Assembly (NCBI GenBank): GCA_024275485.1
Contig: JAJRZA010000059.1
Span: forward strand, 1 to 64,000
Length of the DNA: 64,000 bases
From: Candidatus Krumholzibacteriota bacterium
GTDB taxonomy: Bacteria > Krumholzibacteriota > Krumholzibacteriia > LZORAL124-64-63
Direction of reading: 5' to 3'
Below, in pieces: positions 1 to 64,000 of this stretch (position 1 is the stretch's first letter; each line of letters opens with the position of its first letter). The notes beneath the pieces are model-generated. The model worked only from the letters and a program-made list of their open reading frames with translations, made no database searches and was not told the DNA's origin. The position numbers and the translations under genes are program-made.

Positions 1-78
1 AGCCCTCGGATAAGGGTTTGTGATGAATGCACTTGGGAGATGGGCAGTGTGGTGGTTGCCAGCCCTTGGGTATTGTTT

Positions 79-97
79 TTGAGTATTTCATACTCAA
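79..97. repeat. Perfect inverted repeat (8-bp stem, 3-nt loop)
   Basis: TTGAGTAT and ATACTCAA are separated by TTC, downstream of the UbiA-like gene that ends at 148 on the minus strand. On the minus strand the hairpin is followed by AAAAC, not a U-tract, so it is not a typical intrinsic terminator. It could be an mRNA 3'-end stabilising hairpin or an operator for a gene beyond the left edge. Bases 1-147 hold no convincing gene. Confidence 0.35.
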
Positions 98-147
98 GGA
101 CTGGCAGATCTGGGGCCAGGAACATTTTCGGGGGCACAACTGACTAT

Positions 148-1140
148 TTAAAGGTACCAGGCGGCGATGAGGCAGGCGTCGATCACGGCCCAAAGGGTAA
201 GCGCCCGGTACATTTTTTTTTCCTGAGCGGCGCAGTCCAGATCCGGTTCCTGGGCTAGCCAGGTCAGCAGGTGCCCCAGCCAGGCGACCAAACCTGCAGC
301 CGGTAGGATATAGGCCCAACCCGTTCCCCGCTGCCACAACCCCAAAGCCATGGCTGCTCCGGCAAAACCGGCCAGGACGACCGACAACCACAGGGACGGC
401 TTCACTCCCAAAGCCGTGCACAACGTGTGGTCTGATCGACGCCGATCCTCGTCAATCTGATAGATTTGGGTCAGGGGATACATGGAGCCGAAGAGCAGGG
501 CAAACCCCAGCACAAACCAACCTACCCCACCCTGGAAAGCAGTCAGGATTTGTTGGCTGATGGTACCCTGCAGGCCGGGCCAGGGGACAAATCGCCAACC
601 TCCGGCGGTGCAGGCGTTGCTGCCGGCGCCAAAATAGGCCGCCTGACCAGCCAGCAGACCAGCCAGGGTGGTGCCCCCTCCGTAACCCAGCATGTTCACC
701 AACAGATCGAGACCGGGTTTGGCCTTCAGTCTGACCAGGGGATGGGAATACATGACTGAAAGCAGGATGCTGAATCCAACCACCGCTGCAAAGGCCTTTC
801 CTACCACGAACCAGGCCAAGACGGCGCCGAACACCATGAACAGGAAGGCGGCTGCAGCCAGCCAGGAGGGTGGTTGAGGCGGATCCGGAAGATAGGCCAC
901 CGGTCCGGTGTCCTTGTCGTAGGCGCTGTTGAAGGCCAGGGTTCCACCATTGAGAAAGACCACCCAGACCAACCAGGCGGTGGCCAGCAGCGTGACCGAA
1001 GCCGGATTGAACCAGCAGCCGCCACCGCGGGCGGCCGGCGCCGTCAGCATCACCGTAACCATAAACTGGAAAGTGAGGATGGACCACTGGTCGGGCCGGG
1101 TCAGACGCCAGGCGTCTTTGATTTGTCGGGAAAAACTCAC
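148..1140 (-). CDS. UbiA-family prenyltransferase
   Basis: A 330-residue integral membrane protein of the UbiA family, which transfers polyprenyl groups from diphosphates onto aromatic or other acceptors in the cytoplasmic membrane. Visible marks are an Asp-rich loop NSAYDKDTG (residues 71-79), YSHPLVRLK (131-139) and a second Asp-rich loop DEDRRRSDHT (230-239), set between hydrophobic helices. The first loop lacks the classic leading Asp of NDxxDxxxD. The start is GTG, and the GTGA overlaps the stop of the DUF116 gene, so translation is probably coupled. It is the third gene of the operon SpoU methyltransferase - DUF116 - UbiA. The acceptor substrate cannot be read from sequence; no quinone, haem or archaeal-lipid genes lie next to it. 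Confidence 0.85.
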   Translation of the reverse strand: MSFSRQIKDAWRLTRPDQWSILTFQFMVTVMLTAPAARGGGCWFNPASVTLLATAWLVWVVFLNGGTLAFNSAYDKDTGPVAYLPDPPQPPSWLAAAAFLFMVFGAVLAWFVVGKAFAAVVGFSILLSVMYSHPLVRLKAKPGLDLLVNMLGYGGGTTLAGLLAGQAAYFGAGSNACTAGGWRFVPWPGLQGTISQQILTAFQGGVGWFVLGFALLFGSMYPLTQIYQIDEDRRRSDHTLCTALGVKPSLWLSVVLAGFAGAAMALGLWQRGTGWAYILPAAGLVAWLGHLLTWLAQEPDLDCAAQEKKMYRALTLWAVIDACLIAAWYL

Positions 1141-1745
1141 GGGCCTTCGGCCATCCGGGCCTTTGGCGGGTCGCAGGTCTTGACTTGGGCCGGTTGTTGG
1201 GAAGGATCAGGTTGCCGGCCACAAACCAGCGCCAGCTGTTCTTCCAGCCAAAGCAAATCCACCCCGGCGTCCAGGCATAATTTCTCCATGGGTGGCAGAG
1301 GGGCCAACAGGGCGGGATAATCCGGCACCGTGCGCAAGGCTTTGATCAATCGATCGTGGCAGGCGGTGGCGATGATCAAATCCGGATTTCTGGTCCTGGC
1401 CATTTCGAAAGCGATGTGACTGCGAAAAGCCACCAAAGCGGTGAGGCCGAATCGATCGCAAAGCAGGGCCACATCCCCGAGGGCGCACTGTCGGCACTGC
1501 AGGCATTCTTCCAAACCATTTTGCACATCAGCCTTGCAGTCGGATTTTTTGACACAGCGGGGCATGATCAACAGCATTTTTTCCGCAGGGGAGTTTTGCA
1601 GGTGCTGGACGACCCGGTGGTTCTGACTCCGGGTCAAATTCTCCACGAGACGGTTTTCCAGATTCCCGAATGGTCGCAGCAGCCTGCGCAGCAAGGCGAC
1701 CGATGCACGGAAGACAGTCCATTGCCAGGGAGAGCGAAATTTCAT
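1137..1745 (-). CDS. DUF116 family protein
   Basis: A 202-residue DUF116 protein. The N-terminal ~35 residues are basic and amphipathic. They are followed by a Cys-rich core with C64, C70, C81, C84, C87 and C96, the spacing expected of the family and suggestive of metal or Fe-S binding. The middle section (around IIATACHDRL) matches the family's conserved ATAC segment. No reaction is established for DUF116. Here the gene overlaps its upstream neighbour by ATGA and its downstream neighbour by GTGA, so it is translationally coupled to an rRNA/tRNA methyltransferase gene and a UbiA prenyltransferase gene. Confidence 0.8.
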   Translation of the reverse strand: MKFRSPWQWTVFRASVALLRRLLRPFGNLENRLVENLTRSQNHRVVQHLQNSPAEKMLLIMPRCVKKSDCKADVQNGLEECLQCRQCALGDVALLCDRFGLTALVAFRSHIAFEMARTRNPDLIIATACHDRLIKALRTVPDYPALLAPLPPMEKLCLDAGVDLLWLEEQLALVCGRQPDPSQQPAQVKTCDPPKARMAEGP

Positions 1746-2284
1746 TTGTTCCGCCCCAGCCAGCGGCGGCGCACTTCATAGGCCAGAATCCCAAAACTTA
1801 CGGCCACGTTGAGACTTTGTTTGGTGCCGGCCATGGGGATTTCCACCGCGTGGTCGACCAGATCCAGAATATCCGAACGCACTCCGGATACCTCGTGCCC
1901 CACAACAAAACAGTGCGGGAAGGGGAACTGGAATTCCTGCCAGTCAACAGATCGGTCGGTTTGTTCCAGGGCCACCAGGGCGATGCCCTGATCCCTGATC
2001 CGGCGGGCAGCCTCGATGGAATCCTGCCAGTAATCCCAGGGAACGGTGAGGGTGGCGCCTAGGGCGGTCTTTTCAATGTCTTTGCGCGGGGGAGTGGCCG
2101 TCATGCCGGTCAGGAACAACCCTCCCAGGCCAACGGCATCGGCCGTGCGGAACATGGACCCCACATTCCAGACACTGCGAATATTGTCCAAAAGGGCAAA
2201 TGATGGCAGACGATCTGCAGACAGGCCACCAAGCAAGTTGGGGCGTTTCAATGATTTGGGTGTTTCATTTCCGTCAGGAGCCAT
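1742..2284 (-). CDS. SpoU/TrmH-family RNA 2'-O-methyltransferase
   Basis: A compact 180-residue SPOUT methyltransferase without the N-terminal substrate-binding extension of RlmB. It probably transfers a methyl group from S-adenosylmethionine to a ribose 2'-OH in tRNA or rRNA. Motif 1 is N40-VG-x3-R46-x-A48, motif 2 is the VGHEVSGV stretch (128-135), and motif 3 is MAGTKQSLNVAVSFGIL (151-167), the trefoil-knot SAM-binding loop. It is the first gene of a three-gene operon, with its stop overlapping the DUF116 start. No Shine-Dalgarno is obvious before the ATG. The RNA target is not identifiable. Confidence 0.88.
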   Translation of the reverse strand: MAPDGNETPKSLKRPNLLGGLSADRLPSFALLDNIRSVWNVGSMFRTADAVGLGGLFLTGMTATPPRKDIEKTALGATLTVPWDYWQDSIEAARRIRDQGIALVALEQTDRSVDWQEFQFPFPHCFVVGHEVSGVRSDILDLVDHAVEIPMAGTKQSLNVAVSFGILAYEVRRRWLGRNK

Positions 2285-2455
2285 GTTGTCTGGTGACTTT
2301 TTCGTTTAGGGTGGCCGCTGCATTTCTCCTCCATATTGGGGCCGAAAGCCTCGTTTGGCAACCCTGCGATGGGCCCGCCAAAACAAAACCCGTTTTAACC
2401 GCTAAATTTGGGTAAACAACAGGGACTGAAGGCCGATAATCAAAGGGAACTTCGA

Positions 2456-3904
2456 ATGGAATCGAAGTCGCAACACAAGGAAATACAGCAGTATATGAAT
2501 CGCATGACAGTGAGCCTGTGTCTGATTGCCAGGGATGAGGAAGCGTCCATCGGGATGACTATCAAATCCGTATTGGCGCTGGTGGACGAAGTGATCGTGG
2601 TTGACACGGGATCAAAAGACAATACCCGAATCATCGCCGAAGGTTATGGAGCCCGGGTTCTGGACGTGACCTGGGAAGACGATTTTTCCCTGGCACGCAA
2701 CGCTTGCCTGACCGAGGCCCTCAGCGATTGGATCCTGGTTCTGGATGCCGACGAGTTTCTCCAGCCGGTTCGGCCTGTGGAGTTCCAGGGGCTTCTGCAC
2801 GATCCCACCGCAGCCGGTTACTGCCTGCGCATGGCCAGTCCTGTGGGGGAGGAGGCCAGCCGCAACCCCACCATGATCCGTTTATTCCGCAATGATCCGG
2901 AGATTCGCTACCGTTATCCCATCTTTGAACAGATCAGTGATAGTCTCAACTGGTGGGCCGAAAAAAAGGGCCTGCAAGTCAAGGACACCGATCTGACGGT
3001 GGTTCACGAAGGTGGCCACCAGACCAACCTGGTCCGCAAGCGTCAGCGCAACCAGCGCATCCTGCACAAGGCCATGGCCGAGTTCCCCATTGAACCCTAC
3101 TTCCCATACAAGATGGGATGTGCGGGCATTCAAACTCTTGATGACGAGGTCTTGCCCACCGCGGGATTGACCACGGCTCTGGGGCATTTGCACACGGCCT
3201 GGCTGCGCCTCGAAAGCAGGGACCCACAGCATTTGAGAACCCAACGCTGGTTGCCCGATCTGGGAATCAAATCCTCGTCCGGGCTGTTGGCCCTGGAAAG
3301 GGTAGACGAAGCCCGCAAACTCATCCACCTGGTGGGAGAGCATTTTCCCAACGATCCGCGGGTGATTTTGCAAACAGCGGTGGCGGAAATCAGATATTTG
3401 GCATTGAATTGCGATGAAATGAACCCTGATGAATCCCGGAAACAGGAATCCTTGATAATCTTCAAACTGAAGGAGTTGCTGGGCAGGGCCCCTGATCCCG
3501 ATGGGTTTGCCATCGACCGGCGGGTTCTGGACCTTTATCCCTTGCGCTATCTGGGAGAGTTGGCTCTTCTCGGTGGGCACGTCAGTGAAGCGGTTGGTTA
3601 TTTTGAGCAGGCGCTCAGCCTGGATCCCGACTATTCTTTTGCCTGGTTGGGCATGGCCGAATGCTCTCGCTTTGCGGGAGACAACAAGCGTGCCCTGAAA
3701 CTTTATTTGCGGACAATAACCGAGAACGAATGGAACCACCGGGGCTGGTTGCGCGGGTGCGACTTGATGAAGGAAATGGAATTCCAGGACAACGCCGCCA
3801 GTTGGTGGCGTAGGGTGACGACTCAATTCCCTGAGCACCCGACCTTGAAACAAGCTGAACATCAAGCCCACGAAAGATCGCGCCCATTGACTCCGGTCGG
3901 TTGA
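2456..3904 (+). CDS. Family 2 glycosyltransferase with C-terminal TPR region
   Basis: A 482-residue protein whose N-terminal ~110 residues are a GT-A fold family 2 glycosyltransferase of the 'glycosyl transferase with TPR' kind. It starts TVSLCLIARDEE, has VVDTGSKDNT for nucleotide-sugar binding and the DxD metal site LDADE (about 96-100). A long helical remainder includes a clear TPR near the end (EAVGYFEQALSLDPDYSFAW). Upstream TTG codons allow a longer frame, but ATG 2456 is preceded by AAAGGGA at good spacing; ATG 2495 is also possible. The donor and acceptor are unknown; cell-surface glycan assembly is the family inference. Confidence 0.85.
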   Translation: MESKSQHKEIQQYMNRMTVSLCLIARDEEASIGMTIKSVLALVDEVIVVDTGSKDNTRIIAEGYGARVLDVTWEDDFSLARNACLTEALSDWILVLDADEFLQPVRPVEFQGLLHDPTAAGYCLRMASPVGEEASRNPTMIRLFRNDPEIRYRYPIFEQISDSLNWWAEKKGLQVKDTDLTVVHEGGHQTNLVRKRQRNQRILHKAMAEFPIEPYFPYKMGCAGIQTLDDEVLPTAGLTTALGHLHTAWLRLESRDPQHLRTQRWLPDLGIKSSSGLLALERVDEARKLIHLVGEHFPNDPRVILQTAVAEIRYLALNCDEMNPDESRKQESLIIFKLKELLGRAPDPDGFAIDRRVLDLYPLRYLGELALLGGHVSEAVGYFEQALSLDPDYSFAWLGMAECSRFAGDNKRALKLYLRTITENEWNHRGWLRGCDLMKEMEFQDNAASWWRRVTTQFPEHPTLKQAEHQAHERSRPLTPVG

Positions 3905-3933
3905 TCCGTTTCTGAAAGACCGGAGATTTTTTT

Positions 3934-5349
3934 ATGTCCCTCAGTCCTGAAACCCCTGGCGAATATTTTGAACCAGCCCCCCGGGAAACTTCTCCCGGCC
4001 GACGCATATTCACCAACCGCAACCTGCGCATGGAATCCATCGGGGCCATCGGCTTTGACATGGACCATACCCTGGCGGTCTACAATACAAAAAATTTCAA
4101 CCATCTGTGTTTCGATCTAGCGCTGGAAAGACTGATCACCGTTCACGGTTACGACCCGGTGATTCGCACCGTGCGCTGGGATCCGGACGCGGTGATTCGC
4201 GGTCTGATCGTGGACAAACAGGAAGGCAACCTGCTGAAGCTGGATGCCTACAACCATGTCACCCGGGCCCGCCGCGGTTTCCGTTTCCTGGAAAAGGAGG
4301 AGTTGCGTGAAGTCTATTCACGTGGCGATGTTCGGCTGGGCAACGACCGATTCCGCATCTTTGATACTCTCTTCGACATGCCTGAAGGCTGCATCTTTTC
4401 CGGCCTCATGGAGTTGAAGGAAACCGGTGCTGCTTGTCAGGATCGCACTCCGGAGCAGATCTACAACGAGATCCGCAAAACAGTGGACACCATGCATGCC
4501 GATGGAACCTTGAAAGCCAGAATCATTGCCGATCTCGGTCGGTTTTTTATTCCCGACCCGGACTTGGTGCCCATCCTGCGCAAATTTCGCAAGGCCGGCA
4601 ATAAACTCTTTCTGCTGACCAACAGCGAAGCTGACTACACTGCCGCGGTGATGAATTTCCTGGTAGGCGGAGAGGACGGCTCCTGGGAAGATCTCTTCGA
4701 TCTGATCATTTGTTTTTCCCGCAAGCCCGGCTTTTTTCTCCCCGGGAAAGTCGGCCACCCTCTCCAGCGGGATTCCCTGCCGCTGCTGCCCAACCGCAAC
4801 GGACGGACCTTTGTAGGTGGCGATTGTTTCTTCCTGGAAAAGCAGTTGGGTGTCGGTGGAGACGAAATCCTTTATTTTGGCGACCACACTTATGGTGATA
4901 TCCTGCGCAGCAAGAAGAGTGTCGGCTGGCGTACGGCCATGATTGTTCCCGAGGTGGAGCAGGAGGTGCAGAACCTGCGCCCTTTGCGTCACCAGTGGCG
5001 GGAACTGGCCCAGGTGGAAGAGGAGTTGGATACCCTGGTTGTGCGACGCGACCAGTTGGAGTCCGCTGAAACCCCGGATCCGGATGAGTTGACAACACTC
5101 CGGGCGGCCATCGGCGAGGCGCTGGGTAATCGGGCCCGTTTGCAGAAAATCCTGAAGGAAGCCTACAATCCCTATTGGGACAGTTTGTTTCGCGAAGGAC
5201 GGGCCTCCAGCCGCTTTGGTCGCCAAACCACGGAATTTGCTTGTATTTACACTAGCCGCGTGAGTAATTTTCTGAATTATCCGGCGGACAAATTTTTTGG
5301 ACGACACCTTGAAGTGCTGCCCCACGAACGATGGGCACTCTCTGAATAG
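3934..5349 (+). CDS. HAD-IG family 5'-nucleotidase
   Basis: A 471-residue member of the HAD-superfamily IMP/GMP-type 5'-nucleotidases (cytosolic NT5C2-like). It is predicted to remove phosphate from purine nucleotides. Motif I is FDMDHTLAVYN with nucleophile D42 and acid/base D44, motif II is LLTNS (about 230), and motif IV is YFGDHTYGDI with D317. The length and the late helical region with charged heptads (about 345-400) fit the family. The ATG follows the glycosyltransferase gene by 29 nt, and the GAPDH-like gene follows after 26 nt, suggesting one transcript. Confidence 0.88.
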   Translation: MSLSPETPGEYFEPAPRETSPGRRIFTNRNLRMESIGAIGFDMDHTLAVYNTKNFNHLCFDLALERLITVHGYDPVIRTVRWDPDAVIRGLIVDKQEGNLLKLDAYNHVTRARRGFRFLEKEELREVYSRGDVRLGNDRFRIFDTLFDMPEGCIFSGLMELKETGAACQDRTPEQIYNEIRKTVDTMHADGTLKARIIADLGRFFIPDPDLVPILRKFRKAGNKLFLLTNSEADYTAAVMNFLVGGEDGSWEDLFDLIICFSRKPGFFLPGKVGHPLQRDSLPLLPNRNGRTFVGGDCFFLEKQLGVGGDEILYFGDHTYGDILRSKKSVGWRTAMIVPEVEQEVQNLRPLRHQWRELAQVEEELDTLVVRRDQLESAETPDPDELTTLRAAIGEALGNRARLQKILKEAYNPYWDSLFREGRASSRFGRQTTEFACIYTSRVSNFLNYPADKFFGRHLEVLPHERWALSE

Positions 5350-5375
5350 AAGCCCCTGAAACCAAGGAGAACAAA

Positions 5376-6446
5376 ATGCTCGGTGCCAAGAACGTGATGG
5401 TTATCGGAACCGGTACCATCGGGGAACCCCTGATCGGACTGCTTTGCCACTTCAGGGCCCAGCTGGGCATCGACGAGGTTTTGTTCCACAAACGCACTCC
5501 TCTGCTGACGGATCGCTCAAAGGTTCAAAACCTGTTGAAACGCGGTGCCCGTCTGGTGACGGATCCGGATCGGGTGGATCAATTCGAAAAAATGGGCCTG
5601 CGGGTGGACTACACCACCGACGAGGCCATGGAAGCCTGCCGGGTGGTCATCGACTGCACACCTTCGGGCAATTCCATGAAGGAAAAACTCTACTCCCGTT
5701 TTGAAGACAACACCGACCTGTTCATTGCCCAGGGCAGTGAATTTGGATTCGGTAAGCAATACGCCCGGGGCATAAACGACGAGGTCCTGGTTCCCAGTGA
5801 AGACAAATACCTCCAGGTTGTCAGTTGCAATACGCACAACCTGTCGGTTTTGTTGAACACCTTCGGCATTGACCGGGAGGGACCGAAAAACCTTGTGGAG
5901 GGTCGCTTCGTTTGTCTGCGCCGGAGCAATGATATCAGCCAGGACAGCAACTTCATGCCCAGTCCCCAGGTGGGCGTCCACAAGGACGAGCGCTTCGGCA
6001 CCCACCATGCCCGCGATGCCTGGCACCTCTTCGGTACCCTGGGTCACGACCTGAATATTTTCAGCTCGGCCATGAAGATGAACACCCAGCTGATGCACAT
6101 CATCCAGTATCACCTCAAGGTGGAAAAACCCGTCACCTACGCAGAGTTGGTGGGCCGCGTGGTGGATAACGACCGACTGGCCATCACCTACAAGACCACG
6201 GCCAACAGCATCTTTTCTTTTGGGCGGGATCATGGCTTCTGCGGACGCATTCTGAACCAGTCGGTTATTCCGGTGGAAAGTCTGCACGTCAGCGAAGATG
6301 GTAGGGGAATTTCGGGATTCTGTTTCACGCCCCAGGACGGGAACAGTTTGCTCAGCTCAGTGGCGGCCGCGATTTGGGGTTTGTACCCGGAAACCTACGA
6401 GCGCATTATTCAGTGCCTGAAACCGTATTTCTTCAACGAAGTCTAG
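5376..6446 (+). CDS. Type II (archaeal-type) glyceraldehyde-3-phosphate dehydrogenase-like protein
   Basis: A 356-residue NAD(P)-binding dehydrogenase. The N-terminus has the Rossmann motif GTGTIG (11-16). Then come VIDCTPSG and the catalytic-cysteine segment SCNTHNL with C151, matching the SCNTTGL motif of archaeal phosphorylating GAPDH rather than the SCTTN of ordinary bacterial GAPDH. A later MNTQLMHIIQYH segment resembles the C-terminal substrate-binding part of type II enzymes. Whether it acts on glyceraldehyde-3-phosphate or on another acyl-phosphate/aldehyde cannot be told. It has a good SD (AAGGAG) before the ATG. It is convergent with the next gene; only 8 nt separate the two stops. 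Confidence 0.7.
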   Translation: MLGAKNVMVIGTGTIGEPLIGLLCHFRAQLGIDEVLFHKRTPLLTDRSKVQNLLKRGARLVTDPDRVDQFEKMGLRVDYTTDEAMEACRVVIDCTPSGNSMKEKLYSRFEDNTDLFIAQGSEFGFGKQYARGINDEVLVPSEDKYLQVVSCNTHNLSVLLNTFGIDREGPKNLVEGRFVCLRRSNDISQDSNFMPSPQVGVHKDERFGTHHARDAWHLFGTLGHDLNIFSSAMKMNTQLMHIIQYHLKVEKPVTYAELVGRVVDNDRLAITYKTTANSIFSFGRDHGFCGRILNQSVIPVESLHVSEDGRGISGFCFTPQDGNSLLSSVAAAIWGLYPETYERIIQCLKPYFFNEV

Positions 6447-6458
6447 GAGTACTCCTAG
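6443..6458. repeat. Perfect 16-bp palindrome spanning two convergent stop codons
   Basis: CTAGGAGTACTCCTAG is fully self-complementary. It contains the TAG stop of the GAPDH-like gene on the plus strand and the TAG stop of the TPR gene on the minus strand. It has no loop and no T-tract, so it is a poor hairpin terminator. It may limit read-through between convergent genes or bind a dimeric protein. Confidence 0.5.
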
Positions 6459-7990
6459 GAGCTTCCTTCCAGTTCAATGACCAGCTCCTCCAACCGGGCC
6501 GCCTGCGAGCGTCCCACATAATCCTCATCCGATTGCTGGATGCTCCACTTCAACTGCTCCAGGGCCAGGCGCGCCTGTTTTGCGTCCCGCAGGGCCAGAT
6601 CGGTTTTGACGGCCAGCACCAGGGCAGGAACCAATCGGTTGTTGACCTCCAGAATGGGTCGCAGCTGCTCCCGGGATTTCTCGGGTTCCCCATTGTCCAG
6701 ATAAGCGCAGGCAAGTTTGACGCGGGCATGGAATTGATGGTGAAGCGGGAGGGCGCCGATCATCCCATCGACCAGGATGTTCCACTTGCGAACCCGGGTC
6801 GAAGGCTGGTCGGCCAGATCGGCGACATAGGCTTCAAATCTCTTTTCCGCCAGATCGATGTTGTGGCGGGCGGTTTGATTGTTGCGGTAAAAGTCCTGGC
6901 TACGCCAGTAAGTGAAACAGGAATCGCGTAGGGCCTGGCTCTTTCGCCATTGGCCCAGATGTGCCAGGCGAATGGCCTGGAAATATTCCGCCATTTCATC
7001 ATCCGGGTAACGCTCCAAAAAGGTTTGCGTCATTTGGCCGACTTCGGGCAACATGTCCATGGCGAGATAAGTCGTCAGCAACTCCTGGTCGACTTTGCGG
7101 CCCAGGGTGGTGCCGGCCACCATCTCGTGCACCTGGTCCATGATCTCCAGACCGGATTTGATCATCCCGCGATACAGGTAGGTTTTTCCCAGGTTGATGT
7201 ATGAGGTGTAGAATTCGGGTTGCACGGCAACGGATGTGCGGTATTCCCGGGCAGCTTCTTCGTAATCGCCCATGACGGTGAGCACATCACCAAGGCTGTC
7301 GTGGGGGTTGGCAAGATTCGGGGCGAGGAAGGCGTACTTCTTCATGTGCTCGATGGCTTGCAGGTAGTTGCCCCGGTTCAGTTCAATATAGCCCAGACGA
7401 TTATAAGCTTCGGCGAAATTGGGGTTTTTATCGAGGATACTGTGCCAGGCCTGGTATTCCTTGTCGAACTCCATTTTGGCACCGTATCGTTCGGCCACCG
7501 CGGTCATCACATGAATGTTGTTGGGTTGTTCCTTCTTCAGACGGGTCATGAGGGAATCGATCATTCCCGAAAAGCGGCTGCTGTGGCGCAGGCCAAGGCG
7601 CATCTGGGCTAACATCCGACGGTTGTCGTCATCAATCCGGGCAGTGAGGCTGTCGGCACGAGCCAGGGCGGGTTTGTACTTGTCACTCCATCCCTTGCGG
7701 GCATAGGCCATGGCCAGGGGGATGGCTGCTTCGGCCAGGGAAGAATCGAGTTCCAGGGCGGCCTCAAGGTTTTTGATGCCCTCGGTGAACTTGAATGCCT
7801 GGACCTGATTGCTGCCCAGTTGAGTCAGCTTCATGGCCTCATCATTGTTGGAGATTTTCTCCAAGGCCCCTCTGTCGGTGAATATAAAGCCGGTCCCTAT
7901 CAACAGGGCAGCCAGAAATAATCCGATGAACATCCACTTCAAGGTCGAGTCCTTCCGATAGAAAAAACGCCGATTCAAGGGATGCCACAC
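6455..7990 (-). CDS. TPR-repeat protein with one N-terminal membrane segment
   Basis: A 511-residue protein. A short basic leader is followed by one hydrophobic segment (about 19-37, IGLFLAALLIG...) that is likely an uncleaved signal anchor, so the rest lies in the periplasm. The body is a solenoid of tetratricopeptide repeats (for example FAEAYNRLGYIELNRGNYLQAIEH and PHDSLGDVLTVMGDYEEAAREY), which bind peptides or partner proteins. The start is GTG. The gene lies 58 nt downstream of, and in the same direction as, the SpoIIE-type phosphatase gene, so a shared regulatory role is possible but not shown. Confidence 0.8.
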   Translation of the reverse strand: MWHPLNRRFFYRKDSTLKWMFIGLFLAALLIGTGFIFTDRGALEKISNNDEAMKLTQLGSNQVQAFKFTEGIKNLEAALELDSSLAEAAIPLAMAYARKGWSDKYKPALARADSLTARIDDDNRRMLAQMRLGLRHSSRFSGMIDSLMTRLKKEQPNNIHVMTAVAERYGAKMEFDKEYQAWHSILDKNPNFAEAYNRLGYIELNRGNYLQAIEHMKKYAFLAPNLANPHDSLGDVLTVMGDYEEAAREYRTSVAVQPEFYTSYINLGKTYLYRGMIKSGLEIMDQVHEMVAGTTLGRKVDQELLTTYLAMDMLPEVGQMTQTFLERYPDDEMAEYFQAIRLAHLGQWRKSQALRDSCFTYWRSQDFYRNNQTARHNIDLAEKRFEAYVADLADQPSTRVRKWNILVDGMIGALPLHHQFHARVKLACAYLDNGEPEKSREQLRPILEVNNRLVPALVLAVKTDLALRDAKQARLALEQLKWSIQQSDEDYVGRSQAARLEELVIELEGSS

Positions 7991-8048
7991 CTCGAATCGC
8001 TGGTTTCAATTGATACCTACGAGCAAACCCCATCTGGGGTTACATTTA

Positions 8049-10694
8049 TTATAATCGGGCTTCAGCAGCACGTTCCAGGCTGTATTCGGTAATTTTCAGT
8101 CCAATCATGGTGATATCGTCATCCGCTTCAGGGGTGCCGCTGAACGAGAGCAACTGGTTCTGGAGTTCACTGAAGATGTCATCCACGTTTTTTCCCCGAT
8201 GATCGCGTAGCAGGTCATTCAAGCGATCCTCTCCGTAGTCTTCGTCTCCATCGGGCCCCTTGGTCTCGGTCACTCCGTCGGTGTAGAAAAACACCAGGTC
8301 GCCGGGCTCGAGATGGATTATTTCTTCGTTGTAGGTGCCAAAGTCGAAAGCCCCCAGGGGTAGACCTCCGGCTTCGAGCAATTCCATCCGACCGTCTGCT
8401 CGCATGATAATCGGTGGATTGTGCCCGCCGGAACTGCAAAGCAGGGAGTAATCAGCTGGATCGAAAATTGCCAGAAAGAGGGTGGCGAAATGGGCGGGAT
8501 CGGTGCTGGCATGAATCTGCAAGTTGATTTTCTCCAGCACCAGAGCCGGTGATTCGCAGGTGTCGCAATGGGCCCGCAAGGCGGCCTGCAGGTTGGACGC
8601 CAGAATACTTGCCGGCATGCCCTTGCCGCTGACATCGGCGATGATCAGGGCCAGTTTTCCGTCGCTACGTTCGATGATGTCGTAGTAGTCGCCGGAGACC
8701 AGTTTGCTGGAGATGTTGACCGCTTCGATCTGGATTCCCTCAAAGCGGGGGATGGTTGTAGGCAGCAGGCGCGCCTGGATTTTGCGGGCCATGGCCATCT
8801 CTTCTTCCAGCTTTTGTTTGTTCACTTCTTCTTCGTAGAGACGGGTGTTTTCCACTTGCAGGGCAATCTGACCGGCCACAATGGTCAGCAACTGAATTTC
8901 GTGCACCTGGTATTCTTCCCCACCGGGGCGTTGGGGAAGTCCCACCAAGCCGATCATACGCTCCTGGGTGATCAGGGGAATCAACAACTGCAGGCCGTGG
9001 GCAGCCAGTAGAACCTGTTCCAGATGCCTGGCTTTCAGCTCGGCCTGTTCACGGGTGATCGCCTGGCGACCTTCCAGGGGCTGGGTCTCGGTGGCATCCA
9101 CAAATAACGGTTCGCCGGTGTGGGCCATGCCGGGTCCGAGGGCGGACAGTAGCAGCTCTTCGGGATACTTCACCGGCAGTGGCACCATCCTTAGATTTTC
9201 CTGGTCAGTCTGGTCCATGGGGCGGTTGTCCCTGGCCTGAACACCTTTGATGATTCCGACGAGACCGTATTCAAAAACCGTTTTGTCCTGGCTGGCGAGA
9301 TAAACCACCATGCCAGGCAATTGCAGGACATCGCAAAGGCGTCCCCCGATTTTGGTCAACAACTCGTCACGCTTGATGATACGCGGGATGTCACGGCTGA
9401 AACCTTCGATGAGGGCGGTCATGTTGTCCCGGGCATGATAAAAACTGGAATCGAGACGGGATTGCTGGCGCTGTCTGAGGGGCCATATGGCCGCCGCCAC
9501 GGCCAGCGCGACACCCACTGCCACCAGCGGGCTGGCATAGGGAAAAAGAGCCAGCACCTTGCCGCCCAGCCACCAGACACCACCAAGGTAACCAACCCAG
9601 ACCAGGGCGGTCAGCAGGGCATAAGTAAGACTCTTTTTCAGCAGCAGATCGATTTGCAAAACCTGGTACCGAGCCACGCAATAACCAAAGGAGATTGGGA
9701 TGGCCGCCAGGGGAACCACGCCGAGCCGGGCCAGGGCGGGCTGGAAGGTCAGCTCTTCCATGCCGATTTTGAAAACCAGGAAAGGAATCACTGCCGCCAG
9801 AGTGCCGAAAGTCAGGATGCGCACCCGCTGCCGCATAATGGGATCGCGATAGCTGAAATAACCATGCAGCAGAGCCACCAGGCCAAAGACATAATACAGC
9901 CCCAGGACCATCCAGATGGTGGGGTGGATATGCGCCCCCCGGGCACCGATGAACTGGTCCAATGTGAAACGCAGGTAGAACATCATGGGCATGACGTAAA
10001 GCAGGGGAGTCAGGAACGGATGCCTGGTGAGCATCATCTTGCGAGTGGGGAAAATCAGAAAGAAATGCAGGAACACCGCCGGCAGCATGAAGCGCGCAAA
10101 GGCCCCGATGTTCTGGGTGATGATGGCGCCGAGGTAATAACTGACCTGATTCAGATTGGTCACAAAATACAGGGTGAACGAGAGGCACAGCATGAAGAAC
10201 AAGGCGGCCGGCCGTTCGTTGTCGCTACCCAGATAAACCCAGAACCCAATTCCCAAGTATACCAGGGCCAGCATCAGGTTGACCAGGTAGTCCTGCATGT
10301 TGACCCGGGTGCTGGTCAGGGGCACTTCCACCTGCAGGTGGTTATCGCCACGTTTGATGAGGTAGGGGATGGTTTCGCCCGGACGTTGCTGCCGCAAGGC
10401 ATTGGCCGCCGACTGGGGGGAATCGACGATTCGGTTGGCGATGCCTTCGATCTGGTCACCGGTGCGCAGGGGTGTTGGGGCACCGGAGGAGCGGGGTATG
10501 GTGTCGAGAACTTCGAGGGTGGGGCGGCCGAGCAGCCAGATGGTGCCGTCGCTTGGACGGGCGCGGGTGGCGTCAAAAGCACAAAAAATGGCAACAGCCA
10601 CGACAAAAGCGCCAATGCTGAGATGCATTTGGCGAGACAAGAGCAGCCGGAGAAAACCCGACAGGGGATTGGGGCTAAGCCGTTCAGACGGCAT
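8049..10694 (-). CDS. Membrane PDZ-GAF-PP2C (SpoIIE-type) serine/threonine phosphatase
   Basis: An 881-residue multidomain regulator. Order: one membrane segment (about 22-42); a PDZ-like periplasmic domain (about 60-130, with GDQIEGI); a block of roughly eight membrane helices to about 430; a degenerate GAF domain (about 440-640); a short coiled coil (EEEVNKQKLEEEMAMARKI); and a C-terminal PPM/SpoIIE phosphatase domain. Phosphatase metal-ligand motifs are GDYYD (about 667), ADVSGKGMP (about 683) and DDITMIGL (about 858). Such RsbU-like enzymes dephosphorylate anti-sigma-factor antagonists in partner-switching pathways. No kinase or STAS gene lies in this window, so the target is unknown. Confidence 0.87.
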   Translation of the reverse strand: MPSERLSPNPLSGFLRLLLSRQMHLSIGAFVVAVAIFCAFDATRARPSDGTIWLLGRPTLEVLDTIPRSSGAPTPLRTGDQIEGIANRIVDSPQSAANALRQQRPGETIPYLIKRGDNHLQVEVPLTSTRVNMQDYLVNLMLALVYLGIGFWVYLGSDNERPAALFFMLCLSFTLYFVTNLNQVSYYLGAIITQNIGAFARFMLPAVFLHFFLIFPTRKMMLTRHPFLTPLLYVMPMMFYLRFTLDQFIGARGAHIHPTIWMVLGLYYVFGLVALLHGYFSYRDPIMRQRVRILTFGTLAAVIPFLVFKIGMEELTFQPALARLGVVPLAAIPISFGYCVARYQVLQIDLLLKKSLTYALLTALVWVGYLGGVWWLGGKVLALFPYASPLVAVGVALAVAAAIWPLRQRQQSRLDSSFYHARDNMTALIEGFSRDIPRIIKRDELLTKIGGRLCDVLQLPGMVVYLASQDKTVFEYGLVGIIKGVQARDNRPMDQTDQENLRMVPLPVKYPEELLLSALGPGMAHTGEPLFVDATETQPLEGRQAITREQAELKARHLEQVLLAAHGLQLLIPLITQERMIGLVGLPQRPGGEEYQVHEIQLLTIVAGQIALQVENTRLYEEEVNKQKLEEEMAMARKIQARLLPTTIPRFEGIQIEAVNISSKLVSGDYYDIIERSDGKLALIIADVSGKGMPASILASNLQAALRAHCDTCESPALVLEKINLQIHASTDPAHFATLFLAIFDPADYSLLCSSGGHNPPIIMRADGRMELLEAGGLPLGAFDFGTYNEEIIHLEPGDLVFFYTDGVTETKGPDGDEDYGEDRLNDLLRDHRGKNVDDIFSELQNQLLSFSGTPEADDDITMIGLKITEYSLERAAEARL

Positions 10695-10946
10695 GGTGCT
10701 CCGATGGCAACAGCGCGCAACCGCAAAGCGGCGCGGACCGAATTTCAGTCGTGGGGTGGCCGTTCATATGTGGCATTCCCGGAAAAAGTTCCGCAACCCT
10801 GGAAAAAAGTATACTCTCACAGGGACAACGGGGCATCAATTAACTGTAACAGACTGACCGCTCTACCCAGTTGGCGTATTGTATATTCATGACCATCTGT
10901 TACGGCAGTGGTATTAATCAGACGTTCCACCTTTCGGGAGGGTTGC

Positions 10947-12149
10947 ATGGATACCGAAAAACCCAGTAGGCATGGCCATATGGGGCAGGCTGATTCCCTT
11001 TCCGGAGGGTTTTCAGGGATGATCACCGTGGGGGAAGGTCGCACCGAGGTGACCTTGCAGGTCGGCACCCAGGGGATGGATTGTTTTTTGCGGGTCACCG
11101 GCGGTATGGCCCATGTGGGAGCGGTGGCCACCGCCAGCGAGGATCTGGTGCAATTGTCGGTGGTGGGCAACCACAAGGAAGGACCGTTGGCTGAACTGTG
11201 CGCCGGCAACTGGACCAGGCTGACGGGAAATGTTTGCGTGGCCATGGTGGGCATCCACCAGGACCAGGCCACGCCTGCAGAGATTGATGCCATTGTCGAC
11301 AATGTCGGAGCGGGGCTGCAGCGGCTGATGGATCAATGGCGGCAATGGGGGAGTCCTGCCCGGGGTGGCGATGCGGATCTGGAAACGCTGATGATCCGCT
11401 GGTGCCATGAAGCAGCCGGGATCGCCCGGCACTATCATCGTCAAACCGGTGACCTGGCTTTCAAGTATGCCAATGAAGCCGTCACCGAGGCTGATCGTCA
11501 AATCGAAACCCTTTTGCGCGGACGCATCGGCGAGGCTTTTCCTGATGATCTGATTGTCGGCGAGGAGTTCGGTGGACCGGACAAGGGGACCGACCAGCAG
11601 GGGCGGTGCATCTGGCAGATCGATCCCATTGACGGAACTCTCAACTACGCCCTCGGTTTGCCGGACTACTGCACCAGCCTGGCGGTGATGTCGGGCCATA
11701 ATGTGTTGGGGGCCTGTATTCATCAGCCCGCCACCGGTGATACGTTTTCCGCCATGGCGGGGCAAGGCGCTCGTCTCAACGGTGAACCCATTCGGGTTGG
11801 TGCACAGCGGGATCTCAAGGATTCCATCATCAGCCTGCATCTGAAAAAAGATGGTTTGATAATGGGCGATCCGCAGCTATTACACACTCTGCTGGGTGCG
11901 CCCATGAAGGTGCGCCGGTGTGGGGCCGTGGCTTTGGAAATGGCCTGGGTGGCTGCTGGGTTTTATGACCTGTTGCTGGCCAGTTTCCCAGACAGAATTC
12001 ATTTGTGGGATATTGCCGCGGGCCTGTTGCTGATTCAGGAAGCAGGTGGGGTGGCCGTGGATTTCCGGAACCGGCCCTACCGCTTGGAATCACCGGCGAT
12101 GATGGTGGGATCGGCCAAGGTCGCAGGTCAATTGGTGCCGTTGCTCTAG
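10947..12149 (+). CDS. LpdD-like domain fused to inositol monophosphatase-family phosphatase
   Basis: A 400-residue two-domain protein. Residues about 30-130 resemble the LpdD-like family (prenylated-flavin chaperone): GGMAHVGAVATAS (52-64), GNHKEGPLAE (74-83) and GIHQDQATPAEIDAIVDNV (102-120). Residues about 145-400 are an IMPase-family phosphatase with the metal-binding GEEFG (205-209), DPIDGTLNY (226-234) and WDIAAGLLL near 343. It would hydrolyse inositol phosphate, fructose-1,6-bisphosphate or a similar sugar phosphate. I start it at ATG 10947 because GGGAGGG sits just upstream; the frame is open 39 nt further. The gene is convergent with the CHAT-like gene, and the two TAG stops share one CTAG. 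Confidence 0.8.
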   Translation: MDTEKPSRHGHMGQADSLSGGFSGMITVGEGRTEVTLQVGTQGMDCFLRVTGGMAHVGAVATASEDLVQLSVVGNHKEGPLAELCAGNWTRLTGNVCVAMVGIHQDQATPAEIDAIVDNVGAGLQRLMDQWRQWGSPARGGDADLETLMIRWCHEAAGIARHYHRQTGDLAFKYANEAVTEADRQIETLLRGRIGEAFPDDLIVGEEFGGPDKGTDQQGRCIWQIDPIDGTLNYALGLPDYCTSLAVMSGHNVLGACIHQPATGDTFSAMAGQGARLNGEPIRVGAQRDLKDSIISLHLKKDGLIMGDPQLLHTLLGAPMKVRRCGAVALEMAWVAAGFYDLLLASFPDRIHLWDIAAGLLLIQEAGGVAVDFRNRPYRLESPAMMVGSAKVAGQLVPLL

Positions 12150-13495
12150 AGATATTGCAAGGCCAGGGTGCCATAACCGCGGATGCCGTAACTCAACCAC
12201 GCCGGATGATCGGACCCCAACTCCTGGCGTACTTTTCGTGAGGCATTCCAAAGAGCGCCGCCGGTGCTCCAACCATCGGCCAGGCTGTTGTATAGGTAGC
12301 CGGTGAAGATGCGGGCAGGCCGGCTGAACAGGGGAGCCACCGGCCCGACGAAGGTGCTGGCGCCCGCCTTGGTGAAGCGCATTCCCAGCTCGGGCAGGGC
12401 CAGGTAACTGTTGGAAAAGACCAACGGGGGCACTCCGCCACCCGCACCGAGGCTTTCCGGCTCCACGGGCCCGTCATCCAGCAACCAGGGGACTAAAGAT
12501 TGTTCTGACTGCCCGGAGCAGGACGAGGAGCTTTCACCGAACCGGGCGATTTTGGAGATGTTGCTGCCGACCCGGCTCTCACTCAGACCTTCGCGATCGT
12601 ATTTGTCACTCACGGAGTCCAGCAGGGAAGTGATGGGATCCACACCCAGAACTTCGGCTTCCACGCCCATGGCTCCTTCCAGTTCCAGGTCTGCCGGTAC
12701 GTTGACTTCATCGATGAGCTGGTTCATCCAGTACTCGCCGTGGGTGTCTGCCATCATGGCGGGTTCACTTGTGGGGCCGGCAAAGTGGATGGCCTGGTAA
12801 TTTATGCCATGTTCCTTGAGCTGAGCCGGGGTGACGGCCTCTTTGGGAAAATCGAGATTGGCAAGGCTTTGGCCCAGTCGGCCACCTGACAGGGCGCCTT
12901 CGATGGCTTCGGCTTCACGAAAAATGAGGCGGCGGATCGGTTCTTCGGAATGGCCGGGAATAAATAGGATTTCCGGTTGTGCCAGGTCTTCAGGGCGCAG
13001 TTGATCAATGGTGTTGTCCAGGCCGCTCTTACCCTCGTCGCCCACCAGAAAACCGGCGCGCAGACAGCGGGACATCCAGGGTCGTTGTTCGGCAATTCCA
13101 GGAAAGCCGGATGAAGTGGTGGCGGTGCAAATGGGGTGTTTTTCCAGGAGGAATTCCAATCCGTTGTGCAGCCAAACCCAGGGCAGGGAGGCCCATCCTC
13201 CTTCGGTGACGATGTGATAGCCGGTGAGTTGATCGTGGTTTTCCACGCCGATTTCAGGAGTGTTGTCGCCCAATTGATTGTCGGTGGGAGAAAAGGCCTG
13301 GTTGTCGTGTTCACTGATTGCCCGGAACAGGCGTCGTCCCACATCGGACATTTGATCGATAACCTGGGGGCTGTCCAGGCCATGGCGTTTCTGAAGTTCG
13401 TGCAAAGTTCCTGTCAGGTAGGTGGCCTCTTCCATGAGGATGTCAAATTCCTGGCTGGTTTTTGGTGCAGGAAGGATGATATCGATCCAGCGCAT
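12146..13495 (-). CDS. CHAT-fold (caspase-like) protein, catalytic residues apparently lost
   Basis: A 449-residue protein whose layout matches the CHAT clan of caspase-like peptidases. Signs are GGWASLPWVWLHNGLEFLL (99-117, the usual 'LPWELLHDG..FL'), PEILFIPGHSEEPIRRLIFREAEAI, IHFAGPTS (236-243, normally HFAGHG), PPLVFSNSY (356-364, normally LVFLNAC), and the closing 'TKAGASTFVGPVAP' and 'SRKVRQEL' segments. The catalytic His position is Pro (241) and the Cys position is Tyr (364) by my reading, so proteolysis is unlikely. The ATG at 13495 has GGAGG upstream; a longer frame to 13546 lacks support. It may be a scaffold or a decayed peptidase. Confidence 0.6.
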   Translation of the reverse strand: MRWIDIILPAPKTSQEFDILMEEATYLTGTLHELQKRHGLDSPQVIDQMSDVGRRLFRAISEHDNQAFSPTDNQLGDNTPEIGVENHDQLTGYHIVTEGGWASLPWVWLHNGLEFLLEKHPICTATTSSGFPGIAEQRPWMSRCLRAGFLVGDEGKSGLDNTIDQLRPEDLAQPEILFIPGHSEEPIRRLIFREAEAIEGALSGGRLGQSLANLDFPKEAVTPAQLKEHGINYQAIHFAGPTSEPAMMADTHGEYWMNQLIDEVNVPADLELEGAMGVEAEVLGVDPITSLLDSVSDKYDREGLSESRVGSNISKIARFGESSSSCSGQSEQSLVPWLLDDGPVEPESLGAGGGVPPLVFSNSYLALPELGMRFTKAGASTFVGPVAPLFSRPARIFTGYLYNSLADGWSTGGALWNASRKVRQELGSDHPAWLSYGIRGYGTLALQYL

Positions 13496-13662
13496 GAAGG
13501 CCTCCGCTTTCCGGTTTGTTACGGTCAAGGCAAAAATTGGGACCAAACGTTGGTTTCAACTCAATATTCGGCATCTGAACCGGGAACTGAAGTTGTAACC
13601 GTTGGTTCTTGGGGGAGGGAATTGCAGAAAACGTGCCGACGGAGGGACAAATTTCGGGATAC

Positions 13663-13699
13663 AAAAAAACCACCCGACCGCCAAAGCAGTGAGTGGTTC
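13663..13699 (-). terminator. Rho-independent terminator after tRNA-Leu
   Basis: Read on the minus strand, AACCACTC and ACTGC pair with GCGGT and GGGTGGTT around a TTTG loop. The hairpin has about 13 pairs and one bulged C, and is followed directly by a run of seven Ts. It lies 23 nt past the 3' end of the tRNA gene. Confidence 0.85.
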
Positions 13700-13721
13700 A
13701 AAAAATATGGTTTAGAGAGCA

Positions 13722-13808
13722 TGGTACCCAGAGGGAGACTCGAACTCCCACGAGGTTACCCCCACTACGACCTGAACGTAGCGCGTCTACCAATTCCGCC
13801 ACCTGGGC
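13722..13808 (-). tRNA. tRNA-Leu (CAG anticodon)
   Basis: An 87-nt class II tRNA on the minus strand. It begins GCCCAGGTGGCGGAATTGG and has a 7-bp acceptor stem, a D-loop with GG, a 5-bp anticodon stem CTACG/CGTAG around TTCAGGT (anticodon CAG), a long variable arm (GGGGGTAACCTC), the T-arm GTTCGAGTC, discriminator A and an encoded CCA. A TATATT box lies on the minus strand at 13820-13825, about 12 bp upstream. Confidence 0.97.
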
Positions 13809-13994
13809 ACCCGATCTCTAATATAGCGTCAGGGAAAAGCGGATTTCGCTGACGGGCGGTCAATCTAATCCATGGATTCGGTGGTGTCAACCTGTGGCCA
13901 GGATTTTTTCGGGTAAATGCTTCATTTGCAGGAACGGTCCGGGAAGGTATATTCTGACGTCTGGATACATTGATAACACCGCATCGGAGTGGAC

Positions 13995-14468
13995 ATGGCG
14001 CGCAAGGGTGAACCTGCCGGGATCAAGATCATTGCCAAGAACCGCAAAGCCTTCCATGAGTTCGAGATCCTCGACACATGGGAGGCCGGAATCGTATTGT
14101 TGGGAACCGAGGTCAAGGCTTTGCGTAACGGTCGCTGCAGCCTGGGTGATTCCTACGGTGAAATTCGCAAGGGCGAGGGTTTCCTTCTTAAAATGCACAT
14201 TGGCCCCTATGAAATGGGAAACCGGGAAAATCACGAACCCTTTCGTCCGCGCAAGCTGCTGCTGAACAAACGGGAGCTGCGCAAGATCAGGCCCAAGCTG
14301 GAAGAACAGGGGCTGACCCTGGTGCCGTTGAAGATTTATTTCAAACAGGGGCTGGTGAAAGTGGAGGTAGGGCTGGGACGCGGTAAGAAAATACACGACA
14401 AACGCGACAGTAAAGCCAAGCAGGATGTCAAACGTCGCATGGACCGGGAACTGGGTCGTCGCGACTGA
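13995..14468 (+). CDS. smpB: SsrA-binding protein SmpB
   Basis: A 157-residue SmpB, which binds tmRNA and delivers it to stalled ribosomes for trans-translation. Conserved stretches are the N-terminal IAKNRKAFHEFEILDTWEAG (near 14-33), GTEVKALRNGRCSL, NHEPFRPRKLLLN and the basic tail GRGKKIHDKRDSKAKQD, which becomes helical in the decoding centre. ATG 13995 is preferred over GTG 13989 because GGAG ends 5 nt before it. The tmRNA gene itself is not in this window. Confidence 0.97.
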   Translation: MARKGEPAGIKIIAKNRKAFHEFEILDTWEAGIVLLGTEVKALRNGRCSLGDSYGEIRKGEGFLLKMHIGPYEMGNRENHEPFRPRKLLLNKRELRKIRPKLEEQGLTLVPLKIYFKQGLVKVEVGLGRGKKIHDKRDSKAKQDVKRRMDRELGRRD

Positions 14469-14489
14469 AACCATGAAGTGAGCACAGGG

Positions 14490-15575
14490 ATGTCTGCAAA
14501 ATCCGCCATGTTTAAAGGATTACAATCCGTAGCTGGATGGGGTTCGGCCCTCTTGGTGGTGATGTTGGTCACCGCCGCAGTGGGCTGGGCCCAAGACGAG
14601 CCCCCGACCACCCTGGAGGGCGATCAATATCTCGATCCACTGGCTTATATGCGGGTGGACAGAAGTGCTGGCGATTTGTCCCTGACGGTGCGTCATCAGG
14701 CCACGGGTGAAACCCGGATGATTGAAGGTCGCTTGCTTTTGGCGGACAGCAAGGAAATGTACCTGCGCTCGGCCACCGTCGCTACGGTGCTGAAGGCAGG
14801 GCGATTTTGGCAAGGCGGTTTGCGTCGATTGACCATCAAAATCGGTTCCAGGAATTTTGTTTTGACCGGAAATAACCGCCTGGTGGTCACCGATGAAGGG
14901 GAGGCCCTGTTGCCTGTGCCGGTGCTGGACCATGCGGGTGATTTGTGGCTGCCCATGACGCTGCTCGAAACAGTGATCGGACCGCAGATCCAGGAGCGGG
15001 TATCCTGGGATCCGGTGGCGCGTCGTCTGGATCTGGGCAGTGCGGAATACAACGTGACCGGCTTGACGGTGGAGCGCCTCGGCCGCAGCACCGCGGTGCA
15101 CATCCAGTGCAGTTCGCCCCTGGGATATCGGGCCAGCAGTCCCGAGCCGGGCGTCATCGAAATGAAAATCTATGGTGCGGAGGTCAATACGGCGCGGGTG
15201 GCAAGACAAGGTCGCCGGGGATTGGTTCTGGGAGCTCGCAGCTATCAACACAGCGATTACGCCATCGTGAATATTCGTGTGGATGACCTGGTGGGCCATT
15301 TTCGGACCTACACTGCCGACGGTGGTGCCGAAATCGTGCTGGTTCTGGAAGAAGAACAGGTGTCGGCCATGCCTTCGCCGGTGCCGCACGGGCGTGCCCG
15401 GGTGAATATTGAGCAGGGCCTCGTGGACATGACCAACACCATCCGGGTGCGCACCGTGGTGATAGATCCCGGACACGGAGGACACGATGTCGGCGCGGTT
15501 GGCGGTCAAGGTATTCTGGAAAAGAACGTGAACCTGGGAGTGGCCAAGGAACTGCAACGGTATCTGCGTCGGTAG
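14490..15575 (+). CDS. N-acetylmuramoyl-L-alanine amidase, N-terminal part (interrupted by in-frame TAG)
   Basis: This is the first part of an exported peptidoglycan amidase that cleaves the bond between N-acetylmuramic acid and L-alanine. A signal peptide (about 1-35, ending near GWAQ) is followed by a copper-amine-oxidase-N-like/AMIN-like wall-binding region. The Amidase_3 domain then starts with VVIDPGHGGHDVGAVGG (zinc His). The frame stops at TAG 15573-15575, just after ELQRYLRR, and resumes in the same frame with the rest of the domain. This product alone lacks the second zinc His and the catalytic Glu. ATG 14490 is chosen; GTG 14478 is possible. The longer minus-strand frame over the same bases is a shadow. 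Confidence 0.8.
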   Translation: MSAKSAMFKGLQSVAGWGSALLVVMLVTAAVGWAQDEPPTTLEGDQYLDPLAYMRVDRSAGDLSLTVRHQATGETRMIEGRLLLADSKEMYLRSATVATVLKAGRFWQGGLRRLTIKIGSRNFVLTGNNRLVVTDEGEALLPVPVLDHAGDLWLPMTLLETVIGPQIQERVSWDPVARRLDLGSAEYNVTGLTVERLGRSTAVHIQCSSPLGYRASSPEPGVIEMKIYGAEVNTARVARQGRRGLVLGARSYQHSDYAIVNIRVDDLVGHFRTYTADGGAEIVLVLEEEQVSAMPSPVPHGRARVNIEQGLVDMTNTIRVRTVVIDPGHGGHDVGAVGGQGILEKNVNLGVAKELQRYLRR

Positions 15576-15587
15576 AGCGACCTGGAA

Positions 15588-16148
15588 GTGGTCCTTACCC
15601 GTGAGCGCGACCAGTACATGGAGCTGGCCGACCGGGCTGAAATCGCCAACGGAAACCAAGGAGATCTTTTCATATCCCTGCATTGTAACAGCTGGTTCAA
15701 CGATGGCGCCCAGGGTATCGAAACCTTCTTTCTGTCGCCCGCGGAAAGCGATTGGGCCAAGAGTGTGGAAGCCGCTGAAAACAGTGCCGGCCAGGAACCG
15801 GGGGACGTGGAATTCATCGTCTGGGAGCTGGTCCAGAATCGTTTCATCAGCAGCAGCAGCCAACTTGCCGAGGTGCTGCAAAAAGAGGTCTGTGAAGATT
15901 TGACCCTGGAAAACCGGGGAGTGCGCCAGGCCGGTTTCCGGGTTTTGGTGGGAGCGTATATGCCGGCGGTTCTGGTGGAAATGGGCTTTTTGACCCATCC
16001 GGAAGAAGAAAGACGTTTGGGAGACTCGTCCTATCAGCGTCGAATGGCCAGGGCTTTGGGCAAGGCCATTGTGGAGTACAGCCGACAGATGGCTGCCACC
16101 GTGCCTGATTTCGCCGATGCAGTGGAAAAGGAGGGCGATGATGAGTGA
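15588..16148 (+). CDS. N-acetylmuramoyl-L-alanine amidase, C-terminal part (same frame, after TAG)
   Basis: This is the remainder of the Amidase_3 domain, in the same frame as the upstream half. It has EVVLTRERD, ADRAEIANG, the second zinc site FISLHCNSW and the catalytic-Glu segment AVLVEMGFLTHPEEE. Coding sequence is intact from 15576; GTG 15588 is only the first possible start after the stop and has no Shine-Dalgarno. Joined to the upstream half it makes a normal ~550-residue amidase, so one substitution (for example CAG to TAG) explains the break. The downstream GerMN gene overlaps its end by 8 nt, so the operon context is intact. Confidence 0.7.
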   Translation: MVLTRERDQYMELADRAEIANGNQGDLFISLHCNSWFNDGAQGIETFFLSPAESDWAKSVEAAENSAGQEPGDVEFIVWELVQNRFISSSSQLAEVLQKEVCEDLTLENRGVRQAGFRVLVGAYMPAVLVEMGFLTHPEEERRLGDSSYQRRMARALGKAIVEYSRQMAATVPDFADAVEKEGDDE

Positions 16149-16800
16149 GCACAACCAATCACCTGAACGTCCTTTTGGCGATCGCCGTCGGCCTTCCACT
16201 CGACGGCCCAAAAAGAAATCCGGGCGAGGGTTCCGCTGGCCTTTGCTGGTGTGGGCCATAATTCTGGTTATTCTGGGGGTGGGTGGCGTCTGGTATTTGC
16301 AACCCATGGTCCCAGTGGATGAGATCGGTGGCTTTGAAACTTTCGTCACCGCCGAAAACCAGCCTGAAACCCGCATGGGAGACCGTTCGGTGGTGCTGGT
16401 TTTTCCTGAATGGGATGCCACCGGCTATGTCACCGAAGAGCGGCAGATTACCAGCCGCGATCGTGCCGGCGAAGACCTCTTGAATTTGATGCGTCAGCTA
16501 TGCCTGGGACCTAATATCAGCGGCTCGGTGAGCCCGATTCCCGAAGGCACTGTGGCCAATGCAGCATTTTTCAACCCCGAAGACGAGTCGGTGGTGCTGG
16601 ACTTCAGTCAGGAACTGGTGACCGGTCATCCGGGAGGCAGCACAGCCGAAACCGCCACCTTAACCAGCATCCTGCGCACGGTGGCCCTGAATTTTCCGGG
16701 GACCCGCAGTTGCGTCATTCTGATCGATGGTGCCCAGGTGGAAACCCTGGCTGGTCACCTGAACATGGAAAATAATTTTGATCCGCGAAGGTGGCTTTGA
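16141..16800 (+). CDS. GerMN-domain membrane-anchored protein
   Basis: A 219-residue protein with a very basic N-terminus (RRPSTRRPKKKSGRG), one membrane helix (about 37-57) and an external GerMN domain (about 80-205, with EDLLNLMRQLCLGP, IPEGTVANAAFF and ETATLTSILRTVALNFP). GerMN is a wall-associated domain found in spore germination protein GerM and in LpqB. Its order here, followed by murI, rph and rdgB, mirrors the racE-gerM-rph-rdgB neighbourhood of Bacillus, though nothing else suggests sporulation. GGAGGG stands 5 nt before ATG 16141; ATG 16138 is too close to it. The start overlaps the amidase stop. Confidence 0.8.
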   Translation: MSEHNQSPERPFGDRRRPSTRRPKKKSGRGFRWPLLVWAIILVILGVGGVWYLQPMVPVDEIGGFETFVTAENQPETRMGDRSVVLVFPEWDATGYVTEERQITSRDRAGEDLLNLMRQLCLGPNISGSVSPIPEGTVANAAFFNPEDESVVLDFSQELVTGHPGGSTAETATLTSILRTVALNFPGTRSCVILIDGAQVETLAGHLNMENNFDPRRWL

Positions 16801-17680
16801 TTTGAGCGGCGGCAAGCGATTCCAACCCATCGGAGTTTTTGATTCCGGCCTCGGCGGCCTGACTGTTCTGCGCAGTCTGCACCGTCGTCTGCCCTGCGAA
16901 GACATGATTTATTTCGGGGACACCGCCCGGGTTCCCTATGGCACCAAGGGCGAGACAACCGTGCGCTCATTTGCCCGGCAGGATGCCGGGTTGTTGGTGA
17001 GCAAGGGCGTCAAAATGGTGGTGGTTGCCTGCAACACGGCCAGTGCTTTTGCACTGGATTATTTGCGGGAAACATTGCCGGTGCCGGTGCTGGGCGTGAT
17101 CGAACCGGGTGTGGCGGCCGCCCTGGAGGCTACCGGCGGGGGTGTTGTGGGTGTAATTGGTACTTCGGGTACTATTCGCTCGGGGCGATACCAGGAAGGT
17201 TTGCTGGCCGGGGGCTTGAACCAGGACCAGGTTCTGGCACTGGAGTGTCCGCTCCTTGTGCCCCTGGTTGAAGAAGATAAAATGGGGCAGACCTTGATGC
17301 ATCTGGCGGTGAAGCAATACCTGCAACCGTTGAAAGACGCCGGGGTTGATACCTTGATTCTGGGATGCACTCACTACCCACTGTTGAAAGATGATATTGG
17401 TGAGTTCATGGGGCCGGAAACGGTGCTCGTGGATTCCGCTGAAATGCTTGCCGAAGCTGCGGTCGTGATGTTGCGGTCTGATGAGTTGTTGCGCCGCGAT
17501 GGAGCTTCCGAATCGGAAGTATCCCGTGTCGGAAAAATGTCGTTTTTTCTAAGTGACCTGCCCTGGAAATTTGCCGATGTCGGTAAGCGTTTTCTGGGCC
17601 GGCCCATTGCTGATATCACCATCGTCGGCCTTGATGAGATGGAGGCCGCCGGAGACCAACATGAGGGAGATTTGCCGTGA
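16778..17680 (+). CDS. murI: Glutamate racemase
   Basis: MurI converts L- to D-glutamate for peptidoglycan. Visible marks are [14 protein letters not shown] with the N-terminal Asp-Ser, the first catalytic Cys in [14 protein letters not shown] (about residue 85), the second in [11 protein letters not shown] (about 197), and [11 protein letters not shown]. The length of about 292-300 residues is slightly above the ~265 typical, owing to a C-terminal tail (from about 260). There is no ATG start: TTG 16778 overlaps the GerMN gene by 23 nt, and TTG 16802, with AAGGTGG upstream, is an equally good choice. The C-terminal tail overlaps the rph start. Confidence 0.93.
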
Positions 17681-18387
17681 TTGAACGCGCAGAAGACCGA
17701 GGGTTCCAACAGCTTCGTCCCACCACCATAACCAGGGATTACCTGCCCCACGCCGAAGGCTCGTGCCTGATTGTCATGGGCAACACGCACGTGGTATGCA
17801 CTGCGTCCATTGCCAACGGCACGCCGCGGTGGTTGAAGGGCTCGGGCCAGGGATGGGTGACCGCCGAATACGGTATGTTGCCGCGCAGCACTGGTGATCG
17901 TATGCGTCGTGAGGCTACCGGCAACGGGCAGAGTGGCCGCACCATGGAGATTCAGCGGTTGATTGGCCGCAGCCTGCGGGCCGTGACTGATATGTATGCT
18001 TTGGGCGATTTGACCATCACCATAGATTGCGATGTGATTCGCGCCGATGGTGGCACTCGTTGTGCTTCCATCAACGGCGCTTCGGTGGCGTTGTTTGATG
18101 CGTTGAGTCGGTTGCGTTTGAAACGTCATCCCATGCGGTCGATGGTGGGTGCCATCAGCATGGGCGTGGTACAGGGCGAGGTTCTGATGGACCTGGATTA
18201 TCCCGAAGACAGCAACGCAGATACGGACCTGAACCTGGTCATGGGCGAAGGCGGCGGGTTGATTGAGATACAGGGCACCGCCGAGCAGCGTCCTTTCACG
18301 CGGGAGCAACTGGACAAGATGCTGGACCTCGGTGGCGCCGCCATCGCCAAGATCAACCAACTGCAACGCAAGGTTCTGGGGGTTTAA
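17677..18387 (+). CDS. rph: Ribonuclease PH
   Basis: A 236-residue phosphorolytic 3'-5' exoribonuclease that trims tRNA 3' ends. Family signatures include [14 protein letters not shown], the RxxExxG-like [27 protein letters not shown], the [16 protein letters not shown] metal-site segment, and [17 protein letters not shown]. The length matches the family. GTG 17677 overlaps the murI stop by 4 nt, and the stop abuts the rdgB start at 18388. Confidence 0.96.
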
Positions 18388-19410
18388 ATGGGTGCGAACC
18401 GACGCAAGCTGGTGCTGGCCAGCCGAAACAAGGACAAGGTACTCGAACTGCAACAGCTTTTCGCCGGGTTGGATTTCGATGTGCTTTCATCGGATGATTT
18501 TCCCGGCCTGCCGGATGTGATTGAAGACGGTACCACCATTGTGGGCAACGCCCGTCGCAAGGCCATTGTGACGGCGGCCTATACGGGCGAAGTTTCGGTG
18601 GCCGACGATACTTCTTTGGAAGTCCGTGAGCTGAATGGTTTTCCGGATATTTTTGCGGCGCGGTTTTCTGGTTCTGCCGCGACTTACGGCAGCAACGTTG
18701 ATTTGATTCTGGAGCTAATGGCGGATGTGCCCGAAGAGTATCGTCAGGCCCGTTTTTCCACGGCTTGTGTTTGGGTCGATCCTCGTCCCGCGCGCGAAGA
18801 CTATGCGGTGACGCGGCCGGCGGTAGGGCGATGGTTGAGGAATCCCTGGGCCCGGTCCATTGGAGTGAAGGATGCCGATAAGGAGTGGGAATATTGGAAT
18901 GGATTTGCGGATCGGCGCTCTGTCTGGGATCAGTATCGTCGGAATATGGAGCTGGACTTGATGGGGTGGGGGCATGATCGCGCCCGATTGCGATCGGTGG
19001 CTGATGGTTTGTTTCTGGGTTGTGAAGATGCTTTGAAACCTGGGGAAAAACTGGATGAAAGGTTGCTGGAGCAGGGGGTGCGTTTGCCGGACAGTAGGAT
19101 CTGGGCTGTGGACGGGGTAGATGAAGTATCGGAGCCGCTGACTGTGGTGGCACCCAGCGGGTTGTCTGCCGAAGCTCCGGGCAGGGACGTCAACGGGCCG
19201 TTCTGGTATGAGGTTTCAACGGTGGGGCGGGTTGTGGGGGATATTTGTATGTTGCCTGTGGGGTCGTTGGGGTTTGGATATGATCCAATTTTTCGGGCCG
19301 AAGGGGAGATTAGGACTTTGGCCGAGATGCCCAGTGACGAGAAGAATGCCATCAGTCATCGGGGCAGGGCCATGCGCCGGTTGATGGTTGCAGTTAAGGG
19401 GGCTTATTGA
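18388..19410 (+). CDS. rdgB: RdgB/HAM1-type non-canonical purine NTP pyrophosphatase with large insertion
   Basis: This enzyme hydrolyses dITP/XTP-type nucleotides to monophosphates and cleans the nucleotide pool. Motifs are LVLASRNKDK (8-17), VADDTSLEV (71-79, usually DDSGLEV), ARFS (91-94), GFGYDPIF (295-302) and SDEKNAISHRGRA (316-328). The protein has 340 residues against about 200 in the family. The excess is an insertion at about 134-277 (bases 18787-19218) between the ARFSTACVWV strand and the GRVVGDI strand. The insertion is rich in Trp, Arg and Asp and resembles nothing I recognise. ATG 18388 directly follows the rph stop. Confidence 0.87.
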   Translation: MGANRRKLVLASRNKDKVLELQQLFAGLDFDVLSSDDFPGLPDVIEDGTTIVGNARRKAIVTAAYTGEVSVADDTSLEVRELNGFPDIFAARFSGSAATYGSNVDLILELMADVPEEYRQARFSTACVWVDPRPAREDYAVTRPAVGRWLRNPWARSIGVKDADKEWEYWNGFADRRSVWDQYRRNMELDLMGWGHDRARLRSVADGLFLGCEDALKPGEKLDERLLEQGVRLPDSRIWAVDGVDEVSEPLTVVAPSGLSAEAPGRDVNGPFWYEVSTVGRVVGDICMLPVGSLGFGYDPIFRAEGEIRTLAEMPSDEKNAISHRGRAMRRLMVAVKGAY

Positions 19411-19429
19411 ATTTGAGGTAGGTAGTGGT

Positions 19430-19852
19430 ATGAGAAATTCCATTGCGGATGCTCTTGAATCGTTGCGAAGCGATGTCGCTTCACACACGAAAATGGACGC
19501 ATATCTGGGCGCTCCGGATATCGCTTTTCCTGGAATTTATATTTTCCCATTTCAGTTCAGGGTGGAACATATCCACCGACATCTCCCTTTTCCCAAAACC
19601 GATAATTTGACTGATTCTGCTCCTGTTGTTGTGCGGTGTTTGATGATGACCATTCCCGCCAATGAATTTTCGATGCTGGATGGTGGGCTGGAATGTCTGT
19701 TGAGTAGGGCGGTGGTTGATGGCGGGAATAAAATCGTCGCTATCACGGTATCTGAAATTTCGATGGATCAATTGGCGTCTATTTTCTTGAGCGCCAGGAT
19801 TGAGTTGCGGTTGGCTGTAGTGTTTGAGTTGAAGATTAGCAGCAAGGAGTGA
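19430..19852 (+). CDS. Pvc16/DUF4255-like protein (tentative)
   Basis: A 140-residue cytoplasmic-looking protein. It starts MRNSIADALESLRSDV, then has a strand-rich segment (PGIYIFPFQFRVEHIHRHLPF), a middle APVVVRCLMMTIP...GGLECLLSRAVVD and a final ISMDQLASIFLSARIELRLAVVFEL. The order fits the DUF4255/Pvc16 N-terminal family of contractile injection and tail systems, where the end reads roughly 'slEelsrlfsal.ypyrlslaYev'. No other tail, sheath or baseplate gene is present, so it is an orphan. ATG 19430 has GAGGT upstream. The base composition is visibly richer in A+T than in the neighbouring rdgB. The family call rests on pattern only. Confidence 0.42.
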   Translation: MRNSIADALESLRSDVASHTKMDAYLGAPDIAFPGIYIFPFQFRVEHIHRHLPFPKTDNLTDSAPVVVRCLMMTIPANEFSMLDGGLECLLSRAVVDGGNKIVAITVSEISMDQLASIFLSARIELRLAVVFELKISSKE

Positions 19853-19917
19853 GAATTTTTTGGAATTATTCCAATTCGGGAGTGGGAAACAACCCGGCAA
19901 ATCAAAAAAATCTCATT

Positions 19918-21456
19918 TCAGCGCACCAATACCAACTTCCCCAGACGGCTTTCCTTCTCCACAACCAACCGGTAGAAATATACTCCGCTGGCCGAGGCTT
20001 TCCCTCGCCGATCGTTGCCGTCCCAGACAAGAACTTGCGGCCCGGCACTCATCATTCCGGTTTGAAGCTCCTGTACCAATCGCCCGGCAATATCCAGCAC
20101 AACAGCCGAGACATGACTCTCACGCCCCAGATTCATTTTAATCTCAACTTGGGGATTGAAAGGGTTGGGGTAGGCTATGACATCGGTCAAAACAGGAGGA
20201 ACCTGATCGACTGGGGCCAAGGCAGCAGTTCCCAGTGGGTCGAAGGTCACCAGTCCCAGGGTTGGATCATCCAGTTGATGGAAAATATTGTTCTCGGCCT
20301 CTTCCAGGGTTCCGGCCGATCCCCAAATGTTGTTCTGAGCCATCTGGGCCAGGGGTGTATTGTTGTAGAAGGCGAAGATGTCGTCACCGAGGCCATTGTC
20401 GTGAAAAATATTCAGACCGTCGTCTCCGGGGAAGTCGTTGACCAGATCTCCCAGGTTGGGATGACCACCGTTGATGGCCGCCACGCCGTACCCGTGACCT
20501 TGGATATGATTGCCGGCCAAAATGGGCGCGTTATTGCCGTTGCAGGCCACCCCAAAACCCCAATTGAGGGTGTCGGGATGGATGTTGTTGTCAGTGATCC
20601 GGTTGTTGTAGATCAGGGGGTTGGCTCCGGTGCTGTAACAAAGGATTCCATAACCGCAGCCAGTGATGGTGTTGTTTTCCACCAGGGCATTGCTACTGGA
20701 CCAGAAAGCCATGCCGCCGCTCATTTCGATGCCGCTGCCGTCGATGAGGCAACCGCGAATTGTGGGTGAATTCACTCCCTGCAGGCCGACGTTGAAGTAA
20801 GGATAGGGCGATGAGTTTTCCAGGTTGTTATGGTCCAGGACGCAGTTCTCGAAAGTGGGCGAGGAGGTCAGCGTCATGGTGACGGTGCGTTGTTGGTTGT
20901 GGTGCAAATGGCAATTGGTGATAACACCGTTGGCGGAAGAAATATCCACGGCTTTGTCCAGGCAATGGTGGATGTCGCAATTCTCCAAAAGGACGTCGCC
21001 ACCGAAGACATCCACGGCGATGTCGGCGTAGGCGATCTCCACATGTGTGAGATGGAATTCCGAGTTGACGGTGGTGTTCGTGAAATCCAATCCTCGCCAG
21101 GAGCCGGGGGTGGTGGTGCTGCCGGTCAACAGGATGGGGTTGCCTTCAGTGCCGAGTGCACGCAGGCCGCCGTTGATTTCCAGGCCGATGTTGCCGGATG
21201 TGTCCATGAACATCAGCGTCATGCCAGGAGCGATGTCCAGCCGGTCACCCTGGGAAATGACCACGGAGTCATTGACCTGGTAAGAGTCTTCCGAGCCGGT
21301 CACAGCTCCGCCGGATTGGGCCACCAGTTGGTCCATGCTGTAGTTGAATCCAAAGCCGGGCGTAACATATTCGGCCTGGGCGCCGGAAGCAAAAAAGGCA
21401 GAGGTCAGAAAAACGAAAGGAAGGGCGGCTGATAGGGCTTTCAGGCAGCTATTCAT
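19918..21456 (-). CDS. Secreted right-handed beta-helix protein with FlgD-like/T9SS-type C-terminal module
   Basis: A 512-residue exported protein. A signal peptide (about 1-28, ending GAQA) is followed by a long stretch of parallel beta-helix repeats (NSEFHLTHVEIAYADIAVDVFGG, LENCDIHHCL, ITNCHLHHNQ, VENNTITGCGYGILCYSTG and so on). A ~85-residue C-terminal module then begins YPNPFNPQVEI and ends GVYFYRLVVEKESRLGKLVLVR. Such modules act as sorting or anchoring tails in FCB-type bacteria. Carbohydrate or surface adhesion is possible; no catalytic site is clear. ATG 21456 has GGAGA upstream. It shares an exact 20-nt stretch with the subtilase tail at 38347-38366. Confidence 0.82.
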   Translation of the reverse strand: MNSCLKALSAALPFVFLTSAFFASGAQAEYVTPGFGFNYSMDQLVAQSGGAVTGSEDSYQVNDSVVISQGDRLDIAPGMTLMFMDTSGNIGLEINGGLRALGTEGNPILLTGSTTTPGSWRGLDFTNTTVNSEFHLTHVEIAYADIAVDVFGGDVLLENCDIHHCLDKAVDISSANGVITNCHLHHNQQRTVTMTLTSSPTFENCVLDHNNLENSSPYPYFNVGLQGVNSPTIRGCLIDGSGIEMSGGMAFWSSSNALVENNTITGCGYGILCYSTGANPLIYNNRITDNNIHPDTLNWGFGVACNGNNAPILAGNHIQGHGYGVAAINGGHPNLGDLVNDFPGDDGLNIFHDNGLGDDIFAFYNNTPLAQMAQNNIWGSAGTLEEAENNIFHQLDDPTLGLVTFDPLGTAALAPVDQVPPVLTDVIAYPNPFNPQVEIKMNLGRESHVSAVVLDIAGRLVQELQTGMMSAGPQVLVWDGNDRRGKASASGVYFYRLVVEKESRLGKLVLVR

Positions 21457-21637
21457 GGGTGTCTCCGGGGGTGGGGGTTGTTCCAATGGTAACATGTTTT
21501 GGTAGTGTTGGGAAAATTTCTTGAGGTTTCTGTTGGGGGATATTTCCAGGCAAAGTCGACAACACCTTGCTTACCAAACCCCGTTCCGCTATTCTGGACC
21601 ATCATTCAAACCAGCAACCCCGACTGCAAGGGATCTC

Positions 21638-22036
21638 ATGTCCCGCTCGGACAAATACAACCGCTTCGAACCTCGTCTCTGGCGCTATGAATTGCCTGGT
21701 GGGTGGATTGTTCTGGCCGGCAAGACCGACCTGGACAACGATCACCTCTCCATCAAATTGGCCAAAGCCAACGACTACTGGTTTCATGTCAAGGGTCTTT
21801 CCGGCAGCCATGTCGTTTTGCAGGTACCGGCCGGTGAAGAACCGGACAAAGGCACCATCAAGGATGCCGCCGCGGTGGCCGCCTGGCACAGTAAAAAACG
21901 TGAGTCGAAACAAGTGGCCGTCAGCTGCACCCGGGCCCGATACGTGACCAAGCCGAGGGGATCAAAACCCGGAACAGTACAGATCCGAAAAGAAAAAGTC
22001 CTTAAGGTTCGCCCTGCCATCCCAGAGGAAAGTTGA
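21638..22036 (+). CDS. Stand-alone NFACT-R (DUF814) domain protein
   Basis: A 132-residue protein consisting almost only of the NFACT RNA-binding domain: WIVLAGKTDLDNDHLSIKLAKANDYWFHVKGLSGSHVVLQ (in full-length RqcH/NEMF the equivalent reads 'G.dawqNd.l..k....DlWlHv.g.pGSHvvi'), then KRESKQVAVSCTRARYVTKPRGSKPGTVQIRKEK. In RqcH the domain binds peptidyl-tRNA in stalled 50S subunits; the stand-alone form probably binds a related RNA. ATG 21638 with AAGGGA upstream is preferred over longer frames. MscS follows 9 nt later. Confidence 0.85.
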   Translation: MSRSDKYNRFEPRLWRYELPGGWIVLAGKTDLDNDHLSIKLAKANDYWFHVKGLSGSHVVLQVPAGEEPDKGTIKDAAAVAAWHSKKRESKQVAVSCTRARYVTKPRGSKPGTVQIRKEKVLKVRPAIPEES

Positions 22037-22045
22037 TCCGTCTCC

Positions 22046-23119
22046 ATGCTTGAGCAATATCTGACCCAGTTCGAAGAGGCCTTGGCCAATCCCTGGTGGC
22101 GCACCGGCACTATTATTGGAGGGGCCGTACTTCTTGGTATCGTCCTGCGCCTGGTGCTGGTACCGATAATGAATCGATTGGCAAACCGGACCAACTCCAA
22201 GATCGACGACAAGATTGTTGCCCGTCTCAATGTCACTTTGATTCGGGTTTTGATTTTACAGGCGGCTCATTTGCTGGTGCGGGATTGGGCGCACGATGGG
22301 CAGGTGGATCAATTCATCGACTCACTTTATATCACTCTTTTGGTGCTCTATGTCGGCAAGGCCCTGTTGGATATCAGCACCATCCTTTTCCATCACCTGA
22401 GTAAAGTTGCAGACAAACACACCTGGATCCAACACTCGACACTACCCCTGTACAAGTTCATCTTCAAAGTGGCCTTGTTCGCCTTGCAGACCTACATCGT
22501 AATGTCGGCCTGGAACGTCAACCTGACCAGTTGGCTGGCCAGCGCCGGGGTGATGGGAATTGCAGTGGGTTTTGCAGCAAAGGATACCCTGGCCAACTTT
22601 ATTTCGGGTATATTCATTTTGGTGGACGCGCCGTACAAGGTGGGGCAATACATTTACATCGACGGCCAAACCCGAGGGGTGGTGACGGACATCGGCATGC
22701 GTTCCACGCGCCTACTGACCACGGACAACGTGGAAGTGACGGTGCCCAACGGGGTGATCGGCAACAGCATGATCATCAACGAGACGAGTGGGCCGTCCAC
22801 CAGGATGCGGGTCAGGGTGATGGTGGGAATAGCCTATGGCAGCGATGTGGAGCAGGTTCGTGAGCTTCTGGTGAAATGCACTGAAGATATGCCCTACCTG
22901 GATCCGGGCCAGAAAACAGTGGTGCGGTTTGCGGCCATGGGTGAGTCGAGCCTGGATTTTCAGGTTCTGGTTTGGGTGCGCCACCCAGCTTTCAGGGGGA
23001 AGGCCATAGACTCTCTTAACACCCGGATCTACAAAGCCCTTGGTGAAGCCGCCATAGAGATTCCTTTCCCACAACGGGACGTCAACATCAAGGTCTGGCC
23101 TTCTGCTCCCGGGCGGTGA
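22046..23119 (+). CDS. Small-conductance mechanosensitive channel, MscS family
   Basis: A 357-residue inner-membrane channel that opens under membrane tension to release solutes. N-terminal helices (about 22-45, 65-85, 90-112 and 130-155) precede the pore helix and the beta domain: SWLASAGVMGIAVGFAAKDT, NFISGIFILVDAPYKVGQYI, RGVVTDIGMRSTRLLTTDN and VTVPNGVIGNS. The C-terminal alpha/beta vestibule ends with IEIPFPQRDVNIKVW. The gene closely follows the NFACT-R gene and converges on the DUF2270 gene. Confidence 0.93.
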   Translation: MLEQYLTQFEEALANPWWRTGTIIGGAVLLGIVLRLVLVPIMNRLANRTNSKIDDKIVARLNVTLIRVLILQAAHLLVRDWAHDGQVDQFIDSLYITLLVLYVGKALLDISTILFHHLSKVADKHTWIQHSTLPLYKFIFKVALFALQTYIVMSAWNVNLTSWLASAGVMGIAVGFAAKDTLANFISGIFILVDAPYKVGQYIYIDGQTRGVVTDIGMRSTRLLTTDNVEVTVPNGVIGNSMIINETSGPSTRMRVRVMVGIAYGSDVEQVRELLVKCTEDMPYLDPGQKTVVRFAAMGESSLDFQVLVWVRHPAFRGKAIDSLNTRIYKALGEAAIEIPFPQRDVNIKVWPSAPGR

Positions 23120-23134
23120 TGATCAGCCCGCCCG
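23110..23134. other. GC-rich hairpin between convergent genes
   Basis: CGGGCGG (23110-23116) and CCGCCCG (23128-23134) can form a 7-bp stem with an 11-nt loop that includes the mscS stop codon. There is no T-run on either side, so it is at best a weak bidirectional pause or terminator for the mscS and DUF2270 genes. Confidence 0.35.
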
Positions 23135-23138
23135 TCAA

Positions 23139-23873
23139 TCAAACATCCAAGCTGGAGATATCCTCTCCAGGATGCTCAGGATGTGGCCAATAAGCCTCTT
23201 CAGGCGGCGGGGCCTTGGGAGTGAAGACCGCAATCCCAATCAACGCCAAATACAGTATTCCTACCAATATGTCAGGCAACCACACCGGGAAAGCCTGGAG
23301 CCCCGACAGGAATTTATCAGGCGCGCCGGGTGCCAGGCGGTGTCCGATCCAGGCGATCAGGAAAAGGGCAAAAATAAACCTGAAATTCCTCATCAAACGC
23401 GCCCTGAAAGCTTGGATCCTGGTCAGATGAAAGCGTGGGCAGAGCAGGTCATCAGCCACCTGACTTCCCCATTCCCTATCGGTACTGGATTGATCACGAC
23501 GCAGAATGCCACCATAAAAATTTTCTTCCATCATCCGAACTCTAGCCCGCCAAACGTAGAAAAACCGGAATCGCCGGGCTTCGATAAGTACGAATACCAC
23601 GTTGACGAACATCCCGAGCAAGAGTGCCTCCGTTGCGTAGGACGGGTTATTCAAACTTGAAGTCAGGATGGCCAAAGTGGAGATGATGGCCCAGTTGGTA
23701 GTAGTATCAAGGCGAGTCCGCCAGACCATGGATCGGTACATTTCAGCCCGATAAAAGTGGGCCAGGGCTGTAATGTATTCACTGCGAGTCAGGGGTGATT
23801 CGTCGAAATCGGGAGCCTTGTGCTTGGCCTCCTGAAATCCCCTTTTGGGTTTTGGTTCGGGATTGGTGGACAT
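23139..23873 (-). CDS. DUF2270 predicted membrane protein
   Basis: A 244-residue integral membrane protein of the DUF2270 family. A charged N-terminus leads into SEYITALAHFYRAEMYRSMVWRTRLDTTTNWAI, the most conserved part of the family. About four membrane helices follow (near 63-80, 83-103, 172-190 and 200-225), with a cytoplasmic loop containing RRFRFFYVWRARVRMMEENF. No function is known for the family. It is divergent from the small membrane-protein gene at 24051. Confidence 0.75.
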   Translation of the reverse strand: MSTNPEPKPKRGFQEAKHKAPDFDESPLTRSEYITALAHFYRAEMYRSMVWRTRLDTTTNWAIISTLAILTSSLNNPSYATEALLLGMFVNVVFVLIEARRFRFFYVWRARVRMMEENFYGGILRRDQSSTDREWGSQVADDLLCPRFHLTRIQAFRARLMRNFRFIFALFLIAWIGHRLAPGAPDKFLSGLQAFPVWLPDILVGILYLALIGIAVFTPKAPPPEEAYWPHPEHPGEDISSLDV

Positions 23874-24050
23874 TTACCTGTACTTGCCTTTCTGGATACA
23901 ACTGGAAAATCCGTTTGGCGACACCAAGCTTAAAACACTCTGGCTGGAATAACCAGCAACAAACTTTCCATTGGTAGCTAAAGTATCTTGCGATTTCTGA
24001 CGATTCCATGTGGGATGCAGAGAGGAATCCATCCCCAAGGAGGGACAGAA

Positions 24051-24212
24051 ATGAAACGTTTGCTGGGAATGATTGGTGCCGGACTAGGGAGCGCCGTAGG
24101 TTGGTGGCTGGGGGCAAAAATAGGATTCATGACAGCTTTTATGCTGAGTATGGTTGGCACGGGGTTCGGATTATATTATGGTTCCCGCGCCGCTAGACAG
24201 TGGCTGCCCTGA
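24051..24212 (+). CDS. Small glycine-zipper membrane protein (53 aa)
   Basis: A short protein, MKRLLGMIGAGLGSAVGWWL..., with two hydrophobic segments carrying Gly/Ala at small-xxx-small spacing (GAGLGSAVG, GTGFGLYYG). This is typical of small inner-membrane zipper proteins. The start is well supported by AAGGAGGG eight nt upstream. A hairpin follows 15 nt after the stop. No function can be assigned. A ClC channel gene follows in the same direction. Confidence 0.7.
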   Translation: MKRLLGMIGAGLGSAVGWWLGAKIGFMTAFMLSMVGTGFGLYYGSRAARQWLP

Positions 24213-24227
24213 TTTTTTTTTCTTCCT

Positions 24228-24246
24228 GAAGGCTGGGCCTTCGCTT
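24228..24246 (+). terminator. Hairpin, possible weak terminator after the small membrane-protein gene
   Basis: GAAGGC and GCCTTC pair around TGG and are followed by GCTTTT; T-runs also precede the hairpin. It lies between the stop at 24212 and the ClC start at 24266, so it may partly separate the two genes. The U-tract is short. Confidence 0.45.
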
Positions 24247-24265
24247 TTGAATCTAGGTTCCCCTG

Positions 24266-26311
24266 ATGACAATCAACAAGTACCTTAATATTCGTCAGTT
24301 ACGCTTCCGCTTTCTTCAGTCCTACCACACGGTTATGGTGTTATTGGCGGTCCTGGTTGGTCTTCTTGGTGGCCTCTGCGCGGTTGGCTTTCGTAATTTT
24401 ATCCATTTCGTACAAGTCCAGGCCTGGCAAATGCCGGCCTTAAGTCTGGATGGTTTGCGCGCCCAACCGCCGTGGATGCTGATTCTGGTCCCGGCTGTTG
24501 GTGGCCTTCTGGTGGGCCTGATTACCCACTTTTTTGCCCGGGAAGCCAAAGGCCACGGTGTGCCCGAGGTGATGGAAGCGATCATCCTGCGGGGTGGCCG
24601 GATTAGAGCGAGGGTTGTGCTGGCCAAGATGGTGGCGTCCGGGATTTGCATCGGGACTGGTGGTTCGGTTGGTCGGGAAGGCCCCATCGTCCAGATCGGC
24701 TCGGCCTTGGGCTCGGCCATTGGGCAACTGATGAACCTGGGGGAACGCAGGTTGCGCACACTGGTGGGATGTGGCGCAGCCGCCGGCATTGCCGCCACCT
24801 TCAACGCACCCATCGCGGGAGTCCTGTTTGCCGCCGAGGTCATCCTGGCCGATTTTGCCCCTTCCCAGTTGACACCCATCGTTATCTCGTCGGTGGCCGC
24901 CACCGTGGTCAGCCATCACTTCTTCGGCGATATTCCCGCTTTCGTGATTCCCACCTATTCCCTTGCCAGTTCCTGGGAGCTGGTTGTCTATGGAATCCTT
25001 GGCCTGGTGTCAGGCCTGATGGCTCTTTTGTTCGTCAAGGTTCTGTATTTCAGCGAAGATTTGTTTGATGGCCCCCTGAAGCGAATCCCGGGTGTAGTGC
25101 AAACCGTTCTCGGTGGGGTCATGATTGGCCTGTTGGCCCTGCGCTTTCCCGAAATCATGGGTGTAGGTTACGAAGCCATCGAAATGGCTTTCCACGAGGA
25201 CCTGCTATTGCAGACCTTTCTCCTCTTGGCCGTGATCAAGATGCTGGCTGTGGCCATCACCATCGGCTCGGGCGGGTCAGGCGGCATCTTCGCCCCATCG
25301 CTCATGATTGGTGCCATGACCGGGGGCGCCCTGGGCACGGTTGTCCATAATATTTGGCCGGTTGGTACCGCTACCCCCGGGGCCTATGCCCTGGTTGGGG
25401 CAGGGGCGGTGGTGGCAGCAACCACCCACGCACCCCTGACGGCGTTCATGATCATATTCGAGTTGACCAACGACTACAAAATCATCCTACCGCTGATGAT
25501 CAGTTGTGTGATCGCCACCATGTTGGCAGCCAGGCTCAACAATGCTTCGATCTACACCATGAAATTGTTACGCCGCGGCCTGGACATTTTCAAGGGACGC
25601 TCCCTCAATGTTCTGGAGCACCTGCAGGTCAACACGGTTATGAGCCAGCCTGAATGCAAGGTGAACGCCAAGGCGACCCTAGTCGAAATTTTGTCTCTGT
25701 TCATGGGCAACCGGCACCAGTCCATTTTTGTGGTCGACCACCGGGACCAGCTTCTGGGTATCGTTAACTTTGATGACTTGCGACCCTTTTTGGGCTTTTC
25801 AGGAGATGTTGACAAGGCCGTCATCGCCTTCGATATCATGCACACCGAAGGTTTCCCGATGGTGCATCCGGATGATAGCCTGGATCACGTCATACGCCAA
25901 TTGGATCGTTACCAATACGAAGTCCCGGTGGTGGACAATGGACGCCTGGTGGGAATGATCCTGGCCAAGGATGTTATTCAACAGTACAACAGCGAGATGT
26001 TCAAACGCGAGATGGCCACCAGCATGGCCACTTCTCTGGAGAATACCAGCCACTTTTCGCCCATGCCCGGCGTAACGGGGTTGAGCTTGGCCGAGGTCCC
26101 GGTGCCGGCCATGTTCATCGGCTGCAGCTGTGCCGAGTTGGATCTGCGAAATCGTTATGGAGTGACATTGTTGCTCGTCAAGCAGCAGGATCCGGAGGGT
26201 TCGCAAATAAGTGGCAAGGTTCCCGATGCCAAATACGTATTCAGCAGTGAAGACATCATGCTGGTCATGGGAAGTTCCTCCAGCCTGAGCCGCTTGAAGG
26301 ACATGATGTAG
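24266..26311 (+). CDS. ClC-family chloride channel/antiporter with CBS and TrkA_C-like domains
   Basis: A 681-residue membrane protein. The ClC core (about 20-420) has GTGGSVGREGPIVQIG with the gating Glu, and GSGGSGGIFAPSLMIG for the second chloride-coordinating loop. Two CBS domains follow (about 455-510 and 520-580: MSQPECKVNAKATLVEIL, and IMHTEGFPMVHPDDSLDHV), which usually sense adenine nucleotides. A final ~70 residues (LAEVPVPAMFIGCSCAELDLR...VFSSEDIMLVMGSSSSLSRL) resemble the RCK/TrkA_C fold, giving a combined cytoplasmic regulatory part. ATG 24266 has no strong SD. Confidence 0.93.
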   Translation: MTINKYLNIRQLRFRFLQSYHTVMVLLAVLVGLLGGLCAVGFRNFIHFVQVQAWQMPALSLDGLRAQPPWMLILVPAVGGLLVGLITHFFAREAKGHGVPEVMEAIILRGGRIRARVVLAKMVASGICIGTGGSVGREGPIVQIGSALGSAIGQLMNLGERRLRTLVGCGAAAGIAATFNAPIAGVLFAAEVILADFAPSQLTPIVISSVAATVVSHHFFGDIPAFVIPTYSLASSWELVVYGILGLVSGLMALLFVKVLYFSEDLFDGPLKRIPGVVQTVLGGVMIGLLALRFPEIMGVGYEAIEMAFHEDLLLQTFLLLAVIKMLAVAITIGSGGSGGIFAPSLMIGAMTGGALGTVVHNIWPVGTATPGAYALVGAGAVVAATTHAPLTAFMIIFELTNDYKIILPLMISCVIATMLAARLNNASIYTMKLLRRGLDIFKGRSLNVLEHLQVNTVMSQPECKVNAKATLVEILSLFMGNRHQSIFVVDHRDQLLGIVNFDDLRPFLGFSGDVDKAVIAFDIMHTEGFPMVHPDDSLDHVIRQLDRYQYEVPVVDNGRLVGMILAKDVIQQYNSEMFKREMATSMATSLENTSHFSPMPGVTGLSLAEVPVPAMFIGCSCAELDLRNRYGVTLLLVKQQDPEGSQISGKVPDAKYVFSSEDIMLVMGSSSSLSRLKDMM

Positions 26312-26337
26312 GAGTTGGAACCACCACCGGGCCCGAT

Positions 26338-27654
26338 TTAATCACTCTGGCTAATGACCCTTCCGGCCACCACCACTTCCCTGGCCGGCTCCGGGTGACA
26401 CAATAACAAGGCTGCCACCGGGTCGTGGGCTCCGTCATAGCCGATGGCTTGCAAATCAAACACGGCCAGGTCGCAGGCCTTGCCCACGGCCAGACTGCCA
26501 AGGTCCTCGCGCCCTAGGCACCCGGCACCACCGACGGTGGCCATCTCCAGGATTTCATTGATTGTCATGCCGGCCGCGCCGTGGATCACCCGGTGAAGCA
26601 ACAGGGCCTGCCGCAATTCGGCCAGCATGTTGCTGCTGTCGTTGCTGGCTGACCCATCCACGCCCAGGCCCACCGGGCAACCGGCCCGGCGCAGATCCCT
26701 GACCCGACAAACTCCGGATCCCAATCGCATGTTCGAAGTGGGGCAGTGGGCCACAGCGACGCCTGCGTTGCCAAGGCGTTGCACTTCGTCGTCGTCAAAC
26801 CAGATGCCGTGGGCCAGCCAGACATCGTCGCGGAGCCAGTCCACGGATTCCAGAAAGTCTACCGGGCGCCGGGAATAGGTTTGCTGGCAGTATGAGTCTT
26901 CATCCTGGGTTTCACTCAGGTGGGTGTGCAGGCGCAAGCCGTGTTTGCGGGCCAGGGCGGCGGTGTCTTTCATAAGCTGGGGACTGACGGAAAATGGCGA
27001 ACAGGGAGCCAGGGCGATGCGCACCATGGCTCCGGGACTGGGGTCATGGAACTTGCCGATCACACGTTCACAGTCGGCCATGATGGTGTCTTCGTCCTGG
27101 ACCACTGAATCTGGTGGAAGACCGCCGTCTTTTACCGAACGGCTCATGCTGCCGCGGGTGGGATGGAAGCGGATGCCGGCGTCCCGGGCGGCCAGAATAG
27201 TCATGTCGATCAGGTTGTCCGAAGCATCTTTGGGGAAAAGATAGTGGTGATCCGTTGTGGTGGTGCAACCGCTGCGCATCAACTCCTTGAAACCCACGAA
27301 AGCTCCCTGGTAGAATTGCTCGTCGGTGAGTTCGGCCCACACCGGGTACAGGGTAGTCAGCCACTGGAACAACTCCCGGTCCGCCACAGGGCCATACGCC
27401 CTGGTGCGGGTCTGGAACAGGTGATGATGGGTATTGATCAGGCCCGGAAGCACCACGCAGCCGTCGGCGTCGAGCCGGTCAAATTCCTTGAGCTCGTGGC
27501 CGTCGATATTTTCAGGCACTGCACCGGAGCCCACCGCGACAATCATCCCATCGCGGGATGCCACCCAGCCGTCTGCTAGGACATCACGGTTATCGTTCAT
27601 GGTGACGAGGGTTTGGGCATTTTCCAACAGGAAGAGTTTGGCTTGATCACTCAC
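26338..27654 (-). CDS. Guanine/8-oxoguanine deaminase-type amidohydrolase (COG0402)
   Basis: A 438-residue metal-dependent aminohydrolase of the TrzN/AtzB/guanine-deaminase superfamily. It has the metal site GLINTHHHLFQTRTR, substrate-side LRLHTHLSETQDED, metal His in WLAHGIWFDDDEV, and VGLGVDGSASNDSSNM with the metal Asp. The combination NTHHHLFQT plus DGSASND is typical of 8-oxoguanine deaminases, which turn 8-oxoguanine into urate; guanine or a triazine-like substrate cannot be excluded. It is divergent, across 107 bp, from the xanthine dehydrogenase-type operon, which supports a purine role. Confidence 0.83.
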   Translation of the reverse strand: MSDQAKLFLLENAQTLVTMNDNRDVLADGWVASRDGMIVAVGSGAVPENIDGHELKEFDRLDADGCVVLPGLINTHHHLFQTRTRAYGPVADRELFQWLTTLYPVWAELTDEQFYQGAFVGFKELMRSGCTTTTDHHYLFPKDASDNLIDMTILAARDAGIRFHPTRGSMSRSVKDGGLPPDSVVQDEDTIMADCERVIGKFHDPSPGAMVRIALAPCSPFSVSPQLMKDTAALARKHGLRLHTHLSETQDEDSYCQQTYSRRPVDFLESVDWLRDDVWLAHGIWFDDDEVQRLGNAGVAVAHCPTSNMRLGSGVCRVRDLRRAGCPVGLGVDGSASNDSSNMLAELRQALLLHRVIHGAAGMTINEILEMATVGGAGCLGREDLGSLAVGKACDLAVFDLQAIGYDGAHDPVAALLLCHPEPAREVVVAGRVISQSD

Positions 27655-27716
27655 TTTTGAACTCCGCTTCTAAAAAACAGGTGCGAGTCGTGCTTTCCGT
27701 ATTCATTTTGATAAAG

Positions 27717-27722
27717 TATAAT
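27717..27722 (+). promoter_or_regulatory. Candidate -10 box for the xdh-type operon
   Basis: TATAAT lies 39 bp before the ATG at 27762, in the 107-bp divergent region shared with the deaminase gene. The expected -35 position (27694-27699, TTTCCG) matches TTGACA poorly, so an activator may be needed. The SD of the first gene is AAAGGGG. Confidence 0.4.
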
Positions 27723-27761
27723 TCGTCTCCTTGAGGATGTCAGATTTGAAAGGGGAATCCG

Positions 27762-28673
27762 ATGCGGGACCTTAAAGAATACCGGATAGCCACCACTGCG
27801 GGAGAGGCCGTGGCTATGCTGAAAGCCGGCCCGGGAAAGGGCCGGTACATAGCCGGTGGTACCGATATGTATCTATATCACCCCGATTGCGATTTTGTGG
27901 TGGATATCAACCAGGCGGGCCTTGGCGGAATAGCCGGCACCGACCAGGGTGATATCCTGATTGGGGCTGCCACACCTCTGCAAGACTGTTTCAACAGTGA
28001 CCTGCTGCAAAAATTTGCCGGTGGTGAGGTATGCAAAGTTGCCGGGCAATGCGGCAACCGGCCGATTCGAACCACTGCCACCATCGGCGGGAACATTTGC
28101 AATGCCTTGCCTTCGGCGGATATGGCTCCGGTGTTGATGGCCCTCGATGCGGTTTGTTTTATCGTGGATGAAGAGTGCCAGGAAATCGTCCCCTTGAATG
28201 AATTTTTTCTTGGCCCGCGCAAGACGGTGTTGGACAAACGCCTGCTGGCCGGGTTGGCCCTGCCCAACGATGTGGCCGGCTGGGTTTGTGAGACATACAA
28301 ACTGACCCGTTCCGCCGAAGACATTGCCCTGGTGCAGGTGGCTGTTTCCATGGCTGTGGAAGATGGTGCCCTGGCCAATGTGCGTATCGCCCTCGGGTCG
28401 GTGGCACCGGTGCCCATGCGCTGTCATTTGGCCGAAGAACAACTGGCGGGTATCAAACTGGAAGAGATCACCCCGGACCTGGTGGAAATCGTATCGGTGA
28501 TTGCAGCCGGCGAGTGCGATCCCATCGACGATCATCGGGCTTCGGCCGAGTACCGCACGGATATGGTTCGGGTTCTTACCAAACGGCTCATCTGCCGGGT
28601 ATTGGCCGGTCATGGAATTGAATCCTGCACCGAGACCGATCCCACCGATGGGGACCATGGAGGAGTAGCTTGA
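27762..28673 (+). CDS. Xanthine dehydrogenase-family FAD-binding subunit
   Basis: A 303-residue flavoprotein subunit of a molybdenum hydroxylase. The FAD site is seen in GRYIAGGTDMYLYHPDC (about 27-43) and TIGGNICNALPSADMAPVLMALDA (about 107-130). The C-terminal CO-dehydrogenase flavoprotein domain starts near 180. It passes electrons from the [2Fe-2S] clusters to NAD+ or another acceptor. Its stop overlaps the start of the iron-sulfur subunit by 4 nt. Confidence 0.92.
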   Translation: MRDLKEYRIATTAGEAVAMLKAGPGKGRYIAGGTDMYLYHPDCDFVVDINQAGLGGIAGTDQGDILIGAATPLQDCFNSDLLQKFAGGEVCKVAGQCGNRPIRTTATIGGNICNALPSADMAPVLMALDAVCFIVDEECQEIVPLNEFFLGPRKTVLDKRLLAGLALPNDVAGWVCETYKLTRSAEDIALVQVAVSMAVEDGALANVRIALGSVAPVPMRCHLAEEQLAGIKLEEITPDLVEIVSVIAAGECDPIDDHRASAEYRTDMVRVLTKRLICRVLAGHGIESCTETDPTDGDHGGVA

Positions 28674-29140
28674 ACATCGAATTTGAATTGAACGGCAGGA
28701 TGGTGAGCCGGGATATTGAACCTGGCGCCAATCTCCTGACCGTTTTGCGGGACAGCGCCCAGTTCTCCGTAAAACTGGGTTGCGAAACCGGAGATTGCGG
28801 TTCCTGTACCGTCTTGCTGAATGGCCTACCGGTCAATTCATGCGTGGTGGCGGCCGGCCGTATTCAGGGCCAGATGATCACCACTCTGGAAGGTCTTCTG
28901 GATGATCCCCTGATGGTAAAACTGCAATCCGCCCTGGTGGACTCGGGGTCTGTTCAGTGTGGCTATTGCTCGCCTGGAATGTTGATCAGTCTGTACGCCC
29001 AGTTCACCCATGAAAGTCAAAACCTGGACGAAGACTCCCTGCGCCATGCCCTGACCGGAAATCTTTGTCGTTGCACTGGTTATGTGAAGCAACTTGAAGC
29101 TGCTCTGGAGGTCGCCAAGACCCTGGAGGGTGAACGATGA
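28670..29140 (+). CDS. Xanthine dehydrogenase-family [2Fe-2S] subunit
   Basis: A 156-residue iron-sulfur subunit with a plant-ferredoxin-like N-terminal cluster (CETGDCGSCTVLLNG, with a further Cys in NSCVVAAG) and a C-terminal helical cluster domain (QCGYCSPGMLISL and GNLCRCTGYVKQLEAAL). All eight expected cysteines are present. The start is TTG at 28670, with GGAGGAG upstream and a TTGA overlap with the FAD-subunit stop. ATGA overlaps the next gene. The subunit links the molybdenum centre to FAD. Confidence 0.93.
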   Translation: MNIEFELNGRMVSRDIEPGANLLTVLRDSAQFSVKLGCETGDCGSCTVLLNGLPVNSCVVAAGRIQGQMITTLEGLLDDPLMVKLQSALVDSGSVQCGYCSPGMLISLYAQFTHESQNLDEDSLRHALTGNLCRCTGYVKQLEAALEVAKTLEGER

Positions 29141-31443
29141 CACAGCCAGAAAAATCAGTGGTAGGGAAAAATGTAACCAAGGTCGATGCTTTCAAGCTGG
29201 CGCGTGGGGAAGCGGTATACACCGATGATTTTCGCCCGGACGGCATGCTTTACGCCAAGGTTTTGCGCTCACCGCACGCACACGCCCGGATTCTTTCCGT
29301 GGATGTTTCCAAGGCCTTGGAATTTGATGGTGTGGTGGATGTGATTTGGCATCAGGACGTCAAAGCCATCCTGCATACCCGGGCGGGCCAAAGTTATCCC
29401 GAGCCGTCGCCCTACGACACGGTGGTTATGCCGGAAAAAGCTCGTTTCATCGGCGATCGGGTGGCCGTTGTAGTCGCCGAGTCGCTGGTTGTTGCCCAAC
29501 GGGCTTTGGAATTGATCGAAGTTCAATACGAAGAGTTACCCGCCATCACCGACATGGATGAGGCCCTGACCCGCACCGACGTACTAATTCATGAAACCCC
29601 CGATCCCCGGGGCATCAGCCAGGCGGGAAAATCCAACCTGGCCGCCAGCATCGACAAGCAGGTTGGCGACGTGGATGCGGCCCTTAAGACCTGCGACCAT
29701 GTGGTCCAACGAGTTTATACTCTGCCCAGGGTGCAGGCCAGCCACATCGAACCGCACATCTCCATGGCCTGGGTGGACGAAGATCAACGCCTCGTCGTGC
29801 GCACCAGCACCCAGGTCCCTTTTCATTTGCGCCGCATGCTGGCCCGCATCCTGGAAATGCCGGAAGCGAAAATCCGGGTGATCAAACCTCGAGTGGGCGG
29901 TGGTTTTGGTGACAAGCAGGAATTGGTGGTGGAGGACTTGGTGAGCATTCTTGCCTTGCGGACCAAACGGCCCGTTCGGCTGGAATTCACCCGCGAAGAA
30001 GAACTCATTGCCGCGCGTTATCGTCACCCCCAACGCATCACCATGACCACGGGGGTTATGAATGACGGCACCATGGTGGCCAACCGCATGCGCGTGCTGG
30101 CCGACACCGGCGCCTACGGCAGCCACGCCTTGACCGTTCAGGGCAACACCGGGCAGAAGGTTTTGCCCATGTATCCGGCGGCCAACATTCATTTCCAGGT
30201 GGAGTGCGTTTATACGAACAACCCCATCAGTGGAGCCTTCCGGGGATATGGTGCGCCCCAGGGGTGTTTTGCCCTTGAACGGCACATGGACGAAGTGGCC
30301 AAGGCGCTGGGCATGGATCGGCTGGAACTGCGCAAGATGAATCATATCAAACTGGGTGATACCGACCCCTTGAGCGCCAAGTTGGGCGAAGGCAAAGAGG
30401 GCCTGGTGCGGGTGGTCAACAGCACCGGTCTTGAGGAAGGCATCCGGCTGGGTTGCGATGCCATCGGCTGGAACAAACCCCGGCCAGCCAGCCAGCCGCA
30501 TCTCAAACGCGGCCTGGGTATGGCCTTGGCCATGCAGGGTTCCGGTATTGCCGGTGTGGATTGGGGCGCAGCAACCGTCAAGCTGAATGACGATGGCAGT
30601 GTCAATCTTTTCGTGGGAGCCACCGATATTGGCCAGGGCTCCGATACGGTGTTGGCCCAGATGTGTGCCGAGGAATTGGGCATTGCCTGTGAACAGGTCC
30701 AGGTTCTCAGTTCGGATACGGATCTGACGCCTTTTGATGTGGGCGCCTACGCCAGCAGCACCACCTACATATCCGGTGGTGCGGTGATCAAAGCCGCTGC
30801 AAAGGTGAGGGAGCAGTTGGCCGATGTTTTGGCCGGCCCCTGGGAGTGCGATCCAGGCGCCATCGTTTTTGCTCATGGAAAAGCCAGCGCCCCCGGTGGG
30901 CAGAGCATGACCATGCAGGAAGTGGCCATGTTTGCCTTTTACAAGGCCATGATCCAACCCATGGCCACCGAGAGCCACATGAGCAATGATTCACCACCAC
31001 CTTTTGCCGCCCAGTTTGCCGATGTGGAGGTGGACCAGGAGACGGGCCGGGTGTACTTGAGAAAGTTTGTTTCCACCGTGGATTGCGGTACTGTCATTCA
31101 TCCCCGCCTGGTGCAGGGGCAAATTGAGGGAGCCGTGGCTCAGGGAATCGGATACGCTCTTTTTGAGGAGGTATTGCTCGATCGACGGGGAAAAGTCTTG
31201 AATCCAAACTTTCTGGACTACAAAATAGCCTGCACCCTGGACATGCCGGAGATGGAGACCATCCTGGTGGAAACCGACGAACCCAGTGGTCCGCATGGTG
31301 CCAAAGCTGCCGGGGAAGTTCCCATTGACGGCCCGGCGCCGGCCATTCTGAATGCTATCTGTGATGCAGTGGGAGTGAGTCTATTTCAGTTGCCGGCCAC
31401 TGCCGAGCGGGTTTGGAGGGTCTGCCGGGACGCTGAACAATAA
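29137..31443 (+). CDS. Xanthine dehydrogenase-family molybdopterin-binding subunit
   Basis: A 768-residue catalytic subunit of a molybdenum hydroxylase. It begins with the 'a/b hammerhead' domain (ARGEAVYTDDF, LRSPHAHARI). Molybdopterin-domain segments follow: PRVGGGFGDKQE (about 249-260), SGAFRGYGAPQGCFALERHM (about 366-385), DIGQGSDTVLAQMCAEELG (about 493-511) and the active-site Glu in GAKAAGEVPIDGPAPA (about 722-737). The substrate is probably a purine, given the divergent deaminase, but the family also includes aldehyde and hydroxybenzoyl-CoA enzymes. No dedicated XdhC-like cofactor-insertion gene is beside it. A 464-residue minus-strand frame over it is a shadow. Confidence 0.9.
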   Translation: MTQPEKSVVGKNVTKVDAFKLARGEAVYTDDFRPDGMLYAKVLRSPHAHARILSVDVSKALEFDGVVDVIWHQDVKAILHTRAGQSYPEPSPYDTVVMPEKARFIGDRVAVVVAESLVVAQRALELIEVQYEELPAITDMDEALTRTDVLIHETPDPRGISQAGKSNLAASIDKQVGDVDAALKTCDHVVQRVYTLPRVQASHIEPHISMAWVDEDQRLVVRTSTQVPFHLRRMLARILEMPEAKIRVIKPRVGGGFGDKQELVVEDLVSILALRTKRPVRLEFTREEELIAARYRHPQRITMTTGVMNDGTMVANRMRVLADTGAYGSHALTVQGNTGQKVLPMYPAANIHFQVECVYTNNPISGAFRGYGAPQGCFALERHMDEVAKALGMDRLELRKMNHIKLGDTDPLSAKLGEGKEGLVRVVNSTGLEEGIRLGCDAIGWNKPRPASQPHLKRGLGMALAMQGSGIAGVDWGAATVKLNDDGSVNLFVGATDIGQGSDTVLAQMCAEELGIACEQVQVLSSDTDLTPFDVGAYASSTTYISGGAVIKAAAKVREQLADVLAGPWECDPGAIVFAHGKASAPGGQSMTMQEVAMFAFYKAMIQPMATESHMSNDSPPPFAAQFADVEVDQETGRVYLRKFVSTVDCGTVIHPRLVQGQIEGAVAQGIGYALFEEVLLDRRGKVLNPNFLDYKIACTLDMPEMETILVETDEPSGPHGAKAAGEVPIDGPAPAILNAICDAVGVSLFQLPATAERVWRVCRDAEQ

Positions 31444-31547
31444 TAGGCAGATTACCTTGTTTATTATCCATGAAAGCTGACGATGGATTTTTTCGAGTGC
31501 AATTCATTAACCCCAGATAAAACCTTTTGGAAAAAACGGAGGATACC

Positions 31548-32162
31548 ATGACGATGCGAAATTATCGTTTTCTGTTGCTGATGTTTGCTGCTGTGGCCTT
31601 GTTTGCCTTGGCCGGTTGTGGTGGCAAACAGGTTACCCGCGTTGCTGTCGAGGAAGAGATCGACTTGTCCGGAGAGTGGAACGATATAGACAGTCAGCAC
31701 GTCTCGGCAGCTTTGGAAACCCAGATAACCGGTAGTTCCTGGGTGGAGGATTTTCGGGCTGAAAAGGGTAAAAAACCTTATATCATCATCGGAAATATCC
31801 GTAATAAATCCCCGGAACACATCACCGTGAAGACATTCATCGCCGATCTGGAGCGATCCTTCATCAACGGTGGCCGGGTCAAAGTAGTTGCATCGTCCGA
31901 AGAACGCGACCAGATCCGTAACGAACGTGCGGACCAACAGGAATTTTCCAGTGAGGCAACCATGAAGCAATGGGGCCTTGAAAAAGGCGCCGACTATATG
32001 CTCATGGGTGAAATCAACATGATCGTGGACCAGGAGGGCGGTGATCAGGTTAAATATTACCAAGTCGATTGCTACCTGGTGGATCTGGAAGACAATACCA
32101 AGGTCTGGGCCGGTTTCGAGAAAATCAAGAAATTTGTGGGTCGTTCAAAGTACAAAGGTTGA
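31548..32162 (+). CDS. LpoB-like lipoprotein (penicillin-binding protein activator)
   Basis: A 204-residue lipoprotein. The signal peptide ends in the lipobox LAGC with lipidated C24. The mature part matches the LpoB/YcfM family: KPYIIIGNIRNKSPEHITVKTFIADLERSFINGGRVKVV and KGADYMLMGEINMIVDQEGGDQVKYYQVDCYLVDLEDN. In E. coli the outer-membrane LpoB reaches through the wall to stimulate PBP1B. ATG 31548 (SD CGGAGG) is chosen over an upstream TTG. The next gene begins inside the stop (TGATG), and the LpoB/COG3014 pairing is also seen in Proteobacteria. Confidence 0.85.
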   Translation: MTMRNYRFLLLMFAAVALFALAGCGGKQVTRVAVEEEIDLSGEWNDIDSQHVSAALETQITGSSWVEDFRAEKGKKPYIIIGNIRNKSPEHITVKTFIADLERSFINGGRVKVVASSEERDQIRNERADQQEFSSEATMKQWGLEKGADYMLMGEINMIVDQEGGDQVKYYQVDCYLVDLEDNTKVWAGFEKIKKFVGRSKYKG

Positions 32163-33667
32163 TGGCTTTGTCGGCTTATTTTAATCCGAATATCCCAACG
32201 GCAGGTCGGTTGGGAGCAATAATGTTGCTCGCTTTCGGCCTGTTGTTGGGTGGCTGCACCACCTACAGTGCCAAATTTGCCAACCTGCGCCCTCAACTGG
32301 TGCAGGGGCAGTATGATGCAGCCCTCGCCACGGTGGAGGCCGAAAGTGGCAGCAAGGATCGCCTGCTGTATTTCCTGGAGCGTGGTTTGATACTGCATTT
32401 CGCCGGGCGGTATTCCGAAAGTAACATGGAATTCAGTTCGGCGGAACGATTGGCCGAAGACCTTTATACCAAGAGCATCAGCGAGGGCGCCCTGTCCCTT
32501 CTCTCCAACGACAACGCCATCAGCTACCGGGCGCGTCCTTTTGAAATGGCCATGGTCCCGTATTACAAAGCGCTCAATTATATCTATCTGGGCAGGCCGG
32601 ACGAAGCCCAGGTGGAAGCCCGCCGAGCCAGCCTTCAGATGTCAAAATATGTGGATGCCAGCCTGGAGGGAATCCGGAAGGAAGATGGAGATATATTACA
32701 GCAGGTGCGCAACAACGCCTTCCTGCTTTATTACTCCGGCATGCTTTACGATTCCGATGGCGAAGTGAACGACGCCTTCACGGCCTATCGCAACGCGGCG
32801 GTGGCCTACCAGCAGAACCACAGCATTCTGGATGTGGAGGTCCCGCCCAGTCTGGGGCAGGATCTGGAGCGTCTGGCCGCTCGATTGGGTTTTTACTCGG
32901 AATTGATTCAGTTGAAGAAAGACTGTCCCAATGTCTTTACAAAAGATGGAGACGACGGCCTTGATGGGGCCCAGAAAACTCCCAAGGACTACGAGTCCGC
33001 CGTGCGCAACAAGGGCTGGCAGGCCGGTCATGGTGAAATTGCCTTCTTCCTGGAAGCCGGGTTTGTAGCCTACAAGACCCAGATACGCTTCGATTTCCCC
33101 ATTTTTGAAGGTGAAACCTATTCCGATTCCGACTATTGGGCCTGGGAGATGTACGCAGGCATGGGCAACATGCAGGCCTTGGTCAGGGGACGGAAAATCG
33201 AATACTGGGTTTCGGTGGCTGCGCCCGAATTGCAGGACCCTGTGGGAAATATCGGTGGTGCCAGGGTCAGCGTGGGTTTCAGCGGAGGCCACGCTGTCAC
33301 TCATCAGGTGGCCAATCTCAGTCGGGAAGCCCGCATCACCTTCGACTCGGAAAAGCCGACCATCTTTTTCAAGACCATCGCTCGAGGCCTGACCAAATAT
33401 ATTGCCAGCCGTGAAATCAAGAAGCAGAGTGATTTGGCCGGAGCCTTGGCCAACCTCTTTGGGGCCACCACTGAAAGCGCCGATACACGAAGTTGGTTGA
33501 CTATTCCTGAAAACGTACACCTGGCCAGGTTGAGTTTGCCTGCCGGGACCTATGATTTGAAAGTGGAGGTCCTGGACCGGCAGGGTCATGCCCTGCACAC
33601 CGAGACCATTGCGGACGTGGTGGTTGATGCCGGCGGCTGGACCTTCCTGTCCCGCCGTGTCTTCTGA
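32162..33667 (+). CDS. COG3014-like TPR-containing lipoprotein
   Basis: A 501-residue lipoprotein. The leader MALSAYFNPN... ends in LLGGC with lipidated C32. The body begins with helical TPR-like hairpins (FLERGLILHFAGRYSESNMEFSSAERLAED, YYKALNYIYLGRPDEAQVEARRA, VNDAFTAYRNAAVAYQ). A beta-rich C-terminal part follows (from about 300), closing with LSLPAGTYDLKVEVLDRQG. The layout matches the uncharacterised COG3014 lipoproteins encoded next to lpoB. ATG 32162 overlaps the LpoB stop, implying coupled translation; a longer in-frame extension inside lpoB is not needed. It is convergent with the CPBP-like gene, 3 bp away. Confidence 0.78.
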   Translation: MALSAYFNPNIPTAGRLGAIMLLAFGLLLGGCTTYSAKFANLRPQLVQGQYDAALATVEAESGSKDRLLYFLERGLILHFAGRYSESNMEFSSAERLAEDLYTKSISEGALSLLSNDNAISYRARPFEMAMVPYYKALNYIYLGRPDEAQVEARRASLQMSKYVDASLEGIRKEDGDILQQVRNNAFLLYYSGMLYDSDGEVNDAFTAYRNAAVAYQQNHSILDVEVPPSLGQDLERLAARLGFYSELIQLKKDCPNVFTKDGDDGLDGAQKTPKDYESAVRNKGWQAGHGEIAFFLEAGFVAYKTQIRFDFPIFEGETYSDSDYWAWEMYAGMGNMQALVRGRKIEYWVSVAAPELQDPVGNIGGARVSVGFSGGHAVTHQVANLSREARITFDSEKPTIFFKTIARGLTKYIASREIKKQSDLAGALANLFGATTESADTRSWLTIPENVHLARLSLPAGTYDLKVEVLDRQGHALHTETIADVVVDAGGWTFLSRRVF

Positions 33668-33670
33668 CCA

Positions 33671-35029
33671 TCAGTTGGATAATCGAAATTCTTCCACACT
33701 CATTCCGATAAAAACTTGCTGACCGTTTTGCAGACGAAGGTCCAATAGCACTTCAGCAAAACGTTTTCGTTGCCCGATGGAGAGATTTGTTACCCACTTG
33801 GCCAGTCCTGGGGCCGATGCCTCCCGACCGAGGATATCCCGATACAGGGACCGGACATATCCTTCAAGATTACTCCCGCTGCCCAGCCAATACTCATCAC
33901 CGGCAAAATTGAGGACCCGGTTTTTCCATTCCGGCGGCCAATCCGTCCAGTGGGTTTCCGGTGGTGGTGGAAGCGGGTTGCCGGAATCGGCCATACGTTG
34001 GCGGTGTTCCAAACTGACCAGGAAGATATTGGCCCAGGTGCTGCGCCTGGCTTCAGACAGGAGTTCCAACCATCGTTTCAACTCAAGGTTGGTGGCTTCG
34101 CGTCCAATAGTGTCCGGATAAATTTGACGGATGTAGGTGGCGGGCTCCGTCTGTCCCGGTTCCACCGCACGTCCAGCCAAATGCATGACCGCTTCCGAGC
34201 GGATATAACCGGGACCAACCCGCACGTGTCGAGTCAAGTCGTCGGGCAAAAATTGACTGAAGGAGGTGGCGGTCAATCCCATGATGATGGCCAGTTGCCA
34301 GAGGGGACGCCCGTTCTGGAACTGGTGGGCCCAGATCAGCATACCGGCCAGGGTGACCAGCATCACCAGAGGATTGGGCCAGTGCACCAGGGCAAAAACC
34401 AAGGCGGCGAGGATGGTGCTGTTGGCATTGGAAACACCCAGGACCCGCAGGCGGGTCACCGGAATATAAAGGAAAACCAGCAGTTGAATGAAGGCATAAA
34501 GGGGATATAGCAAAAGGGAAAAACCACTGGCTTTGATATCGGGGGAGTTGTCCAGGATCAGGCCGAGTACCAAGGGAAACAAGACCAGGGTTGCATCAAT
34601 GATTTTGGAACCAGGGCCTGCCGACCAGGCAGGTCCCGGGATGGGCCCGGGACAGTGGCGAGCCAACCAAATGGCGGCCAAAACCAGGACTGCCCCGATG
34701 ATCCATTCCCTGATGCCCAGTGGTCCTGGTGGCAAGAGAAACCAGATAAAGGCAAAAATCACCGGGAAAAATATTATCAGTTCAGCAAAGGGTCGGGCCC
34801 GGTTGCCTTCTCTGGCTGCTCCCGTCAGCACCGACAGCAACAAAACCGAGGCCGCGGCTAAACCCAAGGCAACCGGCCCGGTCCAGTTGGCGGCGGCCGG
34901 CCAGATTTCGACGGAGGGCCAGGAAAAGGCTTTTTCGATGGGCGCCAGGCGCACCGCCAATCCGGCGATCAAAACACTCAGGCAGGCCATCAGCCAGGTG
35001 GTGGCCAACAACAAGGGAGATCGAGACAA
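33671..35029 (-). CDS. CPBP-like membrane protein with two C-terminal DUF4214-like repeats
   Basis: A 452-residue protein. Residues 1-260 form about eight membrane helices. The segment ILAALVFALVHWPNPLVMLVTLAGMLI (206-232) resembles the second motif of CPBP intramembrane proteases, with H216. The first motif (EExxxR) is not there; the aligned place reads PVTRLR. Residues about 297-345 and 388-432 are two copies of a DUF4214-like unit (YIRQIYPDTIGREATNLELKRW, YVRSLYRDILGREASAPGLAKW), a helical module usually found in secreted proteins. Protease activity is doubtful. I know of no family with this architecture. Confidence 0.6.
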   Translation of the reverse strand: MSRSPLLLATTWLMACLSVLIAGLAVRLAPIEKAFSWPSVEIWPAAANWTGPVALGLAAASVLLLSVLTGAAREGNRARPFAELIIFFPVIFAFIWFLLPPGPLGIREWIIGAVLVLAAIWLARHCPGPIPGPAWSAGPGSKIIDATLVLFPLVLGLILDNSPDIKASGFSLLLYPLYAFIQLLVFLYIPVTRLRVLGVSNANSTILAALVFALVHWPNPLVMLVTLAGMLIWAHQFQNGRPLWQLAIIMGLTATSFSQFLPDDLTRHVRVGPGYIRSEAVMHLAGRAVEPGQTEPATYIRQIYPDTIGREATNLELKRWLELLSEARRSTWANIFLVSLEHRQRMADSGNPLPPPPETHWTDWPPEWKNRVLNFAGDEYWLGSGSNLEGYVRSLYRDILGREASAPGLAKWVTNLSIGQRKRFAEVLLDLRLQNGQQVFIGMSVEEFRLSN

Positions 35030-35255
35030 TATTTTTTCCTTGGGTCTAGAGTGCCTAACAAACGTTCTTCCACAATAACCTCGATGGCGCTTGGGGCCAA
35101 GCCATCTGATCCGTTTTTGCTGTTCAGGCCCAGGGCATTTTATTTGAAGATTTCAGGGGAGAATTTGTCGTTGCTCGTTGAGGGTTTCCCAAATGCACGC
35201 GGGAGGTTAGTATTGGGGAGATGAAAAACTCCCCTCAACCTCGGCAGGAGCCGGT

Positions 35256-36959
35256 GTGGAAGAACATGTGCAGCATTTGATTGATAAAATCCGCGATTCA
35301 ATCATTGGGGACGATAGGGTCCTGAATGGCCCTTATGGAATGCGGCGCATGACCTACGCCGATTACACCGCCAGCGGACGCTCCCTGGCCTTTATTGAAG
35401 ATTTCATCCGTGAAGAGGTTTTGCCTCTTTACGCCAATACCCATACTGAAACATCCAACACCGGTTTGCAGACTACCCGTTTTCGTGAAGATGCCCGCCG
35501 CATCATTCTCGAGGCCTGTGGCGGCAGCCATGACGATGTGGTGCTTTGCGGGGGCAGCGGCGCAACCGGTGCCATCAACAAATTGATTGAGATTTTGAAT
35601 CTGCGCATTCCCGGCAACCTTGACCGGGATTATGACTTGTCGGGGTGCATCCCGCCGGAAAAGCGGCCGGTGGTGTTCATCGGTCCCTACGAGCATCACT
35701 CCAACGAGTTGCCCTGGCGCGAGAGCATTGCCGATGTGGTGACGATTCCGGAAAATGCGGATGGTCAAATCGATCAGGAGCATCTGCAGCGTGAGCTGGT
35801 CAACTATGGTACCCGGCCGCTGATAATCGGCAGTTTTTCTGCCGCCAGCAATGTCACCGGCATTGTCAGCGATACCAACGGCATCTCCCGGTTGCTGCAC
35901 AGCCATGGTGCCCTGGCATTCTGGGATTTTGCCGCTGCCGCTCCCTATGTGAAAATTGAAATGAATCCCGGCAAAAACCCCGGCCTGAGTCCCCTGACCT
36001 ACAAGGATGCCATCTTCATTTCCCCCCACAAGTTCATTGGGGGGCCCGGTACACCGGGTGTGTTGGTTGTCAAACGCAAATTGCTGACCAACCTGGTGCC
36101 ATCGGTGCCTGGGGGCGGTACGGTGTCCTATGTCAGCCCCAGTGAGCACACCTATCTGTCGGATCCAGAGCACCGGGAAGAGGGCGGAACGCCGGCCATC
36201 ATCGAAGCCATTCGGGCAGGGTTGGTTTTTCACCTGAAGCAGGCCGTGGGGGCCGACTGCATTGAAAAACTGGAGCACGGTTTTGTGGATCGTGCCACCG
36301 GGGCCTGGTCTTCCAACCCCAATATCCAGGTATTGGGCAACCCCAAGGCCCAGCGCCTTTCCATTGTATCGTTTGTGGTCAGGTACGGGGAAGACCAGGT
36401 TCTGCATCACAACTTCGTGGTGGCTCTGCTGAACGATTTGTTTGGCATTCAGGCCCGCGGCGGGTGCTCTTGCGCCGGTCCGTACGGCCATCGGCTGTTG
36501 GGAATCGACCTGGCGCGCAGCTTGCGTTTCCACGAGGCCATCAATGCCGGTGGCGAAGGCATCAAGCCCGGTTGGGTGCGGGTTAATTTCAATTACTTCA
36601 TTTCCGAAGAGGTTTTTCAGTACATCCTCAAGGCCATCGACCTGTTGGCCCGCGAAGGATGGCGCTTGTTGCCCCACTATAAATTTGAATCCGACACCGG
36701 AATCTGGCGGCATCGCGAATCCCGGCCTGGTCGGGTGCTGCAACTGGGGGATATCTCCTACGAATCAGGCCGGATGCAGTATCCCAGTTCCCACATCACC
36801 GAACCGGAGAGTGCTCTTGCCGAGTACTTGGATAGGGCCCGCAGCATCATTGAAGAGATGAAAGCCCCGGATGAGAGCGGAGAAACTACTATTCCGAAGG
36901 AACAAACCCTGGATGCCGATCTGGAGCGTCTGCGGTGGTTCCCGTTGCCCCCGGAATGA
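35256..36959 (+). CDS. Class V aminotransferase (cysteine desulfurase-like)
   Basis: A 567-residue PLP enzyme of aminotransferase class V. Visible are the N-terminal YADYTASGRSLAFIEDFI, the small-residue turn CGGSGATGAINKLI, the PLP-binding AFWDFAAAAPY (Asp), the Schiff-base lysine in ISPHKFIGGPGTPGVLV (about K259), and QARGGCSCAGPYGHRLL, which includes the cysteine region seen in desulfurase-like members. It is larger than SufS (~410) because of a C-terminal extension after about 480. The reaction could be sulfur mobilisation or selenocysteine/kynurenine-type chemistry. GTG 35256 has GCAGGAG upstream. Its stop overlaps the next start (ATGATGG). Confidence 0.8.
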   Translation: MEEHVQHLIDKIRDSIIGDDRVLNGPYGMRRMTYADYTASGRSLAFIEDFIREEVLPLYANTHTETSNTGLQTTRFREDARRIILEACGGSHDDVVLCGGSGATGAINKLIEILNLRIPGNLDRDYDLSGCIPPEKRPVVFIGPYEHHSNELPWRESIADVVTIPENADGQIDQEHLQRELVNYGTRPLIIGSFSAASNVTGIVSDTNGISRLLHSHGALAFWDFAAAAPYVKIEMNPGKNPGLSPLTYKDAIFISPHKFIGGPGTPGVLVVKRKLLTNLVPSVPGGGTVSYVSPSEHTYLSDPEHREEGGTPAIIEAIRAGLVFHLKQAVGADCIEKLEHGFVDRATGAWSSNPNIQVLGNPKAQRLSIVSFVVRYGEDQVLHHNFVVALLNDLFGIQARGGCSCAGPYGHRLLGIDLARSLRFHEAINAGGEGIKPGWVRVNFNYFISEEVFQYILKAIDLLAREGWRLLPHYKFESDTGIWRHRESRPGRVLQLGDISYESGRMQYPSSHITEPESALAEYLDRARSIIEEMKAPDESGETTIPKEQTLDADLERLRWFPLPPE

Positions 36960-38101
36960 TGGAAAAACTGAAATACAAGGAGCGTGAACTCAGCCTGCGT
37001 CGTTTCCCCCTGCGGGAAAAAGAGCCCCTTCGGGCCTGGGATGCAGCCGATGAGCATCTTCTCAAATTTCTGGATGATGAACCCTGTGCAGCCGGCAGCA
37101 GGGTGTTGATTTTCAACGACGCTTTTGGTGCTTTGGCGGTGGCCCTCAATGAGCTGCGACCCCAGGTCTGGTCCGATTCGTTTTTGGCCCGGCTGGGTTT
37201 GGCCCACAACCTTGAAGCCAATGGCCTGGCTGCGCAAAGCGTGCCTTTTGTTGCAGCTGACGGCGTCCCCGAGGGTCCGTTTGATCTGGTTTTGTTGAAA
37301 CTTCCCAAGAGTTTGGCCTTTTGGGAAGACACCCTGTTGCGCCTGCGCCCCTTGCTGGCTCCTGAGGCGCGCATCGTCACCGGCGGCATGATCAAACACA
37401 GCCCGGCCAGGGCCTATGAGTTGCTCGAATCCATTCTGGGCCCCACCAGAACCGGCCAGGGATGGCGGAAATCGCGCCTGGCCTTCACCGCCTTTCCTGC
37501 TGACGGTGCAGGCATCTCCAGCCAGTCCACGAATTTGCCGGACGCCGCTTACACCCTCGATGGGGACGACCTGCTGCTGAACAACGGTCCCAATGTTTTT
37601 TCCAGGGATCATCTTGATCTGGGCACTCGATTCCTGTTGCCCCATCTGCCCCGTACCGATGTTCCAATGGAAGTGGTGGATCTCGGCAGCGGTAATGGGG
37701 TTCTGGGTTTGGTCCTGGCCCGACAGTGTGTTCGGGCAAAGATTGTGGGCCTGGATGAAAGCTATCAGGCAGTGGCTTGTGCCCGAAAAAATGCTCGGGC
37801 AGCCGGGCTGGATGAAACCCGGATTCGTTTTCAGGTCGAAGGTGGATTGCAGGGGCTGCCGGCAGCGAGTTTTGATCTGGTGGTGTGCAATCCGCCATTC
37901 CATCAGGCCCAGGCCGTGGGCGATCAGATCGCCTGGGGGATGTTCCACCAATCACGGCGAATTCTGAAGCCCGGTGGCCGGTTGCTTATAGTCAGCAACC
38001 GGCACCTGGGCTATCACGTCAAGTTGAAGCGTCTGTTCGGCAATTGCGCCGTGGTTGCTTCGAACCGGAAATTTGTAGTGCTGCAGGCCACCGTATCATG
38101 A
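36956..38101 (+). CDS. RlmG/RsmC-type rRNA (guanine-N2) methyltransferase
   Basis: A 381-residue two-domain methyltransferase. The N-terminal half (about 1-180) is the degenerate Rossmann domain typical of RlmG/RsmC (VLIFNDAFGALAVALNE, FDLVLLKLPKSLAFWEDTL). The C-terminal half is the active SAM-binding MTS domain with VVDLGSGNGVLGLVLA (about 239-254) and the catalytic NPPF in VVCNPPFHQ (about 309-317). It methylates a guanine N2 in rRNA: G1835 of 23S for RlmG, G1207 of 16S for RsmC. The full N-domain and 'NNGPNVFSRDHLDLGTR' favour RlmG. ATG 36956 overlaps the aminotransferase stop. Confidence 0.82.
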   Translation: MMEKLKYKERELSLRRFPLREKEPLRAWDAADEHLLKFLDDEPCAAGSRVLIFNDAFGALAVALNELRPQVWSDSFLARLGLAHNLEANGLAAQSVPFVAADGVPEGPFDLVLLKLPKSLAFWEDTLLRLRPLLAPEARIVTGGMIKHSPARAYELLESILGPTRTGQGWRKSRLAFTAFPADGAGISSQSTNLPDAAYTLDGDDLLLNNGPNVFSRDHLDLGTRFLLPHLPRTDVPMEVVDLGSGNGVLGLVLARQCVRAKIVGLDESYQAVACARKNARAAGLDETRIRFQVEGGLQGLPAASFDLVVCNPPFHQAQAVGDQIAWGMFHQSRRILKPGGRLLIVSNRHLGYHVKLKRLFGNCAVVASNRKFVVLQATVS

Positions 38102-38110
38102 CGGTGGCGT

Positions 38111-40975
38111 CTACTTCACCAAACTGATCCGGGTGGTCTGTTGCAAGCCTCTGCCATCGCGCACCTGCACCAAATACATGCCACTGGCCAGACGGGCTCC
38201 GTGGTCATCACGTCCATCAAACAGCTGGCTTCCACGGGTGGCCGTCACGGTCCCGTCGTGCAAAACACGGACCCGTCGACCACGGGCGTCGAACACCTCG
38301 ATGTTCAGGGCCCCGGGTTGGGAAATTTCCCAGGCGATTTCGGTCTGGGGATTGAAAGGGTTGGGGACAGCTGTCACCCGGGGAGCAAAGGCGGCAACGC
38401 CGGGCAGTAATTCCACCGGGGAGAGGTTGTTTCCGAGGTAGAAGGTGATGTCGTCGATGTAGAAACCGCCCTCACTGATGCTCAAGTCCGAGGCGAAGAA
38501 AAACCGCAGATTGATGAAATCGTCGATGTAGGGCATCAGATCGAAGACGGCACCGCGCCAGCCATCGCTGTTGCCGGACCAGGCAGGTGCACCATTGAGG
38601 GAAGTTAGGTGATCATAGTCGTAATCGGTTTCCGGTACCATATCAACCCAGGTGTTGCTCACCTGGATCTGTAATTTGACCCCGTCAATGCCCGCTTCGG
38701 TCTCTGAAAAATAGTGGAAGGAGAGCAGGGCCTGCTGTTCCCCGTACAGGTTGTACTGGATCGAGTTGAGGTAGCTGAAGTTGTTGTCAGGATAGCCGTT
38801 GCCATCCATGCCCACACCCCAGCATTTTTCACCGCTGAACCCGGCTGCCGGTCCGCCGACCGGGGTACCCCAGGTCCAGGTTCCGGAAGGGTCTTGGTAG
38901 CCTTCCCACCACAATTCGAACGGATGTTCCACCTCGGCCAATTGAATCTGAAGGTATTGATCGCCCAGGCTGCCGACCACCGGAGAGACATGCACCAGGT
39001 CGGCGCCGTGCATGGGGGCACCATCGATCAAAATACGGAAATCACGACCGTCGGGGGCACCCGTGATGGTGAAGTCACCTTCGGTGGAGATAGCACTGGG
39101 GATCAAGGGAGCATCCAGGACTGAGGCTCGCACGCCAGTCAGGTCACCACCGTTTTGACTGCTGACGTGTCCGAAAATGTCCACCGTCGGCAGGGGAACC
39201 AGGGCCACATTCAAGGGGTTGTCTTGACCGGCAATGATTTCCAGGGTGAGCGTTTGAATGCTGTGGAAGAAGGAAGAGAAATCAAGGCTTACCTGTCCAG
39301 CGGGGAAACCGAGGCTGAAAGTTCCGTTTTCGTCGGTGAGGACTTCGTAGTTGGCATCCACCGGATGAACCACGACTCCGCCCAGGGGCAGTCCGCTGAT
39401 GGCATCGGTCACCGTACCGGAAACGGTCCCAAACCCAACCTGGGTTTCGGTCCAGGCAGCCAGAATGTCCGGTCTCGGGCCGATGTGTTTGATACCGCTG
39501 GCGGGGCTTCCGGTCTGACTCAGAATTTCCCGCATGAGGATGGGGTCCAAAGTGGTGTTGGATCCAGCCTTGACGATGCCCTGCAGAGCCAGAACCGCGC
39601 CGGTCACAATGGGAGTGGCGCTGGAGGTGCCCGAAAAATGGCTGGTGTAGAATTCGACTTCAGGAAAATTGGGAGAACCCTGAAGATCTCCATAGCCCAG
39701 GGTTGTGACGGAAGATCCCCAACCATTCAAATCCAACCGACTACCGTAGTTGGTGAACCATTCCGGCACAGCCAGACGGTTGGCGGCACCGCACATGATG
39801 GCGCCGGAGTCGCGGAAATCCCGGTCAAAGGTCAAGCCGTAAACGTCATCGTCCAGATTTTGGGAGCCGTTGCCGGCAGCTTCGCATACTATTCGACCGT
39901 TGGCGGTGGCCAGCAAAATGGCGTCGAAGTTGTCCTGCCAGTACTCCATGGGGACATAACCAAATTGTCCTTGGCCGTTGGCGTTGGGTCCGGGAGCGTG
40001 CAACTCGATGACGATGACGTCACCGGGGTCAAGGGCACGCCATGCCTGGTCGATGGCCGAAGCAACACTGAACGAACGAATGCTGACACCGCCGATGGCG
40101 ACCTCGGGGGCGATGCCGCGCACACCAAAGCCGTTGTCGGTGCCGCGGATTTCACCCAGAACGGCGGTGCCGTGATCCCGCCAGCTCTGATCCGGATGCA
40201 TGAGACCTGGATTGAAGAATGGGTCCGGGAGATCTTCGTGCTCCCACACCCAGGCACCCTCGATATCGATGATCTTCAAACCATTGCCGTGGGCACCGGC
40301 CACATCGTTAACCGCCAGGGCGTTGACACCCTCGGGGGCCTCGCCAAGGTAACCCTGGGTTCCGGAAAAATCAGGAGTCCCGGATAGCGTACCATAGACG
40401 GGAGACGAAAAATCCAAGTCTTGTTCCAGGACTCCAGCAGGGATCACGGGAACAGTATAGGTGCCGCTGAAAGCATCAAAACCCAGGGCTGCAGGCACTG
40501 CTTTTGGTTCCAGGAAAGCAGTCTCAACTGCCGGGTCCGCCAGCATTGCTTTCAGCACAAGCATCAGTTCATCTTGATCTTCGGCCTGGTCACTCAGGTC
40601 GATCACACCATAACGGTTTAGGTTCGGCAGGACGTGGTGGGCCCGTCGTTGGCCAGCCAGCCGGTCGGCGTCGATCTGCTCCATGGATGCTTGGAAGTGT
40701 CGCTGCAATCCGCTTCGTTTCGAATATTTGTCCACCAGGTTCTGAACCCGCTGCAAGGTCATGGCATCGCCGCCTGCCAAACCCGATTTAGTCACCAAAA
40801 GCTGGGACTCATCGGTGAATTTGACAATGATGCGTCCAGTTGGTGCCTTGGTCTGGGTGTTGAGGGTCTGCCGGGTATCAGGCACGAGGCGGTCAAACAC
40901 CGCCGCAGATGAAGCGGAAGACACCACAAGGCTCAGGAGCGTGAGGATCAACAAACGAATGGAATGAATTAGCAC
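38111..40975 (-). CDS. Secreted subtilisin-family (S8) serine protease with FlgD-like/T9SS-type C-terminal module
   Basis: A 954-residue exported protease. Signal peptide 1-24; an inhibitor-like propeptide region (about 45-160); S8 domain with D237 (IIDIEG), H268 (WRDHGTAV), N369 (AAGNG) and S451 (SGTSSATP). A carboxypeptidase-regulatory-like/Ig-like domain follows (GTVTDAISGLPLGGVVVHPV), then beta-rich domains, and a tail beginning VPNPFNPQTEIAWEI and ending RISLVK. The Asp motif is DIE rather than the common DTG. The start is GTG, with AAGGGAG upstream and a promoter at 41074-41102. The tail's DNA shares 20 identical bases with the beta-helix gene at 20151-20170. Confidence 0.9.
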   Translation of the reverse strand: MLIHSIRLLILTLLSLVVSSASSAAVFDRLVPDTRQTLNTQTKAPTGRIIVKFTDESQLLVTKSGLAGGDAMTLQRVQNLVDKYSKRSGLQRHFQASMEQIDADRLAGQRRAHHVLPNLNRYGVIDLSDQAEDQDELMLVLKAMLADPAVETAFLEPKAVPAALGFDAFSGTYTVPVIPAGVLEQDLDFSSPVYGTLSGTPDFSGTQGYLGEAPEGVNALAVNDVAGAHGNGLKIIDIEGAWVWEHEDLPDPFFNPGLMHPDQSWRDHGTAVLGEIRGTDNGFGVRGIAPEVAIGGVSIRSFSVASAIDQAWRALDPGDVIVIELHAPGPNANGQGQFGYVPMEYWQDNFDAILLATANGRIVCEAAGNGSQNLDDDVYGLTFDRDFRDSGAIMCGAANRLAVPEWFTNYGSRLDLNGWGSSVTTLGYGDLQGSPNFPEVEFYTSHFSGTSSATPIVTGAVLALQGIVKAGSNTTLDPILMREILSQTGSPASGIKHIGPRPDILAAWTETQVGFGTVSGTVTDAISGLPLGGVVVHPVDANYEVLTDENGTFSLGFPAGQVSLDFSSFFHSIQTLTLEIIAGQDNPLNVALVPLPTVDIFGHVSSQNGGDLTGVRASVLDAPLIPSAISTEGDFTITGAPDGRDFRILIDGAPMHGADLVHVSPVVGSLGDQYLQIQLAEVEHPFELWWEGYQDPSGTWTWGTPVGGPAAGFSGEKCWGVGMDGNGYPDNNFSYLNSIQYNLYGEQQALLSFHYFSETEAGIDGVKLQIQVSNTWVDMVPETDYDYDHLTSLNGAPAWSGNSDGWRGAVFDLMPYIDDFINLRFFFASDLSISEGGFYIDDITFYLGNNLSPVELLPGVAAFAPRVTAVPNPFNPQTEIAWEISQPGALNIEVFDARGRRVRVLHDGTVTATRGSQLFDGRDDHGARLASGMYLVQVRDGRGLQQTTRISLVK

Positions 40976-41073
40976 GGGTCAATCTCCCTTGGTGAAACCA
41001 CGGAGCAGAATGGTCCGATGGTAGGAATCGGGTAGGATGAAAACAGGATTTCTTTTTGATTTCACTTTATTTA

Positions 41074-41102
41074 ATGATAAATGATTATTCGCTTTTTGAC
41101 AA
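41074..41102 (-). promoter_or_regulatory. Sigma-70-type promoter for the subtilase gene
   Basis: On the minus strand, -35 TTGTCA (41097-41102) and -10 TATCAT (41074-41079) are each one mismatch from consensus and are separated by 17 bp. They lie in an A+T-rich 156-bp gap and would give a leader of about 95 nt before the GTG at 40975. Confidence 0.6.
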
Positions 41103-41131
41103 GCCCCTGCTATTCTCATTGTGTTGGCTTA

Positions 41132-41602
41132 CTAGGAATAAATAAGTTCGACGATTTTTTCCAATCCCAGACGGTCGGTATTGGTAAAAGAGTCCAACTG
41201 ATCCGAGTCCACATCCAGAACCGCGATGATGTTGCCGGTAGATTCCCTGACGGGCACCACTATCTCGCTTTTGCTGCGCTCGTCGCAGGCCACGTGTCCA
41301 TCAAAAGCGTGCACGTCGGCAACGATGAGGGTCTCCTTTTTTTGCACGGCCGCCCAGCAAACGCCTTCCGGCCCCGGCAAAACAGCGCAGGCCAACGGAC
41401 CCTGGTAGGGTCCAACCACCAATCGCCCATTTTCCAGGCGATAAAAACCTGTCCAGAAAAATGAAGGCATTTTGTGTTGCAGCAGGGCACAGATGGTGGC
41501 CATGCGGGCGATGGGGTCTTCATTCTCAATAAAAAGGTCGGCCAGTTGTTTTGTGATTCGATCGTAACGTCCGGCCAGCCTGGAGTCGATTTCGGGAGCC
41601 AT
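41132..41602 (-). CDS. msrC: Free methionine-(R)-sulfoxide reductase (GAF domain)
   Basis: A 156-residue single GAF domain of the fRMsr family, which reduces free methionine-(R)-sulfoxide with thioredoxin. The three functional cysteines are C72, C82 and C106, spaced 10 and 24 apart, exactly as in the E. coli enzyme. Supporting segments are FWTGFYRL, GPYQGPLACAVLPGPEGVCW, HVACDERSKSEIVVPV and GVLDVDS-like IAVLDVDSDQLDSFT. It starts 3 nt after the hydantoinase-type stop, so it is co-transcribed with that gene. Confidence 0.93.
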   Translation of the reverse strand: MAPEIDSRLAGRYDRITKQLADLFIENEDPIARMATICALLQHKMPSFFWTGFYRLENGRLVVGPYQGPLACAVLPGPEGVCWAAVQKKETLIVADVHAFDGHVACDERSKSEIVVPVRESTGNIIAVLDVDSDQLDSFTNTDRLGLEKIVELIYS

Positions 41603-41605
41603 TGT

Positions 41606-43048
41606 TTACCTTTCATTTTCGTTTGACGAATTCAAATTCAACCGGCGGGGCAGGAAGATTCCGCCCGGCTGTTCCTGCACCAGACGTCCATTTTGCACAA
41701 CTTGTTGCCCCCGCAACCAAACATCCTGCACTTTGCCCTTGGCTGGTATGCCGGTCCACAGTGAGCCGGCGCGGTCGCTTTGGGCCAAAGGCTCCCAACG
41801 GTATTCAGGCTCAGGGTCGAAAATAACCAGATCAGCATCATAGCCTGCAGCAAGCCGACCTTTGCGAAAGCCCAGACCCATGATGCGGGCGGGAGCTTCA
41901 CTGATGACCTGGATCCAGCGCTGGGGAGTCATTATTCCCCTGGCAACCAGGTGGGTATGGCTGAGAACCAGACGTTCGCCAACACCTGAGCAACCGTTGG
42001 GCACACAATGAAACCCGCCGGCGGCCGCCGCAGATTTTGTCTTGAGGTCGAATTCACAATGGTCGGTGGAAAGCAAATCGAGATGACCTTTGGCCAGGCC
42101 CAAACCAAGGGGCTTGTGGTTTCCGGCGCTCCTCAGGGGAGGGGAGCAGATGGCAGCCAGGGCCGCCCTGTGCCCTGCTTCGTAGATTCCTTCATCGGCC
42201 AACAAATGGTGCAAGCAAAGTTCACCCAAAAGCAAAGTCGATTTTCCCTGATGGTCCCGCCGGGTGCGCGCATCCTGCAGACGGTCCAGAGATGCAGCCA
42301 GGCTCAAATGCACCAGAAGCAGGGGACAATCCGTTTCCAGGGCCATGGCCGCCGCCTCGGCAACTGCCTTTTCTTCACTCCGTTCCGGATGCGCCAGGGG
42401 GTGCCAGCGTGGTCCGATGCGGCCGGTGTCGCGCAAAACACCTTCGGCTTCGGCGTTCATTTCACCATCTTCGGCGTGCACCAGGAGCATGGCTCCGGCC
42501 TCCTGAACTGCTGCCATGAGCAGTCGCAGACGTTCCGCCTCCAGCATGAGGCGACCCTTGTAGGCCAAAAAACCTTTGAACGTAGGCAAGCCTGCAGCCA
42601 CCAACAGGGGGATCTCGGCCAATCGCTCTTCACTTGTATCGACCACAGTCACGTGCAATCCGTAGTCACACAAGCAGCGATGTTCGGCTGCTTCCTGCCA
42701 GCGGGCCACCGCCACGGGCAAAGGTTGTCCCATGCTAGGGTTGGCAAAGTCGATGATGGTAGTGGTGCCACCGAGCAGGGCCGCTTCACTGGACTCGCGC
42801 CAGCCGAGGCTATTGAGGCCATCTGATAGAGGCATGCCAAAGTGGGTGTGGGCGTCCACAGCGCCGGGAAGTATCCAGCGATTGGTTGCGTCAAGGACAT
42901 GATCTGGTTCAGGGATTTGGCAAGAATCCCGGGGAGTAACCCGAATGATTTGTTGACCGGAGAAATCCAGATCGGCTTCCAGCAATCCTTGGGGAGTTGC
43001 CAATAGGCCGCCCTGCAGGCGAATGGTGGGAGGGGCATTGTTGTTCAT
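41606..43048 (-). CDS. Dihydropyrimidinase/hydantoinase-type cyclic amidohydrolase
   Basis: A 480-residue zinc amidohydrolase related to dihydropyrimidinase, allantoinase and class I dihydroorotase. Signs are the HxH of DAHTHFGMPL, GGTTTIIDFANPS, the carboxylated-Lys segment LPTFKGFLAYKGRLML, metal His in LLVHAEDGE and LLLVHLS, and the metal Asp in STDHCEFD. The TDHC motif favours dihydropyrimidinase/hydantoinase; allantoinase would fit with the purine genes 12 kb away, but that is speculative. ATG 43048 gives a normal N-terminus; a longer frame to 43129 has no support. It is followed closely by the methionine sulfoxide reductase gene. Confidence 0.83.
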   Translation of the reverse strand: MNNNAPPTIRLQGGLLATPQGLLEADLDFSGQQIIRVTPRDSCQIPEPDHVLDATNRWILPGAVDAHTHFGMPLSDGLNSLGWRESSEAALLGGTTTIIDFANPSMGQPLPVAVARWQEAAEHRCLCDYGLHVTVVDTSEERLAEIPLLVAAGLPTFKGFLAYKGRLMLEAERLRLLMAAVQEAGAMLLVHAEDGEMNAEAEGVLRDTGRIGPRWHPLAHPERSEEKAVAEAAAMALETDCPLLLVHLSLAASLDRLQDARTRRDHQGKSTLLLGELCLHHLLADEGIYEAGHRAALAAICSPPLRSAGNHKPLGLGLAKGHLDLLSTDHCEFDLKTKSAAAAGGFHCVPNGCSGVGERLVLSHTHLVARGIMTPQRWIQVISEAPARIMGLGFRKGRLAAGYDADLVIFDPEPEYRWEPLAQSDRAGSLWTGIPAKGKVQDVWLRGQQVVQNGRLVQEQPGGIFLPRRLNLNSSNENER

Positions 43049-43183
43049 GCACCCAGTCAAAGCTCTTGAGGTTGGAATGGCAATGCAAATTTCCCGTGGC
43101 GGAGACTTCCTTACACTTACCTTTGACATTTGGGGCCATCTGTTTCAGGATTAAAAAAACTTCAACCAAAAAGGATTGATAAT

Positions 43184-44140
43184 ATGGATTTGAATAGAAA
43201 ATTACTTATAACCGGGCTCTTCGCCAGCTTGATGATGCTTTGTTCGTTGATCTCCCTGGCGGAGCAGGACTTGTCATCAGGAGCCGAGCGCACTCTTAAT
43301 GGTCACCAATTCATGCCTTCCCAGTTTATTCTTGATCCTTTTGTGGGGACACGTTTCGGCACTGAACTGGGTGGTGCCACGGCTGTCAGCCTCTCACGGA
43401 ACTTCTATGATTTGAATGGCGACCTGTTGCTGACTTTGGAAGGGAGTGTTTTTTACGCCACCCTTGGCATGAATTTCCAGCAAAATCTGGGGGAGAAATG
43501 GGCGGTGGGGGTTGGTGGTTCGGCCCTGATTCGCAGTGGTACCAATGCCATGTCGTTCATCAATGACGGCGCCACGGTCAACAGCGATATTTTGGTCTGG
43601 GGCCGGCGGATGATTCATCGTGGACAGAAGTCTCAACTCACCGGCGGTATCAACTGGCAGTATTCCACCGCCACTATATTTACTCCCAGAGATTTCGCCA
43701 ATCACATTATCGAAGGTGGGAGTCTGGATACCGCGCCATTTTTAACGTCTGGAAAAACCTGGTCCCTGCAAGCCGATTTGCTTTGGGCCTATGCTTTCAG
43801 CCCGACCTTTGGCATGCGGGCCAACGGTAGTTTTGGAGTGCAGGAAAAATTCGATTCATCAGAAATCCTACTTGGGAAGAACCGTGTGGGATTGCTTGGT
43901 GAAGTTAATTTCAATGGTCGTTACGGTTTGCCTCTTGGCATCACCTTGGGCTACTTTCACGGATTCCCCAACGATGTGGTTTCAACCGGCATAAGTGGCA
44001 CTGTCCTCGGTTTTTGGTATACGGCCAAACAGGATTTTGTCATCGGGCTGGAAACCGGAGTTCTTTTCATCCCGTCGGATGATGGTGATGAAACCATTGA
44101 CGGAGCCTTTACCACGTTCAACGTCAAGTATTTCTTTTAA
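43184..44140 (+). CDS. Predicted outer-membrane beta-barrel protein
   Basis: A 318-residue exported protein. The signal peptide (about 1-27) is followed by alternating amphipathic strands rich in Gly and aromatic residues (FGMRANGSFGVQEKF, VGLLGEVNFNGRYGLPLGITLGYFHGF, DFVIGLETGVLFI). It ends in VKYFF, a C-terminal aromatic of the kind recognised by the BAM machinery. I do not recognise the family. ATG 43184 has AAAAAGGA upstream. The MCC operon begins 34 nt later in the same direction, but the two functions look unrelated. Confidence 0.7.
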   Translation: MDLNRKLLITGLFASLMMLCSLISLAEQDLSSGAERTLNGHQFMPSQFILDPFVGTRFGTELGGATAVSLSRNFYDLNGDLLLTLEGSVFYATLGMNFQQNLGEKWAVGVGGSALIRSGTNAMSFINDGATVNSDILVWGRRMIHRGQKSQLTGGINWQYSTATIFTPRDFANHIIEGGSLDTAPFLTSGKTWSLQADLLWAYAFSPTFGMRANGSFGVQEKFDSSEILLGKNRVGLLGEVNFNGRYGLPLGITLGYFHGFPNDVVSTGISGTVLGFWYTAKQDFVIGLETGVLFIPSDDGDETIDGAFTTFNVKYFF

Positions 44141-44174
44141 CAGTTGAAACCGGCCAGAAAAAACAGGAGAACCG

Positions 44175-45782
44175 ATGAAACGGATCAAAAGCAGCATCCA
44201 AACCAACAGCGAGTCCTTCAAGGAGAACGACCGCCAAAACCGTCGGCGTCTCAAAGACCTTACCGACCTGTTGGCCAAGGTTCGTGAAGGTGGCAGTGCC
44301 AGGGCCCGCGAACGGCACACCAGCCAGGACAAGCTGATGGTGCGCGACCGTATCGAAGGCTTGCTCGATCCCGGCGTTCCCTTTCTGGAGCTGTCCACTC
44401 TGGCCGCCCACGAGATTTACGATACCGAGGTGCCCGCTGCAGGGGTGGTTACGGGCATCGGCCAAATCCACGGCCGGCAAGTGATGATTGTGGCCAACGA
44501 CGCCACCGTCAAGGGTGGTTCCTATTTCCCACTCACGGTCAAAAAGCATTTACGGGCCCAGGAGATTGCCAAGGAAAACCGTCTGCCGTGCATTTATCTG
44601 GTGGATTCCGGGGGGGCCTTCCTGCCTTTGCAGGCCGATGTCTTCCCGGACCGGGATCACTTTGGACGCATTTTCTACAACCAGGCTACCATGAGCGCCA
44701 TGGACATCCCGCAGATCAGCGCCGTGATGGGCAGTTGTACCGCCGGTGGTGCCTATGTGCCGGCCATGAGCGATGAGGTCGTCATCGTCAAGGATCAGGG
44801 CACCATTTTCCTGGGGGGCCCGCCCCTGGTGAAAGCCGCCACCGGTGAAGAAGTGACGGCCGAAGAACTCGGAGGCGCGGATGTGCATACGCGCATCAGC
44901 GGCGTGGCCGATCATCTGGCCAACGACGATGCCCACGCCCTGCGCTTGGTGCGCGACATCGTGGAAAACCTGGGACCGGTGCGTACAGCGACCATTCCCT
45001 GCAGCATGCCCGAACCTCCCCATTACGATCCTGAAGAACTGTACGGATTGGTGAGCCACGACCCCAAGTTTCCTTTTGAAATGAGAGAGGTCATCGCCCG
45101 CATTGTTGACGGCAGCCGCATGCACGAAGTCAAACCCCGCTATGGCACCACCCTGGTGTGCGGTTTCGCGCGCATTCACGGTTATAGCGTGGGCATCATC
45201 GCCAACAACGGAATCCTGTTCAGCGCCGAGGCGTTGAAAGCTACCCACTTCATAGAGCTGTGCAATGCTCGCAAGATTCCGTTGATTTTCCTGCAAAACA
45301 TCACCGGTTTCATGATCGGCAAGGTGTATGAGCACGGCGGCATCGCCAAGGACGGGGCCAAGATGGTCAACGCGGTGAGCAACAGCACCGTACCAAAATT
45401 CACCATCATTGTTGGTGGCAGTTATGGGGCCGGCAATTACGGCATGTGCGGCCGCGCCTATCAGCCAAGGTTGCTGATGATGTGGCCCCAGGCCAAGATT
45501 TCGGTCATGGGAGGCGAACAGGCTGCCGGCGTTTTGCTGACGGTCAAAAAAGACCAGATGGCCCGCGGTGGCCAGGAGTTGACCACCGAGCAGGAAGAGG
45601 CCATCGTCGATCCCATCCTTGAAAAATATGAAAAAGAAGGACACGCCTACTACAGCAGCGCCCGCCTGTGGGATGACGGTGTGATCGATCCGGTGCAGAC
45701 CCGGGATATTCTGGGACTGAGTTTGGCCATGAGTTTGAACGCTCCTATTCCGCCCATCAAGTATGGCGTTTTCCGCATGTAG
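44175..45782 (+). CDS. Methylcrotonyl-CoA carboxylase-type carboxyltransferase (beta) subunit
   Basis: A 535-residue carboxyltransferase, exactly the usual MCC-beta length. It moves CO2 from carboxybiotin to 3-methylcrotonyl-CoA in leucine breakdown. The two crotonase-fold halves are visible: N-terminal [58 protein letters not shown] and [18 protein letters not shown]-terminal [48 protein letters not shown] and [23 protein letters not shown] and [10 protein letters not shown] are typical of MCC rather than propionyl-CoA carboxylase. It heads a four-gene locus. Confidence 0.93.
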
Positions 45783-45848
45783 ATGGGGTGATGAAATAAG
45801 ATCCGGAATATTAATCCAACTTCCCGTCGGGGATTAGAAAGGTCCAAA

Positions 45849-46745
45849 ATGCCCATCAGACAGGACGCCGTGGGTCGCGTGCTCGTGGTGACCATCGACA
45901 ACCCTAGAATAAAGAACGCTTTAGACAAAGCGACCATCGATGAACTGCGCCAAATCTTCGAAGGCATCGCATTCCGCGATCAGCTGCCGACCGATGTTGG
46001 ATCGAATCCGGCCATTGGCCTCGATGGTCGGTACCGTCCCCACGCAATTGTTTTGCAGACCGTGGGAGATGTATTTTGCGCCGGAGCTCATCTGGGTGAA
46101 ATGAAAACCCTGGGCGAAGCTGATTATCAGGTGAATGTGGCTGCGGCCATGGATATGGGTGGCATGTTTCGTGCGGTGCGAAATTGTCCTGTGCCCGTGG
46201 TGGTCAGGGTGCAGGGGCCGGCTTTTGGTGGTGGGGTCGGCCTGGTGGCCGCCTGCGATATCGTGGTGGCTGGACCCAAGGCCAAATTCGCCTTTACCGA
46301 AGTGCGCCTGGGCATTGTGCCGGGTGTGATCTCTCCTTTGGTGATGGATCGCATCGGGCAGGCCGCCGCTCGTACTTATTTCTTGACCGGCGACACCATC
46401 GAAGCCGAGGAAGCTCTTGGTTTGGGGCTTGTGGATCGGTTGGCCTCTGGTGGCGAGGGACCCGGTGGCTTGGATGATGTCTTGAATGCAACTGTGGACT
46501 CACTGTTGAAAGGGGGTGCGGGTGCCCTCTCGTTATGCAAAAGTCTACTGGAAGGAACCCAAAGCCTGGGCTACATCCGCAGTGGCGAACTGTGCGCCCG
46601 GATGATTGCCGAAGCCCGGACCAAACCTGAGGCACAGGCGGCTTTGGCCTCGTTTTTTGCCAAGGAAATGGCCCCATGGGTGGAGGATGATCCCTGGGCT
46701 GGAGTTCCTGGTCCATCCGGAAACAACAAGGAAGGAAACGAATGA
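45849..46745 (+). CDS. Methylglutaconyl-CoA hydratase-type enoyl-CoA hydratase
   Basis: A 298-residue crotonase-superfamily enzyme. The oxyanion-hole segments are FCAGAHLGEMK (about 75-85) and GPAFGGGVGLVAACDIVVA (about 121-139); the catalytic-Glu region is FTEVRLGIVPGVISPLV (about 146-162). Its place between the carboxyltransferase and biotin carboxylase genes suggests hydration of 3-methylglutaconyl-CoA to HMG-CoA, the step after MCC. It has an extra ~20-residue stretch near position 40-60 (DVGSNPAIGLDGRYRPH). ATGA overlaps the biotin carboxylase start. Confidence 0.87.
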   Translation: MPIRQDAVGRVLVVTIDNPRIKNALDKATIDELRQIFEGIAFRDQLPTDVGSNPAIGLDGRYRPHAIVLQTVGDVFCAGAHLGEMKTLGEADYQVNVAAAMDMGGMFRAVRNCPVPVVVRVQGPAFGGGVGLVAACDIVVAGPKAKFAFTEVRLGIVPGVISPLVMDRIGQAAARTYFLTGDTIEAEEALGLGLVDRLASGGEGPGGLDDVLNATVDSLLKGGAGALSLCKSLLEGTQSLGYIRSGELCARMIAEARTKPEAQAALASFFAKEMAPWVEDDPWAGVPGPSGNNKEGNE

Positions 46746-48304
46746 CCAGCCCAAGATCCCATCAGCCCATCGGCCGGGTTTTGGTGGCCAACCGCGGTGA
46801 AATCGCCGTGCGGGTGATTCGCGCCTGCCGGGAAATGAACATCGGCACCGTGGCTGTCTGCTCCGAGGTGGATCAACATGCTCTTCACACCCAAATGGCT
46901 GACGTCTCGGTGGTCATCGGCCCTGCCGAACCAAGGGATAGCTACCTGCGCCCGGACCGTATTCTGGAAGCCGCCAAAGCTACTGACTGCGACGCCATTC
47001 ACCCCGGTTACGGATTCTTGGCTGAAAATGCCGACTTTTCCCGGGCCTGCCGCGAAGCCGGCTTGATCTTCATCGGTCCCAGTCCTGAAGTCATTGAACA
47101 AATGGGTGAGAAAACAGCTGCCAGGGCGATCATGGAGAAAACCGGGGTGCCAGTGGTGCCTGGAGCCCTGTTGCCAGACCCCGACTCCGACGGCAACTTC
47201 CCCTCCGATGAGGTTCTAGCAAATGCTGAATCGGTAGGATATCCGCTGATTGTCAAAGCCGCTTTCGGTGGTGGTGGCAAAGGGATGCGAATGGTGGAGT
47301 CTGCCGACCAGGTCCTGGATGCCTGCAGCGGAGCCTGCCGCGAGGCTTTTGGTGCCTTTGGCAATGGCACCGTTTACCTGGAGCGTTTCATTCAGCAACC
47401 CCGACATGTGGAATTCCAGATTTTCGGCGACAGCCAGGGTAATGTTGTTCATCTGTTTGAGCGGGAGTGCTCAATTCAGCGTCGTCATCAAAAAATCATC
47501 GAAGAAACGCCCTCGCCGGCCCTCAATCCCGAACTGAGGGATAAAATGGGGCAAGCCGCCGTGGCTGCGGCCAAGGCTGTTGGTTATGAAGGTGCCGGTA
47601 CGGTGGAATTTTTGCTGGATCAGGGTGGTCATTTCTTTTTCCTGGAGATGAATACCCGTCTGCAGGTTGAGCATCCGGTAACAGAGTTGACCACCGGCAC
47701 CGACTTGGTGCGCACCCAAATCCAGGTAGCCGAGGGCCGTCCCTTGCCTTGGACCCAGGAGGATTTACAGTCCTTGGGACACGCCATCGAATGCCGCATT
47801 TACGCCGAAGATCCCCAGAACGATTTCATGCCTTCCCTGGGCGAGATTTTGTTGCTGAATGAACCCTCGGGCCCGGGTATTCGCATCGACAGCGGAATTC
47901 GTCAGGGTGACGAAGTGACCATGCACTATGATCCCATGATTGCCAAACTGAGCGTGCACGCCGGCAGCCGCAGCAACGCCATCGACCGGGCCATTGGCGC
48001 CCTCAAGCAATACGTGGTGCTGGGTGTGACGACCAATGTGGAGTACCTCATTGCCATTCTGCAGAAAGGCCGTTTTGCCGATGGGGATGTGCACACGGGG
48101 TTTCTGGAGGAGGAACTTCCCGATTGGCAGAGCAATCTGGATGCGGGCGACGACCTTGCGTTGGCAGTGGCCGCAGTGGCCGAGCATGACCGTCTGGACA
48201 GGGGTCTCCTGGGTGTTGAAAATGGATCAGCAGGAGCGGGAAAAGAAACCATCGGCACCCCCTGGTCAAGTCTGGGGCGCTTTCGTTTGAACGGTTTAGG
48301 TTGA
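46742..48304 (+). CDS. Biotin carboxylase (split alpha subunit of acyl-CoA carboxylase)
   Basis: A 520-residue ATP-grasp biotin carboxylase. Marks include RVLVANRGEIAVRVIRACRE (N-terminal), HPGYGFLAENADFSRAC, the ATP loop AAFGGGGKGMRMV, RHVEFQIFGDSQGNVVHL, ERECSIQRRHQKIIEE, EMNTRLQVEHPVTE and HAIECRIYAEDP. In MCC-alpha this domain is normally fused to a BT domain and biotin carrier. Here the frame stops after TPWSSLGRFRLNGLG, where fused relatives continue, and a separate carrier gene follows 19 nt later in another frame. Confidence 0.93.
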   Translation: MTSPRSHQPIGRVLVANRGEIAVRVIRACREMNIGTVAVCSEVDQHALHTQMADVSVVIGPAEPRDSYLRPDRILEAAKATDCDAIHPGYGFLAENADFSRACREAGLIFIGPSPEVIEQMGEKTAARAIMEKTGVPVVPGALLPDPDSDGNFPSDEVLANAESVGYPLIVKAAFGGGGKGMRMVESADQVLDACSGACREAFGAFGNGTVYLERFIQQPRHVEFQIFGDSQGNVVHLFERECSIQRRHQKIIEETPSPALNPELRDKMGQAAVAAAKAVGYEGAGTVEFLLDQGGHFFFLEMNTRLQVEHPVTELTTGTDLVRTQIQVAEGRPLPWTQEDLQSLGHAIECRIYAEDPQNDFMPSLGEILLLNEPSGPGIRIDSGIRQGDEVTMHYDPMIAKLSVHAGSRSNAIDRAIGALKQYVVLGVTTNVEYLIAILQKGRFADGDVHTGFLEEELPDWQSNLDAGDDLALAVAAVAEHDRLDRGLLGVENGSAGAGKETIGTPWSSLGRFRLNGLG

Positions 48305-48323
48305 AACCCGAAAGGATTTTCCT

Positions 48324-48818
48324 TTGCTTTTGAATTTTAGTACCGATGACCAAGATACGGCGATTAAGGTGAGCCATCAGGATGGGCGCTGGTTGTTGTC
48401 CATCGAAGGCCAGGAGATCCCCCTGGAAGCCGAGCAGGACTCCAATGGTTGCTGGCTGGTCGACACCCATCAGGGACGCCGCCGCCTCTGGGTTGCCGTG
48501 CGTGGGGATGAGCGGCTGGTATTTTGCGATGGTCGGGTACATACCTTTCGTTTACCCGATCCCGATCAAGATGATGCGGATGAAGAAACCTGTGGTGGTC
48601 CCAATCTGGTGGCCGCCATGCCGGGCAAGGTGGTGCGGGTGCTGGTTGGGCCGGGTGGGAAGGTCAAGGAGGGGCAATCCCTGGTCATCATGGAGTCCAT
48701 GAAAATGGAAACGGAAATTGCAGCCCCCATGGATGGCGTCATTGAAACTGTTCATGTGGAAGACGGGCAGGTTGTAGCCCAGGGAGATCTTTTGGTGACA
48801 ATTATAAAGGGAGAATAA
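48324..48818 (+). CDS. Biotin carboxyl carrier protein with BT-like N-terminal part
   Basis: A 164-residue carrier. Residues 1-75 are beta-rich (IKVSHQDGRWLLSIEGQEIPL, RRRLWVAVRGDERLVFCDGRVHTF) and match the start of the BT domain that links carboxylase and carrier in MCC-alpha. Residues about 92-162 are the biotinyl domain with the biotinylation site ESMKM (K127). The start is TTG with AAAGGA upstream. Together with the upstream gene it makes a 684-residue equivalent of one fused alpha subunit. The HDOD gene follows 2 nt after the stop. Confidence 0.92.
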   Translation: MLLNFSTDDQDTAIKVSHQDGRWLLSIEGQEIPLEAEQDSNGCWLVDTHQGRRRLWVAVRGDERLVFCDGRVHTFRLPDPDQDDADEETCGGPNLVAAMPGKVVRVLVGPGGKVKEGQSLVIMESMKMETEIAAPMDGVIETVHVEDGQVVAQGDLLVTIIKGE

Positions 48819-48820
48819 AT

Positions 48821-49672
48821 ATGGGGAAATCTTTAGGGGAACTGATCGCTACCACCAATGAGTTGAGCTCGCTGCCGTCCACCACCATGCAACTGATGAA
48901 GTTGTTGGACGACGAAACCGTGGAGGCATCCCGGGTGCTGGAAGTGATCGAAAAAGATCCTTCGCTAACCGCCAACCTTCTTAAACTGGCCAACAGTGCT
49001 TTTTATGGTTTGCGACGCCAGGTTGGCTCGGCCCGGGAAGCATTGGTATTGCTGGGTAACCAAACCATCGTGAATCTGGCTTTTGCCACCAGCATGGGTG
49101 ACGTTATGCGGGGGCCGTTGGCTGCCTATCGTCTGGGTCGAAACGACTTGTGGCATCACGCACTGGGCACGGCCCTGACGGCGACTCGTCTGGCCTCCCA
49201 GAGCGGGTGCAAGGAAACACGGGAGCGCGCTTTCACGGCTGGTTTGGTGCACGACATCGGCAAGTTGCTGCTCAATCGTCCCTTGAAAGCAGAGCTGGAA
49301 GAACTGCCGCCCGAATGCAGTTTTGAGAGTTTGCTGGAAGCCGAAACCAACATCCTGGGCTTCAACCATGCCGAAGCCGGGGCACGTTTGGCAGAGGTGT
49401 GGAATTTCCCTTCATACCTGGTCAGCGCCATTGAGAATCATCACCGGACACCATCAGATTCCGGTGACGAAAATCTTGTTCGGGCTGTCTCGACCGCCAA
49501 CCTGGTGACTTGTCACTTGGGCTGGAGTGGAGGCACAGGTGCCATCAGTGAAGATGATTTTTGGGACTCGGCGAGTGGCCTCGGATGCGAAGAAAAGGTT
49601 TTGCGAGAGTTGATGGCCCAGCTGCCCGGTGATTTGGAAAGCATGGTCAACCTGATTGGGGAAACCCTTTGA
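48821..49672 (+). CDS. HDOD-domain signalling protein
   Basis: A 283-residue protein with an HDOD domain (about 12-210), the non-hydrolysing relative of HD phosphohydrolases used in bacterial signalling. Typical segments are LSSLPSTTMQLMKLLDDETVEASRVLEVIEKDPSLTANLLKLANSAFYG, VGSAREALVLLGNQTIVNLAF and the later GLVHDIGKLLLN, HAEAGARLAEVWNFP and ENHH. The GLVHDIGK segment keeps an HD pair. It is co-directional with the carboxylase genes and overlaps the phosphatase gene by 4 nt (TTTGA), so the last two genes are probably coupled. Confidence 0.87.
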   Translation: MGKSLGELIATTNELSSLPSTTMQLMKLLDDETVEASRVLEVIEKDPSLTANLLKLANSAFYGLRRQVGSAREALVLLGNQTIVNLAFATSMGDVMRGPLAAYRLGRNDLWHHALGTALTATRLASQSGCKETRERAFTAGLVHDIGKLLLNRPLKAELEELPPECSFESLLEAETNILGFNHAEAGARLAEVWNFPSYLVSAIENHHRTPSDSGDENLVRAVSTANLVTCHLGWSGGTGAISEDDFWDSASGLGCEEKVLRELMAQLPGDLESMVNLIGETL

Positions 49673-50091
49673 AGGTTCTTTTTGTATGCACGGCCAACAG
49701 CTGCCGTAGTCAAATGGCTGAAACTTGGGCCAGGCATCTTTTTCCGGCAGAGTGGAGTGTTTCCAGCGGAGGGTTGTTGACCTACCGCATCACGGAAAAA
49801 ACACGATTCACCATGGAGGAAGTCGGTCTGGACATGGGCGGCCAGGAGACCAAAACCATCGACAGCCATGATCTGGACAGCTTTGATCTGGTGGTCACCC
49901 TCAGCGAAGAGGCTGGTCGTTTTCTGCCCTTGCTGGCCGATCCTGCCCGCCACATTCGGCGGCCCATGACCGACCCCATGAGCGTCAAAGGCGAGGCAGA
50001 GAAGGTGCGCCAGGCTTTTAGAACGGGACGGGATCATATTCGGGGTATCGTGCAGGCCATTGTGGATGGAGATATCGTGGCCGGATCCTGA
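49669..50091 (+). CDS. Low-molecular-weight protein tyrosine phosphatase/arsenate reductase-type protein
   Basis: A 140-residue LMW-PTP. The P-loop is C7-TANSC-R13 (VLFVCTANSCRSQMAE), and the general acid is in PMTDPMS (D102). The family includes tyrosine phosphatases that act on exopolysaccharide kinases, and arsenate reductases; MTDP plus the ETKTIDSHDL segment fits either branch. TTG 49669 overlaps the HDOD stop. No ars genes or tyrosine kinase lie nearby. After its stop there is a 614-bp gene-free stretch. Confidence 0.87.
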   Translation: MKVLFVCTANSCRSQMAETWARHLFPAEWSVSSGGLLTYRITEKTRFTMEEVGLDMGGQETKTIDSHDLDSFDLVVTLSEEAGRFLPLLADPARHIRRPMTDPMSVKGEAEKVRQAFRTGRDHIRGIVQAIVDGDIVAGS

Positions 50092-50705
50092 AAAATGGGT
50101 TGGTGAATCAATTGCAAAGAACCCGATTTGAATAGAGCCTGCTTAGGAAAAACCACACTCATCGGGAAAATGTATCCCTTGCGCCCTAATCACCTATTAA
50201 CCCATAAGATACGGAAATCCTTACTGATTCTGAACTCCTACCATTTCCGCCGGGAAAGTTGGCGGGTGAAATCGACCATGAAAATCCTGTAAATTTTTTT
50301 TCTATCGAATCGGGTCCATTGGGGATTTGAAAGCTGTTTTTAGGGGTTTCAAAAGTTGAACCAGCGGCCCTTGAAAAAATCACAGAAATTTCTTTGATCC
50401 AAAACCATATCTGGATTTATTGTCCGTCTCACCCACAAGGTGCTGTGGTTTCAGAGAGCAGATAGCCCTATATATTGGGGTATACTCCTCAGCGAAAATC
50501 AAGTCAAAACGCAGATTTCCTCAATTTTCCAGAAAAATTTAGGGAACTTTTTGGCCAGATTTGCAACAGAAATCGGCGAATTTGCAGTCGCCTCGTACCG
50601 GGTAAACCGATTGATTTCAACTAGTAGAATCGCAGCAAAGCGAAATAAATATAGGACAAATGGAGTTGTACTTTCAGAAGGATCTGAAATGAGAGAGAGC
50701 CGAAA
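50092..50705. other. Gene-free leader region upstream of nrdJ
   Basis: 614 bp, markedly richer in A+T than its surroundings, with only chance short frames. It holds a CCGCC/GGCGG mini-hairpin (50247-50265), an inverted TTTGAAA...TTTCAAA pair around 50329-50355, and the NrdR-box-like site at 50468-50477. I looked for a cobalamin riboswitch, because the downstream enzyme uses adenosylcobalamin, and did not see a B12 box. Confidence 0.5.
50468..50477. promoter_or_regulatory. Candidate NrdR box
   Basis: CTATATATTG matches the core CwATATwTwG of the NrdR repressor box, flanked by CC on the left and GGG on the right (near-palindrome CCCTATATATTGGGG). A -10-like TATACT follows at 50481-50486. NrdR represses ribonucleotide reductase genes when dATP is high. 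Boxes usually come in pairs about three helical turns apart, and I see no second one. The site is 229 bp before the nrdJ start. Confidence 0.5.
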
Positions 50706-53648
50706 ATGTCAGAATCAAGAGAATTGAAAAAAACCATGGCTGCCAACGAAGGCGTCCTGTTCCAGAACTCAACCAAAGCTCCAGCGGCCAGTCTGGGAGA
50801 ACTCGGCCAAGCTGAAGTGGACCTCAAGGGCCTGACCGAAGATGGAGCCAGAGCTGCCCGTGAGGAAGCCGACAATGCCATGGTTCGCCACCATGTTCAT
50901 AAAAATGCCCGGCCCAAGGGCAAAGGCTTGGCCATGGAACGGTGCTATACCAAAGAGGGAGTTCACCCCTACGACGAAATCAAGTGGGAAATGCGTTCAG
51001 CCCGCATCACCAGTGAAAAGGGTGAAATACTCTTCTGCCAGAACGACGTGGAAGTTCCCGGAAGTTGGTCCCAGATGGCCACCAATGTTGTGGTCTCCAA
51101 ATATTTTCGTGGTGGAGAGGGTACCGCCGACCGTGAACACAGCGTAAAACAACTGATCAGCCGGGTTGCCGATACCATCAGCTACTGGGGCATCAAGGAT
51201 TCCACATTCTGCACCCCCGAAGATGCCGAAATCTTCCGCGCCGAACTGACCCACTTGCTGGTCAACCAATACGCCGCCTTCAACTCGCCGGTGTGGTTCA
51301 ATGTGGGTGTGGAAAAGAAACCCCAGTGCTCGGCCTGTTTCATCAACAAGGTGAAAGACAGCATGGCCAGCATCCTGGACCTGGCCAAAACCGAAGGCAT
51401 GCTGTTCAAATTCGGCAGCGGCACCGGCAGCAACCTTTCCACCCTTCGTTCGAGTAGGGAGAGCCTCTCCGCAGGTGGCATCGCCAGCGGCCCGGTGTCT
51501 TTCATGCGCGGATTCGATGCCTTCGCCGGTGTCATCAAGAGTGGCGGTAAAACCCGCCGTGCGGCCAAGATGGTCATTTTAAACGTCGACCATCCGGATA
51601 TCGAGGAATTCATCGAGTGCAAGGTCAAGGAAGAGAAGAAGGCCTGGGCCCTGATGGATCAGGGATACGACGGAAGCTTCAACGGCGAGGCCTACAACTC
51701 GATCTTCTTCCAGAACAGCAACAACTCAGTGCGGGTGAGCAACGCTTTCATGCGGGCGGTGGAGACCGACGACGAATGGACCACCCACGCAGTGACCGAT
51801 GGACGTCCCATGGACACATACCGGGCCCGTGACCTGATGCGGAAAATTGCCGAAGGCACCCACTTGTGCGGCGACCCGGGGATGCAATTCGACACCACCA
51901 TCAATGATTGGCACACCTGTTCCAATACGGCACCCATCACAGCCTCGAACCCCTGCAGTGAATACATGTTTCTGGACAACTCGGCCTGCAACCTGTCGTC
52001 CCTGAACCTGATGAAATTCCGCCATCCCGACGGTGAGTTCGATACGGAAAAATTCCGTTACGCCAGCCGGGTCATGACCCTGGCCATGGAAATCATTGTG
52101 GGCAATAGCAGTTATCCACGAGAGGAAATCGAAGATAACAGTCATGTTTACCGTCCCCTGGGGTTGGGCTACGCCAATTTGGGTGCCCTGCTCATGGACC
52201 GTGGCCTTCCCTACGACAGCGATCAGGGACGCGATTACGCAGCAGCCATCACCGCCCTGATGTGTGGCCAGGCTTACCTGACCAGTGCCGAAATGGCCAG
52301 TCAGATAGGTGCCTTCGACGATTACGACCGCAACCGTGAACCCATGCTCAACGTTATCCGAAAGCACCGGGCGGCGGTGGGGAAAATCAACGCCAACCGA
52401 GTCCCCGAGGACCTGTTGGACGAAGCGGAAAACGTATGGCGCGAAGCCTACGCCCTGGGTCACGATTATGGTTATCGCAATGCCCAGGTTACCGTGTTGG
52501 CACCCACCGGGACCATCGGTTTCCTGATGGATTGCGACACCACTGGTGTGGAACCGGACCTGGCTTTGGTCAAAAACAAGAAGACCGTCGACGGCGGCCA
52601 GATGACAATCATCAACAACACCGTGCCGCATGCCCTGGAAAAACTGGGTTACAGCGATGAGGAAGTTGAAGCCATTGTTGAATACATCGACAAGAATGAG
52701 ACCATCGAAGGTGCTCCCGAACTGAAGGATGAGCACCTGCCGGTCTTCGACTGCGCATTCCGTCCCGCCAATGGGGAGCGTTCCATCCACTACATGGGCC
52801 ACTTGCGCATGATGTCAGCGGTGCAACCTTTCCTCAGTGGTGCCATCAGCAAAACGGTGAACCTGCCCGAAGAGGCCACCGTCGAAGACATCTCCGAGAC
52901 CTACCTCGAAGCCTGGAAGATGGGCCTCAAGGCAGTGGCCATCTACCGCGACAACTCCAAACGTCTGCAACCGTTGAGTACTGGCAAAAAGACCGAAATG
53001 ATCAAAGAGCCGGGACTGCTCTGTCCTCCCAAGCCGGCTCGGGTCCGTCTGCCGGACGAGCGCAAGGCCCTGACCCACAAGTTCAGCATCAGTGGGCACG
53101 AGGGCTATATCACCGTGGGCATGTATCCCAACGGCAAACCCGGCGAGATGTTCATCTCCATGGCCAAGGAAGGTTCGGTGGTCAGTGGCCTTATGGACAG
53201 CTTTGCCACCAGTGTCTCTATCATGCTGCAGTACGGCGTGCCTTTGCAGGTGCTGGTCAACAAATTCAGCCATGCCCGGTTTGAACCTTCGGGCTTTACC
53301 AGCAACCGGGAGATCCCCATTGCCAAATCGGTGATGGATTATATCTTCCGTTGGATGGATCTCAAGTTCGGCGATCACCTCGGCGATGCCGATGGCACCG
53401 TGGCCGATGGGGCCGCCGATGCCAAGGAAGCTGCAGTTTTGAAGGAAGCCGAAGAGCAACTCGTCAATGGCGTCAAGACCATGGCGGCCGCTTCCGGTGG
53501 TACGGCCCGCATCACCATGGAGGCGGAAAAGACCGTTTTCCAGCAGCAATCCGACAGCCCCCCCTGTCCCGAGTGCGGGTCGGTGACGGTGCGTAGCGGA
53601 TCTTGCTACAAGTGCCACAATTGTGGCGCCACCACCGGCTGCTCCTGA
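50706..53648 (+). CDS. nrdJ: Class II (adenosylcobalamin-dependent) ribonucleoside-diphosphate reductase
   Basis: A 980-residue B12-dependent reductase that makes deoxyribonucleotides with or without oxygen. Catalytic-barrel segments include CSACFINKVKDSMASILDLA, LFKFGSGTGSNLSTLRS, SNPCSEYMFLDNSACNLSSLN (active-site Cys and Glu) and VLAPTGTIGFLMDCDTTGVEPD. The C-terminus has a zinc-ribbon-like tail CPECGSVTVRSGSCYKCHNCGATTGC, with Cys pairs that can re-reduce the active site. The N-terminal ~60 residues are low-complexity. No class I or III enzyme is in the window. A strong terminator follows. Confidence 0.95.
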   Translation: MSESRELKKTMAANEGVLFQNSTKAPAASLGELGQAEVDLKGLTEDGARAAREEADNAMVRHHVHKNARPKGKGLAMERCYTKEGVHPYDEIKWEMRSARITSEKGEILFCQNDVEVPGSWSQMATNVVVSKYFRGGEGTADREHSVKQLISRVADTISYWGIKDSTFCTPEDAEIFRAELTHLLVNQYAAFNSPVWFNVGVEKKPQCSACFINKVKDSMASILDLAKTEGMLFKFGSGTGSNLSTLRSSRESLSAGGIASGPVSFMRGFDAFAGVIKSGGKTRRAAKMVILNVDHPDIEEFIECKVKEEKKAWALMDQGYDGSFNGEAYNSIFFQNSNNSVRVSNAFMRAVETDDEWTTHAVTDGRPMDTYRARDLMRKIAEGTHLCGDPGMQFDTTINDWHTCSNTAPITASNPCSEYMFLDNSACNLSSLNLMKFRHPDGEFDTEKFRYASRVMTLAMEIIVGNSSYPREEIEDNSHVYRPLGLGYANLGALLMDRGLPYDSDQGRDYAAAITALMCGQAYLTSAEMASQIGAFDDYDRNREPMLNVIRKHRAAVGKINANRVPEDLLDEAENVWREAYALGHDYGYRNAQVTVLAPTGTIGFLMDCDTTGVEPDLALVKNKKTVDGGQMTIINNTVPHALEKLGYSDEEVEAIVEYIDKNETIEGAPELKDEHLPVFDCAFRPANGERSIHYMGHLRMMSAVQPFLSGAISKTVNLPEEATVEDISETYLEAWKMGLKAVAIYRDNSKRLQPLSTGKKTEMIKEPGLLCPPKPARVRLPDERKALTHKFSISGHEGYITVGMYPNGKPGEMFISMAKEGSVVSGLMDSFATSVSIMLQYGVPLQVLVNKFSHARFEPSGFTSNREIPIAKSVMDYIFRWMDLKFGDHLGDADGTVADGAADAKEAAVLKEAEEQLVNGVKTMAAASGGTARITMEAEKTVFQQQSDSPPCPECGSVTVRSGSCYKCHNCGATTGCS

Positions 53649-53736
53649 CATACAGCGGCGGTGATTTCGGAAAGATTTCAGAAATCATCCGTCGGTCTCA
53701 CTCGAAGGAGCGAGCAATAGGCAACGGAATGCCAAG

Positions 53737-53773
53737 AAACCCGGCGGGAAGGGAATCCCGCCGGGTTTTTTTT
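53737..53773 (+). terminator. Rho-independent terminator after nrdJ
   Basis: AAACCCGGCGGGA pairs with TCCCGCCGGGTTT around AGGGAA (13-bp perfect stem), followed by a run of Ts to 53773. It lies about 90 nt after the nrdJ stop and isolates nrdJ from the following acyltransferase gene. Confidence 0.95.
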
Positions 53774-53870
53774 GATTTGCCAATCAACCGCTGCTTCTCA
53801 TACTTTGAGGAGAATAAGAATCCAGCGAAACACCGTTGAAGTTTCCAAAAATCATTGAAAGAGCTCCCGA

Positions 53871-54962
53871 ATGAGAATAGAAGCCCTTACTTTTTTCCGA
53901 TTCATGGCCGCCCTTACCGTGGTCTTTTTCCATTTTGGCCAAGCCCTCAAGATTCCTCATTTCATGGCCCCGTTTCTGACCCTGGGCCCGGAAATGGTCA
54001 CCTTCTTTTTTGCTCTTTCCGGTTTTGTGATGATGATTGCCAGCTCAAAAAAAGGCCAACTGTCGACAAAAGATTATTACATAGCGAGAATCGCCAGAAT
54101 TTTTCCCGTCTATCTGGTGGCCCTGATCTGGGCCTGCACACTTTTTTACGGCCAGATTTTTTGTCGTGGATACGGCTTCAACAACCTGAAAGCATTTTTC
54201 CTGAGCCTGACCCTGATGCAATCCTGGTTCCCTCCCTATCCCTTGTCCCTCAATGACCCGGCCTGGTCCCTGTCGGTGGAGGGCTTCTTCTATCTGAGCT
54301 TCCCCCTGCTGTTTTTCATGATCCGGAAAAGCGGCATTTCCGGAAAAAGATTGGCTGCCCTGTCGGTGGTTTTCTATCTGGCAACCCAGGCGGTTTTATC
54401 GAATTTGATGGGCCCCTTTTTCTACCGTGGTTTCCCATCGGTGGCCCACGATTTGCTGTACTATTTCCCGCTGTCCCATTTTTGCAGCTTTGTGTTTGGA
54501 GTGGCCGGCGGACACATCTTTGTGTGCAACCAGGAGCGGTTTCATAAAAGGGGGATGGGGCGGTTTGTCTTGTTCATCGTGGCGTTGCTGGCCACATCGG
54601 CGTCTTTGCATTTTCAGGCCCGGATTGATCAATGGTCCGAAGTACCACTGGCTTTTGATGCCAGTTTCTATTCCTTGCTGTTCATTCTCTTTGTGATGAG
54701 TGTGGCCTATTCCGACAACATCATCACCCGATTCCTGTCTTTGAAGCCATTTGTGCTGTTGGGAAATGCGAGCTATGCCCTGTACATTTTGCAGAAGCCG
54801 GCATTCACCGTTTTTCAGAATCACATCGCCAGAAAGGTTGGCTCAACGCCAAATCAACAGTTTCCTGTTTTCATCGTGCTGTTGGTGCTGATATCCATTG
54901 CTGCGTATTACCTTATCGAAAAACCAGGGAAGAAGCTGGTTTTCCGACTGTTTTCCCGGTAG
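53871..54962 (+). CDS. Acyltransferase 3 family membrane protein
   Basis: A 363-residue membrane acyltransferase (OafA/ExoZ-like) that O-acylates cell-surface sugars. It begins RIEALTFFRFMAALTVVFFHFG with the family's R-FRFxAALxVVxxHF motif and catalytic-type His. Then come SGFVMMIASSKKGQLSTKDYYIARIARIFPVYL and AWSLSVEGFFYLSFPLLFF, and about ten membrane helices in all. ATG 53871 lacks a strong SD. A 9-bp perfect inverted repeat overlaps the stop codon. The neighbourhood (small barrel and lipoprotein genes) also concerns the envelope. Confidence 0.9.
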   Translation: MRIEALTFFRFMAALTVVFFHFGQALKIPHFMAPFLTLGPEMVTFFFALSGFVMMIASSKKGQLSTKDYYIARIARIFPVYLVALIWACTLFYGQIFCRGYGFNNLKAFFLSLTLMQSWFPPYPLSLNDPAWSLSVEGFFYLSFPLLFFMIRKSGISGKRLAALSVVFYLATQAVLSNLMGPFFYRGFPSVAHDLLYYFPLSHFCSFVFGVAGGHIFVCNQERFHKRGMGRFVLFIVALLATSASLHFQARIDQWSEVPLAFDASFYSLLFILFVMSVAYSDNIITRFLSLKPFVLLGNASYALYILQKPAFTVFQNHIARKVGSTPNQQFPVFIVLLVLISIAAYYLIEKPGKKLVFRLFSR

Positions 54963-54975
54963 AATAACCGGGAAA
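54952..54975. other. Perfect inverted repeat at the acyltransferase 3' end
   Basis: TTTCCCGGT and ACCGGGAAA (9 bp each) flank AGAATA, with the TAG stop inside. The stem could halt or protect the transcript end, but only ATGG, not a T-run, follows. Confidence 0.5.
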
Positions 54976-55033
54976 TGGATTCGCTGGAACGACAGGATGC
55001 CGTTCTTCTTTTCACGGAACGAAAGATGGACCG

Positions 55034-55579
55034 ATGCGCTGCATGACCCGAAACGCCCACCCCTGGAAAATTGCCGCCCTGAGTCTTTTCATGATCATTC
55101 TTCTGCCCGAACTGCTCTGGGCCCAAACCGGCAGCCGCAAGGACTGGAATAACCAACAGGACACCATGAAAAGTGCCATCGGCCTGCACTATGGCAAGCT
55201 GGCCGGTCATGGTGTGTCCTTCCGCTTTCCCTTGCGTTGGTGGCTGTACGCCCAGGTCGGCGGCGGCATCTGGCATGTTTCGGATGACCAAAAGCACAAT
55301 CTCGGTTTTGAACTCAACTACATTCTGCGTCAGGATGACAAGCTACGGTTGTACGTGGGAGCGGGCATGGGATATTTTTATCACCGCGAACTGGCTGATA
55401 ATTCGGGTAGTGAAGATATCTGGTCCAAAAGTGAGGATTGGAACGTTGGCGGAGGCGTAGGGGTGGAGTATCTGGTGGGGATTCGTTGGGCTGTGCAGGG
55501 GGAGTTGGATTTTGTTCATCTTGGGGATAGTGGGGATATCAAGGTTGTTCCGCAGCTTGGTGTTCATTATTACTGGTAG
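55034..55579 (+). CDS. Small outer-membrane beta-barrel protein
   Basis: A 181-residue exported protein. A signal peptide (about 1-35, ending LLWAQ) is followed by a compact barrel of about eight strands: GLHYGKLAGHGVSFRFPLRWWLYAQVGGGIWHV, LGFELNYILRQDDKLRLYVGAGMGYFYH, NVGGGVGVEYLVGIRWAVQGELDFVHL and a closing VVPQLGVHYYW with terminal aromatic. This is the OmpW/Ail-like small barrel pattern, but I do not recognise the exact family. ATG 55034 or the in-frame ATG at 55043 may be used. Confidence 0.68.
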   Translation: MRCMTRNAHPWKIAALSLFMIILLPELLWAQTGSRKDWNNQQDTMKSAIGLHYGKLAGHGVSFRFPLRWWLYAQVGGGIWHVSDDQKHNLGFELNYILRQDDKLRLYVGAGMGYFYHRELADNSGSEDIWSKSEDWNVGGGVGVEYLVGIRWAVQGELDFVHLGDSGDIKVVPQLGVHYYW

Positions 55580-55826
55580 GTATCCCTTCATTTTCGGTTG
55601 AGGCTGGAGTTGCGTGCCCCATTACCCTGTATGAATAACGGGGGCAACGCTCCTCTCGCTTCATACCAGCTTTGATATCTCTCGATTTTATCGAACTGGG
55701 CGGCTACAACTTCGGTGACAATTAACCCCAACTATGCAAAACCACGTTGACCGAAACCACTTAAGTTGCTCGAAGATGCCCACTGTTTTTTTGAAACCCG
55801 ATCGGATGTCGTCGGGTCCACATGGT

Positions 55827-56072
55827 TCAATTTTTACAAGCGGCGTGAAGGGGGGCCGAACTGGAGGATGGATCCGGATGAGCAACGGCTGGCTGTCTGG
55901 CGGAAGACGTTTGCGGCCCCGTAAGATTATCCAATCCAAAGGAATCCAATTCCTCCTGGGTGAACAATTCATGTTCGGGCATGGATGCAGAGGGAATGTT
56001 TTCTTCATGGCAAGCGGTCAATCCAAGAACCAAGAGAATGCTGGTGATCAGAACGATAGGTTTGCGAATCAT
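55827..56072 (-). CDS. Small lipoprotein (81 aa)
   Basis: A short lipoprotein. MIRKPIVLITSILLVLGLTAC is a textbook type II signal peptide with lipobox GLTAC (C21). The mature 60 residues are acidic then Ser/Pro-rich (EHELFTQEELDSFGLDNL..., PDPSSSSAP) and look disordered. The start is well supported: AAAGGAGAG stands at the right distance before ATG 56072, although the frame is open further upstream. No family is recognised. The 247 bp between it and the barrel gene hold nothing clear. Confidence 0.65.
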   Translation of the reverse strand: MIRKPIVLITSILLVLGLTACHEENIPSASMPEHELFTQEELDSFGLDNLTGPQTSSARQPAVAHPDPSSSSAPLHAACKN

Positions 56073-56532
56073 GAATCTCTCCTTTGAATTGGAATCTTTT
56101 TGGTGACAACTGTGAGGTACATGAAATGGGCTGTTGTATCTTCTGGCTGTCGTTTCCCGGGTAATGGCAGGTATTGGTCCAGAAAATGGTCTCCAATCTA
56201 AGTGAATGTAAGACAATTGTTTATTTTTAGATAAATCCAAAGTTGGGTATTACATGAAGAGTAAAAGTTTAAGATTTGGCTCCATTTGTTTCAAAAGATG
56301 TTGAATAAGGTGATCCCTTTATCTTGAATGAAACAATACCGGAACACTGACACCTCAAAAATAGTAATCATAAGCAGGTTGTGACAATCCGGAAAATTAT
56401 CCAAATGGGAGATCATCCATAGTTTTGGGTTGGTTGATATGGTAACGTCTATTTCTGGAAAAATGGTCGGCCAGATCCTCTTCTGGATTTCCGGATACGC
56501 TCCTGACCCTCGTATCCAAAAAAAGGAAAAAA
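56073..56532. other. Gene-free, A+T-rich spacer
   Basis: 460 bp between a minus-strand lipoprotein gene and a plus-strand transporter gene. It must contain both promoters, but I cannot pick -35/-10 pairs with confidence. Short frames here show no Shine-Dalgarno or family features. Confidence 0.4.
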
Positions 56533-57870
56533 TTGAACAGCCCAAAATTCGCCAACCTTTCAACCCCCCAAAATTCCTGGTGCCTGTACGACTGGGCCAA
56601 CAGTGCTTTCGCCACCACGGTGATGGCCGCCCTTTTCCCACCCTTTTTCAGCAGCTTGGCCCAGGCTGACGGCATCTCCCCAACCGACGCCACCGCCTAC
56701 TGGGGTTACATAACCGCGGGAACCTTGCTCGTCATTGCCCTCAGTGCTCCTGTCCTGGGTGTCATTGCCGATCTCGGCGGAACCCGCAAACGTTTTCTGG
56801 CCTGCTTTGCGGCTTCAGGCATACTCGCCACCGCTTTAATGTCCACCCTTGGCCAAGACACCTGGCGTTCTGCTGCCGTACTCTATGTGCTGGCCAATTT
56901 CGGCTTCTCCGGATCATTCATCTTCTACGAATCCCTGCTGCCCCAACTGGCCTCGGGCAAGAAGATGGACCGGCTCTCCACCCGAGCCTACGCACTTGGC
57001 TACGCCGGGGGCGGACTGCTCTTGATCATCAACCTGTTGATGATAACGAAACCCGACTGGTTCGGCCTGCCGAGCACCGCTTTTGCAGTGCGGGCCTCCT
57101 TTGTAACAGTGGCTCTGTGGTGGGGCGCATTCTCCCTGCCATTATTCCGCAATGTGCCGGAACCAAGATTGGCTGGTCAGAAATCCGATTCCGTCAACTG
57201 CCCAACCATTCGCACCACATTGTCCCACTTGGCGCAAACCTTCCGCAAGATCCGTCGCTACCCCCAGCTGGTCCTCTTCTTGGCCGCCTACTGGATCTAC
57301 AACGACGGCATCGGCACCATCGTCAAGATGGCCACCATCTACGGTGCGGAGATCGGCATCGGCATGACCCACCTGATGGGCGCTCTTGTGCTCACCCAGT
57401 TGGTAGGTATTCCCTTCGCCCTGCTCTTCGGACGCTTGGCCGGAAGGATCGGAGTTCGCCGCGCCATTCTTCTGGCCCTGGTGATTTACGGGATGATCAG
57501 CATAGGGGGCTTTTTTCTGGCCAACGCCACCCATTTCTACATGCTGGCCGGATTGGTGGGAATGGTGCAGGGTGGGGCCCAGGCCCTTAGCCGATCACTC
57601 TTTGCCAGCATGGTGCCCCGGCATCGCACCGCTGAATTTTTCGGTTTCTATTCCACCAGCGGCAAGTTGGCCGGGGTGGTGGGGCCGCTGGTGTTCGGTT
57701 TGGTGGGTCAATTGACGGGCACCAGTCGCTTGGGAATCCTCTCCCTGATCGTCTTCTTCGCCCTCGGTGGCTGGTTGTTGGCCAAAGTTGATCCCGAAGC
57801 GGGACGACAGGCAGCACGACAGGCGGAAACTGATGCTGGATTTGCATTTGAAGAATTGGAAGAATTCTGA
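56533..57870 (+). CDS. UMF1-family MFS transporter
   Basis: A 445-residue 12-helix transporter. The N-terminal WCLYDWANSAFATTVMAALFPPFF is the hallmark of the UMF1/Atg22-like family. Later DGIGTIVKMATIYGAEIGIG, LFGRLAGRIGVRRAILLALV (MFS loop) and GMVQGGAQALSRSLFASMVPRHRTAEFFGFYSTSGK are also typical. The fungal relative Atg22 exports amino acids from the vacuole; bacterial substrates are largely unknown. The start is TTG with AAGGA upstream; the next possible Met is already inside helix 1. Confidence 0.92.
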   Translation: MNSPKFANLSTPQNSWCLYDWANSAFATTVMAALFPPFFSSLAQADGISPTDATAYWGYITAGTLLVIALSAPVLGVIADLGGTRKRFLACFAASGILATALMSTLGQDTWRSAAVLYVLANFGFSGSFIFYESLLPQLASGKKMDRLSTRAYALGYAGGGLLLIINLLMITKPDWFGLPSTAFAVRASFVTVALWWGAFSLPLFRNVPEPRLAGQKSDSVNCPTIRTTLSHLAQTFRKIRRYPQLVLFLAAYWIYNDGIGTIVKMATIYGAEIGIGMTHLMGALVLTQLVGIPFALLFGRLAGRIGVRRAILLALVIYGMISIGGFFLANATHFYMLAGLVGMVQGGAQALSRSLFASMVPRHRTAEFFGFYSTSGKLAGVVGPLVFGLVGQLTGTSRLGILSLIVFFALGGWLLAKVDPEAGRQAARQAETDAGFAFEELEEF

Positions 57871-57956
57871 TTTTATCATTCAATAACCCTCGCCTGAATT
57901 GGCACTCGGCTATACCTTGTGGCAATCAACGCTCAGAGCCAGGAAGGATCTAATCC

Positions 57957-58334
57957 ATGGCCACCTCCGAAACACCCCAAATCACCCAGGACCCCATGTA
58001 TCAGCATTTGCGCATGGACGATACCAAGGCTTTCAATCAGATGAAAGAGGCTGGCAAAACCTGCAATCTGGTTTGCGTGAATTTGCGTGGCCTCGACATG
58101 CGTGGGCTTGACGCCGATGGTCTCGATTTCACGGACAGCTATATGCGCAACGCCGACCTGAGGGGAGTCGATTTTCGAACAGCCATTCTCGAAGGAGTCA
58201 ATATTCGTGGGGCAAAAATCAGTGGCACCTACTTTCCAGCCGTATTGACGGCCGAGGAAATCAGCCTGTCCCTGGAAAACGGGACCCGTATGCGCTGCTG
58301 TCCTGTGCGAAAGAAGATTCTCAAAGATGGCTGA
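57957..58334 (+). CDS. Small pentapeptide-repeat protein
   Basis: A 125-residue protein. After a helical N-terminus (YQHLRMDDTKAFNQMKEAGKTCN) come about nine pentapeptide units of the A(D/N)Lxx type (CVNLRGLDMRGLDADGLDFTDSYMRNADLRGVDF...VNIRGAKI), enough for two to three coils of a quadrilateral beta-helix. The tail has MRCCPVRKKI with a vicinal Cys pair. It overlaps the permease gene by 8 nt and is the first gene of a four-gene operon. Pentapeptide proteins act as DNA mimics, scaffolds or signalling parts; a metal role is only suggested by context. Confidence 0.82.
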   Translation: MATSETPQITQDPMYQHLRMDDTKAFNQMKEAGKTCNLVCVNLRGLDMRGLDADGLDFTDSYMRNADLRGVDFRTAILEGVNIRGAKISGTYFPAVLTAEEISLSLENGTRMRCCPVRKKILKDG

Positions 58335-59610
58335 TTTCAGCATCCACACCCTTGTCGATATTTGTTATGCCATCTGGAACGTAACCGCCCAGATGTCGGC
58401 TTGGCTGCTGCTGGGTTTCCTGGTGGCTGGACTGCTGTCGGTTTTTATTGACCCCCAATGGTTGGAGCACAACCTCGGAGGCAAGGGCCTCGGGCCGGTG
58501 TGGCGCGCCTCGCTGTTCGGTGTGCCGTTGCCACTTTGTTCCTGTGGTGTGATTCCGGTGGCGGCCTCATTGCGCAGCCACGGCGCGAGCAAAGCCGCCA
58601 CCACGGCCTTCCTTTTGTCTACGCCACAAACGGGCGTGGATTCGATCATGATCACCTACACCATGCTCGGTCCCCTGTTTGCTGTCTTTCGCCCGATGAT
58701 GGCCTTGCTCACTGGTATTCTCGGCGGTGTGTTGGTGCAGGCCGCCGACGAAGATATTCCCACGGAATTGAAATCCAATTCTGTCGACCATCGAGTGAAA
58801 GGGCTCGTGCCCCGGTTGAAGGCGGCCCTCGAGTACGGCCTTGTTACTTTACCGGGCGACATCGGAAAGGCCCTCTTGGTTGGGGTGATCATCGCCGGAT
58901 TTCTGGCCGCAGTGATTCCTGCCGACCTGTTGGCGCCGTACCTGGGGCAGGGCGCCCTGTCCATCGCCTTGATGATGATTGTCGGCATCCCCCTCTATGT
59001 GTGCGCCACCGCCAGCGTGCCTTTGGCAGTGGGGTTTATTATTCTTGGCGCCTCGCCGGGGGCAGTCCTGGCTTTCCTGATTGCCGGCCCGGCCACCAAT
59101 GCCGCGACCATCACCACCATCAGCCGGGTGTTGGGTCGCAAAACCATGGCCATCTATCTTTTCACCGTGGCGGTCAGTGCTTTTGGCGGCGGATTTCTCC
59201 TGGACGGGATGATGACTTTGGCCGAGACGGCGTTGCCTGCATTGGCCCCGCCAATTCATCATCACGGCCAACCGGGTTGGTTTGACCAGCTCAGTGGGGT
59301 CGTTTTGGTACTGGTGATGACCCGCGCCTGGTGGCTAGCGCGCCGTCGCAGCAGCGGATGTGGCTGCGATGAAGAAGGAGTTTGTGACGTGAATAACCCT
59401 GAAAAAAAAGTGGAATTGGAAATCGTTGGTATGACCTGCAGCCACTGCTCAGGCAGTGTGGAGCGCATCCTCAGGGAAATTCCAGGAGTCATCCATGTGG
59501 AGGTATTATTGAACGATGGTCGTGCCGTGATCCAGGGCAGTAGCTTGGATGCCCAGGCCATGGCCACCGCAGTGGATGCTCTGGGTTACAAAGCCCAGGT
59601 AAAGGATTGA
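58327..59610 (+). CDS. SO_0444-type (DUF318) permease with C-terminal HMA metal-binding domain
   Basis: A 427-residue membrane permease. Residues 1-345 hold about eight helices with the family marks VPLPLCSCGVIPVAASLRSHGASKAATTAFLLSTPQTGVDS and GIPLYVCATASVPLAVGFI...GPATNAATITT. A short Cys-rich linker (SGCGCDEEGVCD) leads to a C-terminal HMA domain (about 357-427) with GMTCSHCSG. Family members are annotated as copper/zinc efflux or, in ArsP relatives, organoarsenical efflux. The fused HMA domain argues for a soft metal such as Cu(I). It is coupled to the pentapeptide gene before it and the DUF59 gene after it. Confidence 0.87.
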   Translation: MADFSIHTLVDICYAIWNVTAQMSAWLLLGFLVAGLLSVFIDPQWLEHNLGGKGLGPVWRASLFGVPLPLCSCGVIPVAASLRSHGASKAATTAFLLSTPQTGVDSIMITYTMLGPLFAVFRPMMALLTGILGGVLVQAADEDIPTELKSNSVDHRVKGLVPRLKAALEYGLVTLPGDIGKALLVGVIIAGFLAAVIPADLLAPYLGQGALSIALMMIVGIPLYVCATASVPLAVGFIILGASPGAVLAFLIAGPATNAATITTISRVLGRKTMAIYLFTVAVSAFGGGFLLDGMMTLAETALPALAPPIHHHGQPGWFDQLSGVVLVLVMTRAWWLARRRSSGCGCDEEGVCDVNNPEKKVELEIVGMTCSHCSGSVERILREIPGVIHVEVLLNDGRAVIQGSSLDAQAMATAVDALGYKAQVKD

Positions 59611-59612
59611 AC

Positions 59613-59909
59613 ATGGATACCAAAGCCCGCATCGAAGAAGCCTTGAAAACCGTGATGGATCCGGAACTTGGGGTGAATATTTTCGATCTGGGATTGATCT
59701 ACGGTGTTGATATCACCGATTCCGGCGTTCTCGTAACCATGACCATGACTTCGGCGGCCTGTCCCATGCACAATTTTCTGTCCCAGCTGGTCGACAATGC
59801 GGTTTACGAGGCCCTGGAAGGAAAATCCGAAGTTGAAGTAAAGGTCGTTTTTGAACCGGCCTGGACACCTGATTTGATGAGTGAAGCAGCCCGCAACATA
59901 CTGGGATAA
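59613..59909 (+). CDS. DUF59/MIP18-family protein (Fe-S assembly-type)
   Basis: A 98-residue protein with the family core TKARIEEALKTVMDPELGVNIFDLGLIYGVDI, VTMTMTSAACPMHNFL with the conserved Cys, and VKVVFEPAWTPDLMSEAAR. DUF59 proteins (SufT, PaaD, MIP18) help Fe-S cluster maturation or metal-centre repair. ATG 59613 (AAAGGA at 59601-59606) is chosen; a TTG at 59607 overlaps the permease stop. It stands between a metal permease and an NnrS-like protein. Confidence 0.9.
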   Translation: MDTKARIEEALKTVMDPELGVNIFDLGLIYGVDITDSGVLVTMTMTSAACPMHNFLSQLVDNAVYEALEGKSEVEVKVVFEPAWTPDLMSEAARNILG

Positions 59910-59932
59910 AAGACCCACGAAGGAATTTTGCA

Positions 59933-61036
59933 GTGAATCAAGAAATTAATAAAATCAACCCGGTTCCCTTTATATTATTGGGAGCGGCATCCTTGTTGCT
60001 GGCCCTGTGGGCCGGATTGGGGCGTGTCCCTTTCGCCCTGCCCGTGGGCATGGAACTGGCCATGTTGCACGGCCCGTTGATGGTGGGCGGATTCCTGGGC
60101 ACGGTAATCGCGGTGGAACGCGCCTCGGCCATCGGCCAGCGCTGGGCCTGGATGGGGCCGGTCCTGACTGGCCTGGGCACGGTGATCATGTTGGCACATT
60201 TGGCGGCGGGTGATTTGCCTGGTGCCTACCGATTTGGCGGCATACTTTTTTCCCTCGGCGGCATTTTTTACGCAGCGGTTTTCGGGGTAATCATCAAGCG
60301 CCAGCCCACACTGTTCAACTGGGTGATGGGCCTGGGCGCCATCTTTTTTGTCGTGGGAAACCTGATGTTGGGCCTTGGCAAACCGGTGTACCAGGTGGTG
60401 CCCCTGTGGGCCGCCTATCTGGTTTTGACCATCACCGGCGAAAGATTGGAGCTGAACCGCTTGCTGGCACCCAAAGCCGGGGACCGTGCACTGTTCTTTG
60501 CCGCACTTTTGCTGTTGATTGCCGGGGTTTTGATCGGGTTCGCCGTGCCGGTATTGGGCAGTCGTTTGTGGGGTGTCGGCCTGATGGTGATGTCAGGGTG
60601 GTTGTTTTGGCGCGACATCGCCCGCAAGACCATCAAGGCCCCTGGTGTGACTCGTTTCACAGCCATTTCCCTGCTCTCGGGTTATGTCTGGCTCTTCATG
60701 AGCGGCGGGTTGAACATGGGCTTTCCCGGTGAGGTGGCCGGATTTGCCTACGATGGTGTTTGGCACTCTCTCTTCGTGGGATTTGTGATGACCATGATTT
60801 TCGGTCACGCGCCCATCATTGTGCCTGCGCTGACCGGCATGATGGTGAAATGGCGCCCGGTTTTCTACCTGCCTTTGATTCTGCTGCATGCCTCCCTGCT
60901 GATGCGCATGCATGGGGATATGAGCGCCACTTTTATGATGCGGCGCTACGGTGGTTTGCTCAACACAGTGGCCATCCTGATCTTTCTGGTGATCCTGGTG
61001 ACCAGCTTGGAAAAATTAAAACGGCGAGGCCGCTGA
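59933..61036 (+). CDS. NnrS-like polytopic membrane protein
   Basis: A 367-residue protein with about eleven membrane helices and conserved His and Met in or near helices: MELAMLHGPLMVGGFLGTVIAVERA (about 38-62), GVWHSLFVGFVMTMIFGHAPIIVPALTGMM (about 273-302) and LLHASLLMRMHGDMSA (about 321-336). This layout resembles NnrS, a haem/copper membrane protein linked to nitric-oxide tolerance, though the match is partial. The start is GTG, with GAAGGA upstream. It is the last gene of the pentapeptide-permease-DUF59 operon and is convergent with tex. Confidence 0.7.
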   Translation: MNQEINKINPVPFILLGAASLLLALWAGLGRVPFALPVGMELAMLHGPLMVGGFLGTVIAVERASAIGQRWAWMGPVLTGLGTVIMLAHLAAGDLPGAYRFGGILFSLGGIFYAAVFGVIIKRQPTLFNWVMGLGAIFFVVGNLMLGLGKPVYQVVPLWAAYLVLTITGERLELNRLLAPKAGDRALFFAALLLLIAGVLIGFAVPVLGSRLWGVGLMVMSGWLFWRDIARKTIKAPGVTRFTAISLLSGYVWLFMSGGLNMGFPGEVAGFAYDGVWHSLFVGFVMTMIFGHAPIIVPALTGMMVKWRPVFYLPLILLHASLLMRMHGDMSATFMMRRYGGLLNTVAILIFLVILVTSLEKLKRRGR

Positions 61037-61095
61037 CCGCGCCCATGAATGTTGTTTGGATCTGGAGTTCCTGTTGGCGGGAGTTTCGCGAAAAT

Positions 61096-63252
61096 TCATC
61101 CGCTTTTCAAGGACAGCGAGATCCGCTTCCGCTTCATATCAACTTCCAATACTCGGGCCATAACCTTCTGACCCACCTTCACGACTTCATTGGGATCGCG
61201 CACAAAACGATCGGCCAGTTGGCTGATATGAGCCAAGCCATCCTGGTGCACGCCTATATCGATGAAGGCACCAAAGTTGGTTACATTGGTGACGATGCCA
61301 GGCAGGTTCATACCCTCGCTCAGGTCGTCCATTTTCTGCACACCTTCGGCAAAGCTGAATATTTCAAACTGTTGGCGAGGATCACGACCGGGTTTGATCA
61401 GCTCTTCAACAATATCCTGCAACGTGGGCAGACCCACCTCGTCGGTGATGTAGTCCTGCAACCGAATACCCGCTGTAGCACTCTGATTGCCAATCAACTC
61501 GGCCACTGCGCAACCGGCATCCGCAGCCATGGTCTTGACCAGGCTGTAACTTTCCGGATGAACGGCACTGGCATCCAGAGGGTTGCGCCCACCGTGGACC
61601 CGCAAAAAACCTGCCGCCTGTTCGTAGGCCTTGGGCCCCAGGCGCGGTACTTTTTTCAATTGGGCGCGACTGGTGAAGGCGCCATTTCTCCTGCGGTATT
61701 CTACAATGTTGCCGGCCAGTTGCGGACCCAATCCTGAAACATAAGTCAGCAATTCCTTGCTGGCCGTATTCAGATCCACACCCACGGCATTCACGCAGCT
61801 CATCACCGTATCGTCGAGGCCCCGCTTCAGGGCCCGCTGACCCACGTCGTGTTGGTACTGGCCGACACCGATGCTCTTGGCATCGATTTTCACCAACTCG
61901 GCCAAGGGGTCCATTAGCCGGCGCCCAATGCTCACCGCCCCTCGAACAGTCAGGTCAAAATCTGGGAACTCGTCCCGGGCCACCTGGCTGGCCGAGTAAA
62001 TGCTGGCACCGGATTCGTTCACCATCACCACCATCACGTTCTGGGGAAATTTCAGGGCGCGCACGAAGTTTTCGGTTTCCCGGCTGGCGGTGCCGTTGCC
62101 GATGGCCACTGCTTCGATTTTGTATTTGACGAGCAGGTGCTCGACCTTGGAGCGGGCTTCTTCGGCACCGCGGCCACCGGAGTGGGGGTAGATGGTATCG
62201 TTGTGCATCAGGTCGCCCTGCTCGTTCAGCACTACCAGTTTGCAACCGGAGCGGAAGCCCGGGTCCAACGCCAGGGTGCGCTTGCGACCCAATGGCGCGG
62301 CCAGCAGCAACTCGCGCAGGTTTTCGGCAAACACCCCGATGGCTTCCACGTCGGCGGCATTCTTCAACTCCAGACGAATTTCAGTCTCCATGGCCATGCC
62401 CAGCAGACGACGATAACCATCGACTACCGCCAGACGCATCTGTTCAGCTGCCCGGGTTCGGTTGCCAATGAACAGGTTTTCCAAGAGTTGATGGGCCGCC
62501 TCTTCGGGAGGGCTGACACGCATGCTGAGGATCTTCTCTTTTTCACCGCGACGCATGGCCAGCACCCGATGGCCGGCTACCTTTCCGACAGGCTCGTCCC
62601 AATCAAAATAATCGCGGAACTTGGCGCCTTCTTCCTCCTTGCCGGAGATCACCTTGCTGCGAATCATGCCGGCGTTGACGAAGAGTTCACGCACCGAGGC
62701 CCGGGCTTTATTATCTTCGTTGATGATCTCGGCCAAAATGTGGCGGGCACCGGTGAGGGCCTCCTCGGCCGATAGCACTTTCTTATCTTCATTCACGAAG
62801 GCAAGAGCCTGCTGCATCGGATCTTCGTCCACGGCTTCACCGTTGGGCGTGGCTGCGCCCTCCAACAACCATACCGCCAGCGGCTCAAGCCCGGCCTCCC
62901 TGGCCATGGAAGCCTTGGTGCGTCGTTTGGGGCGGTAAGGCAGATAAATATCTTCCAATGCGGTAAGATTGTCAGCATTCTCAATCGCTCTTTTCAGTTC
63001 CGGGGTCAGCAGTTCGCGTTCCAGCAAACTTTTGACCATGGCTTCGCGCCGCTTGTCCAGTACCTGCAATTGTTCGAGGCGATCGCGAATGGCGGTGACC
63101 GCCACTTCATCCAAACTCCCGGTGGCTTCCTTGCGATAACGGCTGATAAAGGGGATGCTGGCACCTTCGTCCAAAAGAAAGGCGCAGGAAGTGACCTGGC
63201 GCGATCCAATGTTCAATTCCGTTGCTATGCGAGTGATGTGTGCGCTGTTCAT
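61096..63252 (-). CDS. tex: Tex-family S1 RNA-binding transcription accessory protein
   Basis: A 718-residue Tex protein, related to eukaryotic Spt6 and involved in transcription and RNA metabolism. Order: N-terminal helical domain with SRYRKEATGSLDEVAVTAIRDRLEQL (near 36-61); YqgF/RuvC-like domain with TLALDPGFRSGCKLVVLNEQG (about 325-345) and AVAIGNGTASRETE; helix-hairpin-helix part with SKELLTYVSGLGPQLAGNIVEYR and LKKVPRLGPKAYEQAAGFLRV; C-terminal S1 domain (GIVTNVTNFGAFIDIGVHQDGLAHISQ to KRKRISLSLK). Intact and of typical domain content. The S1 domain ends within six residues of the C-terminus, so it lacks the extra tail seen in some homologues. Confidence 0.95.
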   Translation of the reverse strand: MNSAHITRIATELNIGSRQVTSCAFLLDEGASIPFISRYRKEATGSLDEVAVTAIRDRLEQLQVLDKRREAMVKSLLERELLTPELKRAIENADNLTALEDIYLPYRPKRRTKASMAREAGLEPLAVWLLEGAATPNGEAVDEDPMQQALAFVNEDKKVLSAEEALTGARHILAEIINEDNKARASVRELFVNAGMIRSKVISGKEEEGAKFRDYFDWDEPVGKVAGHRVLAMRRGEKEKILSMRVSPPEEAAHQLLENLFIGNRTRAAEQMRLAVVDGYRRLLGMAMETEIRLELKNAADVEAIGVFAENLRELLLAAPLGRKRTLALDPGFRSGCKLVVLNEQGDLMHNDTIYPHSGGRGAEEARSKVEHLLVKYKIEAVAIGNGTASRETENFVRALKFPQNVMVVMVNESGASIYSASQVARDEFPDFDLTVRGAVSIGRRLMDPLAELVKIDAKSIGVGQYQHDVGQRALKRGLDDTVMSCVNAVGVDLNTASKELLTYVSGLGPQLAGNIVEYRRRNGAFTSRAQLKKVPRLGPKAYEQAAGFLRVHGGRNPLDASAVHPESYSLVKTMAADAGCAVAELIGNQSATAGIRLQDYITDEVGLPTLQDIVEELIKPGRDPRQQFEIFSFAEGVQKMDDLSEGMNLPGIVTNVTNFGAFIDIGVHQDGLAHISQLADRFVRDPNEVVKVGQKVMARVLEVDMKRKRISLSLKSG

Positions 63253-63332
63253 GATTCCTCCGGATGGGACAGGTTTCCCGGAAAATGGAGGAGAGGGGCG
63301 TATTTTTCAACCCAGGAGTTTGGCGGCAGGTA

Positions 63333-64000
63333 TTATTCGTCAGGCATATTGCCATCACCGAGGGGCAGGATTTTGATTTTCTTGCGCCGCAACTGGACAA
63401 TCCGTGGCTTGAGGATTGAAGTGCGAACAATCGATCTTTCGTTACCCAACCTGATTTTTGTTCCAGACCACAGTTCCTTCAAGATGAATATTTCCGCAAC
63501 ACAGGAATTAATCGCGTCCACTTTGAGTTTCTGAATGAGCATTTGGGCATCGGCAATGGCCAGGGCGATGTTGGTGACCTTCTTCTTCAGTCCATTGAGG
63601 GTTGCGATTTCCTTCTCGGTCAGATCCTTGTTGCGCTCACTCATCTTCACGGCCTTTAGAATCCTGTCCTGCGCTTCTTCAAGTTTGAGGATCTTGTCAT
63701 CCTGCCAGCGGATCTTCTTTTCAAGGGAATAGTCAACCCCGGCAATCAATTCCGTATCCGAGGCTCCACTGGAACCGGCTTCGCCCACCCGGATGCCCAA
63801 TTTTGCCAAGGTTGTACCCCCGGCGATGCGCCCCTTGGAGACCTTGACCTGTCCCAGGCTGGAAATCCGACTGTGGGCGATTTCATTTCCCACCACGACG
63901 TTGCCCTGGACTTCGATATTGGCCTCGCTGATATACTTGGCCATAAGATCGCCCGCCAGTTCGATGTTGAAGTCTTCACCCCCGACAATGCCGCCGATCA
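63333..64000 (-). CDS. FapA/DUF342-family protein, 3' part (truncated by window edge)
   Basis: At least 222 residues; the frame runs open to base 64000, with IGGIVGGEDFNIELAGDLMAKYISEANIEVQGNVVVGNEI before the first internal Met, so the start lies beyond the window. The beta-helical repeats (ANIEVQGNVVVGNEIAHSRISSLGQVKV, KGRIAGGTTLAKLGIRVGEAGSSG) and the following coiled coil (ILKLEEAQDRILKAVKMSERNKDLTEKEIATL) are the usual C-terminal half of FapA (DUF342). A last strand region has IFILKELWSGTKIRLGN. FapA-type proteins are linked to flagella, polymer or cell-surface traits in various bacteria. Confidence 0.82.
   Translation of the reverse strand, partial: IGGIVGGEDFNIELAGDLMAKYISEANIEVQGNVVVGNEIAHSRISSLGQVKVSKGRIAGGTTLAKLGIRVGEAGSSGASDTELIAGVDYSLEKKIRWQDDKILKLEEAQDRILKAVKMSERNKDLTEKEIATLNGLKKKVTNIALAIADAQMLIQKLKVDAINSCVAEIFILKELWSGTKIRLGNERSIVRTSILKPRIVQLRRKKIKILPLGDGNMPDE

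Follow-up and report, generated by a model that had tools for sequence, protein, structure and literature searches.

A 400-codon reading frame in the 64,000-nucleotide stretch of DNA analysed here (the window) probably represents two neighbouring genes whose frames have been joined by one base, the first encoding a chaperone of prenylated FMN (prFMN) from the LpdD family, with MqnL as its likely client, and the second a separate metabolic phosphatase. Proteins of the LpdD family are small and deliver the prenylated-flavin cofactor to decarboxylases. Among related genomes the LpdD-like gene is kept or lost with the menaquinone (vitamin K) pathway and not with the phosphatase beside it, about four independent losses being discernible.

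Family membership of the two halves

The first-pass annotation had taken the frame, which has a purine-rich element, GGGAGG, upstream of its ATG at 10947, for an LpdD-like domain followed by a complete inositol monophosphatase (IMPase), and profile searches bear this out for both parts (Table 1). PF21758 is matched by residues 30-130 at 65.9 bits against a cut-off of 27 (E 3.4e-18), and PF00459 by residues 173-391 at 162.8 bits, also against 27 (E 1.5e-47), the latter domain being complete. The motifs on which the LpdD-like reading had leaned, GGMAHVG (52-58), NHKEGP (75-80) and GIHQDQ (102-107), are all present, as are the phosphatase motifs GEEF (205-208), DPIDGT (226-231) and LWDIAAG (353-359).

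Table 1. Features of the fused frame and its immediate neighbours (window positions)
Feature	Position	Strand	Remarks
Fused ORF, LpdD-like domain + IMPase-family phosphatase	10947..12149	+	open 400 codons, 400 aa
LpdD-like domain (PF21758, PAC_bac), residues 30-130	11034..11336	+	profile, phmmer, model, fold search
GGMAHVG loop	11100..11120	+	His56 aligns with LpdD His35 (metal ligand)
NHKEGP loop	11169..11186	+	His76 / Glu78 align with LpdD His61 / Asp63 (metal ligands)
GIHQDQ motif	11250..11267	+	conserved in family
ATG where relatives begin a separate phosphatase gene	11345..11347	+	here out of frame with fused ORF
GGGGG run at junction	11347..11351	+	a length change of one base turns two overlapping genes into one fused frame, or back
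IMPase-family phosphatase domain (PF00459), residues 173-391	11463..12119	+	profile, PDB phmmer, motifs
SpoIIE-type phosphatase with GAF domain	8049..10694	-	fixed left neighbour of slot across family
CHAT-like protein	12146..13546	-	fixed right neighbour of slot

With phmmer against the PDB, the match of the N-terminal part to the crystal structures of LpdD was weak (E 0.0027). Structure prediction, which had been suggested as a check, was more telling. An AlphaFold2 model of residues 1-142, built from 11 sequences comprising that of the window and related ones, has a mean pLDDT of 86.2, and in a PDB fold search its six best matches are LpdD chains (E 3.6e-8 to 2.6e-6; TM 0.69-0.71 by query length). 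Eukaryotic proteasome-assembly chaperones come next, a similarity that the LpdD paper itself reports (PMC10865409). The metal ligands of LpdD are H35, H61 and D63 (PMC10865409), and the residues aligned with them, His56, His76 and Glu78, are invariant across the aligned related proteins, the replacement of Asp63 by Glu being a conservative change. An alignment mixing the relatives with LpdD was too divergent, and a tighter one was used instead; a search with it recovered 11 loci with close relatives, including four from Candidatus Krumholzibacteriia and one from Candidatus Latescibacterota. A contig search with the single N-terminal sequence gave no matches. Judged by the Pfam match, the fold search headed by LpdD and the invariant aligned metal-site residues, the N-terminal half is a member of the LpdD family.

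Its closest known counterpart, LpdD of Lactobacillus plantarum (PDB 8po5, 8pzh, 8pzo, 8p4w; PMC10865409), shares the fold at about 21% identity, together with the GIH motif and, Asp63 apart, the metal-site residues. That protein is free-standing and small, is cotranscribed with a UbiX homologue and is linked to a gallate decarboxylase (PMC10865409). Unlike it, the LpdD-like gene of the window shares a slot with a phosphatase gene, lies away from UbiD, and has a menaquinone decarboxylase as its probable client. Adjacency of the LpdD kind to UbiX or UbiD is not seen, as the first-pass annotation had observed for the surroundings of the frame, both genes being on another contig (C67); such adjacency is an association of LpdD and not what defines it.

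The C-terminal part finds SuhB-type inositol monophosphatases strongly by phmmer against the PDB (E 4e-33), and shares with the inositol monophosphatase / SuhB family (PF00459; PDB 9j90, 8wdq, 6ib7) the GEE, DPIDGT and WD motifs. It stays under the cut-off of every functional NCBIfam model that it touched, with 129.6 of 275 bits for the HisN equivalog (TIGR02067), 110 of 332 bits for SuhB-type and 75 of 229 bits for CysQ. It is most likely a housekeeping small-molecule phosphatase.

The junction and its surroundings

In all 15 related genomes in which the junction was read, the LpdD-like gene has its own stop codon and the phosphatase its own ATG in a different frame; the gene ends overlap or touch in most of them, and in G021 there is a short gap. 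The two genes are adjacent in many genera and, since the phosphatase gene adjoins or overlaps the LpdD-like gene, their layout suggests that they are probably co-translated in the relatives. In the window the ATG at which relatives start the phosphatase is displaced by one base from the phosphatase frame. With one G fewer, the LpdD-like protein would end ...RQWGVLPGVAMRIWKR and the phosphatase would begin MGSPARGGDADLE, which is the layout of the relatives. As this ATG is retained out of frame and a change of one G restores the common arrangement, the fusion is a one-base event private to the assembly. The extra base at the GGGGG run could reflect either a genuine mutation or an error in the consensus, and the fusion itself is ordinary, or possibly an artefact. 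Several fused homologues in a survey of genomes were to count in favour of the first-pass reading; none turned up, and the 15 separate junctions rule out fusion as a general arrangement. What appeared to be a two-domain enzyme is thereby corrected to two neighbouring genes.

The slot that the two genes occupy lies within a long conserved block with genes for a glycosyltransferase, a 5'-nucleotidase-family protein, smpB, an amidase, a racemase-family protein, RNase PH and a Ham1-family protein, the smpB and amidase names being given from sequence and not from a search. Relatives on plasmids were looked for and none were found. An amidase-like gene (N-acetylmuramoyl-L-alanine) at 14478-16145 (+) has an in-frame TAG at 15573-15575, the codon there in relatives being GAA or GAG (Glu); this is a single-base G to T difference with the frame open beyond it, and is either a nonsense change or a consensus error. 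The contig thus departs from its relatives in at least one further isolated and disruptive respect. In a comparison with G003 covering roughly the first 20 kb of the window, no frame shift was found besides that at the junction.

Presence and absence with the menaquinone pathway

The counts that follow cover 38 genomes of the family, drawn on within a search of the class that comprised 80 genomes, the same 80 being returned phylum-wide. PF21758 is matched in 25 of the 38, every one of which has MqnA/D of the futalosine pathway to menaquinone and 21 of which have UbiD; 13 lack the match, and nine of these are without MqnA/D, UbiD and UbiX altogether. By Fisher's test across the 38 genomes, with relatedness ignored, the domain is associated with MqnA/D (p 4e-6) and with UbiD (p 7e-5); the corresponding values for the phosphatase, relatedness again being ignored, are 0.26 and 0.74. 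A tree built from the SpoIIE-type neighbour shows the state of the domain changing about four times, with MqnA/D going in the same direction as the domain in an average of 3.8 of the 4 independent pairs. Because there are just four such pairs and about four losses, significance at 0.05 is out of reach of a tree-based test.

Individual genomes add detail. Both genes are gone and the flanks of the slot intact in G017, G023, G026, G032 and G077. G012 and G021, members of one genus, align on both sides of the slot with 76-85% identity; in G012 the LpdD-like gene is shorter by about 300 bp, its start and end remaining as an in-frame stub ahead of a phosphatase gene that is intact (L056, about 3650-3760). 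A remnant of the LpdD-like tail likewise precedes an intact phosphatase in G008, which has UbiX, no UbiD, and one MqnA/D match plus one degenerate copy. G002, also scored as lacking PF21758, retains part of the domain where a contig ends, with UbiX and an MqnA/D fragment present and UbiD not found. UbiD, UbiX and MqnA/D are all present in G030, which has no PF21758 match and in whose assembly neither the slot nor the CHAT-like gene was found; in G006 the pathway is present with no LpdD-like match, the CHAT-like gene being truncated and the slot missing or disrupted near a contig end. The domain occurs with no UbiD detected in G013, G018, G020 and G078, of which G013 is 96% complete and the other three are incomplete (65-83%). 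UbiD and MqnA/D also occur, with no LpdD-like gene, in other families of the class, and among 14 control genomes the domain was found in Methanosarcina acetivorans only.

The phosphatase follows a different course. It is present with no PF21758 match in G008, G012, G014 and G025, none of which has UbiD, and the last three also lack UbiX and MqnA/D; conversely, nine genomes have the LpdD-like gene with no phosphatase of the window's clade detected, contig ends possibly being behind some of these. The suggestion that the phosphatase acts with the LpdD-like domain on prenyl or flavin phosphates finds no support in this distribution, and a role in making dimethylallyl phosphate or in acting on prFMN is set aside since the phosphatase persists in genomes without UbiD, UbiX and MqnA/D. 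Most simply read, this pattern places the LpdD-like gene in the service of the prFMN/menaquinone system and the phosphatase outside it. In family f5, phosphatase relatives with about 40% identity occur at three loci (L019, L020, L021) that have no LpdD-like gene; the frame after them is large, membrane-protein-like and unrelated.

A putative prFMN chaperone for MqnL

LpdD is a prFMNH2-binding protein known to act on UbiD (PMC10865409). The tie of the LpdD-like domain to prFMN-dependent decarboxylases that had been put forward for the window holds up on the Pfam match, the fold search, the conserved residues and the co-occurrence with futalosine-pathway genes, UbiD and UbiX. The sole UbiD found in the genome lies on contig C67 alongside UbiE, UbiX and UbiA, and scores 603 bits against NCBIfam TIGR03701 'menaquinone biosynthesis decarboxylase' (cut-off 496), marking it as MqnL, the candidate client. 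For the final steps of the futalosine pathway, MqnP has been proposed as the UbiA-like enzyme, MqnL as the UbiD-like and MqnM as the UbiX-like one (PMC4746308). By analogy with LpdD, reduced prFMN made by UbiX would be bound by the LpdD-like domain through the loops bearing the His-His-Glu metal site, and then handed to apo-MqnL, helping its loading. We infer that this single UbiD, the futalosine-route decarboxylase, is the most likely client; the C-terminal half, from the inositol-monophosphatase superfamily, would be a metabolic phosphatase in its own right, and a fused chain, should it exist at all and be functional, would be peculiar to this assembly. As UbiD-containing families of the class manage without the domain, MqnL does not always need an LpdD-like protein, which would be an aid and not a general requirement.

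The wider proposal that futalosine menaquinone synthesis in some bacteria uses a dedicated LpdD-type prFMN chaperone for MqnL, visible as a gene kept or lost with the pathway, is one towards which the balance tips slightly. LpdD has been described as only rarely found alongside UbiD, the known case being a catabolic gallate decarboxylase, and in the literature searched no report linking LpdD to menaquinone was found. Another UbiD accessory, the prFMN maturase PhdC (PMC13040415), activates E. coli UbiD on co-expression with an effect similar to that of LpdD co-expression; it is described there as a distant HpaC-like flavin reductase member that oxidises the prFMN radical, and its fold differs from that of the LpdD-like domain. 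If LpdD-like proteins serve MqnL, chaperone-assisted prFMN loading would reach into respiratory quinone biosynthesis, and the lineages losing the pathway would be a natural experiment.

Other readings merit consideration. The domain could serve the menaquinone pathway in another capacity, for example in binding a naphthoate intermediate or in decarboxylase assembly, as it is the pathway as a whole that the domain accompanies, MqnA/D more cleanly than UbiD, and the families that have UbiD and lack the domain fit this too. It is nevertheless unlikely, given the conservation of the metal-site histidines, acidic residue and GIH motif of LpdD, and given that much of the discrepancy between the UbiD and MqnA/D counts may come from assembly gaps. 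Somewhat less probable again is that the link to the pathway is coincidental, the LpdD-like gene having some other accessory function and having disappeared from the same lineages that shed menaquinone synthesis. The small number of losses, with the ceiling it sets on tree-based testing, leaves room for this, as does the fact that the LpdD-like gene adjoins no pathway gene; against it, the direction agrees in nearly every independent pair, G012 has lost most of the LpdD-like gene with its neighbour retained, and action of LpdD on UbiD is known (PMC10865409).

It is highly improbable that the fused chain works as a true enzyme of two domains, its LpdD-like part handing a prenyl or flavin phosphate over to the phosphatase. 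The frame is single and open, both domains are intact, the full-chain model has a short, low-confidence linker at residues 135-140, and the two genes are neighbours in many genera; yet there is no second fused case, either gene occurs without the other, the phosphatase is kept where UbiD, UbiX and MqnA/D are all missing, and the fusion hangs on one base at the GGGGG run. An LpdD-family chaperone beside an independent phosphatase is the reading we prefer.

The UbiA-type gene to which attention had been drawn in the window (151-1140, -) is indeed there. Its product, at 32.8 against a PF01040 cut-off of 34.2, is below the Pfam threshold and is not the prenyltransferase of the pathway, an MqnP-like UbiA being encoded beside UbiD and UbiX on the other contig; DUF116 and SpoU-methylase genes follow the UbiA-like gene of the window. 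A further window gene, at 5376-6446 (+), has no Pfam match and is distantly like type II glyceraldehyde-3-phosphate dehydrogenase (75 bits against a cut-off of 185), and its protein is 88-90% identical between related genomes.
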